The position numbers and the translations under genes are program-made. From Nonomuraea gerenzanensis (GTDB lineage Bacteria > Actinomycetota > Actinomycetes > Streptosporangiales > Streptosporangiaceae): a DNA stretch of 64,000 nucleotides. Each line of letters starts with the position of its first letter. Positions within the stretch are counted from its first letter, which is position 1. The notes below the pieces were generated by a model, which saw nothing but the letters and a program-made list of their open reading frames with translations, was not told where the DNA came from and did no database searches. Shown here piece after piece: positions 1 through 64,000 of this stretch. The stretch spans positions 11,896,501 to 11,960,500 of the forward strand of contig NZ_CP084058.1 in assembly GCF_020215645.1 (NCBI RefSeq), given 5' to 3'.

Positions 1-1
1 G

Positions 2-1174
2 CGCGTGATCGCCATCGAGACCGAGCGCATCGAGAAGGACCGGATGCTGGAGGTCATCGCCCGCGAGCGGGAGACCGAGCTGTCGCTCATCGCCAAGAAC
101 AAGGAGGTCGAGACCGAGAAGCGGTCGATCGCCGAGGTCATCCGCGAGCGCATCGCGGTCGACAAGACCGTGGCCGAGCAGGAGGAGTCGATCAAGCGGC
201 TGCGCGTGGTCGAGGAGGCCGAGCGCACCCGCCAGCAGGTGATCATCGCCGCCGAGGCCGAGGCCCAGGAGAACCTGGTCAAGGACATCAAGGCGGCCGA
301 GGCCGCGGAGGCCGCCTCCAAGTTCAAGGCCCGCGAGGAGCTGGTGCTGGCCGAGGCGCGCCAGCAGGCCGCCGAGCTGGAGGCCAGGGCCAAGATGCGG
401 CTGGCCGAGGGCATCCAGGCCGAGTCCGCAGCCTCCGGGCTGGCGCAGGTGCAGGTCAAGGAGCGCGACGCCGAGGCCATCGAGAAGGTGGGCCGCGCCG
501 AGGCGCTGGTGCTGAAGGAGAAGCTGGCCGCCGAGGCCGACGGGGCCAGGGCCATGGCGCTGGTCGAGGGCGACCGGCTCAAGGCGCAGGCCGCGGGCGA
601 GCAGGCGATGGCCCTGGCGGGCGCCGCCGCCGTGGGCGAGAAGCTCAAGGCCGAGGCCGAGGGCCTCACGCAGAAGGCCGCCGCGATGGCCGCGCTGGAC
701 GAGGCCAGCAGGGCGCACGAGGAGTACCGCCTGCGCCTGGAGGCCGACAAGGAGATCAGGCTCAAGCACATCGACGTCAACCGGCAGGTCGCCGAGTCGC
801 AGGCCAGCGTGCTGGCGGCCGGGCTGGCCAAGGCCAACATCGACATCGTCGGCGGCGACACGATGTTCTTCGACAAGGTGGTCGGCTCGATCACCGCGGG
901 CAAGGTGGTGGACGGCTTCGTCGGCCACTCCCAGGTCGCCGGGGCGATCGTGTCGCCGTACGTCAACGGCACCGCAAGCCTGGCGGCCGACCTCGCGAGC
1001 GTGGTCGGCGGCGTGCGGACCGAGGACCTGAAGAACCTGACCGTGTCCGCCCTGCTCATGCGGCTCATCCAGGACGGCGGCCCGCAGACGACGGCGCTCG
1101 GTGAGCTGCTGGAGACGGCCCGCAGGCTCGGCGTGGCCGACTCGCCGGTGGCGGCCCTGGCCGGCGCCAAGTGA
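2..1174 (+). CDS. Flotillin-family (SPFH) protein, C-terminal part
   Basis: The reading frame is open at the left edge, so the N-terminal SPFH domain and true start lie outside the window. The visible 390 residues are a long Ala/Glu/Lys-rich coiled coil (about residues 1-270) with repeated EAE/AEA blocks, then a Gly-rich C-terminal segment, the usual layout of the flotillin C-terminal half. Flotillins are membrane-scaffold proteins that oligomerise at the inner face of the membrane. The stop codon overlaps the GTG start of the following giant ATPase by 4 bp, so the two are co-translated and probably work together in envelope stress or membrane maintenance (inference). Confidence 0.85.
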   Translation, partial: RVIAIETERIEKDRMLEVIARERETELSLIAKNKEVETEKRSIAEVIRERIAVDKTVAEQEESIKRLRVVEEAERTRQQVIIAAEAEAQENLVKDIKAAEAAEAASKFKAREELVLAEARQQAAELEARAKMRLAEGIQAESAASGLAQVQVKERDAEAIEKVGRAEALVLKEKLAAEADGARAMALVEGDRLKAQAAGEQAMALAGAAAVGEKLKAEAEGLTQKAAAMAALDEASRAHEEYRLRLEADKEIRLKHIDVNRQVAESQASVLAAGLAKANIDIVGGDTMFFDKVVGSITAGKVVDGFVGHSQVAGAIVSPYVNGTASLAADLASVVGGVRTEDLKNLTVSALLMRLIQDGGPQTTALGELLETARRLGVADSPVAALAGAK

Positions 1175-4100
1175 GCGTGGTGACGCCCGAGCTGGAGGCG
1201 GGGACGTACGAAGTCCTGCGCAACCGCCTCCAGGCCCAGGCCAAGGCCCTGGAGGCGGCGGCCGGCACGCTCAACGACGAGCGGCTGAAGGTCTTCGGCG
1301 GGGCGGAGCTGCGCCTGCTGGGCACCGAGCGGATCAGGACGGAGAACAACTGCGTCCCCAGGGACATCGTCTCCGTGGGCGGCGTGATGCTCTTCGGCTA
1401 CAACGTCTTCATCGGGCTCAAGCCGGAGACGACGGTGGCGGACGTGTTCGCGGTGCACCGGTTCGCCAGGGACGGCGAGCACTTCCGCTTCGACGCCGAC
1501 AAGCTGGAGGCGCTGGACGACCCGGCGTTCAGGAAGGACTTCGCCGAGCTCTACCGCTACTACAAGGAGACCAGGCTCCAGCAGTTGCGGCGGGTCGAGG
1601 GCAAGCTGCTGGCCGTGTTCCAGACGGGCCCGGCGGACACGCGGGTGCTGCGCTGGACGGTCAGCAACAGTGGTGTCCCGAGATATCAGGACAATCGTGG
1701 GGAGCGGGACCACACGTTCCCCCCGTCCCACGACTTCGAGTGGACGCCCACCACCCGCGACGACCACGTACTCGGCCGCCACCCGCACATCTCCATCGGC
1801 GGCGAGGTGTTCGTCGAGACCGTCGGCGGCGACCTCACCATCAAGATCGAGGACAACACCGAGAGCGGGGCCGGCATCTACTCCGAGCCGGTCGCCGAGC
1901 CGTTGCAGAGCCTGGCGGACGCCGACGTCGAGTACGCCCGCGTGGGGCCGCTGATCCTCATGCGGATCAGGCCGTACAAGGAGACCGACCGGCGGCACCT
2001 GGTCTTCAACACCCGCACCAGGGCCGTCGTCCGGCTCGACGGCATCGGGCAGGCCTGCCAGCGGCTGCCCGAGGACCAGGGGCTGATCTTCCCCGGCGGG
2101 TACTACCTGGCCACGGGCGTCAGCAAGACGTTCGACACGGACGTGAGCGACCTGGAGTTCGAGCGGGTGGTCCGCTCCCCCAACGGCGAGGACGTGCTCT
2201 ACGTCTTCCACGCCAGGGGTGACGGGCGCTCGTTGCTGCTGCCGTACAACGTGATCAGGAAGGAGGTGGCCAACCCCATCGTCTGTCACGGGTACTCACT
2301 GTTCGACGACGGCACGATGGTGGTCTTCCGGGCCACCTCCGACGAGCCGACCCGGGTGCACCCGATGCAGGTCTGGCAGACGCCGTACGTGTCGGACACC
2401 TACGCCGCCGCGCAGCCCGCCGGCACCGGGCCGCTGGAGCGCATCGGCAACGCCGAGCTGGTCCGCGGCATCTCCGACTGCCTGTCCGTGGCGCGCATGG
2501 TCGAGGAGATGGCGCCGTCGGCCGGCACGTTCGAGGGGCTGATCGCCGCCTGCACGCGGGCGTTCGACTCCTACCACTGGCTCGGCGAGCACGGCCTGCG
2601 CGGGCCGCTCTCCGACGTGCGCGCCACCGCCGAGCAGGTCCTCGACGAGTACGAGAACGTCGAGCAGCTCACCCGCCAGGCCGCGCAGACCCTGGCCACG
2701 GCCACCGAGGAGACCACCCAGCTCGTCCGCCACGCCAGGGCCGACACCCCGGCCACCGCCGACGCCTGGGTCACCCTGCTGGCCACGCTGCGCCGCGCCC
2801 AGGGGCACCTGGTGACGCTGCGCGAGATCCGCTACCTCGACCTGGACGCCCTGGCCGCGCTGTCCGCGTCCGTGCAGGAGGAGCTGGAGTCGGCGGGCAG
2901 GCGCGCCGTGGCGTTCCTGTCGGGCCAGGACGCCTTCACCGCCTACCACGCGGCCGTCGAGGCGCTGGCCGGCGACGCCGCCGCGATCGGCACCGTGGCC
3001 GAGGCCGAGCCCGTCGCGGACCGGCTGGCCGCGCAGGCCGAGGGGCTGGAGGTGGTCACGGAGGTCGTCGGGTCGCTGGACATCGCCGACGCCACCGTGC
3101 GCACCTCGATCCTGGGCCGCATCGCCGAGGTGCTCGGCGGCGTGAACCGGGCCAGGGCCGTGCTCGACGGGCGGCGGCGCGAGCTGCTCGGCGCGGAGGG
3201 GCGGGCCGCGTTCGCCGCCGAGTTCGCGCTGCTGGGGCAGTCCGTCACGGGCGCGCTGGCGATGGCCGACACGCCGCAGAAGTGCGACGAGCAGCTCGGG
3301 CGGCTGATGCTGCAGGTGGAGAACCTGGAGGCGCGCTTCGGCGAGTTCGACGACTTCGCCGCCCAGCTCGCCGCCAAGCGGGACGACGTCTACGAGGCGT
3401 TCTCCGCCCGCAAGCAGACCCAGCTCGACGACCTGGCCCGCCGCGCCGAGCGCGTCTTCGCCTCCGCGGAGCGCATCCTCGGCAGCATCACCCGGCGGCT
3501 GGGAACCCTGTCCTCGCTGGACGAGGTCAACACCTACTTCGCGACCGACCCCATGGTGGCCAAGGTGCGCTCGGCCGCGGCCGGGCTGCGGGAGCTGGGC
3601 GACGCCGTACGGGCCGAGGAGCTGGACGGGCGGCTCAAGTCGGCGCAGCAGGAGGCGGGGCGGGCGCTGCGGGACCGCCTCGACCTCTTCTCGGACGGCG
3701 GCGAGACCCTCCGGCTGGGCCACCACCGCTTCGCCGTCAACCAGCAGCCGATCGACCTGACGCTGGTGCCGCACGACGGCGGAATGCACTTCGCGATCAC
3801 CGGCACCGACTACCGCGCGCCCGTGCCCGCCTCCTTCGACGACACCCGGCCCTTCTGGGACCAGGTGCTGGTCTCCGAGACCGCGCAGGTGTACCGGGCC
3901 GAGCACCTCGCCGCCTCGCTCCTCGACTCGGTCACGCCGGGCACGCCGCTGGAGGAGCTGGTCCGCCGGGCGGCCGAGCAGCGCTACGACGAGGGGTACG
4001 AGCGCGGCGTGCACGACCACGACGCCACCCGCATCCTCGACACGCTGGTGCGGCTGCGGGACGGAGCCGGGCTGCTGCGCTACCCCGCCGCGACCCGGGC

Positions 4101-5976
4101 GGCGGCGCAGCTCTTCTGGGCCTTCGGGACGGACGAGGTTTCACGTAAAACATTGGCCGCCCGCGCCACGTCGCTGGTCAGGGCCCGGACGGTCTTCGGG
4201 ATCACGCCCGCCCTGGGCTCCCTCGCCGACGAGCTGGACGGGGCGATCACCGCGTTCCTGGCGGGCCTCGGCCTGCCCGCCGCGGACCTCGCCGGCGAGT
4301 ACCTGGTCGAGGAGGTGGGCAGCGCGCCCGCCGGCTTCGTCACCGCCAAGCCGGCCCTCGACCTGCTCGACGGCTTCCGGCACGCGCTCGGGCCGGTCAG
4401 GACCCGCGAGTTCGAGGAGGACCTCAAGGCGCTGGCCCTGCCCGAGCGGGTGCAGCTCGCCCACGCCTGGCTCACCGCCTACCACCAGGGGCCGGAGGTG
4501 GCGGAGGCGCTCGCCGTCCAGCTCTGCGACCACCTGACGCGCTACGACTCCAGCGCCACCACCGCCGAGACCGTGGACGGCCTGCTCGGCGCCCACCCGC
4601 GCGTCCAGGACCGCAAGCTCGACGTCCGGCTCGACGAGATCCTGCCCAGGACCAGGCAGTTCGCCCGCGAACGGGTGCCGGCCTACCGGGCCTACCAGCG
4701 CCGCAGGAACGAGCTGGTCGAGGCGGAGCGCCGCCGCCTGCGGCTGGAGGAGTACCGGCCGAAGGTGATGAGCGCCTTCGTCCGCAACCGGCTGCTCGAC
4801 GAGGTGTACCTGCCGCTCATCGGCGACAACCTGGCCAAGCAGCTCGGCGCGGCGGGAGCTGGCAAGCGCACCGACCAGATGGGCCTGCTGCTGCTCATCT
4901 CGCCGCCCGGTTACGGCAAGACGACGCTGATGGAGTACGTGGCCAGCCGCCTCGGCCTCGTCTTCGTCAAGGTGAACGGCCCGGCCCTGGGCCACGAGGT
5001 CACCTCGCTGGACCCGGCGGACGCGCCCGACGCGACGGCCAGGCAGGAGGTGGAGAAGATCTCGTTCGCGCTGGAGACGGGCAACAACACCCTGCTCTAC
5101 CTGGACGACATCCAGCACACCTCGCCGGAGCTGCTGCAGAAGTTCATCTCGCTGTGCGACGCCCAGCGCCGCATCGAGGGCGTGTGGAACGGGCGCACGA
5201 GGACCTACGACCTGCGCGGCAAGCGGTTCGCGGTGTGCATGGCGGGCAACCCGTACACCGAGTCCGGTCAGCGCTTCCGCATCCCCGACATGCTGGCCAA
5301 CCGCGCCGACGTGTGGAACCTGGGCGACGTGCTGTCGGGCAAGGAGGAGCTGTTCGCGCTCAGCTACGTGGACAACGCCCTCACCTCCAACCCGGTCCTC
5401 GCCCCGCTGTCCGGCCGCGACCGGTCGGACGTGGCGCTGCTCATCCGCCTGGCGAGGGGCGACACGACGGTCCGGCCCGACCAGCTCGCGCACCCCTACA
5501 CCAAGCCCGAGCTGGACCAGGTGCTCAGCGTGCTGGCCAAGCTGGTCCGGGTGCAGGAGGTGGTGCTGGCCAACAACCGGGCCTACATCGCCTCCGCCGC
5601 CCAGTCCGACGCCGCCCGTACGGAGCCGCCGTACCGGCTGCAGGGCTCCTACCGCAACATGAACAAGCTGGCCGAGCGCATCGTGCCGGCCATGAACGAC
5701 GACGAGCTGGAAGCGGTGATCGACGACCACTACCTCGGCGAGGCGCAGACCCTGACCTCCGACGCCGAAGCGAACCTGCTCAAGCTCGCCGAGCTCCGCG
5801 GCCGCCTGACCCCCGCCCAGGCGGAGCGGTGGGCGGCGGTCAAGGCCGCCTACCTGAAGGCGAAAGCTCTGGGCGGGGCGGAGGATGATCCGGTGGTGCG
5901 GGCCGTGGGGGCGATCGGGCTGCTGGCCGACCGGGTGGGCGAGGTCGGCACGGCCATCAGGGAGTCGGAGCGCTGA
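1171..5976 (+). CDS. DUF3686-type DNA repair ATPase with C-terminal AAA domain
   Basis: A 1601-aa protein resembling the actinobacterial and proteobacterial proteins annotated as DNA repair ATPase (DUF3686). The N-terminal two thirds are mixed beta domains and long Ala/Glu/Arg-rich helices. The AAA ATPase is near the C terminus: Walker A GYGKTT at residues 1247-1252, and Walker B LLYLDD ending near residue 1313. Start GTG at 1171 overlaps the flotillin stop (GTGA), indicating translational coupling. The 3' end overlaps the convergent ABC-F gene by 20 bp. The DNA-repair label is a family name only. The pairing with a flotillin suggests an envelope-stress or membrane-remodelling machine (inference). 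Confidence 0.85.
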   Translation: MSVVTPELEAGTYEVLRNRLQAQAKALEAAAGTLNDERLKVFGGAELRLLGTERIRTENNCVPRDIVSVGGVMLFGYNVFIGLKPETTVADVFAVHRFARDGEHFRFDADKLEALDDPAFRKDFAELYRYYKETRLQQLRRVEGKLLAVFQTGPADTRVLRWTVSNSGVPRYQDNRGERDHTFPPSHDFEWTPTTRDDHVLGRHPHISIGGEVFVETVGGDLTIKIEDNTESGAGIYSEPVAEPLQSLADADVEYARVGPLILMRIRPYKETDRRHLVFNTRTRAVVRLDGIGQACQRLPEDQGLIFPGGYYLATGVSKTFDTDVSDLEFERVVRSPNGEDVLYVFHARGDGRSLLLPYNVIRKEVANPIVCHGYSLFDDGTMVVFRATSDEPTRVHPMQVWQTPYVSDTYAAAQPAGTGPLERIGNAELVRGISDCLSVARMVEEMAPSAGTFEGLIAACTRAFDSYHWLGEHGLRGPLSDVRATAEQVLDEYENVEQLTRQAAQTLATATEETTQLVRHARADTPATADAWVTLLATLRRAQGHLVTLREIRYLDLDALAALSASVQEELESAGRRAVAFLSGQDAFTAYHAAVEALAGDAAAIGTVAEAEPVADRLAAQAEGLEVVTEVVGSLDIADATVRTSILGRIAEVLGGVNRARAVLDGRRRELLGAEGRAAFAAEFALLGQSVTGALAMADTPQKCDEQLGRLMLQVENLEARFGEFDDFAAQLAAKRDDVYEAFSARKQTQLDDLARRAERVFASAERILGSITRRLGTLSSLDEVNTYFATDPMVAKVRSAAAGLRELGDAVRAEELDGRLKSAQQEAGRALRDRLDLFSDGGETLRLGHHRFAVNQQPIDLTLVPHDGGMHFAITGTDYRAPVPASFDDTRPFWDQVLVSETAQVYRAEHLAASLLDSVTPGTPLEELVRRAAEQRYDEGYERGVHDHDATRILDTLVRLRDGAGLLRYPAATRAAAQLFWAFGTDEVSRKTLAARATSLVRARTVFGITPALGSLADELDGAITAFLAGLGLPAADLAGEYLVEEVGSAPAGFVTAKPALDLLDGFRHALGPVRTREFEEDLKALALPERVQLAHAWLTAYHQGPEVAEALAVQLCDHLTRYDSSATTAETVDGLLGAHPRVQDRKLDVRLDEILPRTRQFARERVPAYRAYQRRRNELVEAERRRLRLEEYRPKVMSAFVRNRLLDEVYLPLIGDNLAKQLGAAGAGKRTDQMGLLLLISPPGYGKTTLMEYVASRLGLVFVKVNGPALGHEVTSLDPADAPDATARQEVEKISFALETGNNTLLYLDDIQHTSPELLQKFISLCDAQRRIEGVWNGRTRTYDLRGKRFAVCMAGNPYTESGQRFRIPDMLANRADVWNLGDVLSGKEELFALSYVDNALTSNPVLAPLSGRDRSDVALLIRLARGDTTVRPDQLAHPYTKPELDQVLSVLAKLVRVQEVVLANNRAYIASAAQSDAARTEPPYRLQGSYRNMNKLAERIVPAMNDDELEAVIDDHYLGEAQTLTSDAEANLLKLAELRGRLTPAQAERWAAVKAAYLKAKALGGAEDDPVVRAVGAIGLLADRVGEVGTAIRESER

Positions 5977-7663
5977 GCTCCAGGTGGGAGCCGATGAAGG
6001 CGGCGCGCATGCGGCGGTCGTGGGTGACGATCACCAGCGCGCCCCGGTACGTGGTCAGCGCCTCCTCCAACTGCTCGACGAGCTGCGGCGACAGGTGGTT
6101 CGTCGGCTCGTCGAGCAGCAGCAGGTCCACCGGCTCGCTCACCAGGCGGGCCAGCTCGACCCTGCGGCGCTGCCCGTACGACAGCTCGCCCAGCCGCAAC
6201 CGCAGGTCAGAAGGCCGGAACAGGCCCAGGGCCAGCAGCGCGTCCGCGTGCTCGTCCAGCGAGCCCGGCCGGCCGGCGGCATAGGCCCCCAGCACGGTGC
6301 GATCCGGTGGCCCGACCTGCTCGTCCTGCCTGAGGTGGCCGACCCGGCCCGAGCGCCGTACGGTGCCCGCGTCCGGCTGCAGCTCCCCGGCCAGCACGCG
6401 CATCAGCGTGGTCTTGCCCGCCCCGTTCGGCCCGGTGACGAGCAGCCGCTCACCGAAGCGCACGGTCAGCCCGTCCAGCCGCAGCCGGCCCGCCACCCGC
6501 ACCCCTTCGAGCGCGGCCACCACACCATCCATCGCGCGATCCACCGTGTCAGTCATCGCGGGGCCGGGCTCGAAGGCAGGGGTGAAGCGGAGCGGGTCGG
6601 GCGGCCGGGACGCCGGGTTGTCCCTGAGCCACCGCATCCGCTGCTGCGACTGCCGCACCCGCCCAGCCGCGCCGTGCGTACGGGACCGGGCGCGCCAGGC
6701 CCCGGTCCCCATGCCCGCCTGGGCCATCTTGCGCGGGATGGCGGCCATCCGCCCGGCGTTGGCGGCGACCAGCCCCGAGTGCCGGGCCAGCTCCAGCTTC
6801 CACTCCTCGTACGCCCGCAACCGCGCCGCCCGCTCGGCGGCCTTGGCCACGAGGTACCCGGAGTACCCGTCCCCGTAGCGGCGCACCCGCCCCTCCTCGA
6901 CCTCCAGCACGGTGGACGTCACCCGCTCCAGGAACACCCGGTCGTGCGTGATCGCCACCACGGTGCCCCGGTGGGCGCGCAGCCGCTGTTCGAGCCAGGC
7001 CACGGCCCGGTCGTCCAGGTCGTTCGTGGGCTCGTCGAGCAGCAGCAGCTCCGGATCGGCGGCCAGGGTGGCGGCGAGGGCGAGGCGGGCACGTTCGCCA
7101 CCGGAGAGCGTGCCGACCGGGCGCGCCCGGTCGAGCCCCGGCAGCCCGAGCCCGTGCAGCGCGGCGTCCACCCGCGCGTCGGCCTCGTACCCACCGCGCG
7201 CCTCGAACTCCGCCACCAGCCGCGCATAAACCTCCGCCGGCCCGGCGCCATCGCCGGCCCGCGCGGCATCGTCGGCCCGCGCGCCACCGTCGGCCCGCGC
7301 GGCGTCCGCGTTCTGGTCCAGCTCCGCGAGCGCCTGCTCGGCGGCCCGCATCCGGGCCTCCAGCTCACGCAGCTCGCCCAGCGCCAGATCGACGACCTCC
7401 GCCACCGTGGCGTGCGGCGGCAGCTCCAGCGACTGCGGCAGGTAACCGACGCCGCCGGGCGCGACGACGGTGACCTCGCCGTTGTCGGGCCGCTCGACGC
7501 CCGCCATGAGCTTGAGCAACGTGGACTTGCCTGCCCCGTTGTCCCCGATCACGCCGATCCGATCACCCGGTCTGACGGTGAAGGACACGCGGTCCAGGAC
7601 GACGCGGGTGTCGTAACGCTTGGTGATCTCGTTGAATGCCAGTTGGGCAGCAGCAGTACGCAT
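5957..7663 (-). CDS. ABC-F family ATP-binding protein
   Basis: A soluble 568-aa protein with two ABC domains and no membrane segments. Domain 1 has Walker A at residues 40-48 (GDNGAGKST), signature LSGGE at 186-190 and LLLLDEPTN at about 206-214. Domain 2 has Walker A near 408 (GPNGAGKTT) and signature LSYGQ near 492. ABC-F proteins bind the ribosome and act as translation factors or protect against ribosome-targeting antibiotics. An Ala/Arg/Asp repeat (residues 121-140) sits in the arm of domain 1. A purine-rich Shine-Dalgarno region precedes the ATG. The upstream leader ORF and hairpins suggest attenuation control, which favours a resistance-type ABC-F (inference). Confidence 0.9.
   Translation of the reverse strand: MRTAAAQLAFNEITKRYDTRVVLDRVSFTVRPGDRIGVIGDNGAGKSTLLKLMAGVERPDNGEVTVVAPGGVGYLPQSLELPPHATVAEVVDLALGELRELEARMRAAEQALAELDQNADAARADGGARADDAARAGDGAGPAEVYARLVAEFEARGGYEADARVDAALHGLGLPGLDRARPVGTLSGGERARLALAATLAADPELLLLDEPTNDLDDRAVAWLEQRLRAHRGTVVAITHDRVFLERVTSTVLEVEEGRVRRYGDGYSGYLVAKAAERAARLRAYEEWKLELARHSGLVAANAGRMAAIPRKMAQAGMGTGAWRARSRTHGAAGRVRQSQQRMRWLRDNPASRPPDPLRFTPAFEPGPAMTDTVDRAMDGVVAALEGVRVAGRLRLDGLTVRFGERLLVTGPNGAGKTTLMRVLAGELQPDAGTVRRSGRVGHLRQDEQVGPPDRTVLGAYAAGRPGSLDEHADALLALGLFRPSDLRLRLGELSYGQRRRVELARLVSEPVDLLLLDEPTNHLSPQLVEQLEEALTTYRGALVIVTHDRRMRAAFIGSHLELSAPTP
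7244..7303 (-). repeat. 18-bp in-frame tandem repeat within the ABC-F gene
   Basis: About three imperfect copies of an 18-bp unit encode six-residue units of the type ARADGG, ARADDA and ARAGDG at residues 121-140 of the ABC-F protein. They lie in the arm between Walker A and the signature motif of domain 1. Copy number could vary between strains. Confidence 0.7.
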
Positions 7664-7761
7664 AAAGGGCCCACCCCCTCTTCTCGGCTCGGAAAACGAC
7701 CGGTACGAGGCGGCACAGGCGGAGCTACCGGCTCAACGCGTGTGCGCCTCTGGCGCGAGAA

Positions 7762-7776
7762 TCACAGGGAACCCAT
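7762..7776 (-). CDS. Putative 4-codon leader peptide (MGSL) of the ABC-F gene
   Basis: The ORF reads ATG GGT TCC CTG TGA, about 100 nt upstream of the ABC-F start and only a few bases after the predicted transcription start. It would therefore be nearly leaderless. Very short leader ORFs followed by hairpins are a known way to induce resistance ABC-F genes through ribosome stalling. Here the ORF is followed by a small hairpin (GCGCC-AGA-GGCGC on the minus strand, around 7744-7756) and a longer CCGGTA/TACCGG inverted repeat around 7700-7732. Function is inferred. Confidence 0.45.
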   Translation of the reverse strand: MGSL

Positions 7777-7786
7777 ATCGCGAGAG

Positions 7787-7816
7787 AACCTAGCCCCTGA
7801 CCGGACTTTCTGTCCA
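7787..7816 (-). promoter_or_regulatory. Predicted promoter of the ABC-F leader transcript
   Basis: On the minus strand TGGACA (7811-7816) and TAGGTT (7787-7792) are separated by 18 bp and resemble -35 and -10 boxes. The predicted start near 7780 lies about 4 nt before the leader ATG. The promoter sits directly after the stop codon of the DapA-like gene, so the ABC-F gene has its own transcript start. Confidence 0.5.
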
Positions 7817-7819
7817 GCC

Positions 7820-8683
7820 CTATTTCACGGCGAGCGCCCGCGACACCGCGCCGGCGCTCGCGGGCAGGAGCGGCAGCCGCACGTCAGGAGTGGGAATGAG
7901 CCCCCGCGCGTGCAGCACCCCCTTGAGCACCGTCGGGTTGGGCTCGGCGAACAACGCCGCCGACAGCCGGGCCAGCCGGTGCCCGAGCGGTCTGGCCCGG
8001 GCGACGTCGCCCGCCTGCCAGGCCTCGGCCAGCTCCACGAAGCCGCCGGTCTCCACGTGCGCGGAGGCCAGGATGCCGCCGGCGGCTCCCAGGGCGAGCA
8101 GGGGCGAGATGAAGGGGTCGTCCCCGCACAGCACCTCGAACCCCTCAGGCAGGTCCGCGAGCAGTTCGACCGTCTCGGAGGTGATGCCGCCGGCCGCGTA
8201 CTTCACCCCCGCGATCATCGGATGCGCGCCCAGCTCGCGCAGCGTGGCGGCGCCGACGGCCTGCCCGGTCCGGTAGGGGATGTGGTAGATCACCAGCGGC
8301 ACCGGCGTCTCCTCCGCCAGCGCCGCGAAGTGCGCGACGACCCCGCGCTCGCCGGGCCGCAGGAAGGACGGGACCGTCACCAGCGCCGCCCCCACCCCCG
8401 TCGGCAGCTCGCGCAGCGCCCGGGCCGTGGAGCGGGTGTCGCCGCCCGTCACCCCCACCGTCAGCAGCGCCTGCCGCTCGGCGCAGACCTGCGCGCACAC
8501 CTCGATCACCCGGGCGCGTTCGCCGGGGTCGAGCGCGGCCACCTCACCGGTGGTGCCCAGCGCCACCAGGCCGGCGGCGCCCTGGTCCAGCACCTGCCGG
8601 CCGAGCTTGTCGACCGTGTCCGCGGCCACCGCGCCCGACGCGTCGAACGGCGTGACCAGCGGTACGTGGATTCCTCTCAGCAT
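7820..8683 (-). CDS. DapA-like dihydrodipicolinate synthase / N-acetylneuraminate lyase family protein
   Basis: A 287-aa TIM-barrel aldolase of class I. The GTTGE substrate-carboxylate motif is at 43-47, Tyr133 in YHIPYRTG and the Schiff-base Lys161 in GVKYA, all as in DapA/NanA enzymes. These enzymes join or split pyruvate and an aldehyde. It stands alone next to a divergent LysR regulator rather than with lysine biosynthesis genes (lysC-asd are about 32 kb away), so a catabolic or specialised aldolase is as likely as true DapA. Confidence 0.85.
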   Translation of the reverse strand: MLRGIHVPLVTPFDASGAVAADTVDKLGRQVLDQGAAGLVALGTTGEVAALDPGERARVIEVCAQVCAERQALLTVGVTGGDTRSTARALRELPTGVGAALVTVPSFLRPGERGVVAHFAALAEETPVPLVIYHIPYRTGQAVGAATLRELGAHPMIAGVKYAAGGITSETVELLADLPEGFEVLCGDDPFISPLLALGAAGGILASAHVETGGFVELAEAWQAGDVARARPLGHRLARLSAALFAEPNPTVLKGVLHARGLIPTPDVRLPLLPASAGAVSRALAVK

Positions 8684-8738
8684 GCTCCGAGCTTGACCGA
8701 CGGAAACCCGTTAGCACCAGCGCGGATTTCTACGTTCG

Positions 8739-8748
8739 AGCTTAAGCT
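8739..8748. promoter_or_regulatory. Palindrome AGCTTAAGCT between the LysR and DapA-like genes
   Basis: A perfect 10-bp palindrome centred in the 71-bp divergent intergenic region, ending 6 bp before the LysR ATG. LysR proteins commonly bind dyads in such regions and control both their own gene and the divergent one. No clear Shine-Dalgarno precedes the LysR ATG, so that transcript may be leaderless. Confidence 0.4.
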
Positions 8749-8754
8749 GAACTT

Positions 8755-9624
8755 ATGCTCGACCCTCGCAAGCTGCACCTCCTCCGCGAGCTGGCCAGGC
8801 GGGGCACGATCGCCGCGGTCGCCGAGGCGGTCACGTTCACGCCGTCGGCCGTCTCCCAGCAGCTCAGCGCGCTGGAGCGGGAGGCCGGGGTGCCGCTGCT
8901 CGAACGCACCGGCCGCACCGTGTCGTTGACGCCCGCCGGGCACCTGCTCGTGGAGCACGCCCAGGCCGTACTGGAGCAGCTTGAACGGGCCGCGGCGGCG
9001 CTCGCCGCCGCGCGGGGCGGGCCGTCGGGGCCGCTGCGGATCGGCGCGTTCCCCACGGCGGCGCGCGTGCTGCTGCCGCCCGCGCTGGCCGGCCTGACCG
9101 GCGCCCATCCCGGGCTGGAGCCGATGGTGGCGGAGATCGACCCGGCGGACGTCTCCGCGGCGCTGCGTGCCGGGGAGCTGGACGTGGCGCTGGTGCACGA
9201 GTACGACTTCGTGCCGCCGGTCACCGACGCGTCGATCGAGACCGAGCCGCTGTTCAGCGAGCCGATGTACCTCACGGACCGGCCCTCGATCGCGGCCGCC
9301 AGGGCCGACGCGTGGATCACGAACAAGCCCGGCACGTTGTGCCACACGATGGCGATCAGGGCCTGTCAGGCGGCCGGGTTCGAGCCGGTGGTGCGGCATC
9401 ACCTCGACGACTTCGACACCGTGCTCGCCTTCGCCGCGGCCGGCCAGGGGGTCGCGCTGGTCCCCCACCTGGCGGCGGCGAACCCGCCGCCCGGCGTACG
9501 GCTCACCCGCCTGCCGCTGAGCCGCCGCACCCTGGCCGCCTACCGGAGGGGGAACGGCGCCCACCCGGCGATCGTCGCCGCCGTCACCGCCTTCCGCACC
9601 GCCGTCGCCCACCTCCCCCTCTGA
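8755..9624 (+). CDS. LysR-family transcriptional regulator
   Basis: A 289-aa protein. The N-terminal winged helix-turn-helix (about residues 1-60) contains the typical [15 protein letters not shown] recognition segment. It is followed by a periplasmic-binding-protein-like effector domain. It is transcribed divergently from the DapA-like lyase with 71 bp between starts, the usual arrangement for a LysR regulator and its target. The effector is unknown. Confidence 0.9.
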   Translation: MLDPRKLHLLRELARRGTIAAVAEAVTFTPSAVSQQLSALEREAGVPLLERTGRTVSLTPAGHLLVEHAQAVLEQLERAAAALAAARGGPSGPLRIGAFPTAARVLLPPALAGLTGAHPGLEPMVAEIDPADVSAALRAGELDVALVHEYDFVPPVTDASIETEPLFSEPMYLTDRPSIAAARADAWITNKPGTLCHTMAIRACQAAGFEPVVRHHLDDFDTVLAFAAAGQGVALVPHLAAANPPPGVRLTRLPLSRRTLAAYRRGNGAHPAIVAAVTAFRTAVAHLPL

Positions 9625-9892
9625 CCGCCCGCACGCTCCCCCTGGCCCAGGCCGCGGACGCCCACCGCCTCCTGGAGAGTCGCACCCTGATCGGCCACGT
9701 CCTCCTGACCCCGTGAGAGCGGGCCGGCGTCACAGTAGTGCCACCGCATGCCCGCCTCCTCCAGCACGAACCGGTGCCGTCGGGCGCCAACTCCATCGCG
9801 ATCTCGCTGTTGGCGGGGTCGGTGCAGGGCAGCGTCTCGTCACACTCGATGCCGAGGGCCACGAGCCACCCTCACACGGTGTCAGCCGCAAG
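9625..9892. other. No confidently supported gene
   Basis: Between the LysR gene and the flavoprotein gene. A minus-strand ORF starting at 9862 (up to 92 aa) has plausible first 50 residues and then turns into Arg-rich low-complexity sequence antisense to the LysR 3' end. A second minus frame starting at 9767 could continue it. This may be a decayed small gene or chance. No terminator or RNA motif was seen. Confidence 0.3.
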
Positions 9893-10384
9893 TCAGGCAC
9901 GCAGCTCCGCCAGCGCCCGCCGCCAGGGGTCGTCGCCGGGGTCCAGCACGACCCGCACGCCGTCGGCGCGCAGGTCCTCGATGCTGCGACGGTACGGCGT
10001 GCGCGCGGCCAGCGCGTCGTTCACGAACGGCAGCACGACGACGGGGATGCCCAGCCCCGGCGCCTCCGCCAGCACGCCCAGCGCGTAGGTGTCGGTGATG
10101 CCCTGGGCGAACTTGTTGATCGTGTTGAACGTGGCAGGCGCCACGATCATGGCGTCGGCCCTGGGCGGCTTCGGCTCGTGCGGCTTGCGGTAGCGGCTGC
10201 GGATCGGCCGCCCGGTCCGGCGTTCCAGCTCGGCCACGTCGATGAAGTCCAGCGCGGAGGGGGTGGCCACGATCTGCACGACCCAGCCCTCGTCCTGGGC
10301 CAGGGAGACGAGCCTGCCGACCTCCGCCGCCGTCTCCGCGGCACTGACGACGACGTAGAGGACCTCGCCGGATGATTCGGTCAC
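9893..10384 (-). CDS. Flavoprotein (DFP/CoaC-like, HFCD superfamily)
   Basis: A 163-aa Rossmann-like flavoprotein related to phosphopantothenoylcysteine decarboxylase. The segment ADAMIVAPATFNTINKFAQG (mid-protein) is the characteristic PxxFNTxxK flavin/active-site region. The start is placed at GTG 10384 because a GAGGAG Shine-Dalgarno lies about 8 nt upstream; an earlier ATG at 10426 lacks one. Stand-alone actinobacterial members are of unknown function. Confidence 0.8.
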   Translation of the reverse strand: MTESSGEVLYVVVSAAETAAEVGRLVSLAQDEGWVVQIVATPSALDFIDVAELERRTGRPIRSRYRKPHEPKPPRADAMIVAPATFNTINKFAQGITDTYALGVLAEAPGLGIPVVVLPFVNDALAARTPYRRSIEDLRADGVRVVLDPGDDPWRRALAELRA

Positions 10385-10497
10385 GCGATGCACTCCTCGG
10401 GAGGATGGTTCACTGCGGTCAAGCATTCCCGTACCCGAATCCTCTGTGACGGCCGGCGCCTCTCATAGGTGTCGAAACGCGAAACAGGGAGGTTGTC

Positions 10498-10602
10498 GTG
10501 TCCGTTGCCACCATCGCCGTCGCCGTCGTCGTCGCCGTCGCGGCCGTGCTCGTCTGCGCCTACGTCGTGGCGCTGCGCAGGAAGGGCCGGTCGCGTGGCT
10601 GA
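10498..10602 (+). CDS. 34-aa single-pass membrane micro-protein
   Basis: GTG start at 10498 with a GGGAGG Shine-Dalgarno 5 nt upstream. The product is one hydrophobic helix rich in Val/Ala (about residues 3-27) followed by a basic tail RRKGRSRG. Its stop overlaps the GTG start of the sigma factor by 8 bp, so translation is probably coupled. No family is recognised. Possible roles are membrane tethering or modulation of the sigma/anti-sigma pair (inference). Confidence 0.6.
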   Translation: MSVATIAVAVVVAVAAVLVCAYVVALRRKGRSRG

Positions 10603-11146
10603 GGGGAGCTGGCCGGGCGAGCGGCTGATCGTCGGGGCGCAGCGCGGGGACGTCGAGTCGATCTCCGCGCTGGTGTCCGGCTCGCACCCGCACGTACGGC
10701 GCTTCGCCCGTACGTTGTGCGCCACGCCCGAGGACGCCGAGGACGCCGCCCAGGAGGCGCTCATCATCCTCTACCGGAAGATCGGCACGTTGCGGGCCAC
10801 CGGCGCGCTGGCGTCGTGGATGTTCCGCATCGTGCGCAACGAGTGCCTGCGCCGGGCCCGCCTGGCGCTGCGGCCACCGGAGCCCGCCGGTGAGACGCGC
10901 ACGCTGTCGGCCGAGGACGAGGTGATCCGTCGGCTGGAGGCCGACAGGGTCGCGGCGGCCGTCGCCGCGCTGCCGGCCGATCAGCGCACCGTCCTGGTCA
11001 TGCGCGACATCCAGGGGCTGAGCGGCCGGACGGTGGCCGCGGCGCTGGGCCTGAGCGTCGCGGCGATGAAGTCGCGGCTGCACCGCGCCCGCGCGGCGGT
11101 GCACCGCTCGCTCCAGCACGGGGCCCGAGGGGGCGACGATGGCTGA
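10595..11146 (+). CDS. ECF-type RNA polymerase sigma factor (sigma-70 family)
   Basis: A 183-aa protein with sigma-2 (about residues 20-90, including the AEDAAQEALIILYRKIG segment) and sigma-4 (about 115-175, DQRTVLVMRDIQGLSGRTVAAALGLS). Start GTG at 10595 follows a GGAAGG Shine-Dalgarno and overlaps the upstream 34-aa ORF. The 3' end overlaps the next gene by 8 bp. The three-gene overlap makes a tight operon in which the last product, a Cys-bearing membrane protein, is a candidate anti-sigma or signalling partner. Confidence 0.9.
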   Translation: MAEGSWPGERLIVGAQRGDVESISALVSGSHPHVRRFARTLCATPEDAEDAAQEALIILYRKIGTLRATGALASWMFRIVRNECLRRARLALRPPEPAGETRTLSAEDEVIRRLEADRVAAAVAALPADQRTVLVMRDIQGLSGRTVAAALGLSVAAMKSRLHRARAAVHRSLQHGARGGDDG

Positions 11147-11423
11147 CGACCGGGGCTTCGCCGCCGCGTCCCTGCCCCGGCACCTGCTGCGCGGCGCCGC
11201 CGGGTTCGGCGCGCTGATCGGCGCGCTCGCGCTGATCCCGGCGCTGGGCCCGGTGAGCCTGGTGCTCGCCCCGCTCGGCCTGTGGGCCCTGCGCGGCTGC
11301 CCGGCGTGCTGGGTGATCGGGCTGGTGCAGCTCCTCTCGCTGGGCCGGTTGCGGCGGCGGTGCGTGGACGGCAGGTGCGAGCTCACCCGGGCACCGCGTT
11401 CCGGTGGTTCCGGTACGCGCTGA
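11139..11423 (+). CDS. Small Cys-containing membrane protein, candidate sigma-factor partner
   Basis: A 94-aa protein with two hydrophobic helices (about residues 16-55), followed by CPACW (C-x2-C) and CVDGRC (C-x4-C). The layout recalls DUF2892-like small membrane proteins that end in a CP motif. It overlaps the sigma factor gene by 8 bp. Four clustered cysteines suggest metal binding or redox sensing, and the operon position suggests it controls the sigma factor. Both are inference. It lacks the H-x3-C-x2-C signature of classical ZAS anti-sigma factors. Confidence 0.65.
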   Translation: MADDRGFAAASLPRHLLRGAAGFGALIGALALIPALGPVSLVLAPLGLWALRGCPACWVIGLVQLLSLGRLRRRCVDGRCELTRAPRSGGSGTR

Positions 11424-11480
11424 GAGCCTCCTCAGAGTTTCTCAGGGCCCACACAGCCGCCGGGACGCAGGCTGAAGGCC

Positions 11481-12461
11481 ATGGATCAACTACTGCGCAA
11501 CCCGGCCGTCGCCGCCGGGCTGGCCAAGGTCGAAGCCAGGATCCGGCGGCTGAGCGGCTCGTCCGCGCTGCCCGCCATCAACGCCGGCGCCGGGCGGGTC
11601 GTCTCGGCGGGCGGCAAGCGGCTGCGGCCCGCCCTGACGCTGGCCGCCGCGCTCGCCCTCGGCAGGACGCCCGACCGCCGCCTGATCACGGCCGCGGCCT
11701 GCGTCGAGCTCATCCACGCGGGCTCGCTCGTGCACGACGACCTCATGGACCGGGCCACGGAGCGCCGGGGCGCCAGGACGCTCAACGCCGAGCTGGGCGA
11801 CGGCAAGGCGCTGGTGATCGGCGACTTCATGCTGGCCAGGGCCGGGCTGGCGGCGATCACGCAGGTGTCGAGGCCGGTGGCCGAGGTGCTGGCGGCGACG
11901 GTGGTGGAGCTGGCGGAGGGGCAGTACCTGGAGACGGCCGACCTGTTCGACACCACGCGTACGCCGGAGAGCGCGCTGCGCTCGATCACCGGCAAGACCG
12001 CCGCGCTCTTCAGGGCCGGTTGCCTGGTGGCGGCGGTGTGCGCGCACGCGCCGGCCGAGGACAGGGCGCGGATGGGGACGTACGGGGAGAAGTTCGGGCT
12101 GATCTTCCAGGTGCTCGACGACCTGCTCGACCTGACCGCCACCAGCGAGCAGCTCGGCAAGCCCGCCGGGAACGACCTGCGGCAGGGCGTCTACAGCCTG
12201 CCCCTGCTCCTGTCGGGGATCGAGCCGGCCGAGCTGCCGGGCCGGGGCAGCACGGACGAGCAGGTGGCGCAGGTGCTGCGGCGGGTGCGGGCGAGCGGCA
12301 TGACGGCCGACACGATCGCGTACTGCCGGGGGCTGGCGGCCGACGCGGTGGCCGCCCTGCCGGTGATCCAGGACCCGGAGATGGCGGGCCTGCTGCGCGG
12401 CCTCCCGTCGGCGTACATCGACCAGGTGGCACGTCTGACGCACCTGACTTCGGTGAGTTGA
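11481..12461 (+). CDS. Polyprenyl diphosphate synthase (trans-isoprenyl synthase)
   Basis: A 326-aa all-helical enzyme. GKRLRP is at residues 45-50, the first Asp-rich motif HDDLMD at 85-90, and the second DDLLD at 213-217. It condenses isopentenyl diphosphate with allylic diphosphates to make a polyprenyl chain, probably for menaquinone side chains. Chain length cannot be read with confidence. It is not in an operon with menaquinone or carotenoid genes here. Confidence 0.9.
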   Translation: MDQLLRNPAVAAGLAKVEARIRRLSGSSALPAINAGAGRVVSAGGKRLRPALTLAAALALGRTPDRRLITAAACVELIHAGSLVHDDLMDRATERRGARTLNAELGDGKALVIGDFMLARAGLAAITQVSRPVAEVLAATVVELAEGQYLETADLFDTTRTPESALRSITGKTAALFRAGCLVAAVCAHAPAEDRARMGTYGEKFGLIFQVLDDLLDLTATSEQLGKPAGNDLRQGVYSLPLLLSGIEPAELPGRGSTDEQVAQVLRRVRASGMTADTIAYCRGLAADAVAALPVIQDPEMAGLLRGLPSAYIDQVARLTHLTSVS

Positions 12462-12464
12462 GAT

Positions 12465-12476
12465 TTGTTGGAACAA
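12465..12476. promoter_or_regulatory. Inverted repeat TTGTTGGAACAA upstream of the 4-TM/TS-like operon
   Basis: A perfect 5-2-5 dyad beginning 4 bp after the polyprenyl synthase stop and 72 bp before the 4-TM start. It is AT-rich against a GC-rich background and well placed for an operator or promoter element of the two-gene operon. Confidence 0.4.
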
Positions 12477-12547
12477 TTGGTAGAAATCCCGGCCCCATTC
12501 CCGAAAAATGCGCTCATACTGGAGTTACAGCTACCAGGAGCACGCAC

Positions 12548-13222
12548 ATGCGGAAGATCCCCCAGCGCATGGTCAAGGAGGAGGACGACCTGGCGCCGAG
12601 CCAGTTCCTCCAGCTCGCCGCAGTGGACTTCAACGGTGTCTACGCGGTCCACCTCGCCGCCAAGGAGGAGCGGCTGAAGATGACCAGGCTCGCGCTGAGC
12701 CTGCTCGCCGGCCCCTTCTTCGCCGCGATCGCGCTGGCCAGTGCCAAGGTGGTCGATCCGCAGCGCCTGACCGAGTGGCAGTCCGTGCCGTGGTATCTGT
12801 TCGCCCTGGTCATCGCGTTCGGGGTGCTGAGCGTGCTGCCGTTCCTGCGCCTCATCGAGGCGGTGGACGCGCACGCCCGCACGGCCCGCGCGATCAACAA
12901 CTTCCGGCTGCTGTACTCCACCAGGCTCAGGGACGACCTCGACTGGAGCCCCAACCTGCCGGTCGATCCGCGCTTCCCCGAGACCTACGCACCACTCGCC
13001 TGGCCCGGCATCAACGTCATGGTGCTGGCCACGGTGAACTCGACGTACCTGACCGTCGGCGTCACCGGCCTCAGCGGGCAGGAGCCGAACCTGCTCCTGC
13101 TCCTGACCGGCATCCTGCTGGTCGCGCTGGTCCACTACGCCGTCTACTACATCCGCTGCAACGTCTCCAGGCGGCGGCGGCTTCCTCGCAACCGGTACCA
13201 GATTCCGACTATGGAGGGATAA
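12548..13222 (+). CDS. Four-TM membrane protein, partner of a TS-like protein
   Basis: A 224-aa protein with no recognised family. An N-terminal amphipathic region (1-45) is followed by TM1 (about 46-66) and TM2 (82-101), a cytoplasmic linker of about 50 residues with R/D-rich sequence (105-150), then TM3 (153-172), TM4 (181-203) and a basic tail. Start ATG 12548 has an AGGAG Shine-Dalgarno. Its TAA stop directly abuts the ATG of the thymidylate-synthase-like gene, so the pair is translated together. The two-TM-pair layout recalls small membrane effectors of nucleotide-centred immune systems, but this is only an analogy. Confidence 0.75.
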   Translation: MRKIPQRMVKEEDDLAPSQFLQLAAVDFNGVYAVHLAAKEERLKMTRLALSLLAGPFFAAIALASAKVVDPQRLTEWQSVPWYLFALVIAFGVLSVLPFLRLIEAVDAHARTARAINNFRLLYSTRLRDDLDWSPNLPVDPRFPETYAPLAWPGINVMVLATVNSTYLTVGVTGLSGQEPNLLLLLTGILLVALVHYAVYYIRCNVSRRRRLPRNRYQIPTMEG

Positions 13223-13831
13223 ATGCCCGGCCCAGCACTTTGGGCGTCGTGTGGGGAGGCGTGGATCAGGTTGATGCGCCATGTCTGGTCGGCGGGGACC
13301 CTCGCCGACGACGATCGGGGCCCCGTCATAGAGGCGCCGTCCGTGCTGTTCGAGATCGCGAGGGTCAGCGGGGACGATCCGATCATCGCGCGGTACGGCG
13401 ACGCGGACCGGCTGGCGCTCTACCGCAGGAAGTTCAGCGAGCAGACGGTGGTGCCACCGTTCAAGTACAGCTACGCGGCCAGGATCGGCGGCCAGCTCGG
13501 CTGGGCGGCCGACCTGCTGCGGCTCAAGCCGTACAGCAAGAGCGCGTGGATCTCGCTGACCACGCCGGGCGAGGCGTACGACGCGGTGCCGTGCCTGATC
13601 GGGCTGGCGTTCCGGATCAGGGAGGGCGCGCTGCTGATGACCGCGACCTTCCGCTCCCAGAACGCCTACACCAGCTACCTCAACTACCTGCCGCTCGCCG
13701 ACGTGCACGCGGCGATGGCCGCGAAACTGGAGGTGGAGCGGGGGCCGATGCGGGTGTTCGTGGACGTGCCGCACCTGTACCTGTCCGACAGCCCGAGGGT
13801 GTTCCCCGTCATGTGGCGGCCCCTGTCATGA
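13223..13831 (+). CDS. Divergent thymidylate-synthase-fold protein
   Basis: A 202-aa protein that can be lined up by eye with the core of ThyA. AVPCLIGLAFRIREG corresponds to the ThyA APCHAFFQFYVADG strand, with the catalytic cysteine kept (Cys124) but the next His replaced by Leu. FRSQNAY (143-149) matches the QRSCDVF region, keeping Arg-Ser of the dUMP phosphate site. HLYLSD (184-189) matches the conserved HLY. It lacks the standard N-terminal region and C-terminal folate segment (ThyA is about 264 aa). Start ATG 13223 has GGAGG just upstream. Likely a pyrimidine-nucleotide-binding or modifying enzyme; substrate unknown. It converges with the MFS gene, overlapping it by 6 bp. Confidence 0.7.
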   Translation: MPGPALWASCGEAWIRLMRHVWSAGTLADDDRGPVIEAPSVLFEIARVSGDDPIIARYGDADRLALYRRKFSEQTVVPPFKYSYAARIGGQLGWAADLLRLKPYSKSAWISLTTPGEAYDAVPCLIGLAFRIREGALLMTATFRSQNAYTSYLNYLPLADVHAAMAAKLEVERGPMRVFVDVPHLYLSDSPRVFPVMWRPLS

Positions 13832-15262
13832 CGTGCTGCTCGCGGTCGAGAGCGGGGCCGCGATGTCCTCCAGCCCCTTGCGCTCCGCCTTGACCCCGAG
13901 GAACAGCTCCACCAGCCCGGCGGCGATCATGATGATCGCGCCGACGCTGAACGCGAGCGCCGTGTCGCCCGGCACCCCGCTCTCCACCAGCGAGGAGAAC
14001 ACCAGCGGCCCCGCGATGCCGCCGGCCGCCGTGCCCACCGCGAAGAAGAACGCGATGGCCATCGCCCTGGTCTCCATCGGGAAGATCTCGCTCACGGTGA
14101 GATAGGCCGAGCTGGCCCCCGCCGAGGCCACGAACAACACCACCGACCAGCACGCCGTCAGCGTGACCGCGTTGAGCATGCCCTCGTTGAACAGCCAGGC
14201 CGTGCCCAGCAGGAGCACCCCCGACCCGATGTAGGTGCCCGAGATCATGGGGACTCTGCCCACGGTGTCGAAGAGCGGGCCGAGCAGCAGCGGGCCGAGG
14301 AAGTTGCCGATCGCGATGACCGCGAAGTAGTAGCCCGTGTGCGTGTCGATCTTGAAGAAGGTGGACAGGATCTGCGCGTACCCGAAGGTGATCGCGTTGT
14401 AGAGGAACGCCTGCCCGATGAAGAGCGAGAGCCCCAGCACCGTGCGCTTGGGATAGAGGGCCACCATCGTGTGCGCGATCCGGACGAACCCGATCGACTT
14501 GCGCTGGTGGATGGTGATCGACTGCTCGGGCTCCGGCAGGCTCTCCTTGCCGATCTGGTGCTCGATGTCGTCCACGAGCTCCTCGGCCTCGCGGTCCCTG
14601 CCGTGGATGAACAGCCAGCGCGGGCTCTCCGGCACGTGCCGCCGGACGAGCAGGATGGCCAGGCCCAGCACCACGCCCAGGCCGAAGGCGACCCGCCAGC
14701 CGATGTTGACCGGCAGGTCGTTCAGCAGCGGCACCGTCAGCAGCGCGCCGCCCGCCGCGCCGAGCCAGTAGCTGCCGTTGATGATGATGTCGATGCGCCC
14801 CCGGTGCCGGCTCGGGATGAGCTCGTCGATGGCGGAGTTGATGGCCGCGTACTCGCCGCCGATCCCGAACCCCGTCATGAACCTGAACAGGAAGAACCAC
14901 CACGCGCTGAACGAGAACGCGGTCAGCAGCGTCGCCACCAGGTACACGACCAGCGTGATGATGAACAGCTTCTTCCTGCCGTACCGGTCGGTCAGCCAGC
15001 CGAAGAACAGCGCCCCGGTGCAGGCCCCCGCGACGTAGAGCGCCGCGGCCACGCCCGCGACCTGCGTCTGTGTGATGTCCAGGCCGCTGCCCGGCTTGGC
15101 TAGCTGCGCCGACAGGTTCCCGACGATGGTCACCTCGAGGCCGTCGAGGATCCACACGGTGCCGAGACCGATGACGATCATCCAGTGCCAGCGGGACCAC
15201 GGAAGCCGGTCCAGCCGCGCGGGCACCTTGGTGGTGACGGTGCCGGTTCCCACGTCGCTCAT
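13826..15262 (-). CDS. MFS transporter
   Basis: A 478-aa major facilitator protein with 12 predicted TM helices. RYGRKK follows the TM2 region, PESPRWL is at the end of the first half, and there is a central hydrophilic loop of about 60 residues. These are features of the sugar/metabolite:H+ symporter group. Start ATG 15262 is chosen because AAGGAG precedes it; the open frame upstream is Arg/Gly-rich antisense sequence. Substrate unknown. Confidence 0.88.
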   Translation of the reverse strand: MSDVGTGTVTTKVPARLDRLPWSRWHWMIVIGLGTVWILDGLEVTIVGNLSAQLAKPGSGLDITQTQVAGVAAALYVAGACTGALFFGWLTDRYGRKKLFIITLVVYLVATLLTAFSFSAWWFFLFRFMTGFGIGGEYAAINSAIDELIPSRHRGRIDIIINGSYWLGAAGGALLTVPLLNDLPVNIGWRVAFGLGVVLGLAILLVRRHVPESPRWLFIHGRDREAEELVDDIEHQIGKESLPEPEQSITIHQRKSIGFVRIAHTMVALYPKRTVLGLSLFIGQAFLYNAITFGYAQILSTFFKIDTHTGYYFAVIAIGNFLGPLLLGPLFDTVGRVPMISGTYIGSGVLLLGTAWLFNEGMLNAVTLTACWSVVLFVASAGASSAYLTVSEIFPMETRAMAIAFFFAVGTAAGGIAGPLVFSSLVESGVPGDTALAFSVGAIIMIAAGLVELFLGVKAERKGLEDIAAPLSTASSTS

Positions 15263-15303
15263 AGGCTCCTTCGGATACCCGGCGAGCGGCGGGTAAACGC
15301 TTG

Positions 15304-16038
15304 CTACCCGGCGGGCTTGCGTGCCTCGACGAAGGTCGTCCTGAACCAGGGCCCGCCGTGCCAGAACCGCCAGCCCGCGTCCCGCCGCCGCACGTCTACC
15401 ACGCCCAGCCCGCGCAGCGTCTCCTCGTAGTCGGCGGTGTGCTGGAAGTCGGCGATCAGCAGCAGCCCTCCGGGCCGCAGCACCCGGTACGCCTCCCGCA
15501 CGGCCTGCTCGCGCCCCTCGGCGGCCGGGATGTCGTGCACGGCCAGGCTCGACACCACCGCGTCGAACGCCGCGTCCCCGAACGGCAGGTCCCGCAGATC
15601 GCCCGTGACCAGCTCCACCCGCTCCGATACCCCTTCCGCCTCGGCGTTCGCCCTGGTCACCGGCTCGGCGTCGCCCGACTGGCCCTGGGTGCGCCACAGG
15701 TCCACGCCGGTCGCCCTGCCCTGCTCCAGCCGCTCGGCCGCCAGCAGCAGCACCGCCCCGCGCCCGCACCCGAGGTCGAGCAGCCGCTCGTCGCCACGCA
15801 GCCGCCCGAGTTCCTCGGCCCAGACCGCGAACCTGCCGCGCCGCGTCGTGTAGAGGTGACTCGCCGCGCTGGCGAGCGTGTAGAGCGCGCCGAACAGGAA
15901 CGCCAGCCCGGCCGCGAGGATGTCGAGCGCGAACGACGCCGCCGCCAGGCCCGCCAGCACCAGCGCGCCGAGGATCAGGCCGGTCAGCGCCCAGGGCGCG
16001 TCGAAGCCGTAGCTACCGTGTCGCTTGCTCACCTTCAC
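15304..16038 (-). CDS. Membrane-anchored class I SAM-dependent methyltransferase
   Basis: About 244 aa. After a conserved-looking N-terminal segment (KRHGSYGFDAPW) come two hydrophobic helices and then a Rossmann methyltransferase domain with motif I LLDLGCGRGAVLL, an acidic GVDLW strand and the post-motif region VLRPGGLLLIADF. It probably methylates a lipid-soluble or small substrate at the membrane. Start is uncertain: GTG at 16038 is preferred, but in-frame GTG codons at 16032 and 16107 are possible. Confidence 0.8.
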   Translation of the reverse strand: MKVSKRHGSYGFDAPWALTGLILGALVLAGLAAASFALDILAAGLAFLFGALYTLASAASHLYTTRRGRFAVWAEELGRLRGDERLLDLGCGRGAVLLLAAERLEQGRATGVDLWRTQGQSGDAEPVTRANAEAEGVSERVELVTGDLRDLPFGDAAFDAVVSSLAVHDIPAAEGREQAVREAYRVLRPGGLLLIADFQHTADYEETLRGLGVVDVRRRDAGWRFWHGGPWFRTTFVEARKPAG

Positions 16039-16159
16039 GCCATATCTCAATGTGGTCTTGACGGGTATTTGACCGAAGCATTCCCTTACGCACCGCCTAT
16101 CACGCACATCCCCTCACTAAGGTCACTTGGATGGGCACACAATGGGGGTTTGACCAGGG

Positions 16160-17536
16160 ATGACGGGAGAAGATCGACGGTTCGGCCTGGGCGCGAGCCT
16201 CGCGCTGACGCTCGCCTCGACCGTGTTGTGGGGGGTCGCGCACCTGGCCGCGGAGCGCCGGAGGACGGGCCTGGCGCTCATGGCCGCCTACGTCCTGATG
16301 CTGGCCGCCGTGCTGACCGTCTTCACCGCGTTCAGCGCCAACCTCCTGTCGCTGGCCGTCCAGCCCCACTGGCTCGGCTGGCTCACGGTCGCGCTGGTCG
16401 TGATCGCGCTGGCCTGGACGGGTGTGATCATCTGGTCGTTCCTCCTGGTACGACCCGCCCGCTCCGACACCGTCGGCCGCTTCCTGACCACCACCCTGGC
16501 CATCGCCCTGTGCGCGCTGGTGCTGGGGCCGACGGTGTACGCCACGCGGCTGGCGTACCTGTCGCGTGACGTCGTCAACACCCTGTTCTCCCCCAGCAAC
16601 ACCGCCACCCCGGTGCTGGCCCAGGACCCGTGGAGCGGCGCCGAGCGGGTGAACTTCCTGCTCCTCGGCGGCGACTCCGCACCCAGCCGGCCGGGCGTGC
16701 GCACCGACAGCATGACCGTGGCCAGCGTGGACGTGGAGACGGGCGCCACCGTCCTGTTCGGCCTGCCGCGCAACCTGCAGCAGGTGCAACTCCCCGAGGG
16801 TCCGGCCAGGGACCACTTCCCGTACGGCTTCACCGGCGGCGGCCCCGACACCCCCGGCCTGCTCAACGAGGTCTTCCAGTACGCCGAGGACCACCCCGAG
16901 CTGGTGCCGGGCGTGCAGAAGGGCAAGCGCGGCCCCACCCTGCTCAAGCAGACCGTCTCCGAGATGCTCGGCCTCACCGTGGACCACTACGCCATGGTGG
17001 ACATGAAGGGCTTCGCCGAGATCATCGACGCCATGGGCGGCGTGCAGGTCACCATCAAGGAGCCCATCGTGTACGGCCGCCGCCGCGAGGGCCTCCTGCC
17101 GGCCGGCACCCGCAAGCTGTCCGGCGAGGAGGCCCTCTGGTACGGCCGCTCGCGCACCGACAGCGACGACTACGTCCGCATGGGCCGCCAGAAGTGCCTG
17201 CTCAACGCCGTGGCCAAGCAGGCGGACCCGATCACCGTGCTCAACAGCTTCGAACGCCTGGCCGCCGCCACCAAGCGGGCCATCTCCACCGACCTGCCTC
17301 AGGAGCTGCTGCCCGCCGTGGTGGACCTGGCGCAGAAGGTGAAGAACGCCAAGATCCGCAGCCTCAACTTCGTCCCGCCGCTGATCAACACCGCGGACCC
17401 GGACTGGTACCTGATGCGGCGCAAGGTCTCCGACGCCCTGGAGGAGCACGCCTCCACCAAGACCGCGCCCGCCCCGAGCCCGTCCACCACCGCCAGCCCC
17501 GACTCCCCGGTGAGCCTGGACGCCACCTGCGCCTGA
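16160..17536 (+). CDS. LytR-CpsA-Psr (LCP) family cell-wall ligase
   Basis: A 458-aa protein with several N-terminal membrane helices (within residues 10-125), then an extracellular LCP domain. Typical elements are NFLLLGGDS, the Arg/Asp-rich RTDSMTVASVD, PRNLQQV, LTVDHYAMVDMKGF and WYGRSRTDSDDYVRMGRQ. LCP enzymes transfer glycopolymers such as teichoic acids or arabinogalactan from polyprenyl phosphate carriers to peptidoglycan. The tail is Pro/Ser/Thr-rich. The extra N-terminal helices are more than the single TM of classical LCP proteins. Confidence 0.88.
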   Translation: MTGEDRRFGLGASLALTLASTVLWGVAHLAAERRRTGLALMAAYVLMLAAVLTVFTAFSANLLSLAVQPHWLGWLTVALVVIALAWTGVIIWSFLLVRPARSDTVGRFLTTTLAIALCALVLGPTVYATRLAYLSRDVVNTLFSPSNTATPVLAQDPWSGAERVNFLLLGGDSAPSRPGVRTDSMTVASVDVETGATVLFGLPRNLQQVQLPEGPARDHFPYGFTGGGPDTPGLLNEVFQYAEDHPELVPGVQKGKRGPTLLKQTVSEMLGLTVDHYAMVDMKGFAEIIDAMGGVQVTIKEPIVYGRRREGLLPAGTRKLSGEEALWYGRSRTDSDDYVRMGRQKCLLNAVAKQADPITVLNSFERLAAATKRAISTDLPQELLPAVVDLAQKVKNAKIRSLNFVPPLINTADPDWYLMRRKVSDALEEHASTKTAPAPSPSTTASPDSPVSLDATCA

Positions 17537-17759
17537 CACCAGGTCCCTCAGGCCCCTGCACCCCCGCCGCACGCACGCCCACGGCGCGTACGCCTGCCCA
17601 CCGCCAGGAAACCACGCCAGAGTGCGGTACCGGGACCGCCGTCGCCCGACCTGCGACCACCGGCCGTCCCCGCAGCGGCCCACAAGGCACGCGGATCCCC
17701 CTTCGCCCAACAAGCCCCCCGCCGAGCGCGGGCTGTGGCATGATGGTGATCGTCCGAAA
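17537..17759. other. Intergenic stretch without a recognisable gene
   Basis: GC-rich, Pro/Arg-codon-like sequence between the LCP gene and the Zur-like box. No credible ORF, RNA or terminator hairpin was identified. Confidence 0.5.
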
Positions 17760-17774
17760 CGGAAACGATTTTCA
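17760..17774. promoter_or_regulatory. Zur-like operator upstream of the CooC-type ATPase
   Basis: The 15-mer reads TGAAAATCGTTTCCG on the minus strand. It resembles the actinobacterial Zur box (TGAAAATGATTTTCA, from established knowledge), with the left arm matching closely and the right arm degenerate. It is AT-rich in a very GC-rich context and lies 20 bp before the ATPase start, where a repressor would block transcription. Confidence 0.45.
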
Positions 17775-17793
17775 TCCTCACCGGGAGCCAGCA

Positions 17794-18723
17794 GTGAGAG
17801 TGGCGTTCGTCGGAAAGGGCGGCAGCGGCAAGACGACGATGTCGGCCCTGTTCGCCAGGCACGTGGCAGCCCAGGGCGCCCCCGTGGTGGCCATGGACGC
17901 CGACATCAACCAGCACCTGGCCCTGGTGCTGGGCCTCGACAGGCAGCCGGAGCCCCTCGGCGCCCACCTCACCGAGATCAAGGACCGCCTGCGCGGCACC
18001 AACCCCCGCATCACCTCGGCCGCCACCATGGTCAAGACGACCCCGCCCGGCCGTGGCTCGACGCTCCTGCGCTTCGGCGACCTGGCCGCCGACCCCTACG
18101 GCCTGACCACCCCCGACGGCGTGCGCCTGCTCGCGACGGGCCCGTTCAGCGAGGACGACCTGGGCGTCGCCTGCTACCACTCCAAGGTCGGCGCGGTCGA
18201 GCTGCTGCTCAACCACCTGATCGACGGCCCCGGCGAGTACGTCGTGGTCGACATGACCGCCGGCGCCGACTCCTTCGCCTCGGGCCTGTTCACCCGCTTC
18301 GACCTGACGTTCGTGGTGGCCGAGCCGACCAGGCAGGGCGTCAGCGTCTACAAGCAGTACCGCGAGTACGCCGCCAGGTACGACGTGGCGCTGGCCGTGA
18401 TCGGCAACAAGGTGCACGACCAGGCCGACGTCGACTTCCTGCGCGAGCACGCGGGCGACGACCTGCTCACCTGGATGGGCCACTCCGCGGCCGTCCGCGC
18501 CATGGAGCAGGGCCGCCACTGCACGCTCGACGACCTGGAGCCGGCCAACTCCGACGCGCTGGCGCTGCTCCGCAAGACCCTGGACGAGCAGGAGAAGGAC
18601 TGGGCCCGCTTCGGCCGCCAGACCGTGGAGTTCCACCTGCGCAACGCCCGCGCCTGGGCCAACGAGCGCACCGGCGCCGACCTGGCCGAGCAGGTGGACC
18701 CTGACTTCGTCTACGGCCCCTGA
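17794..18723 (+). CDS. CooC/MinD-type P-loop ATPase
   Basis: A 309-aa protein of the SIMIBI class. The deviant Walker A FVGKGGSGKTT is at residues 5-15, VVAMDADINQH follows (Walker A' region), and YVVVDMTAGADSFASG is in the middle. CooC-like ATPases load metals (for example Ni) into enzymes, while MinD/ParA relatives position cargo. No metalloenzyme gene is nearby. Start GTG 17794 has a GGGAG upstream. The Zur-like box before it suggests regulation by zinc, so a metal-handling role is a reasonable hypothesis. Confidence 0.75.
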   Translation: MRVAFVGKGGSGKTTMSALFARHVAAQGAPVVAMDADINQHLALVLGLDRQPEPLGAHLTEIKDRLRGTNPRITSAATMVKTTPPGRGSTLLRFGDLAADPYGLTTPDGVRLLATGPFSEDDLGVACYHSKVGAVELLLNHLIDGPGEYVVVDMTAGADSFASGLFTRFDLTFVVAEPTRQGVSVYKQYREYAARYDVALAVIGNKVHDQADVDFLREHAGDDLLTWMGHSAAVRAMEQGRHCTLDDLEPANSDALALLRKTLDEQEKDWARFGRQTVEFHLRNARAWANERTGADLAEQVDPDFVYGP

Positions 18724-18820
18724 CGCGGCTGTCAAGACCACACGACTGTCCCCGCAAGGACTCTGGAGCGCTTCCCTGCGGTGACCTAGCGTCAAGATGA
18801 CCCCTTCGAGAGGAGACAGC

Positions 18821-19207
18821 ATGTCGCTGACCGTTCCGAACGATCTGCTCGACCAGGCCAGAGCCGGCGAGGTGGACGACGCGGCGTTCCTCGACTGCGT
18901 CCGTGACTCGCTGCCGTACGCGTGGTCGCTGATCAGCGAGCTGGTCAAGCAGCGTGAGCACACCGGGGCCGAGTTCGCCGACAACCAGGTGCCGCCGCCG
19001 TCGGAGGAGGCCCGCGGCCAGCTCCTGCGCTGCCTGGCGAGCGACTCGATGCGTGGCGCGCTGGAGCGCCACTACGGCGTGCGCCTGGCCTTCCAGAACT
19101 GCCACCGGGTCGCCGTGTTCGACCCGACGGCGACCAGGGCGCTGGCCGACTTCGTCACCCCGCGCGCGCAGATCCTCAACCAGAAGCCGGAGCTCGTCGA
19201 CTGCTGA
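18821..19207 (+). CDS. SCO5389-family conserved protein
   Basis: A 128-aa protein matching from memory the actinobacterial SCO5389 family: VDDAAFLDCVRDSLPYAW near the N terminus, then FADNQVPPPSEEARGQLLR and ALERHYGVRLAFQNCHRVAVF. Function unknown; no membrane segments. Start ATG 18821 has GAGGAG upstream; an in-frame ATG at 18797 is less likely. Confidence 0.85.
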   Translation: MSLTVPNDLLDQARAGEVDDAAFLDCVRDSLPYAWSLISELVKQREHTGAEFADNQVPPPSEEARGQLLRCLASDSMRGALERHYGVRLAFQNCHRVAVFDPTATRALADFVTPRAQILNQKPELVDC

Positions 19208-19217
19208 GCCCCGCCCC

Positions 19218-19245
19218 GATGAGCCGGGCGCCCGCCCGGCTCATC
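19218..19245. terminator. Stem-loop between convergent genes
   Basis: A perfect 12-bp stem (GATGAGCCGGGC / GCCCGGCTCATC) with a 4-nt loop, lying between the SCO5389 stop and the convergent LLM gene, whose stop codon is inside the right arm. It lacks a T-run, but its placement suggests a bidirectional terminator, common in high-GC genomes. Confidence 0.6.
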
Positions 19246-20212
19246 CGCGCAGCAGCGGCAGCACCTCGGCGCCGAACCGCCTGATGTTCGCCAGCGTCCG
19301 CTCGTGCTCGCCGAGCCCCTCCACGAGCAGCACGAAGTGCTCGATGCCGGTGTGCCGCGCGGTACGCAGCAGCGTCTCGGCGCAGTGCTCGGCCGAGCCC
19401 ACCGGGTGGATCCGCGTCAGCAGGTCCACGTAGTCGTCGGCGTCCCGCACCGGGCGCGGCCGGCCGTCGACCGGCACGTACCCGGCCAGCCCCGGCCGCA
19501 GCCAGGCCGGCATCGCGGCCTTCAGGTCGCGCACCGCCTCGGCGGTCGAGTCGGCCACGTACGCCAGCCCCGCCGCCACGTGCCCGCGCTGCGCGCTGCC
19601 GTACCGCTTGACCAGGGCGGCCTTGTCCTCGTCCCCGATGTGCAGCCCCAGCAGCATGGGCAGCCCGCGGGCGGCGGCCAGCTCCACGGTGACCTCGGAG
19701 GTGCAGGCGACCACCGGCCGCAGCCGCGCATGCGGCACCATCGGCACCCGCCTGAACCGGAAGAACTCCCCGTCGGCCGCCACGGACTCGCCCGACAGCG
19801 CCTCCACCAGCAGGTCGAGCGACTCGGCGAAGCCGCGCTCGTACCGTTCGAGCCCGGTACCGAACACCTCCAGGTCCACCCACGGCCCGCCCCTGCCCAC
19901 GCCGAGCGTGAACCGCCCGCCGGACAGGTGGTGCAGCATCGCGGCCTGCTCGGCCAGCGCCACGGGGTGCTGCGTGGACAGCACGCTCACGGCCGTGCCG
20001 AGCCCGATGCGCGCCGTCCTGCCGATCGCGACCGCGGCCAGCGTCGTGGGTGACGGGCACACGCCGTACGACATGAAGTGGTGCTCGGCGATCCACGCGT
20101 CGTCGAACCCGGCCTCCTCGGCCGCGACGATCCACTCGACGGCGTCCGCCAGCACCCGCCCGGGCCGCTGCCCGGGAAACTGCCCCGCGACGACAAAGAT
20201 CCCGATCCGCAT
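19241..20212 (-). CDS. LLM-class flavin-dependent oxidoreductase
   Basis: A 323-aa luciferase-like TIM barrel: AGFDDAWIAEHHF near the N terminus, RIGLGTAVSVLSTQHPVALAEQAAMLHHLSGGRFTLGVGRG in the middle, and a C-terminal GxxEH region. Such enzymes use FMNH2 or F420. Start ATG 20212 is chosen because MRIGIF is the typical beginning; the longer upstream frame overlaps rnhB regulatory sequence. Substrate unknown. Confidence 0.85.
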   Translation of the reverse strand: MRIGIFVVAGQFPGQRPGRVLADAVEWIVAAEEAGFDDAWIAEHHFMSYGVCPSPTTLAAVAIGRTARIGLGTAVSVLSTQHPVALAEQAAMLHHLSGGRFTLGVGRGGPWVDLEVFGTGLERYERGFAESLDLLVEALSGESVAADGEFFRFRRVPMVPHARLRPVVACTSEVTVELAAARGLPMLLGLHIGDEDKAALVKRYGSAQRGHVAAGLAYVADSTAEAVRDLKAAMPAWLRPGLAGYVPVDGRPRPVRDADDYVDLLTRIHPVGSAEHCAETLLRTARHTGIEHFVLLVEGLGEHERTLANIRRFGAEVLPLLRG

Positions 20213-20273
20213 GCCCCGAATGATGGCCGATCCCCATCGGGATCGCGGCCGTGATGCGCCAACCTTGACCAGG

Positions 20274-20945
20274 TCAGGCGAAGAGAGTCTCCTGTCCCTC
20301 GCCCGCGAGCGGATCACGGTGACGCTTGAGATGCCGCCATTGGGGCAGTTCATCCAGATATGACCATGAAAGTCGATGATGCGAGGTCGGGCCCAGCCGG
20401 GCGAGGGCCGCCTGGTGCACAGGCGACGGGTAGCCGGCGTTCTCGGCGAAACCGTACTCCGCGCAGCCGATCGTGGCCATGTACGCATCGCGCCGCACCT
20501 TGGCCAGCACGGAGGCGGCGGCCACCGAGACGCTCGCCGCGTCACCCTTGACCTCCAGCCGCACCGGCCACGGCGGGCCGATGTAGTCGTGCTTGCCGTC
20601 GAGGATCACCGCGTCGGGGCGCACGGGGAGCGACTCCAGCGCCCTGCGCGCCGCTCTGCGCAGCGCCTCGGTCATGCCGAGCGTGTCGATCTCCTCGTGG
20701 CTCGCCTCGCCGTAGCCGACGCCGGCGGCCCAACCGGCCAGTTCGAGTGCCAGCGGCCCACGCTTGGCCTCGGAGACCTGCTTGGAGTCGGTGAGCCCGG
20801 CGGGCGGCTCGGTGAGGTCGGTGACGACCGCGCACACGGTGACGGGCCCGGCCCACGCGCCACGGCCCACCTCGTCGACACCCGCGACCGTACGGATGCT
20901 GGGCTGGGAGAGCAGGAGCTGCTCGATGTCGTACGTCGGCGCCAT
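20274..20945 (-). CDS. rnhB: Ribonuclease HII
   Basis: A 223-aa enzyme that removes ribonucleotides from DNA. The type-2 motif [15 protein letters not shown] is near residue 21 (Asp24, Glu25). TDSK is at 52-55, ILDGKHD contains Asp116, and the later [21 protein letters not shown] segment is typical of the family. It is usually near rplS-lepB in actinobacteria; those genes are not visible here. Confidence 0.93.
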
Positions 20946-21003
20946 AGGCGCAGACGCTATCGCGTCCGGCGGCGACCGTTCACCCGCCGGGATCGCGTCC
21001 GGC

Positions 21004-22026
21004 TCACTCCCCGAAGGAGCGGCCCACCACGTCGCTCGCCGAGCGCACGGGATCGCGCGGCAGCTCCTCGCCGGCGGGCCCGCCGTCGCGGGGCCGTTCG
21101 GCGGGACGCACGGGGTCCAGGTCGGCCGCCAGATAGCGCGCGGCCACGTGGATGGCCCGCAGCGTCACCGACACCGACGGCCGGTGCACGCTGGAGCCGC
21201 GCGCCACGGCGTGCACGTCCCGCCCGACCGGGTTGCCGGGGAACTGCCGCACGGCCAGGCCCCGCACCCCCGCGGCGAGCGCGAGCGCGGGCACGGCGGC
21301 GATGCCGATGCCCTTGGCGACCAGCGACAGAATGGTGCCGAGCCCCTCGAACTCCCACGGCGTCGGCCGGGTGCCGCCCACGTCCACCAGCAGGCGGTCC
21401 ACCGCCAGCCGCGAGGGCTCGCCGTCGGGCGTGGCCATCCACGGCTCGTCGCGCAGCTCGTGCAGGTCGAGGGGCACGTCGGGGTCGGCGAGGCGGTGCT
21501 TGCGCGGCACCACCAGCACCATGGGGTCGCGCAGCAGCGGGAAGACCCGCATGTTCTCGCTGTCGCGCACGCCGCCGTACCAGTCGTCCACGAGCGCGAT
21601 GTCCACCTCGCCCGACTGCACCTCGCGCATGCCGCGCCCGGACCTGCTCTGGCCGAGCCGGAGCGTCAGCTCGGTGTGGCGGCGCAGAGAGCGGGCCAGC
21701 GCGGGCGCGAACGCCACGGCCGCCGTCGGGAAGGCGGTGACCACCACGCGCCCGGCGGGCTTGCCCGCGTGCGCGGACAGGTCGGACTCCGCCTCCTCCA
21801 CCATCGAAAGGATGCGCTCGGCATGCAGGACCAGCCGCCGGCCGGCGTCGGTCAGTTCGGCGCTGCGCGCCGTCCTGTCGATCAGGGCCGTGCCGGTCTC
21901 GCGTTCGAGCGCGGCCAGTTGCTGGGAGACCGCCGACGGGCTGTACCCCAACGACTCGGCCGTCGCGGAGATACTTCCCTTTCTCGCGAACTCGCAGATC
22001 AGGACCAAACGCCGCAATTCGAGCAT
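21004..22026 (-). CDS. LysR-family transcriptional regulator
   Basis: A 340-aa protein. The N-terminal wHTH reads [35 protein letters not shown] in shorter pieces typical of the family, followed by the effector domain ([21 protein letters not shown] onward). The C-terminal tail of about 45 residues is longer than usual and Pro/Arg/Gly-rich. Start ATG 22026 has AAGGAAG 4 nt upstream. It is divergent from the aminotransferase gene and probably controls it. Confidence 0.9.
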
Positions 22027-22105
22027 CAGACTTCCTTATGCCTACCCACAAAAAGCCTCGCTTGTGCTGATGCCTTCATCCAACCACCCTGGGAACGTGA
22101 CAAAC

Positions 22106-23380
22106 ATGACCGTAACCTTGTCCGCCACTCTGGCGGCGAATGAGGACATCGAACGAAGACGACGCGCCGGGGAACGCGTGCTGCACCTGGCCTTCGGTGA
22201 GGCCGGTCTGCCCGTCCACCCGGCGCTGCGCGACAGGCTGGCCGCCGCTTCCGAGCACAACGGCTACGGGCCGGTCGCGGGGGCGGCCGGGCTCCGGGCC
22301 GCGGCGGCGGGTTACTGGACACGACGGGGGCTCCCCACCGACCCCGAGCTGGTCGTCAGCGGACCGGGCAGCAAGTCACTGCTGTACGGCCTGCTGCTGG
22401 CGATCGGCGGAGACATCGTCCTGCCCATGCCCAGCTGGGTCAGCTATGCCGCGCAGGCCGATCTGGTCGGCTCGCGTCCGATCCTGGTGCCCGCACCACC
22501 AGGAGAGGGCGGGGTGCCCGATCCGGATCTGGTGACCGCCGAGGTCGTCCGGGCCAGGGCGCAGGGCAGAACCGTCAGCTCGATCCTGGTCACCCTGCCC
22601 GACAACCCGACGGGGCGGCTGGCCCGGCCGGCCACCGTCGCCCGCCTGGTCCAGGTGGCCCGCGAGCTCGACCTGACGATCATCTCCGACGAGATCTACC
22701 GCGACCTCGTGCACGACCCGGCCCTGCCGTACACCTCGCCGGCCGAGCTGGCGCCCGAGCGCACGATCATCACCACCGGGCTGAGCAAGAGCCTGGCGCT
22801 GGGCGGCTGGCGGATCGGCGTGGCCAGGCTGCCGGAGCGGGACCAGGCGCTGCGCACGCGGCTGCTCGCCGTGGCCAGCGAGATCTGGTCGGCGCCCGCG
22901 GCGCCCGTCCAGGAGGCCGCCGCCTACGCCTTCGGCGACCCGCCCGAGCTGACCGAGCGCATCGCCCGCAGCCGCCGGCTGCACGGCCTGGTCGCGCAGG
23001 CCGTGTACGAGCGGTTCGTCGAGGCGGGCGCCGACGTGCCCAGGCCCCAGGGCGGCTTCTACCTCTATCCCGACCTCGGGCACCTGCGGCTCGGCGGCTC
23101 CGCCGAGATCACCAAGCTCCTGCTGGAGGAGCACGGCATCGGGGTGCTGCCGGGGCACGCGTTCGGCGACGACCCCTCGGCCGCCCGGGTACGCGTCGCG
23201 GTGAGCCTGCTCTACGGCGACTCCGCCGACGAGCGCCTGACCGCGCTGAACAGCCCGGATCCGCTCGGCCTACCGTGGATAGCCGACAATCTCGACTTCC
23301 TCTCGGCGGGCCTTCGAGAGCTGTCGTCGAGCCGTCACGCGATGCCGCCGAAGCCGCGTGCCGCCCTCTGCGGCGGCTAG
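22106..23380 (+). CDS. PLP-dependent class I/II aminotransferase
   Basis: A 424-aa fold-type I aminotransferase. LPDNPTGR carries Asn167, SDEIYRDL carries Asp195 and Tyr198, and the PLP-binding Lys228 is in TTGLSKSLALGGWRIG with Arg236. It moves amino groups between amino and keto acids. The substrate is unknown, though the motifs fit the aspartate/aromatic aminotransferase group. ATG 22106 lacks a good Shine-Dalgarno; GTG 22097 in frame is an alternative start. It is divergent from the LysR gene. Confidence 0.88.
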   Translation: MTVTLSATLAANEDIERRRRAGERVLHLAFGEAGLPVHPALRDRLAAASEHNGYGPVAGAAGLRAAAAGYWTRRGLPTDPELVVSGPGSKSLLYGLLLAIGGDIVLPMPSWVSYAAQADLVGSRPILVPAPPGEGGVPDPDLVTAEVVRARAQGRTVSSILVTLPDNPTGRLARPATVARLVQVARELDLTIISDEIYRDLVHDPALPYTSPAELAPERTIITTGLSKSLALGGWRIGVARLPERDQALRTRLLAVASEIWSAPAAPVQEAAAYAFGDPPELTERIARSRRLHGLVAQAVYERFVEAGADVPRPQGGFYLYPDLGHLRLGGSAEITKLLLEEHGIGVLPGHAFGDDPSAARVRVAVSLLYGDSADERLTALNSPDPLGLPWIADNLDFLSAGLRELSSSRHAMPPKPRAALCGG

Positions 23381-23533
23381 GGTCACGGTTAGGCGAATCT
23401 TTCCCCAAGAGCGGGTTTACCATCCCCCAAAAGGGGCCTCTGACCTGCGAAAACTCCGCAGCGGCAAAACCCGCGGAAAGTTGGGTCGCACGGCCTGGTT
23501 ACGTGCACGTCAGGCAACCCCCATCATGTGCTC

Positions 23534-24178
23534 ATGCCCGCTCTTGTCACCCTGTCCGGACGCCTCGTGCGTCTGGAGCCTCTCAGCCTCGCGGCGGTCG
23601 ATGACCTGGTCGCCGCGGCGAGTGAAGACCGCACCACCTACACCTTCACTCGCGTCCCGAACGGCCGGGACGAGGTGGTCTCCTACGTGGAGGCGGCCAT
23701 GGCTGAGCAGGCGGAGGGCCGCACGTTGCCCTTCGCCATCCGGTGGCTGAACACCGACCGCGTGGTCGGTGCCACCCGTCTCATGCACCTGGAGTACTGG
23801 CAGGGCCCCATGCCCTGGCCGCCGGGTACACGCGGTGCGGTGGGCGACATTCCGTCCGTGGCGGACATCGGATACACCTGGCTGGGCGCCGGCGCCCAGG
23901 GCACGGGTGCCAACCGGGAGAGCAAGTTCCTCCTGCTCTCACACGCCTTCGAGACGTGGAACGTCCATCGCATCACCCTGAAAGCAGACGTACGCAACAC
24001 CAGATCCCGGGCCGCCATCGAGGCACTCGGCGCACACTTCGACGGGGTGCGGCGAGCGGATAGCCGAGGCGCCGACAACACGGTCCGAGATACCGCGTTC
24101 TACTCGATCCTGAACTCCGAATGGCCGCTCGTCCGCGAGCGGCTGCTCATGAGGCTCGGACTGGTCGAGGCAGCCTGA
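23534..24178 (+). CDS. GNAT family N-acetyltransferase (RimJ/RimL type)
   Basis: A 214-aa acetyltransferase of the RimJ/L group: an N-terminal LVRLEPLSLAAVDDLVAAA segment, GYTWLGAGAQGTGANRESKFLLLSHAFE (acetyl-CoA region) and the HRITLKADVRNTRSRAAIEALGA motif. It probably acetylates an N-terminal or small amine. It is followed by a strong terminator. A GTG codon 6 nt upstream of the ATG is an alternative start. Confidence 0.87.
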   Translation: MPALVTLSGRLVRLEPLSLAAVDDLVAAASEDRTTYTFTRVPNGRDEVVSYVEAAMAEQAEGRTLPFAIRWLNTDRVVGATRLMHLEYWQGPMPWPPGTRGAVGDIPSVADIGYTWLGAGAQGTGANRESKFLLLSHAFETWNVHRITLKADVRNTRSRAAIEALGAHFDGVRRADSRGADNTVRDTAFYSILNSEWPLVRERLLMRLGLVEAA

Positions 24179-24193
24179 AACCCGTTCACCGAC

Positions 24194-24232
24194 GGCCCCG
24201 CCCGAGACAGGAGGGCGGGGCCGGTATTTTTT
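24194..24232 (+). terminator. Rho-independent terminator after the GNAT gene
   Basis: A perfect 10-bp stem GGCCCCGCCC / GGGCGGGGCC with a 9-nt loop (24204-24212), followed by GGTATTTTTT. It lies 16 bp after the GNAT stop codon. Confidence 0.9.
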
Positions 24233-24253
24233 CCGCTCTATACGCCCTCTACA

Positions 24254-24280
24254 TGACACACGCCCCCGCGATGTGTGTCA
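24254..24280. promoter_or_regulatory. Inverted repeat TGACACAC-N11-GTGTGTCA upstream of the SARP gene
   Basis: A perfect 8-bp dyad with an 11-bp spacer, about 160 bp before the SARP start. The arm length and spacing fit a dimeric regulator operator. The AT content is higher than the surroundings. Confidence 0.45.
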
Positions 24281-24315
24281 CGTACGGCTCCGGCCATCAG
24301 CATCCAGGGACGTAC

Positions 24316-24330
24316 TCAACACCGGATTAA
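24316..24330 (+). repeat. Left copy of a direct repeat flanking the SARP gene
   Basis: TCAACACCGGATTAA here and TCAACACCCGATTAA at 27705-27719 differ at one base. Similarity extends leftward: both copies have GGCC, CAGCATCCA and GACGT blocks in the same order, with extra bases in the right copy. The repeats bracket the SARP gene. Confidence 0.6.
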
Positions 24331-24436
24331 CGGCTGATCAACGCAGAGATGAACGATCTGCCCGAATCTAGGTGAGGAGCAGTGGTGGATCTATCATTTG
24401 GTCACATATCGTTCCATTGGCTTGGAGACAGACGGC

Positions 24437-27400
24437 ATGGCTGCTCAGAGCGTTGAGAGTGGGCTGCGGTTCGCCGTGCTCGGTCCTGTCCGCGCGTGGC
24501 GTGACGGCCGGGAACTCGACCTGGGCACCCCGCTGCAGCGCTCCATCCTCGGCATGCTGCTCCTGCGGGAGGGCCACGCGGTCACCCCCAACGAGATGAT
24601 CGACGCGGTGTGGGGCGAGGAGGCCCCGCCACGGGCCCTGGGCGCGCTGCGCACGTACGTCTCCAGGCTGCGCACCGTGCTGGAGCCCGACAGGCCCGCC
24701 CGCTCCCGCCCCGAGCTGCTCACCTCGATCGGCCGCGGCTACGCGCTGCGCCTGCCGGAGGGCTCCCTCGACCTGACCCGCTTCGAGCGCGGCATCCACC
24801 AGGCCGAGTCCGCCCGCAAGGCCGGCAAGCCGGCCGAGTGCGCGCGCGCCCTGCGGGCCGCGCTGGCCCTGTTCGAGGGCGAGCCACTGGCCGGCACCGT
24901 CGGCCCCTACTCCGAGCACCAGCGCGACCGCCTCGTGGAGCGGCGCATCAGCGTCATCGAGACGCTCATGGACGTGGACCTGGAGCTCGGCAACCACGCC
25001 AAGGTCGTCTCCGAGCTGATCGCGCTCACCGCCGACCATCCGCTGCGCGAGCGGCTGCGCGCCCAGCTCATGCTGGCCCTGTATCGCTGCGGCAGGCAGG
25101 GCGACGCGCTCAGCGTCTTCACCGAGACCCGCGAGGCGCTCATCGACGAGCTGGGCATCGAGCCCGGCCCCGAGCTGTCGGCCCTGCACCAGCGCATCCT
25201 CGCCGCCGACCCCACCCTCGCCGCGGTGGAGGTGCCCGAGGAGGAGGAGCCCGCGGCCGAGGAGGAGGCCCAGCAGCAGCAACAGCAGCCGGCGCTGGAG
25301 CTGCCCCGCCCCGCCCAGCTCCCGGCCGCCGTCAGCGACTTCACCGGCCGCAAGGAGGTCGCGGTACGCCTGCGCACGCTCCTGTCGGCCCAGTCGTCGG
25401 CCGAGGGCGTGCCCATCGCGGCCATCTCCGGCATCGGCGGCGTCGGCAAGACCACGCTGGCCGTGCACGTCGCGCACCTGGTGGACGAGGTCTTCCCCGA
25501 CGGCCAGCTCTACGCCGACCTGCGCGGCTACACCGACCAGGCCCTCGCGCCCGAGTCGGCGCTGGGCGGCTTCCTGCGCGCGCTCGGCGTGCCCCCCGAC
25601 GTCATCCCCGACGCCCCGGCGGAACGCTCCGCGCTCTACCGCTCGATCCTGGCCGAGCGCCGCATCCTGGTGCTGCTCGACAACGCCCGCGACGCCGCGC
25701 AGGTCAGCCCGCTGCTGCCGGGCACGCCCGGCTGCGCCGCCATCGTCACCAGCCGGGGCAAGCTGGCCGACCTGCCGTCGGCCAAGCTGGTGGACCTCGA
25801 CGTGATGGAGCCGGACGAGGCGCTGTCGCTGTTCTCCTCGGTCGCCGGCGCCGAGCGGGTCGCGGCCGAGCACGGCGCGGCCATGGACGTGGTGGCCGCG
25901 TGCGGCTTCCTGCCGCTGGCGGTGCGGATCGTCGCCTCCCGGCTGGCCGCGCGCCCCTCCTGGACGGTCGCCTCGCTGGTGCCCAGGCTGGCCGACGAGC
26001 AGCGCCGCCTCGACGAGCTGCGAGTCGGCAACCTGGCCGTGGAGGCCACGTTCGCCCTCGGGTACGGGCAGCTCACCCCCACCCAGGCCCGCGCCTTCCG
26101 CCTGCTGTCGCTGCCCAACGGCCCCGACATCTCCGTCGGCGCCGCCTCGGCGGTGTTGTCGATGAGCATGTTCGAGGCGGAGGAGGTGCTGGAGTCACTG
26201 GTGGACGCCAGCCTGCTGGAGGCGCCCGCGCCCGGCCGCTACCGCTTCCACGACCTGCTCAAGCTGTTCGCCCGCCGGGAGCTGGAGCGCGGCGAGCGGC
26301 CCCAGGCCCGGACGATGGCGCTGCGCCGGCTGCTCGGCTTCTACCTGGCCTCGGCCCAGTCGGCGCACACGCTGGCCTACGAGGGCAGCATGATCCCCGC
26401 CAACCTGGTCGTCGTCGGCAGCGGGCTCACCTTCACCAGCGTGGATGAGGCCGTGGCCTGGCTGATCGCCGAGGGCGACTCGCTGTTCGCGGCCATCGAC
26501 CAGGCCGCCGACACGGCGCGTACCAGCGAGCACCTGCTGCCCGCCGCCGACCTGCTGGTCGCGATGGAGCCGCTGCTGGAGGCGGGCACGCACACGCGCG
26601 AGTTCGACCACAGCACCAGGGCCGTGCTGGCCACCGCGCAGAGCAACGACGACCAGGCCGGCGAGTTGCGCGCCCGCTACGTGCTGGGCCGGGTGCTGTT
26701 CGCCGACAACCGGCTCAAGGACGCCGAGCAGCACTTCAGAGTCGTGCACGAGCTGTCGCGGGCACGCCGGGAGAAGATCGTCACCGGCGAGGTGCTGAAC
26801 GCCCTGGCCGTCGTCGTCGGCCGCCAGCGCCGCCACACCGAGGCGCTGTCGCTGTTCGAGGCGGCCATGCGCTGGTACCGCGAGAACGGCGTGCCGGCCG
26901 GCGAGGCGCTGGTGCTCAGCTACTCGGCCCGCGACCACCTGGGCCTGGGCCGCCCCGACGACGCGATCACGGCGGCGGAGAAGGGCCTGGCCATCTTCAC
27001 CGAGATCGGCAGCGGCGCCGGCACCGCCCGCGCCCGCTACCACCTGGGCATCGTGCTGAGCAGGGTGGGCCGCCTCACCGAAGCCGTGCACCACCACGCC
27101 GAGTGCCTGGCCTTCTTCCGCGCCAGCAGGCAGCGCGTGTGGGAGCAGCGGGTGTGCTCCCGGCTGGCCGAGACGTTCATCGCCGCCGAGCGCTACCCCG
27201 ACGCCGTGCGCCACGCCGAGCAGGCGCTGGTGGTCGCCCGCGAGATCGGCCACCCGTACGGCGAGGCGCTCTCCCTCACCGTGCTGGGCAAGGCGCTGCG
27301 CGGCCTGGGCAGCACGACGAGAAGCCTGGACTGTCTACGGCAGGCCTTCGACATCTTCTCCCGGCTCGGCGCTCCCGAGGCCGGTGATCTCAAGGTCCTG

Positions 27401-27457
27401 CTCGACAGCCTCTCCACTCCCGAACCCGCCGGCGATGGGCCCGTCGTCGAGTCCTGA
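24437..27457 (+). CDS. Large SARP-family regulator (SARP-BTAD-NB-ARC-TPR, AfsR type)
   Basis: A 1006-aa AfsR/DnrI/RedD-type activator. Order: OmpR-like DNA-binding domain (about residues 10-90, FAVLGPVRAWRDGREL), BTAD helical domain (about 95-245, ending near ELGIEPGPELSALHQRIL), an acidic EEE/AEEE/Q-rich linker (about 260-285), NB-ARC ATPase with P-loop GIGGVGKTT near 331, then TPR-like helices to the end. These proteins switch on secondary metabolism or other stress programmes, with the ATPase and TPR parts sensing signals. Start ATG 24437 is preferred (GGAG 8 nt upstream); a TTG at 24398 is an alternative. No biosynthetic cluster is adjacent. Confidence 0.9.
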   Translation: MAAQSVESGLRFAVLGPVRAWRDGRELDLGTPLQRSILGMLLLREGHAVTPNEMIDAVWGEEAPPRALGALRTYVSRLRTVLEPDRPARSRPELLTSIGRGYALRLPEGSLDLTRFERGIHQAESARKAGKPAECARALRAALALFEGEPLAGTVGPYSEHQRDRLVERRISVIETLMDVDLELGNHAKVVSELIALTADHPLRERLRAQLMLALYRCGRQGDALSVFTETREALIDELGIEPGPELSALHQRILAADPTLAAVEVPEEEEPAAEEEAQQQQQQPALELPRPAQLPAAVSDFTGRKEVAVRLRTLLSAQSSAEGVPIAAISGIGGVGKTTLAVHVAHLVDEVFPDGQLYADLRGYTDQALAPESALGGFLRALGVPPDVIPDAPAERSALYRSILAERRILVLLDNARDAAQVSPLLPGTPGCAAIVTSRGKLADLPSAKLVDLDVMEPDEALSLFSSVAGAERVAAEHGAAMDVVAACGFLPLAVRIVASRLAARPSWTVASLVPRLADEQRRLDELRVGNLAVEATFALGYGQLTPTQARAFRLLSLPNGPDISVGAASAVLSMSMFEAEEVLESLVDASLLEAPAPGRYRFHDLLKLFARRELERGERPQARTMALRRLLGFYLASAQSAHTLAYEGSMIPANLVVVGSGLTFTSVDEAVAWLIAEGDSLFAAIDQAADTARTSEHLLPAADLLVAMEPLLEAGTHTREFDHSTRAVLATAQSNDDQAGELRARYVLGRVLFADNRLKDAEQHFRVVHELSRARREKIVTGEVLNALAVVVGRQRRHTEALSLFEAAMRWYRENGVPAGEALVLSYSARDHLGLGRPDDAITAAEKGLAIFTEIGSGAGTARARYHLGIVLSRVGRLTEAVHHHAECLAFFRASRQRVWEQRVCSRLAETFIAAERYPDAVRHAEQALVVAREIGHPYGEALSLTVLGKALRGLGSTTRSLDCLRQAFDIFSRLGAPEAGDLKVLLDSLSTPEPAGDGPVVES

Positions 27458-27704
27458 GTACAGCTCGTCGTCCAGACGTGTCATCCACACATGGTTGATC
27501 AAGGCTGTCCCTAGGAAATCGGATGTGTTCAGCCCGGCCGGCCATCCTGACCGTCACGCGTCGCTAGGGGGCCCGGTTATCCGGATGCTCCGCGCAACGG
27601 CTAGCCGCCTCACATTCGGACGACCGGCCGGACCTGACACGGCCCTCGAACCCCCCAGGTCCGTGTCCTGGCCCACAGCATCCACCGGCGGGGTTGACGT
27701 CCAA
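27458..27704. other. Intergenic stretch without a recognisable gene
   Basis: Between the SARP stop and the right direct repeat. Slightly less GC-rich than the flanks, with no ORF of convincing codon use and no terminator with a T-run. The GCTAGGGGGCCC stretch near 27565 is the only notable motif and is unexplained. Confidence 0.5.
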
Positions 27705-27719
27705 TCAACACCCGATTAA
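27705..27719 (+). repeat. Right copy of a direct repeat flanking the SARP gene
   Basis: TCAACACCCGATTAA, differing by one base from the copy at 24316-24330. Its last bases contain the stop codon of the minus-strand methyltransferase (27716-27718). Confidence 0.6.
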
Positions 27720-29119
27720 AGGAGGAAGTAGCCCTCCGCGATCAGCGGCCTGACCGCGTCGGAGTCGGGGATCTCACCGTCTCCGACCAGCTCGGCGATC
27801 ACGTTGAGCAGCGGCCCGAGCGCCAGCTCGCCGTCGCACACGCCGGCCAGCGCGGCCTCCACCGTGCCGACCTCCCTGCTGCGCCGCAGCCCCTGCGTCT
27901 GGCGCAGCACGATGCGGATCGGGTCCTCGGCGCCCGGCAGGCCGATGCGCTCGTCGAGCAGCCCGCCGGCGGTGCGCAGCAGCGCGGAGTCCAGCCCCCG
28001 CGCCCGGTGCGCGGTGGCGATGGCGTCGACGACGGAGTCCACGTAGTCGCCGACCGGCAGCGAGACCTGGTGGTCGAGGTGCTCGACGCGGACGACGGGG
28101 TCGAGCGTGCCGGAGTTGCGCATCGTGATCCAGCCGAACCCGATGCCCTCGATCCGCCGCTCGTCGAACCAGGCCAGCCAGCGGTCGTAGTGCTCGGTGT
28201 ACGCCCGCGTGCCCTGCTCGGCCGCGTCTCTGAGCCACAGCTCGACGTACTCGGCCGGGTCCTGCACGTCGCGCTGCACCACCCAGGCGTCGCAGCCGGT
28301 CTCGCCCAGCCAGCCGCCCACCCGGTCGTGCCAGTCCTCGCCCTCGACGTGCAGCCAGTTGGCCAGGAAGTGGGCCTGGCCGCCGGGGTTGAGGTGGCGG
28401 GGGGTGGTGCGGACGAGGTCGCGGCAGAAGTCGTCGCCCTCGCGGCCCGACTCGCGGTAGGTCAGCTTGCCCTCGCGGGCCGGCGCGACGACGAACGGCG
28501 GGTTGCTCACCACCAGGTCGAACAGCTCGCCCTCGACCGGCTCGAACAGAGAGCCGGCCCGCGCGTCCACGTCGCGGACCCCGGACAGCTCCCAGCTCAG
28601 CGCGGCCAGCTCCAGGGCGCGCGGGTTGAGGTCGGTGGCCACGATCTGCTCGGCCCGGCCCGCCAGGTGCAGCACCTGCACCCCGCATCCGGTGCCGAGG
28701 TCGAGCGCGCGCCCGACCGGGCGGCGGGTGACGAGCTGGGCCAGGTTGGCCGAGGCGCCGCCGGCTCCCACCACGTGGTCGGGCCGCAGCGCGGGGTCAC
28801 CGGGCCGCACCTTCCTGTCGGAGACGAGGTAGCCGCCGGTCTCCCACGGCTGGAGGTGCACGGTGGCCACCACCTGGTCGCCGTCGGTCTCGACCAGCCC
28901 CGACTCGAGCACCTCCGGCGCCAGCGACTTGGCGGGGACGGGAACGCCGAGCCACCAGAGCCTGATCAGCGTGCCGAGCGGGTCGCCGTCGGCGGTCGCG
29001 CGCAGGGCCGGTATCAGCTCCTCGCGGGCCAGGGCCGAGGCCGCCATGCTGCCCAGGCGTTCGCGTACGCCGTCGATCGAGTATCCGGTTTCGAGGAGGT
29101 GATGGCGCAGTCGTTCCAC
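27716..29119 (-). CDS. PrmC/RlmG-like class I methyltransferase (DUF7059-type)
   Basis: A 467-aa protein. An N-terminal winged-helix-like domain (about 1-130) precedes a Rossmann methyltransferase with motif I ALDLGTGCGVQVLHL and the catalytic VSNPPFVV motif, which marks N-methyltransferases of glutamine, adenine or guanine. A C-terminal domain of about 160 residues follows. It resembles the actinobacterial DUF7059/DUF7782 proteins. A target in rRNA or protein is likely but unproven. It is monocistronic. Confidence 0.83.
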   Translation of the reverse strand: MERLRHHLLETGYSIDGVRERLGSMAASALAREELIPALRATADGDPLGTLIRLWWLGVPVPAKSLAPEVLESGLVETDGDQVVATVHLQPWETGGYLVSDRKVRPGDPALRPDHVVGAGGASANLAQLVTRRPVGRALDLGTGCGVQVLHLAGRAEQIVATDLNPRALELAALSWELSGVRDVDARAGSLFEPVEGELFDLVVSNPPFVVAPAREGKLTYRESGREGDDFCRDLVRTTPRHLNPGGQAHFLANWLHVEGEDWHDRVGGWLGETGCDAWVVQRDVQDPAEYVELWLRDAAEQGTRAYTEHYDRWLAWFDERRIEGIGFGWITMRNSGTLDPVVRVEHLDHQVSLPVGDYVDSVVDAIATAHRARGLDSALLRTAGGLLDERIGLPGAEDPIRIVLRQTQGLRRSREVGTVEAALAGVCDGELALGPLLNVIAELVGDGEIPDSDAVRPLIAEGYFLL

Positions 29120-29235
29120 AGGAGCATCCTTTCACCGCCGGCCCACGAGCATGATCTGATACCGACAGTGCTCATACTGTTACTTAAGCACCCAAGCATT
29201 CTGCAAGCGGCGGACAAGTGACGCGCGGTATCTCT

Positions 29236-29274
29236 ATGCGTACCGAAATATGCGTACCGACCGTGCGTGCCGAA
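29236..29274 (+). repeat. Three short direct repeats upstream of the zinc-ribbon gene
   Basis: ATGCGTACCGAA (29236), ATGCGTACCGAC (29250) and GTGCGTGCCGAA (29263) recur every 13-14 bp and end 19 bp before the ATG. The regular spacing suggests a multi-site regulator or RNA-binding site. Confidence 0.5.
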
Positions 29275-29293
29275 CGTCCTGAGGAGCGGACCC

Positions 29294-29596
29294 ATGCTGA
29301 TCCCTTGCTTGGCCTGCGAGTCCCGATTCAGGCCCGACGAATACTTCAGCGCCTGCTCCGACTACAACCGCGGCATGGACCTTGTCTCGTGGACGTGCCC
29401 GCGCTGCGGCAACCGTGACGACCTGCGGGTGTTGCCGGGCGAGCTGGGGTTCGGCTATCCGCATCGCGGCAGGTTCGACGTGCACGACAGGGTGCGGGTG
29501 CCGGGTCTGCGCAGGCAGCGGGGTGACCTGCGGCTGGACATCTCACTCGACCGCGCGAGCTGGCGGGTGCCGACGCGGGTGCGCCAGGCCGCCTGA
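29294..29596 (+). CDS. Small zinc-ribbon-like protein
   Basis: A 100-aa protein. CLAC near the N terminus and CPRCG at about residues 35-39 form a CxxC...CxxC pair of the zinc-ribbon type, followed by a basic region rich in Arg. Start ATG 29294 is preceded by GAGGAG; an upstream ATG at 29267 is less likely. No specific family is recognised. Nucleic-acid binding is plausible. Confidence 0.65.
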   Translation: MLIPCLACESRFRPDEYFSACSDYNRGMDLVSWTCPRCGNRDDLRVLPGELGFGYPHRGRFDVHDRVRVPGLRRQRGDLRLDISLDRASWRVPTRVRQAA

Positions 29597-29602
29597 GCCC
29601 CG

Positions 29603-30571
29603 TCACGCGGGGACGTAGGCGTGTGTGGGCCGCTCCCCGCGCAGCAGCCGCCCGATGTCCTCCACCAGCGCCTCCGCCAGCTCCTCCCGGCTCTCCCCCG
29701 TGGCCTCGCCCAGCCTGGGAGTGAGCACCACGTTCGGCAGGCGGGTCAGCGGATGGGCCCGGTCGAGCCACTCGCCCTCGAAGTGGTCGAGCCCGGCGCC
29801 GCCCACCTGACCGCCCCGCAGCGCGTCGACCAGTGCCCGCAGGTCGTGCAGCGCGCCGCGCGAGGTGTTGAGGTAGATCGAGTCCGGCCGCATGGCGCCG
29901 AACTCGGTGTAGCCGAAGAACCCGCGGGTCTCCTCGGTGAGCGGCACGTGCAGGGAGACCACGTCGGCCTCGGCGAGCAGCGCGGGCAGCGTGTGCGTGG
30001 CCTCGGCCACGAACGGGTCGCAGACGATCACCTTCATGCCCAGGCCCTCGCAGCGCCAGCGCAGGGCCCGGCCGACGCGGCCCAGGCCGACGATGCCGAC
30101 CGTGCGCCCGGTCAGCCTCCGGCCGCGGTGGCGCTGCGCGGGAGGCATCCTGTTCTGGTGGACGGGGGCGTGGTAGACGCGCCCGCGCCGTACCTCGCGG
30201 TCGGCGCTGACGATGTTCCTGCTCACCGCGAACAGCAGCGCGAGCGTCAGCTCGGCCACCGCCTCCGAGTCGCGCTCGGGAGCGTGCAGGACGGTCACGC
30301 CGCGCTCGGCGGCCAGCGCGAGGTCCACGCTCGCGGGCGGGCCCATGCTGGCCACGACGTCCAGGTGCAGCCCGAGCACCGACGTGCGCACCTGGTCGCC
30401 GTCGGTGATGAGCACCGTGGCGCCGGTCTCGATGACCAGGTCGGCCAGTTGCTCGTCGGTGAAGCCGAGGCTCGGTCGGGCGGGAACCTCGGTCAGGTCG
30501 GCGATCTCACCTAGGCGGGCGAGCGCGCTCTCCGGCAAGGCGGGCAGCACCAGCGCCCGAGGTCGTCTCAC
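29603..30571 (-). CDS. 2-hydroxyacid dehydrogenase family protein with altered active site
   Basis: A 322-aa D-isomer 2-hydroxyacid dehydrogenase fold. The NAD-binding GLGRVG is at about 162-167, catalytic Arg238 is in NTSRG, and Glu265 is in LDHFEGE. The usual catalytic His in the TPHxGGAT motif is replaced: here it reads TPRLGEATGE with Arg286. The enzyme may have lost dehydrogenase activity or use another acid/base. It lies 6 bp from the convergent zinc-ribbon gene and is monocistronic. Confidence 0.85.
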   Translation of the reverse strand: MRRPRALVLPALPESALARLGEIADLTEVPARPSLGFTDEQLADLVIETGATVLITDGDQVRTSVLGLHLDVVASMGPPASVDLALAAERGVTVLHAPERDSEAVAELTLALLFAVSRNIVSADREVRRGRVYHAPVHQNRMPPAQRHRGRRLTGRTVGIVGLGRVGRALRWRCEGLGMKVIVCDPFVAEATHTLPALLAEADVVSLHVPLTEETRGFFGYTEFGAMRPDSIYLNTSRGALHDLRALVDALRGGQVGGAGLDHFEGEWLDRAHPLTRLPNVVLTPRLGEATGESREELAEALVEDIGRLLRGERPTHAYVPA

Positions 30572-30637
30572 ATTTGGACAATAACACCACAGACGGTGCT
30601 CAGATCATCGCTCCCCGCGCAGGGTCCGGCCGGGGGG

Positions 30638-31234
30638 TCATTCGGCCCGCTGGCGCAGGCTCTGCCAGGCCGCCTCGCCCAGCCCCTTGATCTCCTCCTC
30701 CGCCGGCGTGTGCGCCCCGGCGAACCACAACCGGCACATCTCCTGCGCCGGCCCGAGCCACAGCACGTAACACATGGTCGCGTGCACGGGCTGGAGCAGG
30801 CCGTTCTTCATGTGCGGCCGCCACCAGTCGGAGACCTGGCGGAAGAACGCGCGCCGCGCCTCGGCCACCTCCGCGCCGCCCGGCTCGTGCTTGCGCGGCG
30901 GCCGCTCGCTGATCAGCAGCCTGGCCCGCTCGGGGTGCTCGCCCGCCCACCGCATGTGGAAGGAGACGATGGCCTCGATGCCGTCGCGGGCGTCGTCGTG
31001 GCGGACCAGCTCGGCCAGGAAGGCCGCCTGGTAGGCGTCGAGGATCTCGCCGTACAGCACGCCGAAGACGTGCTCCTTGCTGGCGAAGTGGTGGTAGAAG
31101 CTGCCGACGCTGACGCCGCTTTCCTCACGCAGACTGGCCAGGGTGGTGGCGGAGACGCCGTCCTGGCTGAAACGGCGGAGGGCGCCCTCGATGATGCGGG
31201 TGCGGCCGTCGCGTCCGTTCTTGACACTCTTCAC
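30638..31234 (-). CDS. TetR/AcrR-family regulator
   Basis: A 198-aa protein with an N-terminal HTH (about 10-57; TLASLREESGVSVGSFYHHFASKEHVF) and an all-helical ligand domain. Start GTG 31234 overlaps the stop of the upstream GNAT gene by 4 bp, so the acetyltransferase and regulator are co-translated. The ligand is unknown; the regulator may control its own operon. Confidence 0.9.
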   Translation of the reverse strand: MKSVKNGRDGRTRIIEGALRRFSQDGVSATTLASLREESGVSVGSFYHHFASKEHVFGVLYGEILDAYQAAFLAELVRHDDARDGIEAIVSFHMRWAGEHPERARLLISERPPRKHEPGGAEVAEARRAFFRQVSDWWRPHMKNGLLQPVHATMCYVLWLGPAQEMCRLWFAGAHTPAEEEIKGLGEAAWQSLRQRAE

Positions 31235-31770
31235 ACTGTCAATGGTGTGGCAACAGAACCTTGTTCCGCAAATAGGCCAGCCTGATCAATCATAGCGGTC
31301 ACCTCCACCGACCCGGACGCGACCTTCATCGTGGCGTCCGGCCAGAGCCGCCGGATGAGCCTGAGCACCCGCCTGTTCTCCCCCAGGACGTCCATGCCCA
31401 CGGTCCTGGCGCCGCGCACGGAGGCGCGCAGCAGCAGCGTGTCGACCAGTCGCGGGCCCAGGCCGCGCCCCTGCCACTCGTCCGCCACGACCACGGCGAT
31501 CTCCACGTCGGCCTCCCCGTCGGCCTCCACGTCGGTGCTGCTGCTGCGGAAGCTCATCGCGTGGGCGACGATCTCGCCGCACGCGGTGGTCGCCACGAGC
31601 GCGTCGCGCCGCTCGTCCAGGCAGAGCAGCGTGCGGACCAGGCCGGGGGCGGGCTTGGAGACGCCGGTGAAGAACCGGAGCGTCTGCGTGTGCAGCGACA
31701 GGCCCGCCAGGAAGCGTCTGATCCGCTCCTCGTCGTCGGGACGGGCCGGGCGGATCTGGGTTCCCTGCAT
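31231..31770 (-). CDS. GNAT family N-acetyltransferase
   Basis: A 179-aa GNAT: IRPARPDDEERIRRFLAGLS at the N terminus, then ADVEIAVVVADEWQGRGLGPRLVDTLLLRA with the acetyl-CoA-binding Q/RxxGxG/A motif. Start ATG 31770 is preferred (GGAGCAGG upstream). First gene of an operon with the TetR regulator. The divergent HxlR gene starts 59 bp away. Confidence 0.87.
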   Translation of the reverse strand: MQGTQIRPARPDDEERIRRFLAGLSLHTQTLRFFTGVSKPAPGLVRTLLCLDERRDALVATTACGEIVAHAMSFRSSSTDVEADGEADVEIAVVVADEWQGRGLGPRLVDTLLLRASVRGARTVGMDVLGENRRVLRLIRRLWPDATMKVASGSVEVTAMIDQAGLFAEQGSVATPLTV

Positions 31771-31793
31771 AGACCCAGCCTGCTCCTCGACTG

Positions 31794-31823
31794 CTGAGTC
31801 TGTCAACTGAACTCAGGTATAAT
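31794..31823 (+). promoter_or_regulatory. Promoter and operator of the HxlR gene
   Basis: TATAAT at 31818-31823 ends 6 bp before the ATG, so the mRNA is probably leaderless. Just upstream an inverted repeat CTGAGT (31794-31799) / ACTCAG (31811-31816) covers the -35 to -10 space, a good position for autorepression by the HxlR protein. Confidence 0.55.
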
Positions 31824-31829
31824 GCAAAA

Positions 31830-32297
31830 ATGAACGTTCCCTTCCGGGTGAACAACTGCTCGATCGAGCGCACCCTGGACATCGTCGGGGAGAAGTGGAC
31901 CTTCCTGGTGCTGCGCGAGGCGTTCAGCGGCGTGCGCAGGTTCGCCGACATGCAGGCGATCACCGGCGCCCCCCGCCAGGTGCTCAGTGCCCGCCTGGCC
32001 CGCCTGGTCGACGAGGGCCTGCTGCGCAAGGAGCCGTACCGTGAGCCGGGGCAGCGGCAGCGCGACGAGTACCGGCTCACCGAGAAGGGCCGCGACCTCT
32101 ATCCCCTGCTGGTCGCGCTGATGCACTGGGGCGATCGCTACCTGACGGGCGACGAGGGCCCGCCGGTGATCCTCACCCACCGCGACTGCGGCGCCCCCAT
32201 CGAGCTGCACTTCCGCTGCGCGGACGGCCACGAGGTGGGCGGGCCGCGCGAGGTCACGCCCGTTCCCGGGGAAGGAGCCGACGTCCGGAGCGCCTGA
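31830..32297 (+). CDS. HxlR-family transcriptional regulator
   Basis: A 155-aa winged-helix protein of the HxlR/MarR-like group: CSIERTLDIVGEKWTFLVLREAFSGVRRF with Cys10 near the N terminus, then LSARLARLVDEGLL and RLTEKGRDLYPLL. Some HxlR proteins sense aldehydes or quinones through an N-terminal Cys. Here a Cys pair (CGAP and FRCADGHE) also occurs in the C-terminal part, suggesting a small metal or redox site (inference). Confidence 0.9.
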   Translation: MNVPFRVNNCSIERTLDIVGEKWTFLVLREAFSGVRRFADMQAITGAPRQVLSARLARLVDEGLLRKEPYREPGQRQRDEYRLTEKGRDLYPLLVALMHWGDRYLTGDEGPPVILTHRDCGAPIELHFRCADGHEVGGPREVTPVPGEGADVRSA

Positions 32298-32335
32298 GTG
32301 CGGGACCACCGGTGCGGGTGCCTAACCTGGAAGGC

Positions 32336-33136
32336 GTGTACCGGTTCCTGCTGACGCCCCGATGGCTCGCGCTCCACGTGGTGGTGCTCCTGGTCATCCC
32401 CGCCTTCGTGTTCCTCGGGCGCTGGCAGTTCGGGCGCTTCGAGGAGCGCTCGGCCAACAGCGAGCGGGTGACCGCCAACATCGAGGCCGCGCCGGTGCCG
32501 CTGGAGCGGCTGGCCGGCGCCGGGCAGCAGGTCAAGGAGGACGACCGGTTCCGGCGGGTCACGGTCGCCGGCACCTACGACGCGGCCCACGAGCTGGTCG
32601 TGCGCCGCCGCCCGCAGGAGGGCCGCAACGGCTACTACGTGCTGACCCCGCTGGTCACCGGCGGCGACACCGCCGTGATCGTCAACAGGGGCTGGGTGCC
32701 CGCCGGCGCCACCGCCGACGCCCACCCCGAGGTGCCCGCCGCCCCCACCGGGCAGGTAACTGTAACGGGGCGGCTACGCCCCAGCGAGACCGAGGCCGGC
32801 AGCGGCATCACCGACCGCGCCGGCCTGCCGCCCGGCCAGGTGCTCCTGATCGACGCCGCCAAGATCGGGCAGGGCCTGCCCTACCGCCTCGTGGGCGGCT
32901 ACGTCGAGCTGACCGAGCAGCAGCCCAAGCCCGCTGCCGCGCCCGCCCCGGTGCCCGAGCCCGACGTCGGCGCGGGGGGCGGGCTGAATCTCGCGTACGG
33001 CGTCCAGTGGTGGCTGTTCATCGGCATCGCGCTCGCCGGCTGGGTGCTGCTGATCAGGCGCGAGCTGGCGGAGCGCAGGACGCGGGAGGCGCAGGAGACA
33101 CCCGGGGTACAAGGGGCGACGACTCCCGCCAATTAG
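32336..33136 (+). CDS. SURF1 family protein
   Basis: A 266-aa protein with one TM near each end (about 12-30 and 218-236) and a periplasmic domain containing GRWQFGRFEER, YYVLTPLV and VNRGWVPAG, all SURF1 hallmarks. SURF1 proteins help assemble cytochrome c oxidase. Start GTG 32336 has GGAAGG just upstream. It is followed almost directly by a tyrosine phosphatase gene. Confidence 0.92.
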   Translation: MYRFLLTPRWLALHVVVLLVIPAFVFLGRWQFGRFEERSANSERVTANIEAAPVPLERLAGAGQQVKEDDRFRRVTVAGTYDAAHELVVRRRPQEGRNGYYVLTPLVTGGDTAVIVNRGWVPAGATADAHPEVPAAPTGQVTVTGRLRPSETEAGSGITDRAGLPPGQVLLIDAAKIGQGLPYRLVGGYVELTEQQPKPAAAPAPVPEPDVGAGGGLNLAYGVQWWLFIGIALAGWVLLIRRELAERRTREAQETPGVQGATTPAN

Positions 33137-33137
33137 T

Positions 33138-33890
33138 GTGTGGAGGGTGATCCGCCACATTGAGTTCACGAACCTCTGCAACTTCCGCGACGTAGGTGGT
33201 TATGCCGCCAAGGACGGGCGCACCGTCAGGTGGCAGCGGCTCTACCGGGCCGACTCCCTGGGCTGGCTGGCCGGCGAGGACCTGACGGCCTTCCGGGCGC
33301 TGCGCGTGCGCAGCGTCATCGATCTGCGCCATCCGTACGAGGTCGAGAAGTCCGGGCGAGTGCCCGAGTCCGAGGGCCAGCTCTACCAGAACCTGCCCAT
33401 CGAAGGGCGCCGCTGGGACACCGCCGCCTACAGCGAGCAGCTCGGCGTGGCCCGCTACCTCGCAGACCGCTACCTGGAGGTCACCGAGGACGGCGTCGAG
33501 AACCTCAGGATCGCGCTGGAGACGATCGCCGGAGCCGACAACGCGCCCGTGGTCGTCCACTGCGCGGCGGGCAAGGACCGTACGGGGGTGCTCACCGCGC
33601 TGGTGCTGTCGCTGGCGGGGGTGGGCGAGGACGACATCGTGGCGGACTACGCGCTCACCGGGCTGGCCACCGAGCGCTTCGTCGCCGACTGGACGAGAAG
33701 GCATCCCGACGCTCCCCTGTGGCCGGGCTTCGGGCTCGCGCCCGCCGAGGCGATGCGGCTCTTCCTCACCGACCTCACGGCCCGGCACGGCTCGGTCGAG
33801 AACTACGTCGCGCAGGTGATCCGGCTCCCCTCGGCGGCGGTCACCGAACTTCGCCGGCATTTGCTGACTGAACAGATCCCGCCGGGGTAG
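33138..33890 (+). CDS. Tyrosine-protein phosphatase (PF13350 type)
   Basis: A 250-aa protein phosphatase. N-terminal FRDVGGY is typical of the MptpB-like family, and the P-loop HCAAGKDRTG at 141-150 carries catalytic Cys142 and Arg148. It removes phosphate from tyrosine or phosphoinositide substrates. Start GTG 33138 begins 1 bp after the SURF1 stop; GTG 33147 is an alternative. Confidence 0.9.
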   Translation: MWRVIRHIEFTNLCNFRDVGGYAAKDGRTVRWQRLYRADSLGWLAGEDLTAFRALRVRSVIDLRHPYEVEKSGRVPESEGQLYQNLPIEGRRWDTAAYSEQLGVARYLADRYLEVTEDGVENLRIALETIAGADNAPVVVHCAAGKDRTGVLTALVLSLAGVGEDDIVADYALTGLATERFVADWTRRHPDAPLWPGFGLAPAEAMRLFLTDLTARHGSVENYVAQVIRLPSAAVTELRRHLLTEQIPPG

Positions 33891-34016
33891 TGGGCGATCG
33901 GACCCGTCCCTGCGCGAGGCGGGTTCGTCACTCCCGGGATCGCCAGCCATCCCCCTCCCGGCGGTCCCGGGTCAAATACCCCCTCGGATACCCAACGGAT
34001 ACGTCGCAGCTTGTTC

Positions 34017-34040
34017 GACGTTATCCCGCCGTCGTACGGT
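34017..34040 (+). promoter_or_regulatory. Predicted leaderless promoter of the amidohydrolase gene
   Basis: TTGTTC about 18 bp upstream of TACGGT (34035-34040). The -10 box ends 7 bp before the GTG start at 34048, so transcription would begin at the start codon. No Shine-Dalgarno is present, in agreement with a leaderless mRNA. Confidence 0.4.
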
Positions 34041-34047
34041 TACCTGC

Positions 34048-35244
34048 GTGACTACGCCGCTGCTCCCCGACCCTGACCCCAGGCGGCGCGACTATGTGAT
34101 CATCTCAGCCGATGATCACCTGATCGAGCCTCCCGACCTGTTCGACGGCCGCCTGCCGGAGAAATACGCCGAGGTCGCACCGAAGGTAGTGGAGACGGAG
34201 GCGGGTCACCAGGTGTGGCGCTACGGCGGGGCGACCTACCCGTGCGCCGGCATCGACGTGGGCGCGGGCCTGCCCCGCGAGCAGCGCACGCTCGATCCGG
34301 TCCGCTTCGAGAACATGCGCCCCGGCTGCCACGACATCGAGGCCCGCATCCAGGACATGGACGTCGCCGGCATCTGGGCCGCGCTGTGCTTCCCCGGCAT
34401 GCTCGCCGGGCAGGCCGGCATGCCCTTCGCCAGGACCCGCGACCAGGAGCTGGGCCTGGCCCTGGTCAAGGCGTGGAACGACTGGCACATCGACGTCTGG
34501 GCCGGCACCTACCCCGAGCGCATCATCGGCCTGCAGCTGCCGTGGCTGCCCGACCCCGACGTGGCGGCCAAGGAGATCCGCGCCAACGCCGCCAGGGGCT
34601 TCAAGGCCGTCGTCTTCCCCGAGTTCCCCACCCGGCTGCGGCTGCCCTCGATCCACACCGGCCACTGGGACCCGTTCTTCGCCGCCTGCGAGGAGACCGG
34701 CACCGTGGTCTGCCTGCACACCGGCGACTCCTCCTGGTCGCCCGTGCCGTCGCCCGACACGCCCATCGAGGCCATCACCACGCTGATGCCGACCAGCGCC
34801 ATGTTCGCCTGCGCCGACTGGCTCTGGTCAGGGGTGCCGCTGCGCTTCCCGTCGCTGCGCATCCTCATCGTCGAGGGCGGCGTGGGCTGGCTGCCGATGC
34901 TGGCCGAACGCGCCGACTACGCCCTCGACCACCCGGTCGCCGGCGAGGCGTCGTGGGAGGGCGGCATCAAGCCCAGCGAGGTGCTGCGCCGCAACTTCTT
35001 CTTCGGCACGCTCGACGACCACGCCCTGTCGGGCGTGCGGCTCGCGGTCGGCCTCGACCACGTGCTGCAGGAGAGCGGCTACCCGCACTCCGACTCGACC
35101 TGGCCCGACACGCAGAAGTCGGTGGCCCGCAACCTCGGCACCCTGCCGCCCGCCGACATCGCCAGGGTCGCCTACGGCAACGCGGCCCGCCTCTTCGGGC
35201 ACCCGCTGCCCTCGCGGGCCTGGCTGCGGATGGAGGAGATCTAA
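34048..35244 (+). CDS. Amidohydrolase 2 family metal-dependent hydrolase
   Basis: A 398-aa TIM-barrel hydrolase. ISADDHLIEPPDLF near residue 20 carries the DxH-type metal site, with later HTGDSSW and GVGWLP segments and a conserved Asp near LAVGLDH. Related enzymes are decarboxylases or hydrolases of aromatic or lactone substrates. Substrate unknown. It converges with the YkvA gene, overlapping by 4 bp. Confidence 0.87.
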   Translation: MTTPLLPDPDPRRRDYVIISADDHLIEPPDLFDGRLPEKYAEVAPKVVETEAGHQVWRYGGATYPCAGIDVGAGLPREQRTLDPVRFENMRPGCHDIEARIQDMDVAGIWAALCFPGMLAGQAGMPFARTRDQELGLALVKAWNDWHIDVWAGTYPERIIGLQLPWLPDPDVAAKEIRANAARGFKAVVFPEFPTRLRLPSIHTGHWDPFFAACEETGTVVCLHTGDSSWSPVPSPDTPIEAITTLMPTSAMFACADWLWSGVPLRFPSLRILIVEGGVGWLPMLAERADYALDHPVAGEASWEGGIKPSEVLRRNFFFGTLDDHALSGVRLAVGLDHVLQESGYPHSDSTWPDTQKSVARNLGTLPPADIARVAYGNAARLFGHPLPSRAWLRMEEI

Positions 35245-35588
35245 CTCTCTTCCAGCCTGGCCTGGATCACGTGGCGCTCGTGCTCCACGTAGCGGCCGCT
35301 CTCGCCGAGCAGCGAGGCCATCAGCCACAGGAAGACGCCGAAGTCGTCGGCGACACCGATGAGCATGAGAAAGTCGGGCACGACGTCGATCGGGGAGATG
35401 AGGTAGACCACGCCGAGACCGAGCATGGCCAGCTTGCCCTTGCCCAGGCCGGCGTACTGGCCGCGCATCACCGCGCCGACCATCCGCGGGATCGCCCGGA
35501 GCCTGGCCGTCAGTTTGGGCGACCCGGGCCTGGTCACCTCGCGGTAGGTCCGCCACGCCGCCGCTGCCCGTGCTGCCTTCGCCATCAT
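35241..35588 (-). CDS. YkvA family (DUF1232) membrane protein
   Basis: A 115-aa protein with the DUF1232 core YLISPIDVVPDFLMLIGVADDFGVFLWLM forming the membrane-associated hairpin. Function unknown in the family. ATG codons at 35588 and 35585 are both possible starts. Confidence 0.88.
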   Translation of the reverse strand: MMAKAARAAAAWRTYREVTRPGSPKLTARLRAIPRMVGAVMRGQYAGLGKGKLAMLGLGVVYLISPIDVVPDFLMLIGVADDFGVFLWLMASLLGESGRYVEHERHVIQARLEES

Positions 35589-35651
35589 GTGGATCCCCCT
35601 ACCCCCGGCTTTTCACGACATAACGCGTCACCGGGGGCAGGAGTTCCTCTG

Positions 35652-37070
35652 TCACGGCAGGGCCAGGTGCTCGAACGGCCTGACCTGCTCGATCTGCGCC
35701 GCCACCCGTACCAGGAGATCCTCCCGGCCGGCCGCGGCCACGAGCTGCACGCCCACCGGCAGCCCCGCCGCGGTCCTGTGCAGCGGCAGCGACACGGCGG
35801 GCTGGCCCGTGGCGTTGATCGGCGAGGTGAAGGCGACGGCGTGCGCGGTGCGGCCGAAGGCGAGGCTGAGGTCGTCGGGCGGGATCCAGCCCAGCTCGAA
35901 AGGCGCCACCCCCAGCGACGGCATGAGCAGCAGGTCGTGGCCCTGGCTCCACCAGGCGGCCATGCGGCGGCGGAAGCCGTCCACCCACTGCACGGACCTG
36001 ATGTGGTCGGGGGCGCTGCGCCGGCGCGCCGCCAGCACCATGGCGGCGTTGCGCGGCTCCAGCTCCTCCGGCTCCACGGGCTTGCCGCGCAGCTCGCTCA
36101 GCGCCGCGACGTGCGCGGCCAGGTTGTCGGCCACGATCGCGCCGAAGTGCAGCGGGAAGTCGGGCTCGGCCAGCGCGCCGGGGCCGCCGGGGGCCACGTC
36201 GTGGCCGAGCGACTCCAGCAGCGCGGCGGCCCCCGTGACGGCCTCGGCCAGCTCGGGCACCTCCGGCACGTCACCCCTGGGATGGGCGGTCAGGAAGCCG
36301 ATCCGCAGCCTGCCGGGCTCCCGGCCCGCCTCGTCGGCGAGCCTGCCGGGCAGGGGCGGCGCGCCGTACGGGTCACCGGGGTAGGTGCCCGCCACGACGT
36401 CCAGCGCCGCGGCCGTGTCGCGCACGCTCCTGGTGACGAAGCCGGGGCAGGAGAAGCCGCTCCACCCCTCGCCCAGCGCCGGGCCGAGGCTCACGCGCCC
36501 GCGTGACGGCTTGAGCCCCACCAGGCCGCACAGTGACGCCGGGATGCGGATGGAGCCGCCGCCGTCGCTCGCGGTGGCCAGCGCGACCATGCCGGCCGCG
36601 ACCGCCGCCGCCGAGCCGCCGCTGGAGCCACCCGGCGAGTACGCCGGGTCGTAGGGGTTCCTGGTCGGCCCGAACGCCGCCGGCTCGGTGCTGATCGTGC
36701 TGCCGAACTCCGGCGTGTTCGTCCGCCCGAGCAGCACGAAGCCCGCCTCGCGCAGCCGTACGACGCCGAAGCCGTCGGCGGCGTCCACCAGGCCGTCGCG
36801 CACGGCGGAGCCCGCGCTGTACGGCTCCGCCCCCTCCCGCCAGCCCAGGTCCTTCAGCAGGATCGGCACCCCGCGGAACGGCGCGCCGGCCGGGATGGTG
36901 TCGAGCTCGGCCAGCGCGCGCTCGAAGCGGCGGTGGACGACCGCGTTCAGCTCGCCGTCGGCGGCCTCGATGCGGGCGATCGCGGCCTCGGTCAGCTCCC
37001 GCGCCGACACCTGGCCGTCCCTGATCGCCCGGGCCTGGGCGACGGCGTCCAGATTGAGGATCTCGCGCAT
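35652..37070 (-). CDS. Amidase signature family amidase
   Basis: A 472-aa amidase with the Ser-Ser-Lys triad: Lys73 in LLKDLG, Ser149 in the SPGGSSGGSAAAVAAGM signature, and Ser173 in DGGGSIRIPAS. It hydrolyses amides to carboxylic acid and ammonia. Start ATG 37070 follows GGAGAGG and lies 6 bp after the LLM stop, so it is the last gene of a TetR-LLM-amidase operon. Confidence 0.92.
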   Translation of the reverse strand: MREILNLDAVAQARAIRDGQVSARELTEAAIARIEAADGELNAVVHRRFERALAELDTIPAGAPFRGVPILLKDLGWREGAEPYSAGSAVRDGLVDAADGFGVVRLREAGFVLLGRTNTPEFGSTISTEPAAFGPTRNPYDPAYSPGGSSGGSAAAVAAGMVALATASDGGGSIRIPASLCGLVGLKPSRGRVSLGPALGEGWSGFSCPGFVTRSVRDTAAALDVVAGTYPGDPYGAPPLPGRLADEAGREPGRLRIGFLTAHPRGDVPEVPELAEAVTGAAALLESLGHDVAPGGPGALAEPDFPLHFGAIVADNLAAHVAALSELRGKPVEPEELEPRNAAMVLAARRRSAPDHIRSVQWVDGFRRRMAAWWSQGHDLLLMPSLGVAPFELGWIPPDDLSLAFGRTAHAVAFTSPINATGQPAVSLPLHRTAAGLPVGVQLVAAAGREDLLVRVAAQIEQVRPFEHLALP

Positions 37071-37075
37071 GGCCG

Positions 37076-38029
37076 CTACCTCTCCGGTGCCAGCTCGCGT
37101 ACCGCCTGGTCGATGGGGATGTCGCCGCCCGGAATGGGGGCCAGGACCGGGGTGTCGAGCCCGTTGGCCATGTACTCCTTGATCCGGGCCCGGCAGGTGG
37201 CGGCGTCGCCGTGCACGATCAGGTCGTCCACCACCTCGTCGGGGATGGCCTTGAGCGCGGCCTGCCGGTCGCCGGCCGCCCAGGCCTCGTGCATCGGGCG
37301 CAGCACCTCGCCGCGGCCCAGCCAGTCGTGGAAGGCCGCGTACACCGGGACGGTCAGGTAGCTGGCCAGCATCCACCTGGCGGTCTCGCGGACCCGCTCG
37401 GCGTCGGTGTCCACGCAGACGAACAGGCGCGCGATCAGCTCGGTGTCGGGGGCGATCTCGGCGCGCACCTTGCGCACGTCGGCGGGCGAGAGCCAGTTGG
37501 TGATGGCCCCGTCGGCCTCCTGCGCGGCCAGACGCAGCATCCTCGGCCGCAGCGCCGCCAGCACGATCTTCGGCGGCGTCTTGGGGGCGCGCTCCAGCTT
37601 GAAGCCCTTGACCTCGAACGTCTCGTACGCCTGCGAGACCTTCTCCCCCGCCAGCGCGCTCTTCAGGAAGCGCAGCGTGTCGCGGGTGCGCGCGTACGGC
37701 TTTTCGAACGTGCCCGCGTTCCACCGCTCGACGATCGCCGGCGAGGAGGCGCCGATGCCCAGCACGAACCTGCCCGGCGCCAGGTCCGCCAGCGTGGCCG
37801 CGGACATGGCCAGCAGGCCGGGGCCGCGCGTGGAGACGGGCACGATGGCGCTGCCCAGCCTGGCCTCCGGCGCCCACTGCGAGGCCAGCGCCAGCGGCAC
37901 GAAGCCGTCCACGCCGTTCACCTCGGCCGACCACAGGTCGGTGTAGCCGAGCCCGGGCAGCTCCGCGATGAGGTCCTGCGACCTGGCCAGCGAGCGGTCG
38001 TAGAAGGGAATGGTCATGCCCCAGTTCAT
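37076..38029 (-). CDS. LLM-class oxidoreductase, probably F420-dependent
   Basis: A 317-aa luciferase-like barrel: MNWGMTIPF start, YTDLWSAEVNGVDGF, RLGSAIVPVSTRGPGLLAMSAATLADLAPGRFVLGIG and a late SPAIVERW loop, as in F420-dependent LLM enzymes. Middle gene of the TetR-LLM-amidase operon, suggesting catabolism of an amide-bearing or hydrophobic compound (inference). Confidence 0.85.
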   Translation of the reverse strand: MNWGMTIPFYDRSLARSQDLIAELPGLGYTDLWSAEVNGVDGFVPLALASQWAPEARLGSAIVPVSTRGPGLLAMSAATLADLAPGRFVLGIGASSPAIVERWNAGTFEKPYARTRDTLRFLKSALAGEKVSQAYETFEVKGFKLERAPKTPPKIVLAALRPRMLRLAAQEADGAITNWLSPADVRKVRAEIAPDTELIARLFVCVDTDAERVRETARWMLASYLTVPVYAAFHDWLGRGEVLRPMHEAWAAGDRQAALKAIPDEVVDDLIVHGDAATCRARIKEYMANGLDTPVLAPIPGGDIPIDQAVRELAPER

Positions 38030-38067
38030 GCACGGCCTCCAGATCCTCGGGGTACGGCGACCTTACC

Positions 38068-38083
38068 AACCGACCGGTATGTT
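38068..38083. promoter_or_regulatory. TetR-type operator between the TetR and LLM genes
   Basis: AACCGACCGGTATGTT is a near-palindrome (AAC...ACCGGT...GTT) in the 57-bp gap between the TetR stop and the LLM start. Such ACCGGT-centred dyads are common TetR-family sites. Confidence 0.5.
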
Positions 38084-38086
38084 CCC

Positions 38087-38764
38087 CTAGGCCCGCAGCT
38101 CGTGAACCGCCGCGATGAAGTCCTTCGTGATCCCGCGCAGCCCCGGCAGGTGCGACAGTCCCACGAGCCGGTCCACCAGCGGCACCGTCACCTCGATCAG
38201 CCGGTACGTACGCGCGCACCCCGGCGAGGTGTCGTGCACCCAGAACAGCACCATGCCCATCGACAGCAACCACAGCAGCTCGGGCAGCTCCTCGCGCAGC
38301 TCGGCGTTCATCCGGTCCCGTGACCCCTCCACGACCTCCCGGTAGATGGCGATCGACGCCTCGCGCGCCGGGGAGGACTGCTTGCTGAACGGGCTCAGCG
38401 GATTGGTCGGCTCGGCCGCGTGCTTGAAGAACTTCACGGCGAACTCGTGGTACGGCTCCGACACGCGCACCCATTCGCGCAGCACCCCGCTCAGCCGCTC
38501 CGCGAACGACGTCTCCGTCGCCAGGAACTCCCGGCACGCCTCCTCGTGCTCGGCCTGGGCGCGGTCGTAATACGCCTGGATCAACGCCTCTTTGCTGTCG
38601 AAGTAGTAGTAGGCGTTGCCCACGGACACCCCGGCCTCGGCGGCGATGGCACGCATCGTGGTCGCGTCGAAGCCGCGCTCCCTGAACAGTCGCAAGGCCG
38701 TCTCGACGATGACCTCTCGGGTGCTCTCCGATCCACGGTTTCGGGCTTCGGACACGTTCGTCAC
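38087..38764 (-). CDS. TetR/AcrR-family regulator
   Basis: A 225-aa regulator with N-terminal HTH TMRAIAAEAGVSVGNAYYYFDSKEALIQAYY and a helical ligand domain. It is first in the TetR-LLM-amidase gene row and likely controls it through the dyad at 38068-38083. A second dyad (38768-38784) lies just upstream of its own start. Confidence 0.9.
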   Translation of the reverse strand: MTNVSEARNRGSESTREVIVETALRLFRERGFDATTMRAIAAEAGVSVGNAYYYFDSKEALIQAYYDRAQAEHEEACREFLATETSFAERLSGVLREWVRVSEPYHEFAVKFFKHAAEPTNPLSPFSKQSSPAREASIAIYREVVEGSRDRMNAELREELPELLWLLSMGMVLFWVHDTSPGCARTYRLIEVTVPLVDRLVGLSHLPGLRGITKDFIAAVHELRA

Positions 38765-38767
38765 TTT

Positions 38768-38784
38768 ACGTCGTCGAGCGACGT
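38768..38784. promoter_or_regulatory. Dyad ACGTCG-N5-CGACGT upstream of the TetR gene
   Basis: A perfect 6-bp inverted repeat with a 5-bp spacer starting 4 bp upstream of the TetR start codon. Candidate autoregulatory operator. Confidence 0.4.
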
Positions 38785-38911
38785 TAGGTCATGGAGCCTC
38801 ACGGTGATCACCGCCACAAGGCAAAGTTGCCCTCGCGGCACGAGTTATCTCCTGTGAAAGGTGGGATTGTCGTTTCAGGCGGAAGGGCTATTTCCGCGAA
38901 AAGGCATCGAC

Positions 38912-39859
38912 ATGTGGATACGTGGAACAGTGCGGCTGATCATCGTCGCGCTCCTCGGCATTGAGATCACCATAATCGCGCTGGCCTCGGCCGCCTCCGC
39001 CGCCACCCACCCCGAAGGGACACCGGCACAGAGCGGCCTGTACGAAGGGCTGCCCATGCACGGGTCCGGCCCCTCGGCGGCCGAGATCATCGCGGGCACG
39101 TACGAGATGGGGCCGCACCCCTGGGCGTACGAGGAGCTGATGCTCCTGGAGATGGGCGACTGGCCGGCGCTCGACCAGCGCTGGCCGCTGGCCGCCGTCG
39201 AGCGCGCCCAGGTGATCCGTGAGCGCAGGGCCGACGCCGCCGCCTCCTCGAAGGTGGAGCAGGCCGAGCGGGCCGCCGATCGGGCCGAGCAGCGTGCCGA
39301 GGAGGCCGCCGAGGAGGCCGAGAGGTCCGGAACGCGGGAAACGGCCACGCAAGCGGTGAAGCGCATCGTACGCACCGGGGTGGCCCAGATGCCCCAGGCA
39401 CGGCCCCGCGTGGCTTACAAGCGCGCTCAGGTCGATCTGACGCGGGCTCTGCCGAGGAAGGCCGCCATCCGGATGTCCCACGCGACCGCCAGCGGGTGGC
39501 TGAGGAGCGCGGGGCTGCGCACGAAGTCCACCGGGAACTGCGCCAGCAAGCACATGCACCACTGCACCTCGCTGGACCGGGTACGCACCGGGACGATCGC
39601 CAGGGCGATCGAGCTGAAGCAGGAGAGCGGCTGCCCGATCATGGTGACCGGCGGCACCGAGCGGGGCCACGCGCCCGGCCACTTCAGCCACGGCAACGGC
39701 TACAAGCTCGACATCTCCCACAACGCCTGCATCGACCGGCACATCACCAAACACCATGACAAGGCCGGGGTACGCAGCGACGGAGCCACGATCTACAAGG
39801 CGAAATCAGGCACGACGTTCTTCGACGAGAGCGACCACTGGGACATCCTGTTCCGGTGA
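38912..39859 (+). CDS. Secreted M15-like (D-Ala-D-Ala carboxypeptidase type) peptidase
   Basis: A 315-aa exported protein. Signal peptide RGTVRLIIVALLGIEITIIALASAASA occupies about residues 4-30. A charged Glu/Ala/Arg helix lies at about 95-150, and the C-terminal domain has GGTERGHAPGHFSHGNGYKLD with His260 and Asp267 spaced as in M15 zinc peptidases (H-x6-D), plus terminal DHWD (His309). It probably trims peptidoglycan peptides or cross-links. Start ATG 38912 is preferred over GTG 38861 because the signal sequence begins there. Confidence 0.7.
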   Translation: MWIRGTVRLIIVALLGIEITIIALASAASAATHPEGTPAQSGLYEGLPMHGSGPSAAEIIAGTYEMGPHPWAYEELMLLEMGDWPALDQRWPLAAVERAQVIRERRADAAASSKVEQAERAADRAEQRAEEAAEEAERSGTRETATQAVKRIVRTGVAQMPQARPRVAYKRAQVDLTRALPRKAAIRMSHATASGWLRSAGLRTKSTGNCASKHMHHCTSLDRVRTGTIARAIELKQESGCPIMVTGGTERGHAPGHFSHGNGYKLDISHNACIDRHITKHHDKAGVRSDGATIYKAKSGTTFFDESDHWDILFR

Positions 39860-39882
39860 CAGAGCCACGGCGCACGCCCACG

Positions 39883-39925
39883 AAAAAGGTGTGACGCCGC
39901 ACGAACGAACGCACGACGCCACACC
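39883..39925 (-). terminator. Rho-independent terminator downstream of asd
   Basis: On the minus strand GGTGTGGCG...CGTCACACC (stem bases 39920-39925 and 39888-39893 plus inner pairs) is followed by TTTTT (39887-39883). It ends the asd/lysC transcript and faces the M15-like gene. Confidence 0.6.
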
Positions 39926-39931
39926 CTGACG

Positions 39932-39995
39932 GAACTGCTGGAACGACGAACTGCTGGAACGACGAACTGCTGGAACGACGAACTGCTAGAACTCC
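39932..39995. repeat. 16-bp tandem repeat at the 3' end of asd
   Basis: Three identical copies of GAACTGCTGGAACGAC (39932, 39948, 39964) and a fourth degenerate copy (39980-39995) that runs into the asd stop and last codons. The array probably arose by slippage duplication of the gene end. Confidence 0.9.
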
Positions 39996-41047
39996 GCTGC
40001 GACCAGCTCGGCGATCTCCGCCGCGTTGAGCGCCGCGCCCTTGCGCAGGTTGTCACCGCACACGAACAGGTCGAGCGTGTTCGGGAAGTCGATCGCCTGA
40101 CGGATGCGGCCCACGTACGTCGGGTCGTTGCCCACCACGTCGAGAGGCGTCGGCCAGATCCCGTTCTCCGGGTCGTCCATGAGGACCACCGTCGGAGCCG
40201 CTTCCAGGATGCGGTGCGCGTCGGCGACCGTGATCTCACGCGCGAAGCGCGCGTGCACGGCCAGCGAGTGCGTCGTGACCACCGGGACACGGACGCAGGT
40301 CGCGGAGACCTTCAGGTCCGGGATGCCGAGGATCTTGCGGGACTCGTTGCGGAGCTTGAGCTCCTCCGAGGCCCAGCCGTCGGCCTTCACCGAGCCCGCC
40401 CACGGCACCACGTTGAACGCGATGGGCGCGGGGAACGGCGACTCCTCCGGCAGCTTGTTGGCCAGCACCTTGCGCACGTCACCGGCGCTCTGACCGATCG
40501 TGCGGTCACCGGCCAGCGCCTCGATCTCGTCGTACAGCCGCGCGGAGCCCGCCACCCCGGCGCCGGACACCGCCTGGTAGGAGGCGACGACCAGCTCGGT
40601 GAGCGTGAACTCGGCGTGCAGCGCCCCCATGGCCGCCATCATCGACAACGTCGTGCAGTTGGGGGTCGAGATGATGCCCCGCGGCCTGTTGCGCGCGTCG
40701 AGCGGGTTGACCTCGGGCACGACCAGCGGAACGTCGGGCTCCATGCGGAACGTGCCGGACTTGTCGACCACGATCGCGCCGCGGCCGGCCGCGATCGGCA
40801 CCCACTCGGCCGACACCTCGTCGGGCACGTCGAAGATGGCGATGTCGATGCCGTCGAACACCTCGGGCGCCAGGGCCTGCACGACGACGTCCTCGCCGCG
40901 TACCCGGAGCACCTTGCCCGCCGAGCGCGGGGAGGCGACGAGACGGATCTCGCCCCAGATGTCCTCGCGCGACGACACGATGTCGCGCATGACGGTGCCG
41001 ACGGCGCCGGTCGCGCCGATCAGTGCCAGACTGGGCCTCTTGCTCAT
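39986..41047 (-). CDS. asd: Aspartate-semialdehyde dehydrogenase
   Basis: A 353-aa enzyme that reduces aspartyl phosphate to aspartate semialdehyde in the Lys/Thr/Met pathway. NADP-binding GATGAVG is at 11-17, and active-site Cys131 is in [10 protein letters not shown]. Later segments include [11 protein letters not shown] and [15 protein letters not shown]. Its ATG overlaps the lysC stop by 4 bp, giving the classical lysC-asd operon. Confidence 0.95.
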
Positions 41048-41565
41048 CGTCCTGAACCTCCGTACACCACGGCTTCGACCTGGTCGGCGTCGAGATCGAA
41101 GGCTCGGTGCGCGGCGGCCACGGCCGCGTCGACACCGTCCTGCTCGACGATCACTGAGATGCGGATCTCCGAGGTGGAGATCATCTCGATGTTGACCCCC
41201 GCGTCGGCGAGGGCCGCGAAGAACGTCGCCGTGACGCCGGGGTGCGAGCGCATGCCCGCGCCGATCAGCGACACCTTCCCGATCTGGTCGTCGAACAGCA
41301 GCGACTCGAAACCGATCCGGGGCTGGATCTTCTTCAGCGACGTCAGCGCCGTCTGGCTGTCGGCCGTGGGCAGCGTGAACGAGATGTCCGTGCGACCCGT
41401 GGCGGCGGCCGAGACGTTCTGCACGATCATGTCAATGTTGATCTCGGCGTCGGCCAGCGTTTTGAAGATCGTGGCAGCCTCGCCGACCTTGTCGGGCACC
41501 CCGACAACAGTGATCTTGGCCTCGCTCCGGTCGTGCGCGACGCCGGAGATGATCGGCTGCTCCAT
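41044..41565 (-). CDS. lysC: Aspartokinase beta subunit (internal start in lysC)
   Basis: Met252 (ATG at 41565) is preceded by GAAGGAA 6 nt upstream, a good Shine-Dalgarno inside the gene. In Corynebacterium and Bacillus aspartokinases an internal start at the equivalent position makes the small regulatory subunit of the alpha2beta2 enzyme. The product of about 173 aa would contain the two ACT domains only. Confidence 0.65.
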
Positions 41566-42318
41566 CTCGGTTCCTTCGGTGTAAGGGTCGGAGACGACCC
41601 ACGTGCCTTCCTTGGTGCTGAACGAGCTGCGTACGTGGATCGGCAGGTTGAACCGTCGAGCGTATTCGACGCAGCGCAGATGCAGGATCTTCGCGCCGCA
41701 CGCGGCCATCTCCATCATCTCGTCATACGAGATCTTGGGGATCTGCTGCGCCGCGGGCACGATGCGCGGGTCGGCGGTGAAGATGCCGTCGACGTCGGTG
41801 TAGATCTCACAGACGTCGGCGTTGAGCGCCGCCGCCAGCGCCACGGCCGTGGTGTCGGAGCCACCCCGGCCGAGCGTGGTGATGTCCTTGGTGTCCTGCG
41901 AGACACCCTGGAACCCGGCCACGATCGCGATGTGGCCCTGGTCGATCGCCTCCTGGATGCGGCTGGGCGTCACGTCGATGATGCGCGCCTTGCCATGCGT
42001 GGAGTCGGTGATCACACCTGCCTGCGAGCCGGTGAACGAGCGGGCCTCGTGGCCCAGGTTGGCGATCGCCATCGCCAGCAGGGCCATCGAGATGCGCTCG
42101 CCCGAGGTCAGCAGCATGTCGAGCTCGCGGCCCGGAGGCAGCGGCGACACCTGCTCGGCCAGGTCGAGCAGCTCGTCGGTCGTGTCGCCCATGGCGGAGA
42201 CGATCACGACCACGTCGTTGCCGGCTTTTTTCGTCGCGACGATCCGCTGCGCGACCCGCTTGATGCAGGACGCGTCGGCGACGGACGAACCACCGTACTT
42301 TTGCACAACGAGCGCCAC
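41044..42318 (-). CDS. lysC: Aspartokinase, alpha subunit
   Basis: A 424-aa aspartate kinase, the first step of the aspartate family pathway. [10 protein letters not shown] is at 4-13, and the kinase domain has [11 protein letters not shown] and [13 protein letters not shown]. Two C-terminal ACT domains (about 265-420) carry feedback regulation by Lys/Thr. An internal start at Met252 can give a separate beta subunit. Overlaps asd by 4 bp. Confidence 0.95.
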
Positions 42319-42402
42319 GAGAGTCTCCCGGTTAGGACTGTGAGCTGCCAGTCTACTGGGGGCCTCTGATGCGCCAGTTGGTTCGTACCACTATGTGGAT
42401 GA

Positions 42403-42933
42403 TCAGACCGTGGTCGCTTCCTCGGCCACGTCGAGCCTCGAGTGCGCTGCCAGGGCCTGGAGCGCGCGCATCGCCGCGCCCGCGTGGTTGCCCCAGGTGT
42501 TGAAGTAGGAGAACTGCCACCACCACAGGGCTTCGTGCGGGCGCCCCGCGTGGTAGTGGCGCAGCCCGTGGATGAGGTCGGCGGCCACCGCGGTCAGGTC
42601 GTCGGACAGCCGGTACGGCGTGACGCTGGTGTCCTTGTACGGGTCGAACACCTCGGCGTAGTCGTCGACCGCCTCCAGCCGCTCGGCCAGCGCCGTGCGG
42701 ACCCCGTCGATGTCGGGATCCTCGCTCATCGGCGGCTCGTAGTTGCCGGCGAGGATGACGTCGCGGTTGGCGCCGAGCTTGGCGCCCGCCAGGCTCATCT
42801 GGGCGACCTCCACGAGCAGGATCGACCAGATGGCGTCGCCGCCCTCGCCGCCCGCGACCCTGGTCAGGCCGTCCACGTAGTTCTGTGCGTGCCCGGAGAT
42901 CTCTTCCGCCAGCGCGCTCCACTGGTCAGACAT
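42403..42933 (-). CDS. DUF5063 domain-containing protein
   Basis: A 176-aa acidic protein with the DUF5063 pattern: an N-terminal helix [16 protein letters not shown], then [48 protein letters not shown]. Function unknown, but the family often follows recR in actinobacteria. Start ATG 42933 has GGAGG upstream and overlaps the recR stop by 8 bp. Confidence 0.87.
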
Positions 42934-43525
42934 CCAGCAGCCTCCGTCCTTCGAACGCGCGGCCCAAGGTGACCTCGTCGGCGTACTCGAGATCACCGCC
43001 CACAGGCAGACCGCTGGCCAGTCGTGTCACTTTGATGCCCATCGGCTTGACCAGACGGGCGAGGTAGGTAGCCGTCGCCTCGCCCTCGAGATTGGGGTCG
43101 GTGGCGAGGATGAGCTCGGTGACGCGGCCGTCGGCCAGCCGCGTCATCAGCTCGCGGATGCGCAGGTCCTCGGGGCCGATGCCGTCGATCGGGCTGATCG
43201 CGCCGCCGAGCACGTGATAGGTGCCGCGGAACTCGCGCGTCTTCTCGATCGCCACGACGTCCTTGGACTCCTCGACCACGCAGATGACATGGGTGTCGCG
43301 GCGGGTGTCGCGGCAGATGCGGCACTCCTCCTCCGCGGCCACGTTCCCGCAGACCCGGCAGAAGCGGACCTTGTCCTTGACCTCCAGCAACGCGTGCGCC
43401 AGCCGTTTGACGTCGGCTGGATCGGCCGCCAGCAGGTGGAACGCGATCCGCTGCGCGCTCTTGGGACCGACGCCGGGCAGCAGGCCCAGCTCGTCGATCA
43501 GGTTCTGGACGACCCCTTCGTACAT
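42926..43525 (-). CDS. recR: Recombination mediator RecR
   Basis: A 199-aa protein: N-terminal HhH-type segment [18 protein letters not shown], a C4 zinc finger (Cys56, Cys59, Cys68, Cys71), then a Toprim domain with [26 protein letters not shown] and [15 protein letters not shown]. It loads RecA at gaps with RecF/RecO. The ATG lies 2 bp after the ybaB stop. Confidence 0.96.
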
Positions 43526-43527
43526 GC

Positions 43528-43878
43528 CTAGAACCCTGGCAACTGTCCGAGGCCGCCGCCACCCAGCCCCTGGGCCAGCGGGCCGAGCTTCTCCTGCTGC
43601 AGATCGGCTGCCGCCCGCACGGCGTCGCGCACAGCCGCGATCACCAGGTCGGCGATCGTGTCGGCGGTGTCCTGCGCGTCGCCCGCGTCGATCACACTCG
43701 GGTCGATCTTGAGCTCGAGCAGCTCGCCCGAGCCGTTGACGACGGCCGTGACCAGGCCGCCGCCCGATGAGCCCTCGATCTGCGCGTCGTTGAGCTCCTG
43801 CTGGGCGCTCACAAGCTGCTGCTGCATGAGCTGTGCCTGCTCCAGCAGCTGCTGCAGGTTGACATCCCCTGGGTTCAC
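43528..43878 (-). CDS. ybaB: YbaB/EbfC family nucleoid-associated protein
   Basis: A 116-aa DNA-binding protein: [29 protein letters not shown] coiled-coil helix, then [25 protein letters not shown]. It precedes recR as in most bacteria. Start GTG 43878 has GAGGAG 9 nt upstream; the C-terminal tail is Gly-rich. Confidence 0.9.
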
Positions 43879-44341
43879 CGTCGTGCGCTCCTCGTGGCTC
43901 CGCGTTCTTGACTGCCACGAGCCTACGGGGTTTGGGCGGAGTCCTGTACTGGCGGAGCACCCCGGTTTCCGTCCGCGACATCCCATCCCGTTTCCATGTG
44001 CCGCGTGAGGCGGCCGTTGCCGGCCCCGTACCGCCGCCCTGACCTGGCCCCCGCGGCCGTGTTCCGACGTGTTCCCCGCCGGGCCCGCGTCCGACACCTT
44101 TTGTCGTGGTCTGTCGAACATCGGAGTGTTTTGGCCGGGTCTCGGCCCCCCTCCAGTGTCCGAGACCCGGCCATCACGCCGGCGGAGCGGCCGCACCACG
44201 CCGACGCGTTGGCAAAGGACGTTACGCAGAGGAACGTTGCACACACGTTGCGTTCATTCAATCACCCTCTGCAATCCCCCTGAACGGGTTGCGCTGGGCG
44301 GGCGCAAGACGGATGCTCTAATTGACTACTTGGAGTGACCG
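43879..44341. other. 463-bp gene-free stretch between ybaB and the GAF regulator
   Basis: Holds the divergent promoters of ybaB-recR (minus) and the GAF regulator (plus). The half nearest the GAF gene is less GC-rich. It contains a dyad GAACG (44232-44236) / CGTTC (44251-44255) and a repeated ACGTTGC. No RNA gene or credible ORF was seen; open frames here have poor codon use. Confidence 0.5.
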
Positions 44342-45805
44342 ATGAGTTACGCCCATCTTGACGCGTACTCCCGCCTTCTACGCGGAGCGCACGAAGCCGT
44401 AGCGACAGGTGGGGCCTGGCCGGCGTCGCCCCGCCATCTGATCAAGGCGTCCTGGCGCCGTTCGCTGGACGCGGGGATCGACCTTGAGGGCAAGAGTGCC
44501 CCACTTGTCTGCGACCCCACCTCGATAAGAGACATCAGGGAAATCCACCCCCTGCAACCCTTGCTGCCCCTGCTCGCCCAGACCCTGTCCGGACTGGCCG
44601 ACGAGACCGGCCACATCATGATCGTCACAGACAGCGACGGACGGGTATTGTGGCGCGAAGGCAACTACTCGGTCATGTGCCGCGCCGACCGCGTCGGCCT
44701 GGCCGCCGGCCACCAGTGGGGCGAGCCCGACGTCGGCACCAACGGCATCGGCACCGCCCTGGCCACCGGCAGGCCCGTGCACGTGTACTCCGAGGAGCAC
44801 CTGATGCGGGTGCTGCACATCTGGTCCTGCAGCGCCGCCCCCATCACCGACCCCGACTCGGGGCGCGTCATCGGCTGCGTGGACGTCAGCGGCACCGCCC
44901 CCAGTCTGCACCCCGCCACGGTCGCCCTCGTGGCCGCCACCGCCAAGCTCGCCGAGACCCAGCTCGCCCTGCGGATGCACGAGCGCGACGAACGGCTGCG
45001 CCGCCGGTACGAGTCCCTGCGCGGCCGGCCCGGCATCCTCCTGTCGTCCACCGGCCGCGTCATCTCCGGCGACCCGGGCGGCGACCTGGGCGAGCGCGTC
45101 CACCTCGGCGGCCCGCTGGGAGAGCGCCTCCACCCCGCCCCCACCGATCGGGGCGGGCGGCGCCTGGTCCTGCGGGACGGCACCGCCGCCTTCCTCGAAC
45201 CCTTCGCCGGCGGCTTCCTCCTGCGCCCCACCCCGTCCGCCGCCCCGCCCACCCTCACCCTGTCGCTCCTCGGCGAAGGCACCCCGACCGCCTCCTTCGG
45301 CGACGACACGCGGCCCCTGTCGCTGCGCCACGCCGAGCTCCTCGCCCTCCTCACCCTCCACCCGCACGGGCTGACGGCCGAGCAGCTCTCCTTCCACCTG
45401 TACGGGGACGACGGCAACCCGGTGACGATCAGGGCCGAGATCCACCGGCTGCGCGGGCAGCTCGGGGAGGCCATCGCCGCCAAGCCGTACCGGCTGGCCT
45501 GCCCGGTGGAGGCCGACTTCATGACCGTGCGCCGCCTCCTGACCTCCGACGATCCGGCGGGGCTGGCCCGGGCTTATCCGGGTCCGCTGCTGCCCCGCTC
45601 CGAGTCGCCCGAGATCCGGCGGGAGCGGGATGAGCTGGAGGCTCAGGTACGGGCTTATCTGTTGCGGCGTGGGGGGCCTGAGGAGTTGTGGGCTTATGCG
45701 CAGACGTGCAACGGGCGGGATGATTACGAGGTGCTGGAGCGGCTCGCCGCCCTGCCTGCCACCGATCTCCGCTCCGCCGCCGCCCGCTCCCGGCTGCTCT
45801 CCTGA
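44342..45805 (+). CDS. GAF-domain transcriptional regulator with C-terminal winged helix
   Basis: A 487-aa protein. An N-terminal helical region includes HLIKASWRRSLDAG, as in acetoin-metabolism-type regulators. A GAF domain (about 75-200, TDSDGRVLWREGNYSVM, NGIGTALATGRPVHVYSEEHL) follows. There is no sigma-54 AAA domain; instead a C-terminal winged helix (about 330-400: LSLRHAELLALLTLHPHGLTAEQLSFHLYGDDGNPV) with a helical tail. It probably senses a small ligand or redox state. It sits between ybaB and dnaX on the opposite strand. Confidence 0.75.
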   Translation: MSYAHLDAYSRLLRGAHEAVATGGAWPASPRHLIKASWRRSLDAGIDLEGKSAPLVCDPTSIRDIREIHPLQPLLPLLAQTLSGLADETGHIMIVTDSDGRVLWREGNYSVMCRADRVGLAAGHQWGEPDVGTNGIGTALATGRPVHVYSEEHLMRVLHIWSCSAAPITDPDSGRVIGCVDVSGTAPSLHPATVALVAATAKLAETQLALRMHERDERLRRRYESLRGRPGILLSSTGRVISGDPGGDLGERVHLGGPLGERLHPAPTDRGGRRLVLRDGTAAFLEPFAGGFLLRPTPSAAPPTLTLSLLGEGTPTASFGDDTRPLSLRHAELLALLTLHPHGLTAEQLSFHLYGDDGNPVTIRAEIHRLRGQLGEAIAAKPYRLACPVEADFMTVRRLLTSDDPAGLARAYPGPLLPRSESPEIRRERDELEAQVRAYLLRRGGPEELWAYAQTCNGRDDYEVLERLAALPATDLRSAAARSRLLS

Positions 45806-45880
45806 GCGGCTGCCTTCGGCTGCGCTCCTGCGCGCCCGCCACTGCGCGCGCTCCCCGCCGTACGCCGCTACGCCCGTCGG

Positions 45881-46057
45881 CGGCCGATCAGGGGCGGCCG
45901 ATCGGGGGCGGCCGATCGGGGGCGGCCGATCGGGGGCGGCCGATCGGGGGCGGCCGATCGGGGGCGGCCGATCAGGGGCGGCCAATCGGGGGCGGCCGAT
46001 CAGGGGCGGCCAATCGGGGGCGGCCGATCAGGGGCGGCCAATCAGGGGCGGCCGATC
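45881..46057. repeat. 14-bp minisatellite between the GAF regulator and dnaX
   Basis: Twelve full copies and a partial of CGGCCGATCGGGGG, with variants at two positions (CGGCC[G/A]ATC[G/A]GGGG). The first part is nearly uniform (five identical copies in a row); the second alternates GATC and AATC variants. It fills the gap between the convergent gene ends. Confidence 0.95.
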
Positions 46058-46064
46058 TAACCGA

Positions 46065-48620
46065 TCAGGTGTGGTCGATCTCCCCGATCACCTTCGCACC
46101 GAGCTCCCGCTCCAGCAGCGCCATCCCCGAGACGGCATCCACGTCGGCATCGGCGTCGTTGAGCGGATCCACCTCATCGGTCTCAGCCCCCTTGTCCCGC
46201 CCGGGGATCGCGTCAGGCCAGGCAGCAGCGGCACCGCTACGGGCAGCGGGCACGCGCGGCCCGGCCTGAGCCGCCGCCTTGGCCGCCGACCGCGCCGCAG
46301 CCAGCCCGGCGCCCGTCTGCGCACCACCCGCCGCCGCGTCACCCGGGTGCTGGGCCGCGCTGACCGTCCGCGTGGGATCGGGGCTGGGCGGGGACCCAGG
46401 ACCGAAGTCGTCGGGAGCATCGGGCCAGGACTCATCCGTGGTCTGACGTCCCGGCGCACCGGCCGGAGGCTGGTCGGCCTCCTGACCACCCCGGTCCTCG
46501 TGGGAAGCGCCGTGCGAGGCCGTACGCCCCTGAGAGCCCCCAGAACCCTGACCGCCCTGCGGCCCCGGCACGCCCTGCGCCACCACCTGCGGCCCTGACA
46601 CACCCTGCGGCCCTGACACACCCTGCGGCCCTGACACACCCTGCGGCCCGCCGGGCCCGTGGCCGCCACCCGCCTGAGACGGCGCGGCACCCTGGGACGG
46701 GGCGCGGGCCGGTCCGCGAGGCGCGGGAGAGCCACCGACGACCGCCTCGACACGCCAGGTGCCACCGAGCACCTCGCCCAGCACCCCGGCCACCACGACG
46801 TCCTTGCCGCCGCCGGTGAAGTTCTTCATCGCGCCGACCTGGCTGAACCCGAGCGTGACCAGGTTCCCCTCGACGCCCACCACCTGGGCGTTGGTGCTCA
46901 CGTTCGCCCAGACGACGATGCTGCGCTGCTTGAGCGCGGCCAGCACGGCGGCCCACTGCGACTGCACGACACCCGCGCCCCCGGCCGTCGGAGCCCCGCC
47001 CCCAGGGCCCGGCGAAGGCTGGTACGTGCCACCGGCGGGTGCGGCAGCCGCTGGAGCAGGAGAAGGCGTCGCCGAGGCGGCACCGGGACGCACCGGCTCT
47101 GGCCAGTCGTCGCCACCTCCGCCCGTACCGGCGGGGGCGTGCGCCTGAGCGCCGGAAGCGGCGGAAGCCTGCGCGGCCGGAGCCGCATGAGCCTGCGGCG
47201 CGGCCGGATCCCCATGTGTCTGCGCGGCGGGAGCGCCGTGAGACGGCGTCTGAACGCCACCCCCAGAGGCCCCCGCGCTGTCATCGACCCCTGCCACCTG
47301 CGCCGGACCCGCGACGGACGCCGCCGCAGCGCCCGCCGGCACTGGGGCTCCATGCCCACCGCCGGCGGCGATCTGCGCCCCTACGGCGCTCACCGTCCCG
47401 AGCCCCACCGGAGAACCCCCCGCAGGAGCGACAGCCGCACGGGCCGCCGCCATCTGCGCGACGGCACCCCCACGTTCGAGCCGTTCGAGCCGCGCCAGCA
47501 GCGCCGCCTCGCCCTGCGCCGCCCCGGGCAACAGGACGCGGGCGCACATCAGCTCCAGCAGCAGCCGCGGCGAGGTGGCGCCGCGCATCTCGGTGAGCCC
47601 GGCGTTGAACACCTCGGCCGCACGGGTCAGCTCGGCCGGGCCCATGGAGGCGGCCTGCCGTACGAGCCGCTCCAGCTCGTCGGCGGGACGGTCGAGCAGG
47701 CCGCTGGAGGCGGCCTCGGGCACGTTGGCCAGGATGACCAGGTCGCGGAAACGTTCGAGCAGGTCGGAGGCGAACCGGCGCGGGTCGTGACCGCCCTCGA
47801 TCACCCGGTTGACCGTGTGGAAGACCCGGCCGCCGTCCCGGGCCGCGAACGCCTCGACGACCTCGTCGAGCAGGTCGCCGTCGGTGTAACCGAGCAGGGA
47901 CACGGCCTTGGCGTAGGTGATGCCGTCCTCCTCCGCCCCGGCGAGGAGCTGGTCGAGGATCGACAGCGAGTCACGCGCGGACCCGGCCCCCGCGCGAACG
48001 ACCAGGGGCAGCGCGGCCGGCTCGAAGGGCACGCTCTCGGAGCTGAGGATCTCCTCCATCAGCGCCTTGAGCGTCGCGGGCGGCATCAGCCGGAACGGGT
48101 AGTGGTGCGTACGCGACTTGATGGTGCCGATGACCTTTTCCGGCTCCGTCGTCGCGAAGATGAACTTCAGGTGCGGCGGGGGCTCCTCGACGAGCTTGAG
48201 CAGCGCGTTGAAACCCTCGCGGGTCACCATGTGCGCCTCGTCGATGATGTAGATCTTGTAGCGCGCGGAGACCGGGGCGAAGAACGCTCGCTCCCGCAGG
48301 TCACGCGCATCGTCCACGCCACCGTGGGAGGCGGCGTCGATCTCGATGACGTCGAGGTGCCCGGGCCCGGTCGGGGCCAGCGCGACACACGACTCGCACT
48401 CGCCACACGGATCGGGCGTGGGGCCCTGCTCGCAGTTGAGAGAACGCGCCAGGATGCGGGCGCTGGAGGTCTTGCCACATCCGCGGGGGCCGCTGAACAG
48501 GTAGGCGTGGTTGATCCGGCCCGTACGCAACGCTTGTCTCAGCGGATCTGTGACGTGTTCCTGACCCTTGACCTCGGCGAAGGTCCCGGGTCGGTACTTG
48601 CGGTAAAGCGCAAGGCTCAT
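46065..48620 (-). CDS. dnaX: DNA polymerase III subunits gamma and tau
   Basis: An 851-aa clamp-loader ATPase. Walker A GPRGCGKT is at 44-51, the zinc module has Cys63, Cys72, Cys75 and Cys78, and Walker B is YIIDEAHM. It is followed by the three clamp-loader domains (to about 380) and a very long Ala/Pro/Gly/Gln-rich tail with a conserved island QWAAVLAALKQRSIVVWANVSTNAQVV (tau-like). The tail carries three GPQGVS repeats. Start ATG 48620. The SRP RNA gene lies just upstream. Confidence 0.95.
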   Translation of the reverse strand: MSLALYRKYRPGTFAEVKGQEHVTDPLRQALRTGRINHAYLFSGPRGCGKTSSARILARSLNCEQGPTPDPCGECESCVALAPTGPGHLDVIEIDAASHGGVDDARDLRERAFFAPVSARYKIYIIDEAHMVTREGFNALLKLVEEPPPHLKFIFATTEPEKVIGTIKSRTHHYPFRLMPPATLKALMEEILSSESVPFEPAALPLVVRAGAGSARDSLSILDQLLAGAEEDGITYAKAVSLLGYTDGDLLDEVVEAFAARDGGRVFHTVNRVIEGGHDPRRFASDLLERFRDLVILANVPEAASSGLLDRPADELERLVRQAASMGPAELTRAAEVFNAGLTEMRGATSPRLLLELMCARVLLPGAAQGEAALLARLERLERGGAVAQMAAARAAVAPAGGSPVGLGTVSAVGAQIAAGGGHGAPVPAGAAAASVAGPAQVAGVDDSAGASGGGVQTPSHGAPAAQTHGDPAAPQAHAAPAAQASAASGAQAHAPAGTGGGGDDWPEPVRPGAASATPSPAPAAAAPAGGTYQPSPGPGGGAPTAGGAGVVQSQWAAVLAALKQRSIVVWANVSTNAQVVGVEGNLVTLGFSQVGAMKNFTGGGKDVVVAGVLGEVLGGTWRVEAVVGGSPAPRGPARAPSQGAAPSQAGGGHGPGGPQGVSGPQGVSGPQGVSGPQVVAQGVPGPQGGQGSGGSQGRTASHGASHEDRGGQEADQPPAGAPGRQTTDESWPDAPDDFGPGSPPSPDPTRTVSAAQHPGDAAAGGAQTGAGLAAARSAAKAAAQAGPRVPAARSGAAAAWPDAIPGRDKGAETDEVDPLNDADADVDAVSGMALLERELGAKVIGEIDHT
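46591..46644 (-). repeat. Three 18-bp repeats inside dnaX
   Basis: GGCCCTGACACACCCTGC occurs three times in a row and encodes the GPQGVS units of the DnaX tail. In frame, so copy number can change without frameshift. Confidence 0.95.
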
Positions 48621-48656
48621 ACGACCATCCCGCCTGCGAGGGGGCTCTCAACGAAG

Positions 48657-48746
48657 AGACCCCCCGCACACCCGCCAGAGCCCGCTTATCCTTGCTGCCT
48701 TCCGGCCCTGGGGAGGTTCACAGGATGACGCCGCGCGAGGGGTCCC
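48657..48746 (-). ncRNA. ffs: Small signal recognition particle RNA (4.5S type)
   Basis: The minus strand contains the SRP core: GTGAACCTCCCCAGG, then GGCCGGAAGGCAGCAAGG, the tetraloop GGAA and the asymmetric internal loop. The ends pair (5' GGGACCCC with 3' GGGGGGTC). The RNA binds Ffh to target membrane proteins. A TAGACT -10 box (48752-48757) lies 6-7 nt before the predicted 5' end. The ends are approximate. Confidence 0.92.
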
Positions 48747-48751
48747 TGGAC

Positions 48752-48757
48752 AGTCTA
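48752..48757 (-). promoter_or_regulatory. -10 box of the SRP RNA promoter
   Basis: TAGACT on the minus strand, 6-7 nt upstream of the RNA 5' end. No convincing -35 match. Confidence 0.5.
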
Positions 48758-48872
48758 GCCGCACGCCGCAGTGCTCGCTCCACCCTGCGGGGAACGCTGG
48801 GGGGAATCTCGTGAGAGCCGCCGCGGGAAATGGTGGTCTGCGCACCCGGAGAAGTCCGGTAAGCTCGTCGGC

Positions 48873-48960
48873 GGAGGATTCGCCTAGTGGCCGAGGGCGC
48901 ACGCTTGGAAAGCGTGTATAGGGCAACCTATCAGGGGTTCAAATCCCCTATCCTCCGCCA
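48873..48960 (+). tRNA. tRNA-Ser (GGA)
   Basis: A class II tRNA: acceptor stem GGAGGAT/ATCCTCC, anticodon stem-loop ACGCTTGGAAAGCGT with GGA anticodon, a long variable arm, T-loop GGTTCAAATCC, and encoded CCA end. Serine identity follows from the GGA anticodon and the long variable arm. Confidence 0.96.
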
Positions 48961-48964
48961 GCTC

Positions 48965-49007
48965 AGAGGGGTCATGCCGTGATCAGCGGCATGACCCCTC
49001 TTGCTTT
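48965..49007 (+). terminator. Terminator after tRNA-Ser
   Basis: A perfect 15-bp stem AGAGGGGTCATGCCG / CGGCATGACCCCTCT with a 7-nt loop and a downstream TGCTTT. It starts 5 bp after the tRNA CCA and lies between the tRNA and the integrase remnant. Confidence 0.85.
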
Positions 49008-49025
49008 GGGTCTCAGTTGGCCTCT

Positions 49026-49310
49026 TCAGGGCTCCTCCCCCTCCTCCCAGAGCAGGCCGTCAACCTGCCTCGCCACGGTGTTCCGGATGCCGTCGGTGAC
49101 GTGCTGGTACCGGCGTGCCATGCCGCTGCTGGACCACCCCATGATGGCCATCACGGTTCGCTCGGGAACTCCCAGGATCAGCAGGACGGTCGCGGCGGTG
49201 CGCCGGGCGTCGTGGAGCCGACCGTCCCTCAGCCCGGCCGAAGCCAGGAGGTCTTTCCACTCGTGGTAGTCGCTGTAAGGGCTGACGGGGCGACCGGCCG
49301 TGCGGAACGG
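49026..49310 (-). pseudogene. Tyrosine integrase, C-terminal remnant
   Basis: About 90 residues of a phage-type recombinase: HDARR box (Arg-His region HDARRTAATVLLILGVPERTVMAIMGW) and the nucleophile Tyr in MARRYQHV. Nothing upstream continues the integrase; the N-terminal SAM-like and catalytic Arg I regions are missing. It lies 66 bp from the tRNA-Ser, a typical attachment site, so it is a relic of an integrated element. Confidence 0.75.
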
Positions 49311-49350
49311 CGTCGGCGCGGGTCCGTGATCGCCAGCCCCCTGGACCGCA

Positions 49351-49593
49351 TCACCCGCGACCAGGCGCAGATGAGATGAGCGCTCGTTCGTCATGCGGCC
49401 ACCGTTCGCGGGCGGCGCGCGCCTGCCCGTAGTCCGCTGGAGCGTGCAGCACCTTGTATGAGCCGTCGCCGTCGCCGGCTTGGACGCGGCTGCCGGGGCC
49501 GACGACGTAGCCACCCGCGGCGCGTGTGTCGATGAGCCAGCCGACGCTCCCCCTCGCCGCAAGGCCAACGACGCGAGTTGAGAAGTGTCCCAA
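49351..49593 (-). pseudogene. Prim-Pol (bifunctional primase/polymerase) fragment
   Basis: A minus-strand segment encodes WLIDTRAAGGYVVGPGSRVQ and Y-V-L-H-A-P downstream, matching by memory the DxRGxGGYVVAPGS core of replication proteins of actinomycete integrative elements. It is short and has no matching continuation, and lies in a different frame from the integrase remnant. Together they mark a decayed element. Confidence 0.55.
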
Positions 49594-49688
49594 CTGTTCC
49601 CGGTCTCCCTAAGCCTGCTCTGAGCAGCGCGCGCCGAGTCGCCTGCGAGACAACACCCGGGACGCGAAGAAGCCGGAAGGATACTTCC

Positions 49689-50165
49689 ATGATCAAGCGC
49701 TTATTGGCGGCGTTGAGCCTCTTAGCCGCGGTTGCAGGTTGCGATGCGGCATGGTTGCCCAGGACGGTGATCACGGTCGATCCCGATGCGCTCGCGGAAG
49801 TGCGAAGCGTGGGCCGCGTCGTCACGCGGACCTTCGTGGACCCGATGTACGAGCGGACTGTTCAAGTCATCGAGGTTCTGGTGGTCGACATGCGGGCCAC
49901 CGGCTTTCTCGAAGCGCTCGACCTCGCGCGCACTCGCCTGGAGCGGCTCGGATGGAGCGAGGTCGGCTCTACTGACGTGTCGGTGCAGATGGAGTCGAGT
50001 CGCTGGGAGGGGACGACCACGACGCTCGACTCCGTGGAGGAACTGGATGCGCTCGGTGCGCGACTGGAGCCGACGGCGGGAGAAGCACTGCGGGCTGATC
50101 CGAAGAAGTGGGCGAACTACATCGTGGTGTCACTCTCCAGCGTGAACGAGAGTGTGCACGAGTAG
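49689..50165 (+). CDS. Putative lipoprotein
   Basis: A 158-aa protein. Signal peptide MIKRLLAALSLLAAVAGC with a lipobox (LAAVAGC) predicts lipidation at Cys18. The mature part is acidic with no recognised domain. Start ATG 49689 has GAAGGA upstream. Less GC-rich than its neighbours, which fits the nearby mobile-element scar. Function unknown. Confidence 0.7.
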   Translation: MIKRLLAALSLLAAVAGCDAAWLPRTVITVDPDALAEVRSVGRVVTRTFVDPMYERTVQVIEVLVVDMRATGFLEALDLARTRLERLGWSEVGSTDVSVQMESSRWEGTTTTLDSVEELDALGARLEPTAGEALRADPKKWANYIVVSLSSVNESVHE

Positions 50166-50222
50166 GTGTGAGCCCGCAGGGTCTGTCCGGTTCCCGATGA
50201 TGTCGCAGGCATGCGGGCTTCG

Positions 50223-50600
50223 TCAGGCTTCCTGATCGAACTCGGCCTTGCGCCGAGCGAGGTAGGCGGGCCAGTCGGTACGCGCGGCGACGACGTCCTC
50301 GATCGACAGCCTGATCACCCCGCAGGAGCCGACGGAGCAGGCGCGCGGCATGGAAGCGTCGATCAAGGAGATCCCCCCGATCTGATCACCGTCGTTGAAG
50401 GTGCAGAGCACGGGGTGGAAGGAGCAGTCTTCGTAGATGTCGCCGGGTCTGATGCGCCCGGGCTGGTCTCTGGTCACAGAGCAAGTTTGAGGGGCCTGGC
50501 GCACCAGGCGAACGAATTCCGCGCACCGCCTCCGCGCTCCACTGTGTCGTTCGAGCTCGGCGTGCACGGCTTCCCACGCCATCTCCGTCTGCACTACCAT
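50223..50600 (-). CDS. Conserved-looking Cys-containing protein of unknown function
   Basis: A 125-aa protein with cysteines in the middle and C-terminal half (CSVTRDQ, EDCSFHPVLCTF, RACSVGSCGV), which may bind a metal or form disulfides. The C-terminal segment LSIEDVVAARTDWPAYLARRKAEF is helical. Start ATG 50600 has AAGGGGG upstream. It is divergent from a small secreted peptide gene (36 bp between starts). Confidence 0.6.
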   Translation of the reverse strand: MVVQTEMAWEAVHAELERHSGARRRCAEFVRLVRQAPQTCSVTRDQPGRIRPGDIYEDCSFHPVLCTFNDGDQIGGISLIDASMPRACSVGSCGVIRLSIEDVVAARTDWPAYLARRKAEFDQEA

Positions 50601-50636
50601 CGCCCCCTTCATCACCGAAATCGCACGGGAGGTCCC

Positions 50637-50813
50637 ATGATCCGCACCGGACTGCTCAAGAAGATCGCCATCGTGCTCGCCGCCGGTCTCATCGCGCTCG
50701 GCCTCGGCGCGGCGACCGCCTCCGCCGCCTCCGCCGCCTCCGCCGCCTCCGTCGCCGGCGACATCGGGCTCCCCGGGGGCTCCGGCGAGATCTCGGACCA
50801 CCCTCAGCCGTAA
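50637..50813 (+). CDS. 58-aa secreted peptide
   Basis: ATG 50637 with GGGAGG 5 nt upstream. Signal peptide of about 30 residues (KKIAIVLAAGLIALGLGAATASAASA) followed by an Ala/Ser repeat and a short mature part GDIGLPGGSGEISDHPQP. No Cys, and no known RiPP or sortase motif. Its promoter must lie within the divergent gene's 5' region. Confidence 0.55.
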   Translation: MIRTGLLKKIAIVLAAGLIALGLGAATASAASAASAASVAGDIGLPGGSGEISDHPQP

Positions 50814-50888
50814 GTACCGCCCCGGACACCCAGGACCCCTGCCTTCGGCCGGTGCCGTGACGCGGTGGCCTCCGCATGATGTGGCGTC

Positions 50889-51839
50889 ATGCCACACGAA
50901 GACCCCGCACCTCGGATCATCGCGCTCGACGTGCTGCGCGGCTTCACGCTGTGCGAGATCCTCCTCGCCAACATCCAGCTCATCGCCAACGGCGACCGCG
51001 CCGTCACGGCGCCGCCCATGGGCGAGTGGGATCCCTGGCTCGGGCTCCCGATCTTCTCCCTGCTCTTCGGCGTCGGCTTCGCGCTGCTGCTTGACTCCGC
51101 CGCGAACCGTGTCCCCCGCCCGCGACTGCCGTTGCTGCGCCGGCTGCTCGCGTTGCTGGTGATCGGGCTCGGGCACGGGCTGCTGTGGCGGGGGGAGATC
51201 CTCACCGTGTACGCGGTCGTGGCGCTGCTGGTGCTGCTGCCCTCGACCTGGCTGCCGCGTTGGGCCGTGGCAGGTCTGGCTCCGGTGCTCGTCGCGGCGG
51301 CGTCGGGCGCCGGCGGGGGCGGTGGTCCGCTGATGATCGCCGGGCTGTTTCTGCTGGGCTCTGCGCTAGTGCGCTACGGGGTGGTCGAACGCCTCGAGAG
51401 GTCCACGCGGGTGCCGCTGGTGCTGGGCCTGGGCCTGGCGGCGGGGGTGGCCGCGGCCGGGGCCGTGGCGCCCGGGCACTCCTTCGCGAGCGGCCTGGCC
51501 GATCTGCTGCTCGCCGGTGTGTACGTGTGTGCCGTCCTCGTCCTGCTCAGAACGCCGTTGCGACCCGCCATGCAAGCCGTGTTCGCGCCCCTGGGCCGGA
51601 TGGCGCTCACCCAGTACCTGACCGCCACCGTGCTCGTCCTGATGGCCGGCCGGCTCCTCGGGGTGCCGATCGGGCAGTCCCTGCAGGCGGCGTACCTGAC
51701 GGCCGGAGCCATCCTGGTGATCCAGTGGCTGTTCTGCACGCTCTGGCTGCGCTGCTTCAGGCAGGGCCCGGTCGAGTGGCTGTGGCGATGGGCCACCTGG
51801 GCCAGGCGGCCGGTGCTGCGCCGGAGGGTGCCGTCCTGA
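50889..51839 (+). CDS. DUF418-family membrane protein
   Basis: A 316-aa polytopic membrane protein with about 8 TM helices. The start RIIALDVLRGFTLCEILLANIQ and the C-terminal segment FAPLGRMALTQYLTATVLV (acyltransferase-like DUF418) are family hallmarks. Function unknown. Confidence 0.85.
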   Translation: MPHEDPAPRIIALDVLRGFTLCEILLANIQLIANGDRAVTAPPMGEWDPWLGLPIFSLLFGVGFALLLDSAANRVPRPRLPLLRRLLALLVIGLGHGLLWRGEILTVYAVVALLVLLPSTWLPRWAVAGLAPVLVAAASGAGGGGGPLMIAGLFLLGSALVRYGVVERLERSTRVPLVLGLGLAAGVAAAGAVAPGHSFASGLADLLLAGVYVCAVLVLLRTPLRPAMQAVFAPLGRMALTQYLTATVLVLMAGRLLGVPIGQSLQAAYLTAGAILVIQWLFCTLWLRCFRQGPVEWLWRWATWARRPVLRRRVPS

Positions 51840-51852
51840 GAAGGCCGGTGGC

Positions 51853-52509
51853 ATGATGCCGCTCATGGCGACTTCGGCGCGGTGGCGGGCCGTCTGGGTG
51901 GGCGGCGCGCTGGTGCTGGCCGTCGCGGCCGTCGCGCTGCCCCACTGGCCGCTGTTCGGGTCCGAGGTGGTGGGCACGGCCGTGGAGGAGGTGCTGGAGG
52001 TCGATCCGGCGCAGCGGGCGGCGCTGCTGGAGGCCGCCGACCGCTTCCTGGAGACGGATCCTGACCGGAACGGACGCGACCTCCTGCGCACCGAACGGCC
52101 GGAGCTGGGGCCGCGGACGTTCTGCCGGGAGGAGTTCGTCGAGGTGCGCAGAAAGGATCCGCACCTCCTGCTCGGGATCGTGGCCTCCTGCATGGAGCTG
52201 GCCCGTTCGGGGGACACGCTCGTCGCCGGCAGCGGGTTCGGCGGCCCGCTGCTCCTGACCGTCGAACGGGCCGGGGGCCGCTACGCCGTACGGGAGGTGC
52301 GGGAGCCGCTGGACGGCGACAGGAACCTGCCGTCGATCCGCGAGATGTTCTCGCCCGAGGGGGCGCCGCGGGCGGTGGTGGCGCAGTCCGACGGCGGCGA
52401 GCTGCATGAGGCGGTCGTCGAGGAGGCCCGCCGGGTCTTCGGCCTGCCCGCGGGCACCGAGCTCACTTACCTCTCGATGTCGGCATACTTCGGTCTTTCC
52501 CGTACATGA
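51853..52509 (+). CDS. Membrane-anchored extracytoplasmic protein of unknown function
   Basis: A 218-aa protein with one N-terminal TM (about residues 14-30) and an extracytoplasmic domain with mixed acidic and beta segments (VEEVLEVDPAQRAALLEAADRFLE; CREEFVEVRRKD; LLLTVERAGGRYAVREV). No family recognised. It starts 13 bp after the DUF418 stop, so probably in the same operon. Confidence 0.6.
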   Translation: MMPLMATSARWRAVWVGGALVLAVAAVALPHWPLFGSEVVGTAVEEVLEVDPAQRAALLEAADRFLETDPDRNGRDLLRTERPELGPRTFCREEFVEVRRKDPHLLLGIVASCMELARSGDTLVAGSGFGGPLLLTVERAGGRYAVREVREPLDGDRNLPSIREMFSPEGAPRAVVAQSDGGELHEAVVEEARRVFGLPAGTELTYLSMSAYFGLSRT

Positions 52510-52572
52510 CCATGTGAGCCGGTCCTAGGCTCGGCCGCGTCCATCGCCGCCCCATGGAGAGGGAGGCTCGCC

Positions 52573-52968
52573 ATGTCCGGGCCTTATGGAGCCGAAGCGA
52601 TGCCCGCGTCCGTGTCCGTCGCCCGGTTGGGCATGTGGGTTCAGGCGGTCATGGGGCTGGTCGGGGTGTTGCTGCTGTTCGTGCTGCTGGGCAGCGCGCC
52701 CCCGGGTGCCGTGGGTGCGGCGCTGCTGATCGCGCTGTCGGTGCCGCTGGCCACGATCCTGCTGATCGGGTTCCTGGCGCTGCGGATCCCGTCCAGGCGC
52801 GGGTGGGTGCGCGTGACAGGGATCGTGGTGGAGCTGCTGCTCGTCCTGCTGGGGCTGTGGCAGCTCACCGGCGCCGTCAGCTTCGGGAACGTGCTCGGCG
52901 TGCTGCTCGCCGGGCTCGTGTTCGCGCAGCTGTGCAGGGCGCCGTCCGCCACCTGGTTCGATCGTTAG
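52573..52968 (+). CDS. Small four-TM membrane protein
   Basis: A 131-aa protein with four hydrophobic helices (about 20-40, 48-68, 78-98, 102-120) and little loop sequence. Good Shine-Dalgarno GGAGAGGGAGG. No family recognised. It ends 4 bp inside the convergent LysE gene. Confidence 0.6.
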   Translation: MSGPYGAEAMPASVSVARLGMWVQAVMGLVGVLLLFVLLGSAPPGAVGAALLIALSVPLATILLIGFLALRIPSRRGWVRVTGIVVELLLVLLGLWQLTGAVSFGNVLGVLLAGLVFAQLCRAPSATWFDR

Positions 52969-53606
52969 GCGCTGACCAGGGCCTTGGAGCGATCGGTCGC
53001 CATGCTGACGGCGAAGGCGCCGAGGATCGTGCCGGTGAGGTAGCGCTGGACGCGCAGCCACCCGGGACTGCGGGCCAGGAACGCGGCCAGCGAGCCCGCC
53101 GAGACCACGATCAATCCGTTGACCAGCGTGCCGACGAACACCTGCACCGAGCCGAGCGCGAGGCTCTGCAGCAGCACGTGTCCCATCGACGGGTCGATGA
53201 ACTGCGGGAGCAGCGACAGGTAGAGGATGGCGATCTTGGGGTTCAGCAGGCAGGTCAGCAGGCCCATCGAGAAGAGCCTGCCCGCCCGCTCCACCGGCAG
53301 CTCGCGCGGCTCGAAGGCGGACGCGCCGCCCGGCTTGACGGCGTTCCAGGCCAGCCAGAGCAGGTACGCGGCGCCGGCCAGCTTGAGCGCGGTGTAGGCG
53401 GCCGGCACGTACGCGAACACGGCCGTCAGCCCCAGGCACGTGGCGGTCAGGTAGGCGGCGAAGCCCAGGAAGACGCCCCCGAGCGAGATCAGCCCTGATC
53501 GGCGGCCCTGGGTGAGCGAGCGGGAGACCAGATAGATCATGTTGGGGCCGGGCGTGAGCACCATGCCCAGCGAAATCAGTGCAATCCCCATCAAACCCGC
53601 CGTCAT
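52965..53606 (-). CDS. LysE/RhtB family amino-acid exporter
   Basis: A 213-aa protein with six TM helices: LTPGPNMIYLVSRSLTQGRRSG near the N terminus, LAGAAYLLWLAWNA in the middle, and NPKIAILYLSLLPQF, all LysE hallmarks. Start ATG 53606 is preferred because a -10 GATAAT lies 9 bp upstream, giving a nearly leaderless mRNA; GTG 53615 would overlap the -10 box. Confidence 0.9.
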   Translation of the reverse strand: MTAGLMGIALISLGMVLTPGPNMIYLVSRSLTQGRRSGLISLGGVFLGFAAYLTATCLGLTAVFAYVPAAYTALKLAGAAYLLWLAWNAVKPGGASAFEPRELPVERAGRLFSMGLLTCLLNPKIAILYLSLLPQFIDPSMGHVLLQSLALGSVQVFVGTLVNGLIVVSAGSLAAFLARSPGWLRVQRYLTGTILGAFAVSMATDRSKALVSA

Positions 53607-53615
53607 GGTGCCCAC

Positions 53616-53633
53616 ATTATCGGGCTAAGCCCG
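53616..53633 (-). promoter_or_regulatory. Promoter and operator-like palindrome of the LysE gene
   Basis: GATAAT (53616-53621) is the -10 box. It abuts a 13-bp palindrome CGGGCTAAGCCCG (53621-53633), so a repressor there would overlap RNA polymerase. Confidence 0.45.
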
Positions 53634-53708
53634 AAATATCATTACCTTTGTCGTCGCTGTGCGTAATCGATCTGCTACTGGGGAGAACTGCGTCGGAGGG
53701 AGCACGCG

Positions 53709-54668
53709 ATGCAGTTCGACGATGACAAGCCACTCGATCCGTCGCAGGTCGAGGACGTCCGCGCCTCGGGCCCGCGGCCCGGCGGCGGTCGCGGCGGCGG
53801 GTTCGGCGGGATGCCGGGCGGCTGCATGCTGCCCATCGGCGGCCGGGGCGGCGGCTGCCTGCTGCTCGTCCTGGCGGTGGGGGCGATGTTCCTGTTCGGG
53901 ATCGTGCCCTCGCCCTTCACCGGTGACGAGGGCGGGCAGCAGGGCGGGCAGCAGCCCGAGGCCCCGCCCGCGACCTCCCCCAGCGGCAACCTGGCCGAGC
54001 GCTGCAAGACGGGCGCCGACGCCGACCAGTCGGAGGACTGCCGGGTCGTCGGCACGGTGAACAGCATCCAGTCCTACTGGCGCCAGGCGTTCCAGGAGCG
54101 CGGGCGCAAGCAGTACACGCCCGCCAAGACCGTGCTGTTCTCGCAGGCGGTGCAGACGGGCTGCGGCGCGGCCGACTCCGCGGTGGGGCCGTTCTACTGC
54201 CCTGCCGACCGCAAGGTCTACCTGGACCTGACGTTCTTCGACACGCTGCAGCGCGACTTCGGGGCCGAGGGCGGGCCGTTCGCGCAGGCGTACGTGATCG
54301 CCCACGAGTACGGCCACCACGTCCAGAACCTCCTCGGCACCATGAACAGGGTCGGCCGCGGCAACCGCCCCGGCGCCGACAGCCCGTCCGTCCGCCTGGA
54401 GCTCCAGGCCGACTGCTACGCCGGGGTCTGGGCGCAGAACGCGGTCAAGACCGGCTTCTACCAGGAGCCGTTCTCCCAGAGCGACATCGACCAGGCGCTC
54501 AGCGCGGCGGCGGCGGTCGGCGACGACAGCATCCAGCGGCGCACGCAGGGCCGGGTCACCCCCGACGCCTTCACGCACGGCACCTCGCAGCAGCGGGAGA
54601 GGTGGTTCAGCACCGGCTACCAGAGCGGCGACCCCGAGCAGTGCGACACCTTCTCCGGCGCCATCTAG
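53709..54668 (+). CDS. ypfJ: YpfJ-type neutral zinc metallopeptidase (copy 1)
   Basis: A 319-aa protein of the YpfJ/KPN_02809 family. A Gly-rich N terminus (20-40) precedes one TM (about 49-66) and the extracytoplasmic catalytic domain with His199-Glu200-Tyr-Gly-His203 (HEYGHH) and a later ELQADCYAGVW (third zinc ligand region). Related copy follows in tandem. Function unknown; likely envelope proteolysis. Confidence 0.88.
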   Translation: MQFDDDKPLDPSQVEDVRASGPRPGGGRGGGFGGMPGGCMLPIGGRGGGCLLLVLAVGAMFLFGIVPSPFTGDEGGQQGGQQPEAPPATSPSGNLAERCKTGADADQSEDCRVVGTVNSIQSYWRQAFQERGRKQYTPAKTVLFSQAVQTGCGAADSAVGPFYCPADRKVYLDLTFFDTLQRDFGAEGGPFAQAYVIAHEYGHHVQNLLGTMNRVGRGNRPGADSPSVRLELQADCYAGVWAQNAVKTGFYQEPFSQSDIDQALSAAAAVGDDSIQRRTQGRVTPDAFTHGTSQQRERWFSTGYQSGDPEQCDTFSGAI

Positions 54669-54754
54669 GCAACCCAGGCTCCAGGCCGCCCCGATAGGCG
54701 GGCGGTCTTCGGGGCAGTTGTCCCGCCAGGCGCAACGGCGGGAAGGACGTCACG

Positions 54755-55642
54755 ATGGATTTCCGTGACCAGGTCGACCTGGACCCCTCGCAGGTGGAGG
54801 ACCGCGGCGGCAGCGGCGGAGGAGGAGGAGGAGGTGGCGGCTTCTCCGGGTTCCCCGGGGGCATGGTCATCGGCGGGGGCGGCATCGTCAGCCTGATCGT
54901 GCTGGTGCTGGTGTTCGTGCTGAACAACGTCGGCGGGGGTGGCGAGCCCGCGCAGCGACAACCTCCGGCCAACCTGTCGGAGCAGTGCCAGACGGGCAAG
55001 GACGCCGACCAGACGGAGAAGTGCCAGGTCGTCGGCGTGGTGAACAGCATCCAGGACTACTGGAAGCAGGAGATCTCGGAATACCGGCTGGCGAAGACCG
55101 TCCTCTACACCGGCCGGCTGACCACCGGCTGCGGCTCGGCCAGCTCCGCCGTGGGCCCCTTCTACTGCCCCGGCGACCAGCGCGTCTACCTCGACCTGAG
55201 CTTCTTCGACCAGCTCCACAGCCAGTTCGGCGCCAAGGGCGGCCCCTTCGCCCAGGCGTACGTGATCGCCCACGAGTACGGCCACCACGTCCAGAACCTC
55301 CTCGGCGTCCTCGACTCGGGCAGCTCGGTCCCCATCGAGCTGCAGGCGGACTGCTACGCCGGCGTCTGGGCCCGCAACGCGATCGACACCGGCTTCTACG
55401 AGCGCCCCTTCACCGAGGCGGAGATCTCCGAGGCGATCGACGCCGCCGCGGCGGTGGGCGACGACAGAATCCAGCAACGCACCACCGGCAGAATCGATCC
55501 TGAATCGTTCAGCCACGGCAGCTCCGCGCAACGCGTCAACGCCTTCCAGCGCGGTTACGAAAAGGGCGCGCCCGCCGACTGTGATCTCAACCGGCTTGCC
55601 CTGACACGGGCGGATAGCGCGAGGAATCGGATTCTCTCCTAA
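54755..55642 (+). CDS. ypfJ: YpfJ-type neutral zinc metallopeptidase (copy 2)
   Basis: A 295-aa paralogue of the preceding gene with the same order: Gly-rich N terminus (18-30), TM (about 43-57), His172-Glu173-Tyr-Gly-His176 and ELQADCYAGVW. Shorter linkers between TM and catalytic part. Tandem duplication is clear from the shared LDPSQVED, GCGxADSAVGPFYCP and FAQAYVIAHEYGHHVQNLLG blocks. Confidence 0.87.
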   Translation: MDFRDQVDLDPSQVEDRGGSGGGGGGGGGFSGFPGGMVIGGGGIVSLIVLVLVFVLNNVGGGGEPAQRQPPANLSEQCQTGKDADQTEKCQVVGVVNSIQDYWKQEISEYRLAKTVLYTGRLTTGCGSASSAVGPFYCPGDQRVYLDLSFFDQLHSQFGAKGGPFAQAYVIAHEYGHHVQNLLGVLDSGSSVPIELQADCYAGVWARNAIDTGFYERPFTEAEISEAIDAAAAVGDDRIQQRTTGRIDPESFSHGSSAQRVNAFQRGYEKGAPADCDLNRLALTRADSARNRILS

Positions 55643-55652
55643 AATCAGGGGG

Positions 55653-55949
55653 GTGATCTTCAAGCTAGTCGGCGACGGACGCCCTTATCCCGACCACGGT
55701 CTGACGAACCGCGAGTGGGCCCAGATCCCTCCCCGGCAGGTCCGGCTCGACTCCCTGATCACCACGAAGGCCATGCTGGACCTGCACTCGCTGCTCGCCG
55801 CCGACTCCACGTTCTACGGCGACCTTTTCCCGCACGTGGTGCAGTGGCAGGGCGAGCTGTATCTGGAGGACGGCCTGCACCGCGCGTTGCGCGCGGCGCT
55901 GCACCAACGATCGATCCTGCACGCCAGGGTCCTCGAACTGCCCAACTGA
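55653..55949 (+). CDS. Conserved actinobacterial protein with ParB/sulfiredoxin-like DGxHR motif
   Basis: A 98-aa protein. An N-terminal VRLDSLITTK segment followed by a YLEDGLHRALRAAL motif (Asp-Gly-x-His-Arg at 73-77) recalls the ParB/sulfiredoxin nucleotide-binding motif. Start GTG 55653 has a GGGGG stretch just upstream, 10 bp after the YpfJ stop. Function not known. Confidence 0.65.
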   Translation: MIFKLVGDGRPYPDHGLTNREWAQIPPRQVRLDSLITTKAMLDLHSLLAADSTFYGDLFPHVVQWQGELYLEDGLHRALRAALHQRSILHARVLELPN

Positions 55950-55950
55950 G

Positions 55951-55988
55951 AAAGAAAAAAGGGAGCCGCCGGTCGCGGCTCCCTTTTT
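55951..55988. terminator. Bidirectional Rho-independent terminator
   Basis: A perfect 9-bp stem GGGAGCCGC / GCGGCTCCC with a 5-nt loop, preceded by AAAGAAAAAA and followed by TTTTT, so it can work in both directions. Confidence 0.93.
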
Positions 55989-56113
55989 CGTCGGGCCGGC
56001 TGAGGCGTTTTCAACATCATTCAGCCGGAATACGGTTACCGTTTTCGCCCGGCGCGCACGGCCCCGTACATGCGGAAGGGGCTCCCGACCCGCTGGTCGG
56101 AAGCCCCTTCATG

Positions 56114-56203
56114 TGGCGGTGGTGGTGGGATTTGAACCCACGGATGAGTTGCCCCATCACACGCTTTCGAGGCGTGCGCCCTCGGCCACTAGGCGACACC
56201 ACC
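56114..56203 (-). tRNA. tRNA-Ser (CGA)
   Basis: Minus strand: acceptor GGTGGTG/CACCACC, anticodon loop CTCGAAA with CGA anticodon, long variable arm, T-loop GGTTCAAATCC and encoded CCA. Close relative of the tRNA-Ser(GGA) at 48873-48960. It is next to tadA. Confidence 0.96.
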
Positions 56204-56213
56204 GCGGATGAGC

Positions 56214-56669
56214 TTACCGGATTCTGCGAGGTGTGAAGAACCGCTTGAGGACCGCACCGCACTCCTCGGCCATCACACCCATGACGACCTCGGGCCGGTG
56301 GTTGAGCCGGCGATCGCGTACGACGTCCCAGAGCGAGCCCACGGCCCCGCCCTTGTCGTCCGTGGCCCCGTACACGATGCGCTCCACCCTGGCGAGCACG
56401 GCGGCGCCCGCGCACATCGTGCAGGGCTCCAGCGTCACCACGAGCGTGCAGCCGCTCAGCCGCCACTCGCCGCGCGCCGCGGCGGCGCCGCGCAACGCGA
56501 GGACCTCGGCGTGCGCCGTCGGGTCGGCGGCGGACTCGCGGTCGTTGCCCGCGGCGGACAGCACCTCGCCGAGCGGGTCCAGCACGACCGCCCCCACGGG
56601 GATCTCCCCCCGGGCGGCGGCCGCGTCGGCCTGCGCCAGAGCCAGGCGCATGGCCTCCTCAGAAGTCAC
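56214..56669 (-). CDS. tadA: tRNA adenosine(34) deaminase
   Basis: A 151-aa cytidine-deaminase-fold enzyme that makes inosine at the wobble position of tRNA-Arg. Zinc motif His53-Ala-Glu55 and PCTMC (Cys83, Cys86); N-terminal GEIPVGAVV. It lies between a TadA-associated protein and tRNA-Ser. Confidence 0.93.
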   Translation of the reverse strand: MTSEEAMRLALAQADAAAARGEIPVGAVVLDPLGEVLSAAGNDRESAADPTAHAEVLALRGAAAARGEWRLSGCTLVVTLEPCTMCAGAAVLARVERIVYGATDDKGGAVGSLWDVVRDRRLNHRPEVVMGVMAEECGAVLKRFFTPRRIR

Positions 56670-56684
56670 GACGAGGGTGCGCCG

Positions 56685-57161
56685 TCACCGCAGCCGGTCA
56701 AGCTCGTCGGCGAACGACAGCCGCTCGGCGATCACCGACAGGATGTCGGCGGGCAGCATACCCTCCTCCATGCTCAGCTCCAGCAGCTCCTCCGAGCTCA
56801 CACCCAGATCGCTGAGCAGCTCGAAGTCGCCCGCCGGGCGCACGCCGAGGCCGTTGCCGTCCTTGTCGGGCGCCACGCCGGCGAACTCGGCGAACAGCTC
56901 GCCCAGGCTGTCGGAGACGATGGCGTGCACGTCGGAGAGGAACACCCGCGGCTCGTCCTCGCCCCGGTAGCGGGCGAGGGCGAACCACTCGTCCTCGACC
57001 TCGACGCACAGCAGCGCCAGCTCGTCGCCGGTGAGGCTCAGCGCCTCCATGACCGCGTCACCGAGGTCGTCGACGATCTCGGCGCCCCCGAGATCGACCT
57101 CGGCCCCGCTCCAGCCGTCGGAGGTTCTGACGAAGGCCGCAGAAAAGGTGTTGGACGCCAT
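56685..57161 (-). CDS. tRNA adenosine deaminase-associated protein (copy 1)
   Basis: A 158-aa acidic protein of the family found next to tadA in actinobacteria. Segments GDELALLCVEVEDEWFALARYRGEDEPRVFLSD and ILSVIAERLSFADELDR are shared with the neighbouring paralogue. Function unknown. It lies 15 bp from tadA. Confidence 0.88.
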   Translation of the reverse strand: MASNTFSAAFVRTSDGWSGAEVDLGGAEIVDDLGDAVMEALSLTGDELALLCVEVEDEWFALARYRGEDEPRVFLSDVHAIVSDSLGELFAEFAGVAPDKDGNGLGVRPAGDFELLSDLGVSSEELLELSMEEGMLPADILSVIAERLSFADELDRLR

Positions 57162-57179
57162 GTCCGCGCTCCTGGGGGG

Positions 57180-57689
57180 TCAGCCGAAGACCGATTCGAT
57201 GGCACGCTCGAACGGCTCGGAGAAGCCGAGCCGCGCGGCGATGCTGGACAGCACATCTTCGGGCAGCAGATCGATGTCGCCGGAGAGGATGCCCAGCTCC
57301 ATCTCGTCCAACCCGAGATCGGCGAAGATCGACAGATCCCCGGCGGGGAGCACGGTCTCCTCGTCCTGGAGGATCTCGTCGAGCTCCTCCTCGTCCGGCA
57401 CGGGGACGTCGAGGTACTCGAGCACCTGCGCCGCCAGCGGGAAGTCCCACGAGGCGGCGATGTCGGAAAGGAACACGTCCACCCGGTCACCCAGGACCCG
57501 CAGCGCCACGAAGAACTCGTCGCCGACGGCGACCAGGCCGATCGTGCCGCTCTCGCTGGGCTGCTGCTTCATCGCGTGAAGCAGCCCCTCCAGATCGGAC
57601 GTCAACGTGGCAGGCAGGAGCTCGGCCTGCCAGCAGTCGTCCTCGCGATAGACCACGATGGCGAAGTCAAGAGCGTCCTCGTCTGTCAT
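57180..57689 (-). CDS. tRNA adenosine deaminase-associated protein (copy 2)
   Basis: A 169-aa paralogue: GLVAVGDEFFVALRVLGDRVDVFLSDIAASWDFPLAAQVLEYL, then LLPEDVLSSIAARLGFSEPFERAI. Two tandem copies are unusual; one is typical. Start ATG 57689 is preferred (GGGG 6 nt upstream); ATG 57695 is possible. It is divergent from upp. Confidence 0.82.
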   Translation of the reverse strand: MTDEDALDFAIVVYREDDCWQAELLPATLTSDLEGLLHAMKQQPSESGTIGLVAVGDEFFVALRVLGDRVDVFLSDIAASWDFPLAAQVLEYLDVPVPDEEELDEILQDEETVLPAGDLSIFADLGLDEMELGILSGDIDLLPEDVLSSIAARLGFSEPFERAIESVFG

Positions 57690-57888
57690 CGCCATCCCCA
57701 CCCGACCTCTGACACGACAGATATCACCAGCACCCAATCGTTCCAGACCTGACCACCAGCCGTGTGCCTCTCGGACCAAATTGTGATCAAAACCAAAGAT
57801 GTGATGCGCCCGCAACCCTGTGTAACGTTCCAAGTGCGCAGGTGAGGGGGTCCTCAGCAGGGTGTGCCAGGAGATAGCGTGGTGACCC
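57690..57888. other. Divergent promoter region between TadA-associated and upp genes
   Basis: About 199 bp, no ORF. No clear promoter box or attenuator (for example PyrR-type) was identified. Confidence 0.4.
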
Positions 57889-58527
57889 ATGGAGACCCTC
57901 GTCGTCGATCATCCGCTCGTGGCGCACAAGCTCACCACGCTGCGCGATGTCCGCACCGACTCGCCGACCTTCCGCAGGCTCGCGGACGAGCTGGTGACGC
58001 TGCTCGCGTACGAGGCCACGCGCGACGTGCGGGTCACCGAGGTCACCGTCGAGACCCCGGTCTCGCCCGCCGCGGGCGTTCGCCTGGCCAAGCCGTACCC
58101 GCTGGTCGTGCCCATCCTGCGGGCCGGGCTCGGCATGCTCGACGGCATGACCAGGCTGCTGCCCACGGCCGAGGTCGGCTTCCTCGGCATGATCCGCAAC
58201 GAGTCCACGCTGCAGGCCGAGACCTACGCCACCCGCCTGCCCGACGACCTGTCCGGCCGGCAGTGCTACGTGGTCGACCCGATGCTGGCCACCGGCGGCA
58301 CGCTGGCGGCGGCCGTGCAGTTCCTGTTCGACCGGGGCGCCGTCGACGTCACGGCCCTGTGCCTGCTGGCCGCGCCCGAGGGCCTGGCGTACATGGACAA
58401 GGTGTTCGCCAACTCCGGCAAGCCGATCAGGGTCGTCACCGCGGCGCTCGACGAGCGGCTCAACGAGAACGGCTACATCGTGCCGGGCCTCGGCGACGCC
58501 GGCGATCGGCTCTACGGCGTGGTCTGA
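57889..58527 (+). CDS. upp: Uracil phosphoribosyltransferase
   Basis: A 212-aa pyrimidine salvage enzyme (uracil + PRPP to UMP). PRPP-binding [16 protein letters not shown] is in the middle, [12 protein letters not shown] and [11 protein letters not shown] precede and follow, and the C-terminal [16 protein letters not shown] closes the uracil site. Typical length for the family. Confidence 0.96.
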
Positions 58528-58639
58528 CCTCCGGAGTCCTGGTTTCCCGTCACGCGGGGTCATCACTTCGTTACATACTGTGGTTGGGTGGGTACGAAGA
58601 GCCAGGAAGGCAACTTCCGCATGCGCGTGGGGGAGCACG

Positions 58640-58864
58640 ATGACCGATCACACCGACACGGATCCGACTCCGTACGCGGACGTGGAGACGGTGCTGTGCG
58701 ACGAGTTCGCCGGCATCCACTCCGCGACCACCGTAACGCGCTGCGTGGAGGCGGCGCACTACGGCGCGCTGGAGGTCACCGGCTATGCCCACCCGAGCCT
58801 GGTCGAGCGCATCGCGCGCAAGCACCTTCACGTCCTGGCTCTGGTGGCCAGCGAGCGTGGCTAA
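58640..58864 (+). CDS. Small three-helix-bundle dimerization-domain protein
   Basis: A 74-aa protein with the pattern VCDEFAGIHSATTVTRCVEAAHYGALEVTG followed by HPSLVERIARKHLHVLA. This resembles the actinobacterial three-helix-bundle dimerization domain. ATG 58640 has GGGGAG upstream. Confidence 0.7.
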   Translation: MTDHTDTDPTPYADVETVLCDEFAGIHSATTVTRCVEAAHYGALEVTGYAHPSLVERIARKHLHVLALVASERG

Positions 58865-58961
58865 GCAAGATCGAAACTAACCCGCCAAGTCATCTTTACC
58901 CGGGCACTCGGGTGGGTAATGTAGTTGGCGGGTGGAGTGGGTAAGTGGCACGGAGGCGACG

Positions 58962-59120
58962 GTGCAGGTCAAAAAGGTCCTCACATACGGTGGTATCGCA
59001 TTTGTTGCGTACTACCTGTTCGCGCGACCAGCTGACGCCGCGGACGCGGTGAGAGGAGCGTTCGACACGGTGTTCAACGCAGCCGACTCGCTGGCTCAAT
59101 TTGTGAACAGCCTCTCATGA
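58962..59120 (+). CDS. 52-aa single-pass membrane protein
   Basis: Start GTG 58962 (GGAGG upstream). One hydrophobic helix (YGGIAFVAYYLFA) and an amphipathic C-terminal half. Its stop overlaps the PH-domain gene by 4 bp, so the two are co-translated. Function unknown. Confidence 0.65.
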   Translation: MQVKKVLTYGGIAFVAYYLFARPADAADAVRGAFDTVFNAADSLAQFVNSLS

Positions 59121-59650
59121 GACTTGTGACCCACGGGGACTCAGCTCCATCGTCGGTCAACCGCTACCTCCTCCCCCACGAACAACAGGTCATCATGGTG
59201 CGGCGGCATCCTGCCATCCTGCTGCGCCCGGTCGCCGAGGTGCTCGGCGGCCTCATCATCGCCGCGTTGCTCAGCAGGTTCTTCGGCGGCGGCGAGGCGG
59301 GCGGCACGGCCCTCGTCGTCGTCTGGTGGCTCTGGCTGCTGCTGCTGATCCGTTTCGTATGGAAAGTCGCGGAGTGGTCGGTCGATTACTTTGTGGTGAC
59401 TTCCAAGCGAATGCTGCTCACCACCGGGCTCATCACACGCAAGGTCGCGATGATGCCCCTGGGCAAGGTCACCGACATGAGCTTCCAGAGATCTCTCCTG
59501 GGGCGCATGCTCGGTTACGGTGAGTTCATCCTCGAGTCGGCGGGCCAGGATCAGGCTCTGTCAACGGTCGAGTACATTCCGTATCCGGAAACCCTCTACC
59601 TCGAGGTCTGTCAGATGCTTTTTCCCAGCAAGGACGACAGCGACGATTAA
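59117..59650 (+). CDS. PH-domain (bPH2/YdbS-like) membrane protein
   Basis: A 177-aa protein. Two TM helices (about 30-50 and 55-78) precede a bacterial PH domain with SVDYFVVTSKRMLLTTGLITRKVAMMPLGKVTDMSF. Likely a membrane-associated scaffold. Overlaps the upstream 52-aa gene by 4 bp. Confidence 0.85.
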   Translation: MRLVTHGDSAPSSVNRYLLPHEQQVIMVRRHPAILLRPVAEVLGGLIIAALLSRFFGGGEAGGTALVVVWWLWLLLLIRFVWKVAEWSVDYFVVTSKRMLLTTGLITRKVAMMPLGKVTDMSFQRSLLGRMLGYGEFILESAGQDQALSTVEYIPYPETLYLEVCQMLFPSKDDSDD

Positions 59651-59746
59651 TCTCGGCGTGGCAAATTCTTCACGCGGGGATACCAGATTCGGCCACTTCA
59701 TGCAATCATTGCGTGTTGTTGACCCTTCCCCGCCTTGAGAGATGAG

Positions 59747-61090
59747 ATGCCGAGTCAGGGAACCATCGGTGACCGCGTCCGAGGATTGCGGCTGAACAGG
59801 CGGATGTCTCAGGCCCAGCTGGCCGGACCCGACCTGTCTGACAGTTATGTCTCGCTCATTGAGTCGGGTAAGCGCACGCCGACTCCTGTGGTGGCGCGGC
59901 TCCTGGCCGAGCGGCTGGGGTGCACGACCGAGTTCCTCCTTCACGGGATCGAGCCTCGGCAGCGCATCGACACCGAGCTGGGCCTGCGTCACGCCGAGCT
60001 CGAATTGCAGCACGGAGACGCCTCCATCGCCGCCGACCGCTTCACGGAGATCGTGAAGGCCGCCGACGAGGAGAACGCCATGCTGACCGCGCAGGCGCGG
60101 TTCGGCAGGGCGCGTGCGCTGGAGGCCCAGGGCAGGCTGGGGCAGGCCGTGGAGGCGTTCGAGCGCCTCAGGAGAGAGGCGGCGGCGCATCCGGAGCGGC
60201 TGGCCGACCTGCCGCTCACGATCGCGCTGAGCCGCTGCTACCAGCGGGCGGGCGACCGCCTGCGGGCCCACGACCTGGCCGCCGCCGCGCTGCAGCAGGC
60301 CGAGCGGCTGTCCATCACGCGGGGCGAGCTCGCCACCGACCTGGCCGCCGCGCTGATCGAGGCGCGCAGCGAGAGCGAGAGCGACTCCCCCGAGCTGGCC
60401 TACGTCAGGCGGGTGCTGGACCTGTCCGGCGTTCCTGAAGTTGTGGACCGTTCCGGCGAGATCCAGGCCCTGTGGCACGCCAGTGCCGCCGCGGCGGCGG
60501 GCGAGGACTCGGCGCTGGCCGTGCGCCTGGCCGACGACGCGATCGGGGCGGGCCGCCAGGGCCGGCTCGCGCTGCAGCTCGCCAGGACGGCCATGCACTG
60601 GTCCCGGATCCCCACCGCACCCATCGAGGAGGCGGAGCGGCTCATCGCGAGCGCGGTCAGGGCGTTCGCGGTGTTCCCCGGCACCCTGCGCGAGCACGGC
60701 GAGAGCCTCATCGTGCACGCGCGGGTGAAGCTGCGGGCCGGCGACCCGGTCGGCGCGGGCGAGCTGGCCACCGCGGCGCTGGGGCTCTCGCCCGACCGCT
60801 CGGGCACCACCCCCGCCGAGGCGCACCTGGTGCTGGCCACCATCGCGCTCGACGGCGGCGGCGACGCCTCCGCGCACCTGCGTCACGCGCGCGAGCTGCT
60901 CGTCACGCTCGACCGCCCGGTGTTCGGCTCCGACCGCCAGGCCGCGCGTTGCTGGCGTGAGCTGGGCGATCTGTACGGCAGGGCGTCGGCCAGAGCACAG
61001 CAGACGGCGGCATATCGTAAAGCCCTCGAAGCGGCCGGAGTGCGCTCCGCCATGGCAGGGGTGACGGCAGACGCCACAGTGTCCCACTGA
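59747..61090 (+). CDS. XRE-family regulator with C-terminal TPR-like helices
   Basis: A 447-aa protein. The N-terminal Cro/C1-type HTH (about 7-60, RGLRLNRRMSQAQLAGPDLSDSYVSLIESGKRTP) is followed by long helical repeats typical of XRE-TPR sensors of the Rgg/PlcR kind. Start ATG 59747 has GAGATGAG upstream; TTG 59735 is an alternative. It may sense a peptide or small ligand. Confidence 0.85.
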   Translation: MPSQGTIGDRVRGLRLNRRMSQAQLAGPDLSDSYVSLIESGKRTPTPVVARLLAERLGCTTEFLLHGIEPRQRIDTELGLRHAELELQHGDASIAADRFTEIVKAADEENAMLTAQARFGRARALEAQGRLGQAVEAFERLRREAAAHPERLADLPLTIALSRCYQRAGDRLRAHDLAAAALQQAERLSITRGELATDLAAALIEARSESESDSPELAYVRRVLDLSGVPEVVDRSGEIQALWHASAAAAAGEDSALAVRLADDAIGAGRQGRLALQLARTAMHWSRIPTAPIEEAERLIASAVRAFAVFPGTLREHGESLIVHARVKLRAGDPVGAGELATAALGLSPDRSGTTPAEAHLVLATIALDGGGDASAHLRHARELLVTLDRPVFGSDRQAARCWRELGDLYGRASARAQQTAAYRKALEAAGVRSAMAGVTADATVSH

Positions 61091-61141
61091 TCCTCCGGGA
61101 GCTCCAGATTTGGCGTTTTGAGTCTGGAATAATTAGGGTCT

Positions 61142-61170
61142 ACCAGTCATTGACTCATAGGATGACTGGT
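61142..61170. promoter_or_regulatory. Operator-like inverted repeat before the GntR gene
   Basis: ACCAGTCAT (61142-61150) and ATGACTGGT (61162-61170) form a perfect 9-bp dyad with an 11-bp spacer, ending 20 bp before the GntR start. FadR-type regulators bind such TGGT-containing dyads, so autoregulation is likely. Confidence 0.65.
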
Positions 61171-61190
61171 TTCCCCGGAGGAGGCGGACT

Positions 61191-61865
61191 GTGAGTCTGC
61201 GTACGGCGCAGCGGGCTTCGCTCGTCGACCAGGTGATCGATCAGCTCAAGGAGCAGATCACATCAGGGTCGTGGCCGATGAACGGCAAGATCCCGACCGA
61301 GACCGTGCTCGCCGAGCAGCTCGGGGTGGGTCGCAACACCGTTCGTGAGGCCGTACGCGCGCTCACGCACGCCGGGCTGCTCGAGTGCCGTCAGGGGGAC
61401 GGCACTTACGTCCGCGCGACCAGCGAGCTGTCCGGAGCCATGCTCCGGCGGCTGCGCCAGGCCGAGCAGCTCGAGATCCTCGAAGTCCGCCGTGCGCTGG
61501 AGGTGGAGTCGGCGCGCCTGGCCGCCACCCGGCGCACCGAGGAGGACATCAGGCGCATCGAGGCCGCGCTGGCCGAGCGCGAGCGGGCCTGGGAGCTCGA
61601 CGACCCCGACTTCTTCGTGGAGGCCGACCTGGCCTTCCACATGGCCGTCGCGCACGCCACCCACAACCTCGTGCTCATCGACCTGTACGAGGACTTCTCG
61701 GCGGCGCTGCGGGCCAGCATCACCGCTGCGGGGACGTCGCTGAACAAGAGCTACATCCCTCACGACGCGATCGCGCGGGCCATCGCCGCCGGTGACGCCG
61801 CGGCGGCCGAGCGGGCCGGGCACGCCTGCATGGAGCACATCCTCATCGCGCTCACCGAGTCGTAG
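61191..61865 (+). CDS. FadR-type GntR-family regulator (FCD)
   Basis: A 224-aa protein. N-terminal wHTH (about 10-78, SWPMNGKIPTETVLAEQLGVGRNTVREAVRALTHAGLLECRQGDGTYV) and C-terminal all-helical FCD ligand domain with metal-site residues in DLAFHMAVAHATHNL. Ligand probably a carboxylic acid. The dyad just upstream is likely its operator. Confidence 0.92.
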   Translation: MSLRTAQRASLVDQVIDQLKEQITSGSWPMNGKIPTETVLAEQLGVGRNTVREAVRALTHAGLLECRQGDGTYVRATSELSGAMLRRLRQAEQLEILEVRRALEVESARLAATRRTEEDIRRIEAALAERERAWELDDPDFFVEADLAFHMAVAHATHNLVLIDLYEDFSAALRASITAAGTSLNKSYIPHDAIARAIAAGDAAAAERAGHACMEHILIALTES

Positions 61866-62697
61866 GCCGCAGCTGCTCGGCGTGGTCGCGGGCGAAGCGG
61901 GCGAACGGCGTGGCCGGGCGGCCCACCACCTTCTCGAAGTCCTGGGTCGTGAAGTCGCCCCAGCCCCGCGAGTACGCCGTCAGGTACTCCCCCGTGACCT
62001 TGGCGTCCCACTCGGGCAGCCCCGCCTCCAGCATCGAGCGCACGCCTGCCTCCACCGGCACCGGCCGGTAGGTGATGGGCGTGCCGTACAGCTGTGACAG
62101 CTCCTCGGCGACCGTTCCCAGCGAGATGCTGGCCGGGCCCGTGAGAGTGTAGGTGGCGCCCCGGTGCCGTCCCGGCGCGCGCAGGACCTCGGCCGCGAAG
62201 TCGCCGATGTCGCGCACGTCGACCATGCCGATCCTGCCCTCGCCCAGCGCGCCGTACAGGGTGTCGCCGTCGACCGAGCCGAGAAGGTTCTGCATGAAGA
62301 AGGCCGGGCGCAGGATGGTCCAGCCGAGGCCGGAGGCCGTCAGCTCCACGTCCGACAGCGCGTGCAGGCGGCCGTTGCGCGTCGGCGCGTCGTGCGCGGC
62401 GCCGATGGCCGACATGCGCACCACGTGCTCCACGCCCGCCTGCCGTGCCGCCCAGACGGCGTTCATGCTGCGGTGCGGCGCCTGCGGCCCCATGGCGGTC
62501 AGCAGCCACAACGTGCGCACCCCGCGGAACGCCTCGCCCAGTGTGCCGGGCTCGTCGAGGTCGCCGACCGCGACCTGCACGCCCGCCGGCGCCTTGGCCG
62601 GGTCGCGCACCAGCACCCGCACGTCCTCGGTGCCCGCCAGGGAGCGCAGCACGGCGCGTGAGACGGTGCCGGTCGCACCGGTGATCAGGATGGTCAT
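61852..62697 (-). CDS. NmrA-like NAD(P)-binding protein
   Basis: A 281-aa short-chain-dehydrogenase-like protein: ILITGATGTVSRAVLRSL at the N terminus, then GVEHVVRMSAIGA and WTILRPAFFMQNLLG, typical of NmrA/quinone oxidoreductase relatives. Start ATG 62697 overlaps the upstream monooxygenase stop by 4 bp. Confidence 0.85.
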   Translation of the reverse strand: MTILITGATGTVSRAVLRSLAGTEDVRVLVRDPAKAPAGVQVAVGDLDEPGTLGEAFRGVRTLWLLTAMGPQAPHRSMNAVWAARQAGVEHVVRMSAIGAAHDAPTRNGRLHALSDVELTASGLGWTILRPAFFMQNLLGSVDGDTLYGALGEGRIGMVDVRDIGDFAAEVLRAPGRHRGATYTLTGPASISLGTVAEELSQLYGTPITYRPVPVEAGVRSMLEAGLPEWDAKVTGEYLTAYSRGWGDFTTQDFEKVVGRPATPFARFARDHAEQLRPTTR

Positions 62698-62981
62698 GAC
62701 AGGGTCCCCTCCTCTGTGGAGACAAGCTCGTCGATCAGCTCGAAGAAGGCCCGGATGCCGGGCCGGTTGGCCCCCTTCGCCCGCGAGGCGGCGAAGTCGG
62801 CGCCCGATCGCCACTCCACGATGTCCAGCCATTCATCAGCGGACACGCGAACCAGCCTGGCGCCCAGGAATCCGGCCCGGTCCGCCTGGAAATCGGCGAT
62901 CATTTCCGATCGGGCGGCGAGCAGGTCGCCGGCGCGATCGGGAGACACCCGGAACCGGGTGAGTTCCACCGTCGTCGTCAT
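62694..62981 (-). CDS. ABM-family (antibiotic biosynthesis monooxygenase-like) protein
   Basis: A 95-aa dimeric ferredoxin-like domain: VELTRFRVSPDRAGDLLAAR and EWLDIVEWRSGADFAASR. Members are cofactor-free monooxygenases or heme-degrading relatives. It is coupled to the NmrA-like gene and divergent from MarR. Confidence 0.8.
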   Translation of the reverse strand: MTTTVELTRFRVSPDRAGDLLAARSEMIADFQADRAGFLGARLVRVSADEWLDIVEWRSGADFAASRAKGANRPGIRAFFELIDELVSTEEGTLS

Positions 62982-62996
62982 GCCTCGACGATATAT

Positions 62997-63030
62997 TCAA
63001 GATTAGTGACGGTCAAGATTAGTGACTAAT
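62997..63030. promoter_or_regulatory. MarR-type operator: direct repeats and palindrome
   Basis: TCAAGATTAGTGAC is repeated at 62997-63010 and 63013-63026. The right copy runs into the palindrome ATTAGTGACTAAT (63018-63030). It is AT-rich and lies in the 62-bp divergent gap, so it can control both the ABM-NmrA operon and marR. Confidence 0.65.
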
Positions 63031-63043
63031 TGAGGAGTGTGTG

Positions 63044-63493
63044 ATGCGCAGGAGCCAGCGCAAGCAGGAGGATCCGGATCTAGGCGTCCTGTCCAGCCGG
63101 ACGCTCTTCAGCCTGCAACGCGAGCTGTTCGCGAAGCTGAGCGAGCAGGGGCATCCCGAGCTGCGGCCCAGGCACGGCGCGGTGATGGCCTACCTGGACG
63201 AGGAGGGCAGCAGGGCCACGGATCTGGCCGCCCAGTCGGGCCAGCACAAGCAGGTGATCGGCACGCTGGTGGACGAGCTGGTGGCGCTCGGGTACGTGCG
63301 GCGGCAGCCCGATCCGGCCGACCGGCGGGCCAAGCTGATCGTGCCCACCGACAAGGGGCTCGACCACATGGCCAGGTCGGACGCCGTGCTGGCCGAGATG
63401 GAGGCGGAGCACGCCAAGGCCGTCGGCGAGGCGGCGTACGCGGAGTTCAAGCGGGTGTTCAGGCTGGTCGTCAAGCGCCAGGCGGGCTCGTGA
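63044..63493 (+). CDS. MarR-family regulator
   Basis: A 149-aa wHTH protein: MAYLDEEGSRATDLAAQSGQHKQVIGTLVDELVALGYVRRQPDPADRRAKLIVPTDKG is the typical DNA-binding core and wing. Start ATG 63044 has GAGGAG upstream. It is divergent from the ABM-NmrA operon, its likely target. Confidence 0.9.
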   Translation: MRRSQRKQEDPDLGVLSSRTLFSLQRELFAKLSEQGHPELRPRHGAVMAYLDEEGSRATDLAAQSGQHKQVIGTLVDELVALGYVRRQPDPADRRAKLIVPTDKGLDHMARSDAVLAEMEAEHAKAVGEAAYAEFKRVFRLVVKRQAGS

Positions 63494-63496
63494 GCC

Positions 63497-64000
63497 TCAG
63501 GTCTGGCGCAGCGACATGACCAGGTAGCGGAAGGCCGGCTCGGCGTCGCCCGGCACGTCCTGGATGAGCGCCGGCCTGGTGGGCGACTCCATGTTGATGC
63601 GGGCCAGGTCGCTCTCGATGCCCGTCAGCCCGTCGAGCAGGAACTGCGACTGGAAGGCGATCTGGATGTCCTCACCGCGCAGCTCGCACGGGACGACCTC
63701 GGCGCCGCGCCCGATGTCGCCGCCGCCCGCCTGGATCAGCACCTGCCCCTGGCTGAACGACAGCCTGATCGCGGTGTTGCGCTCGGCCACCAGGGCCACC
63801 CGCTTGATCGCCCCGACGAACGGGGCCACCGCCACGTCGGCCCTGATCGACCAGTCGGAGGTCAGCCTGGCGCGGTAGTCGATGAACTGCTCGTCGAGCA
63901 GCCGCACGGTGGTGCTGCGCCCGACGCTCTCGAACCCGGCCACCCCGTCGCCCATCGCGATCGAGACCTCGCCGCCGCGCAGCGACTTGGCCACCTCGAC
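63497..64000 (-). CDS. DNA polymerase III beta clamp (DnaN) paralogue, C-terminal part
   Basis: The frame runs off the right edge; 168 residues are visible. They match domain 2-3 of the sliding clamp: FESVGRSTTVRLLDEQFIDYRARL, NTAIRLSFSQGQVLIQAGG, IQIAFQSQFLLDGLTGIESD, and the terminal RYLVMSLR (compare the clamp ending YxxMPxR). Its neighbours (MarR, not dnaA/recF) point to a second clamp gene rather than the oriC-linked dnaN. It ends 4 bp from the MarR stop. Confidence 0.8.
   Translation of the reverse strand, partial: VEVAKSLRGGEVSIAMGDGVAGFESVGRSTTVRLLDEQFIDYRARLTSDWSIRADVAVAPFVGAIKRVALVAERNTAIRLSFSQGQVLIQAGGGDIGRGAEVVPCELRGEDIQIAFQSQFLLDGLTGIESDLARINMESPTRPALIQDVPGDAEPAFRYLVMSLRQT

Follow-up and report, generated by a model that had tools for sequence, protein, structure and literature searches.

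We analyzed a 64,000-nucleotide stretch of Nonomuraea gerenzanensis DNA (NZ_CP084058.1, positions 11,896,501 to 11,960,500; here, the window), situated close to an end of the largest contig in a 12.07-Mb genome. A preliminary description of the window, made from its letters alone, had placed two open reading frames at 12548..13831, one for a membrane protein with four transmembrane helices and one for a protein resembling thymidylate synthase (TS), with the stop of the first abutting the ATG of the second. Both were found there, and translation gave a gap of 0 nt. Across 35 loci measured, the distance from the P1 stop to the P2 start was mostly 0 (extremes, −4 and +90). Judging by listings of open-licence literature, in which no paper on such a pair was found, the P1-P2 system appears to be undescribed. 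The features of the locus are as follows.

12463..12487, forward strand: conserved block ATTTGTTGGAACAATTGGTAGAAAT, from the alignment of 24 upstream regions.
12512..12522, forward strand: conserved GCTCATACTGG block, −10-like, ending 25 nt before the P1 ATG.
12548..13222, forward strand: P1, a 224-aa membrane protein with four long helices (translation, model, orthologue alignment).
13223..13831, forward strand: P2, a 202-aa TS-superfamily protein (translation, TIGR03283, model, Foldseek and VIA).
Within P2, residues by alignment: Cys124, nucleophile; R144 and S145, phosphate site; N154, base; H184 and Y186, sugar.

The inverted repeat reported earlier upstream of P1, TTGTTGGAACAA, is present at 12465-12476, but it is palindromic in only 12 of the 24 aligned regions, the window included, and lies inside the longer conserved block at 12463-12487. 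What is conserved upstream of P1 in the 24 aligned loci is ATTTGTTGGAA(CA/TG)ATTGG... together with GCTCATACTGG; one locus (L024) lacks part of the first. A scan of 1.9 Mb of fetched loci plus the window, allowing up to 3 mismatches and run with no shuffled control for the long pattern, returned 27 distinct matches to the long block, each directly upstream of P1. The block at 12463-12487 is a possible operator or upstream promoter element, and a dedicated regulator for the two promoter-like blocks (12463-12522) is likewise possible. Other genera carry a different sequence upstream of P1, as judged by eye.

P2 matched the NCBIfam methanogen TS family TIGR03283 (E = 1.8e-11) over profile positions 7-198 of 201, although its 43.9 bits stayed below the curated cut-off of 174.55. 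P2 itself gave no match to Pfam PF00303, and 12 of 24 P2 orthologues did (best, 1.8e-8). For a profile built from 24 orthologues and compared with the PDB, the E values were 7e-6 for AfhB chains (whose entry name is "Thymidylate synthase"), 2e-5 for MilA, and 0.0016 for chains of true ThyA; with a profile of 27 rows, MilA was matched at 2.1e-13 and Lactobacillus casei ThyA at 2.7e-9. The top 50 Foldseek matches of the P2 model (pLDDT 93.2, pTM 0.90) were all TS-superfamily chains (E = 5.2e-14 to 4.3e-10), and AfhB, MilA, and ThyA were matched by Foldseek and VIA. Because family, profile, and fold searches all gave such matches, the resemblance is more than chance, and the preliminary alignment of P2 with the ThyA core is borne out. 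P2 thus has the TS fold of the PF00303 superfamily, and its nearest fold and its RSQN motif are those of AfhB.

The N-terminal and folate-binding parts of P2 had been described as missing. The alignment of P2 to TIGR03283 begins at residue 9, so that the N-terminus has not simply been lost; the folate lid at the C-terminus is indeed absent, the chain stopping 16 residues past Tyr186. This short form is not peculiar to P2, because the methanogen-type family is itself only 201 positions long. The N. gerenzanensis genome contains a ThyX match (1.5e-39) and, at 1e-5, no TIGR03283 match besides P2, suggesting that P2 is probably dispensable for dTMP supply. Elsewhere, inspection by eye of locus L107 showed a 555-aa protein (5654-7321) with a TS-like stretch behind another domain and, near it, a second, full-length ThyA-like gene (11782-12702).

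The active site of P2 was mapped by alignments with Escherichia coli ThyA, MilA, and AfhB. ThyA residues C146, R166, S167, N177, H207, Y209, and Y94 are kept, as C124, R144, S145, N154, H184, Y186, and Y84, respectively. The map agrees with the earlier reading that the catalytic Cys (Cys124) and the motifs FRS (143-145) and HLY (184-186) are retained and that the His following the Cys in ThyA is a Leu (H147 to Leu125). Also altered are R126/R127 (Lys106/Ser107) and D169 (Asn147), so that P2 lacks Asp169, the cross-subunit Arg126/127 pair, and the C-terminal folate lid, which are features of ThyA membership. The part of ThyA around Glu58 and Trp80 has no reliable counterpart: in an unstable alignment, the column of the catalytic Glu58 is not conserved among P2 proteins, being mostly D or a mixture of E, R, D, and others. 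AfhB keeps a Glu at this place, and its lack of conservation in P2 suggests that P2 may be catalytically altered.

At the base-reading place, P2 has Asn154, where Asp stands in AfhB, in MilA, and in five long actinobacterial relatives. In the portions of PMC5175136 and PMC6400193 that bear on this place, Asn goes with uracil and Asp with cytosine; N154 would thus point to a specificity of P2 for uracil, in place of the cytosine-type Asp of AfhB. Long actinobacterial TS-like proteins at L061, L063, and L068-L070 resemble CMP/dCMP hydroxymethylases in carrying Asp at this position. The MilA/BcmA signature given in a section of PMC5175136 (Lys133', Ala176, Asp186) is matched in P2 by Lys106, and not by Ser145 or Asn154. 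Applied to P2, the MilA rules for the sugar are mixed, Lys106 being ribo-like and Ser145 deoxy-like. At the place of ThyA Asp169, Asn147 of P2 corresponds to Asn186 of AfhB, within the RSQN motif common to both, and the title of PDB entry 1bjg states that ThyA D169N "does not promote opening of the cofactor imidazolidine ring." Because this Asn is shared with AfhB, and in view of that title, folate independence is favored; P2 is probably a folate-independent protein.

The P1 model, of moderate confidence (pLDDT 76), has long helices at 17-65, 82-131 (broken at 95), 154-176, and 182-209, in agreement with the four-helix topology proposed earlier. The orthologue alignment showed a strongly conserved segment at about 117-154 (NNFRLLY...WSPNLP...PLxWPG), between helices 2 and 3. 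P1 had no match at a curated cut-off in Pfam or NCBIfam, no match in PHROGs or PADLOC, and nothing significant among PDB sequences or in the fold search. Among 24 orthologues, weak and conflicting matches were obtained to CopD (3/24; best E, 0.00011), Chordopox_A13L (2/24; 0.00053), DUF5368 (18/24; 0.0022), and SLATT_1 (7/24; 0.055), from which we draw nothing about the identity of P1. A SLATT origin was rejected: hhalign against 28 actinobacterial SLATT domains gave 0.7%, compared to 1.2% for the best of 15 column-shuffled controls. P1 scored 11.5 bits against the NCBIfam SLATT cut-off of 41, and a SLATT search of the N. gerenzanensis genome gave no match, as did its controls. P1 is therefore an orphan conserved membrane family, with no relative found in the families, PDB entries, and folds searched. 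At three other actinobacterial loci (L230, L231, and L235), a single open frame contains two SLATT matches, which together would amount to four membrane helices.

The pair is conserved across genomes of soil actinomycetes, as a neighborhood survey called for in the preliminary description now establishes. Among 148 relatives, P2 was matched at E < 1e-70 in 34, and tblastn of the loci found P1 adjoining it in 34/34; nine further genomes had only distant or partial TS-like matches. Within Nonomuraea the pair is patchy (28 of about 54 same-genus genomes). The family sample comprised 297 genomes, of which 48 had P1 (E 1e-5) and 87 had P2 (E 1e-20). To judge by the coordinates listed, P2 adjoins P1 on the same strand in all 48; of the 39 genomes with P2 only, 37 belong to a single genus, g93, and the other two are divergent. 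In a class-wide sample of 394 genomes, partly shared with the 297, P1 occurred in eight, all with P2, and one g93 genome (G460) had P2 at 7.4e-72 and no P1.

In Nonomuraea-type loci, the pair lies upstream of a presumptive LCP-type (LytR-CpsA-Psr) gene in 23/23, and one Nonomuraea genome (G050) retains only a 46-residue P2 remnant at this place, so the pair can be lost. Between what we take to be ilvC and serA, all three genes (P1, P2, and the nucleotidase gene described below) occur in L118 and L119, the pair in L215-L217, and P2 alone in eight g93 loci. This position is likely the ancestral place of P1-P2; in other genera the cassette is found elsewhere. The neighbor names LCP, LysR, MFS, methyltransferase, and polyprenyl synthetase, as well as ilvB/N/C, serA, leuB, and ilvE, are our assignments by eye, made with no family search. 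In four of the eight g93 loci examined (L210, L211, L213, and L214), P2 is preceded by a different polytopic membrane protein with 7-8 predicted helices.

The genus lacking P1 offers a natural experiment on what P1 means for P2. We aligned P2 from all 58 P1-bearing genomes found among the 148 relatives and the 297 family genomes, and from all 37 g93 genomes of the family sample, to a single profile. Two of the P1-bearing genomes have a damaged P1 (an in-frame stop in G498 and a truncation in G516), and both keep the full P2 site. With P1, each of R32, Y84, K106, C124, R144, S145, N147, N154, H184, and Y186 was present in 58/58, which includes the catalytic Cys and the phosphate and sugar residues expected of a TS-superfamily member (C124, R144, S145, H184, and Y186). 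Without P1, K106, N154, and Y186 were each found in 0/37, R32 in 8/37, Y84 in 16/37, and C124 in 15/37, with seven different replacements of the Cys; S145 and N147 were retained in 29/37 each, H184 in 33/37, and R144 and S107 in 37/37. For comparison, 14 of 19 control columns named beforehand stood at 37/37 in the P1-less genomes, and the other named ones stood at at least 34/37. Overall, 77 columns were at least 95% invariant with P1, and 20 of these were kept in under half of the P1-less genomes. Six of the 20 belong to the nucleotide site (R32, Y84, K106, C124, N154, and Y186), eight lie in 67-83, and the remaining six are E12, L17, D30, V122, A129, and T150, a spread indicating that decay is centered on, and not confined to, the nucleotide site and lid.

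A quick tree was built with nine of the tested columns excluded, from 35 of the 58 P1-bearing rows, all 37 P1-less rows, and three outgroup rows; in it, a branch with SH-aLRT support of 99 set apart the P1-less P2 proteins, which nested among P1-bearing rows. The state at position 124, Cys or not Cys, changed at least seven times on this tree, all within the P1-less clade. These data indicate one loss of P1, followed by repeated changes of Cys124. The P1-less genes are nevertheless not pseudogenes: they contain no stops, and their omega values (0.09-0.50 in eight pairs, versus 0.13-0.26 in eight P1-bearing pairs) show that purifying selection is retained. The loss of P1 thus coincides with a release of the TS site, with the scaffold selected for some other role. 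The g93 orthologues at the ilvC-serA place (L106, L208-L214, and L259-L287) are likely a TS-fold pseudoenzyme under purifying selection. Since the site is kept with P1 and decayed without it, the P2 site and P1 are apparently coupled in function. Because the P1-less state is a single clade, this coupling rests on one loss event, and it could operate at the level of a pathway rather than physically. In three short outgroup TS proteins, which come without P1, the Cys, Asn, Tyr, and His are retained and R144 is not; short TS proteins therefore do not in general need P1 to have an intact site.

Outside Nonomuraea, 23 P1-P2 loci were examined for a third gene, a count that leaves out seven P1-bearing genomes fetched over the pair only (L288-L294). 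In 13 of the 23, P2 is followed by a HAD gene, which overlaps P2 by 98 nt in 7/9 loci of one set. The best family of the three HAD proteins tested was TIGR02254 (YjjG, noncanonical pyrimidine nucleotidase; E = 1.8e-36, 7.2e-38, and 2.2e-42), with 125.7, 130.3, and 145.1 bits against a cut-off of 159.9. Among the 148 relatives, this YjjG-like subfamily (E < 1e-50) occurred in four genomes, always beside the pair. At the same threshold there was no YjjG-like gene in the Nonomuraea genomes searched, and it is absent from 10 of the 23 other loci; the best match in the N. gerenzanensis genome was at 2.0e-9 (29% identity). L115 has no YjjG-like gene; among the genes around its pair, an ABC permease scored best with a putative B6 transporter model and an amidohydrolase with models of 5'-deoxyadenosine deaminase and TRZ/ATZ hydrolases, none of these matches reaching its cut-off. 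The surroundings in L114 look similar by eye.

We favor, somewhat above even likelihood, the reading that P2 is a catalytic uracil-nucleotide enzyme working with P1. Cys124 would attack C6 of UMP or dUMP, and P2 would then modify or activate C5, probably without methylene-tetrahydrofolate. P1 would be the membrane partner, either served by the reaction or product of P2 or forming the endpoint of the pathway in the membrane, and the YjjG-like enzyme, where present, would remove the 5'-phosphate of the (modified) pyrimidine nucleotide. We infer both the reaction of P2 and a role of P1 in transport, anchoring, or output. Several results count against this reading: the single loss of P1, the decay outside the nucleotide site together with the retention of R144, S107, and H184 within it, the Lys-Ser in place of the phosphate Arg pair, the unconserved Glu58 column, the mixed sugar rules, the absence of a YjjG-like gene from 10 of the 23 loci and from the Nonomuraea genomes searched, and the lack of any relative or fold match that would constrain what P1 does. 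A more specific version, in which a folate-free P2 makes a 5-modified uridylate such as 5-hydroxy-UMP, with P1 either its target or the protein that handles it and the nucleotidase clearing or releasing it in many lineages, we consider tentative and improbable as it stands; if true, it would give the 5-hydroxylating branch of phages a counterpart in cells and would be, to our knowledge, the first case of a TS-superfamily enzyme with a membrane partner. In a neighboring reading, to which we likewise give a low probability, P2 is an AfhB-like flavin-dependent C5 hydroxylase producing 5-hydroxy-UMP or 5-hydroxy-dUMP, which the YjjG-like enzyme dephosphorylates, while P1 supplies reducing power or exports the nucleoside. 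The preliminary description, which proposed a nucleotide-sensing or nucleotide-modifying membrane system, was fair in this respect, given the TS fold, the kept site, the conserved pair, and the coupling, and neither of the two outcomes that it had named as refuting it was obtained; its suggestion of a link to defense is not supported.

P2 could also be a sensor without turnover; the state of P1, which might for instance be an ion leak or pore, would then depend on uridylate that P2 binds or traps covalently. P1 was not found without P2 in the genomes sampled, the P2 site decays where P1 is gone, and the folate parts of P2 are reduced, all of which would suit a sensor. However, invariance of Cys124 in 58/58 exceeds what plain binding needs, P2 outlives P1 in g93 and keeps its full site in G498 and G516, where P1 is damaged, and a metabolic nucleotidase adjoins in many loci; we regard this reading as doubtful. 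It is quite improbable that P2 is an additional, ordinary thymidylate synthase of the methanogen-type short form, with P1 an incidental neighbor. Its best curated family is TIGR03283 and its Asn is of the uracil type, but the score is far below that family's cut-off, Asp169 and Arg126/127 are replaced by Asn and Lys/Ser, the genome has ThyX, and the state of the P2 site tracks whether P1 is present. Least probable, and very unlikely in our estimation, is an antiphage defense pair of a membrane effector and a nucleotide sensor. The two-gene layout of membrane and nucleotide proteins, the subthreshold SLATT matches of P1 orthologues, and the patchy presence within Nonomuraea would be in keeping with it. 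Against it, PADLOC gave 0 families at E up to 10 for either protein, the SLATT profile comparison was no better than shuffled columns, and the chromosomal places are stable. No P1 match was found in 50,697 phage records, where the 25 matches of P2 were distant TS genes, none covering 80% of P2, and there was no true plasmid carrier. A mobile or defense origin of the pair was rejected, since neither PADLOC, nor the searches of phages and plasmids, nor synteny spoke for it. The only match in the plasmid collection was the N. gerenzanensis chromosome filed as "plasmid I"; this 11.85-Mb record (NZ_LT559118.1; L154) is evidently a chromosome despite its title.

TS-fold enzymes are textbook cytosolic nucleotide enzymes. 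One whose site is kept only alongside a membrane protein would show the fold in a new use, and the P1-less genus with its decayed orthologues provides a natural control. According to its model, P2 is close in fold to the folate-free and hydroxymethylating enzymes of the superfamily. AfhB, the 5-hydroxy-dCMP synthase of RB69-type phages (RB69 ORF048c), shares with P2 the TS fold, the short form without a C-terminal folate lid, the catalytic Cys, and the RSQN motif with Asn at the place of ThyA Asp169. It differs in its Asp at the base-reading place and in keeping the Arg pair and a Glu, and it is a phage enzyme, whereas P1 is without a match in phage records. The PDB holds it as a phage dCMP hydroxylase with FAD (9iqu and 9iqc), and part of PMC13390438 describes a phage enzyme for a DNA base precursor. 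The SLATT two-helix effectors resemble P1 in the subthreshold matches and in the long helices of its model; however, they have two helices where P1 has four, and the profile comparison lends no support. For the third gene, YjjG was the top family in each of the three proteins tested from other genera, but these fall below the cut-off, and no YjjG-like gene lies beside the pair in Nonomuraea. ThyA and the methanogen-type TS (PF00303 and TIGR03283) share with P2 the fold and the counterparts of C146, R166, S167, N177, H207, Y209, and Y94, and the methanogen type also its length; in contrast, P2 is without counterparts of H147, R126, R127, and D169, and the host has ThyX. Finally, the CMP 5-hydroxymethylase MilA (PDB 5b6d) is like P2 in its TS fold, in the Lys at the cross-subunit phosphate place, and in acting on a pyrimidine monophosphate, as proposed for P2, and unlike it in having Asp at the base place, Ala where P2 has Ser near the sugar, and, as a portion of PMC5175136 describes, a large C-terminal domain in a folate enzyme of an antibiotic pathway.
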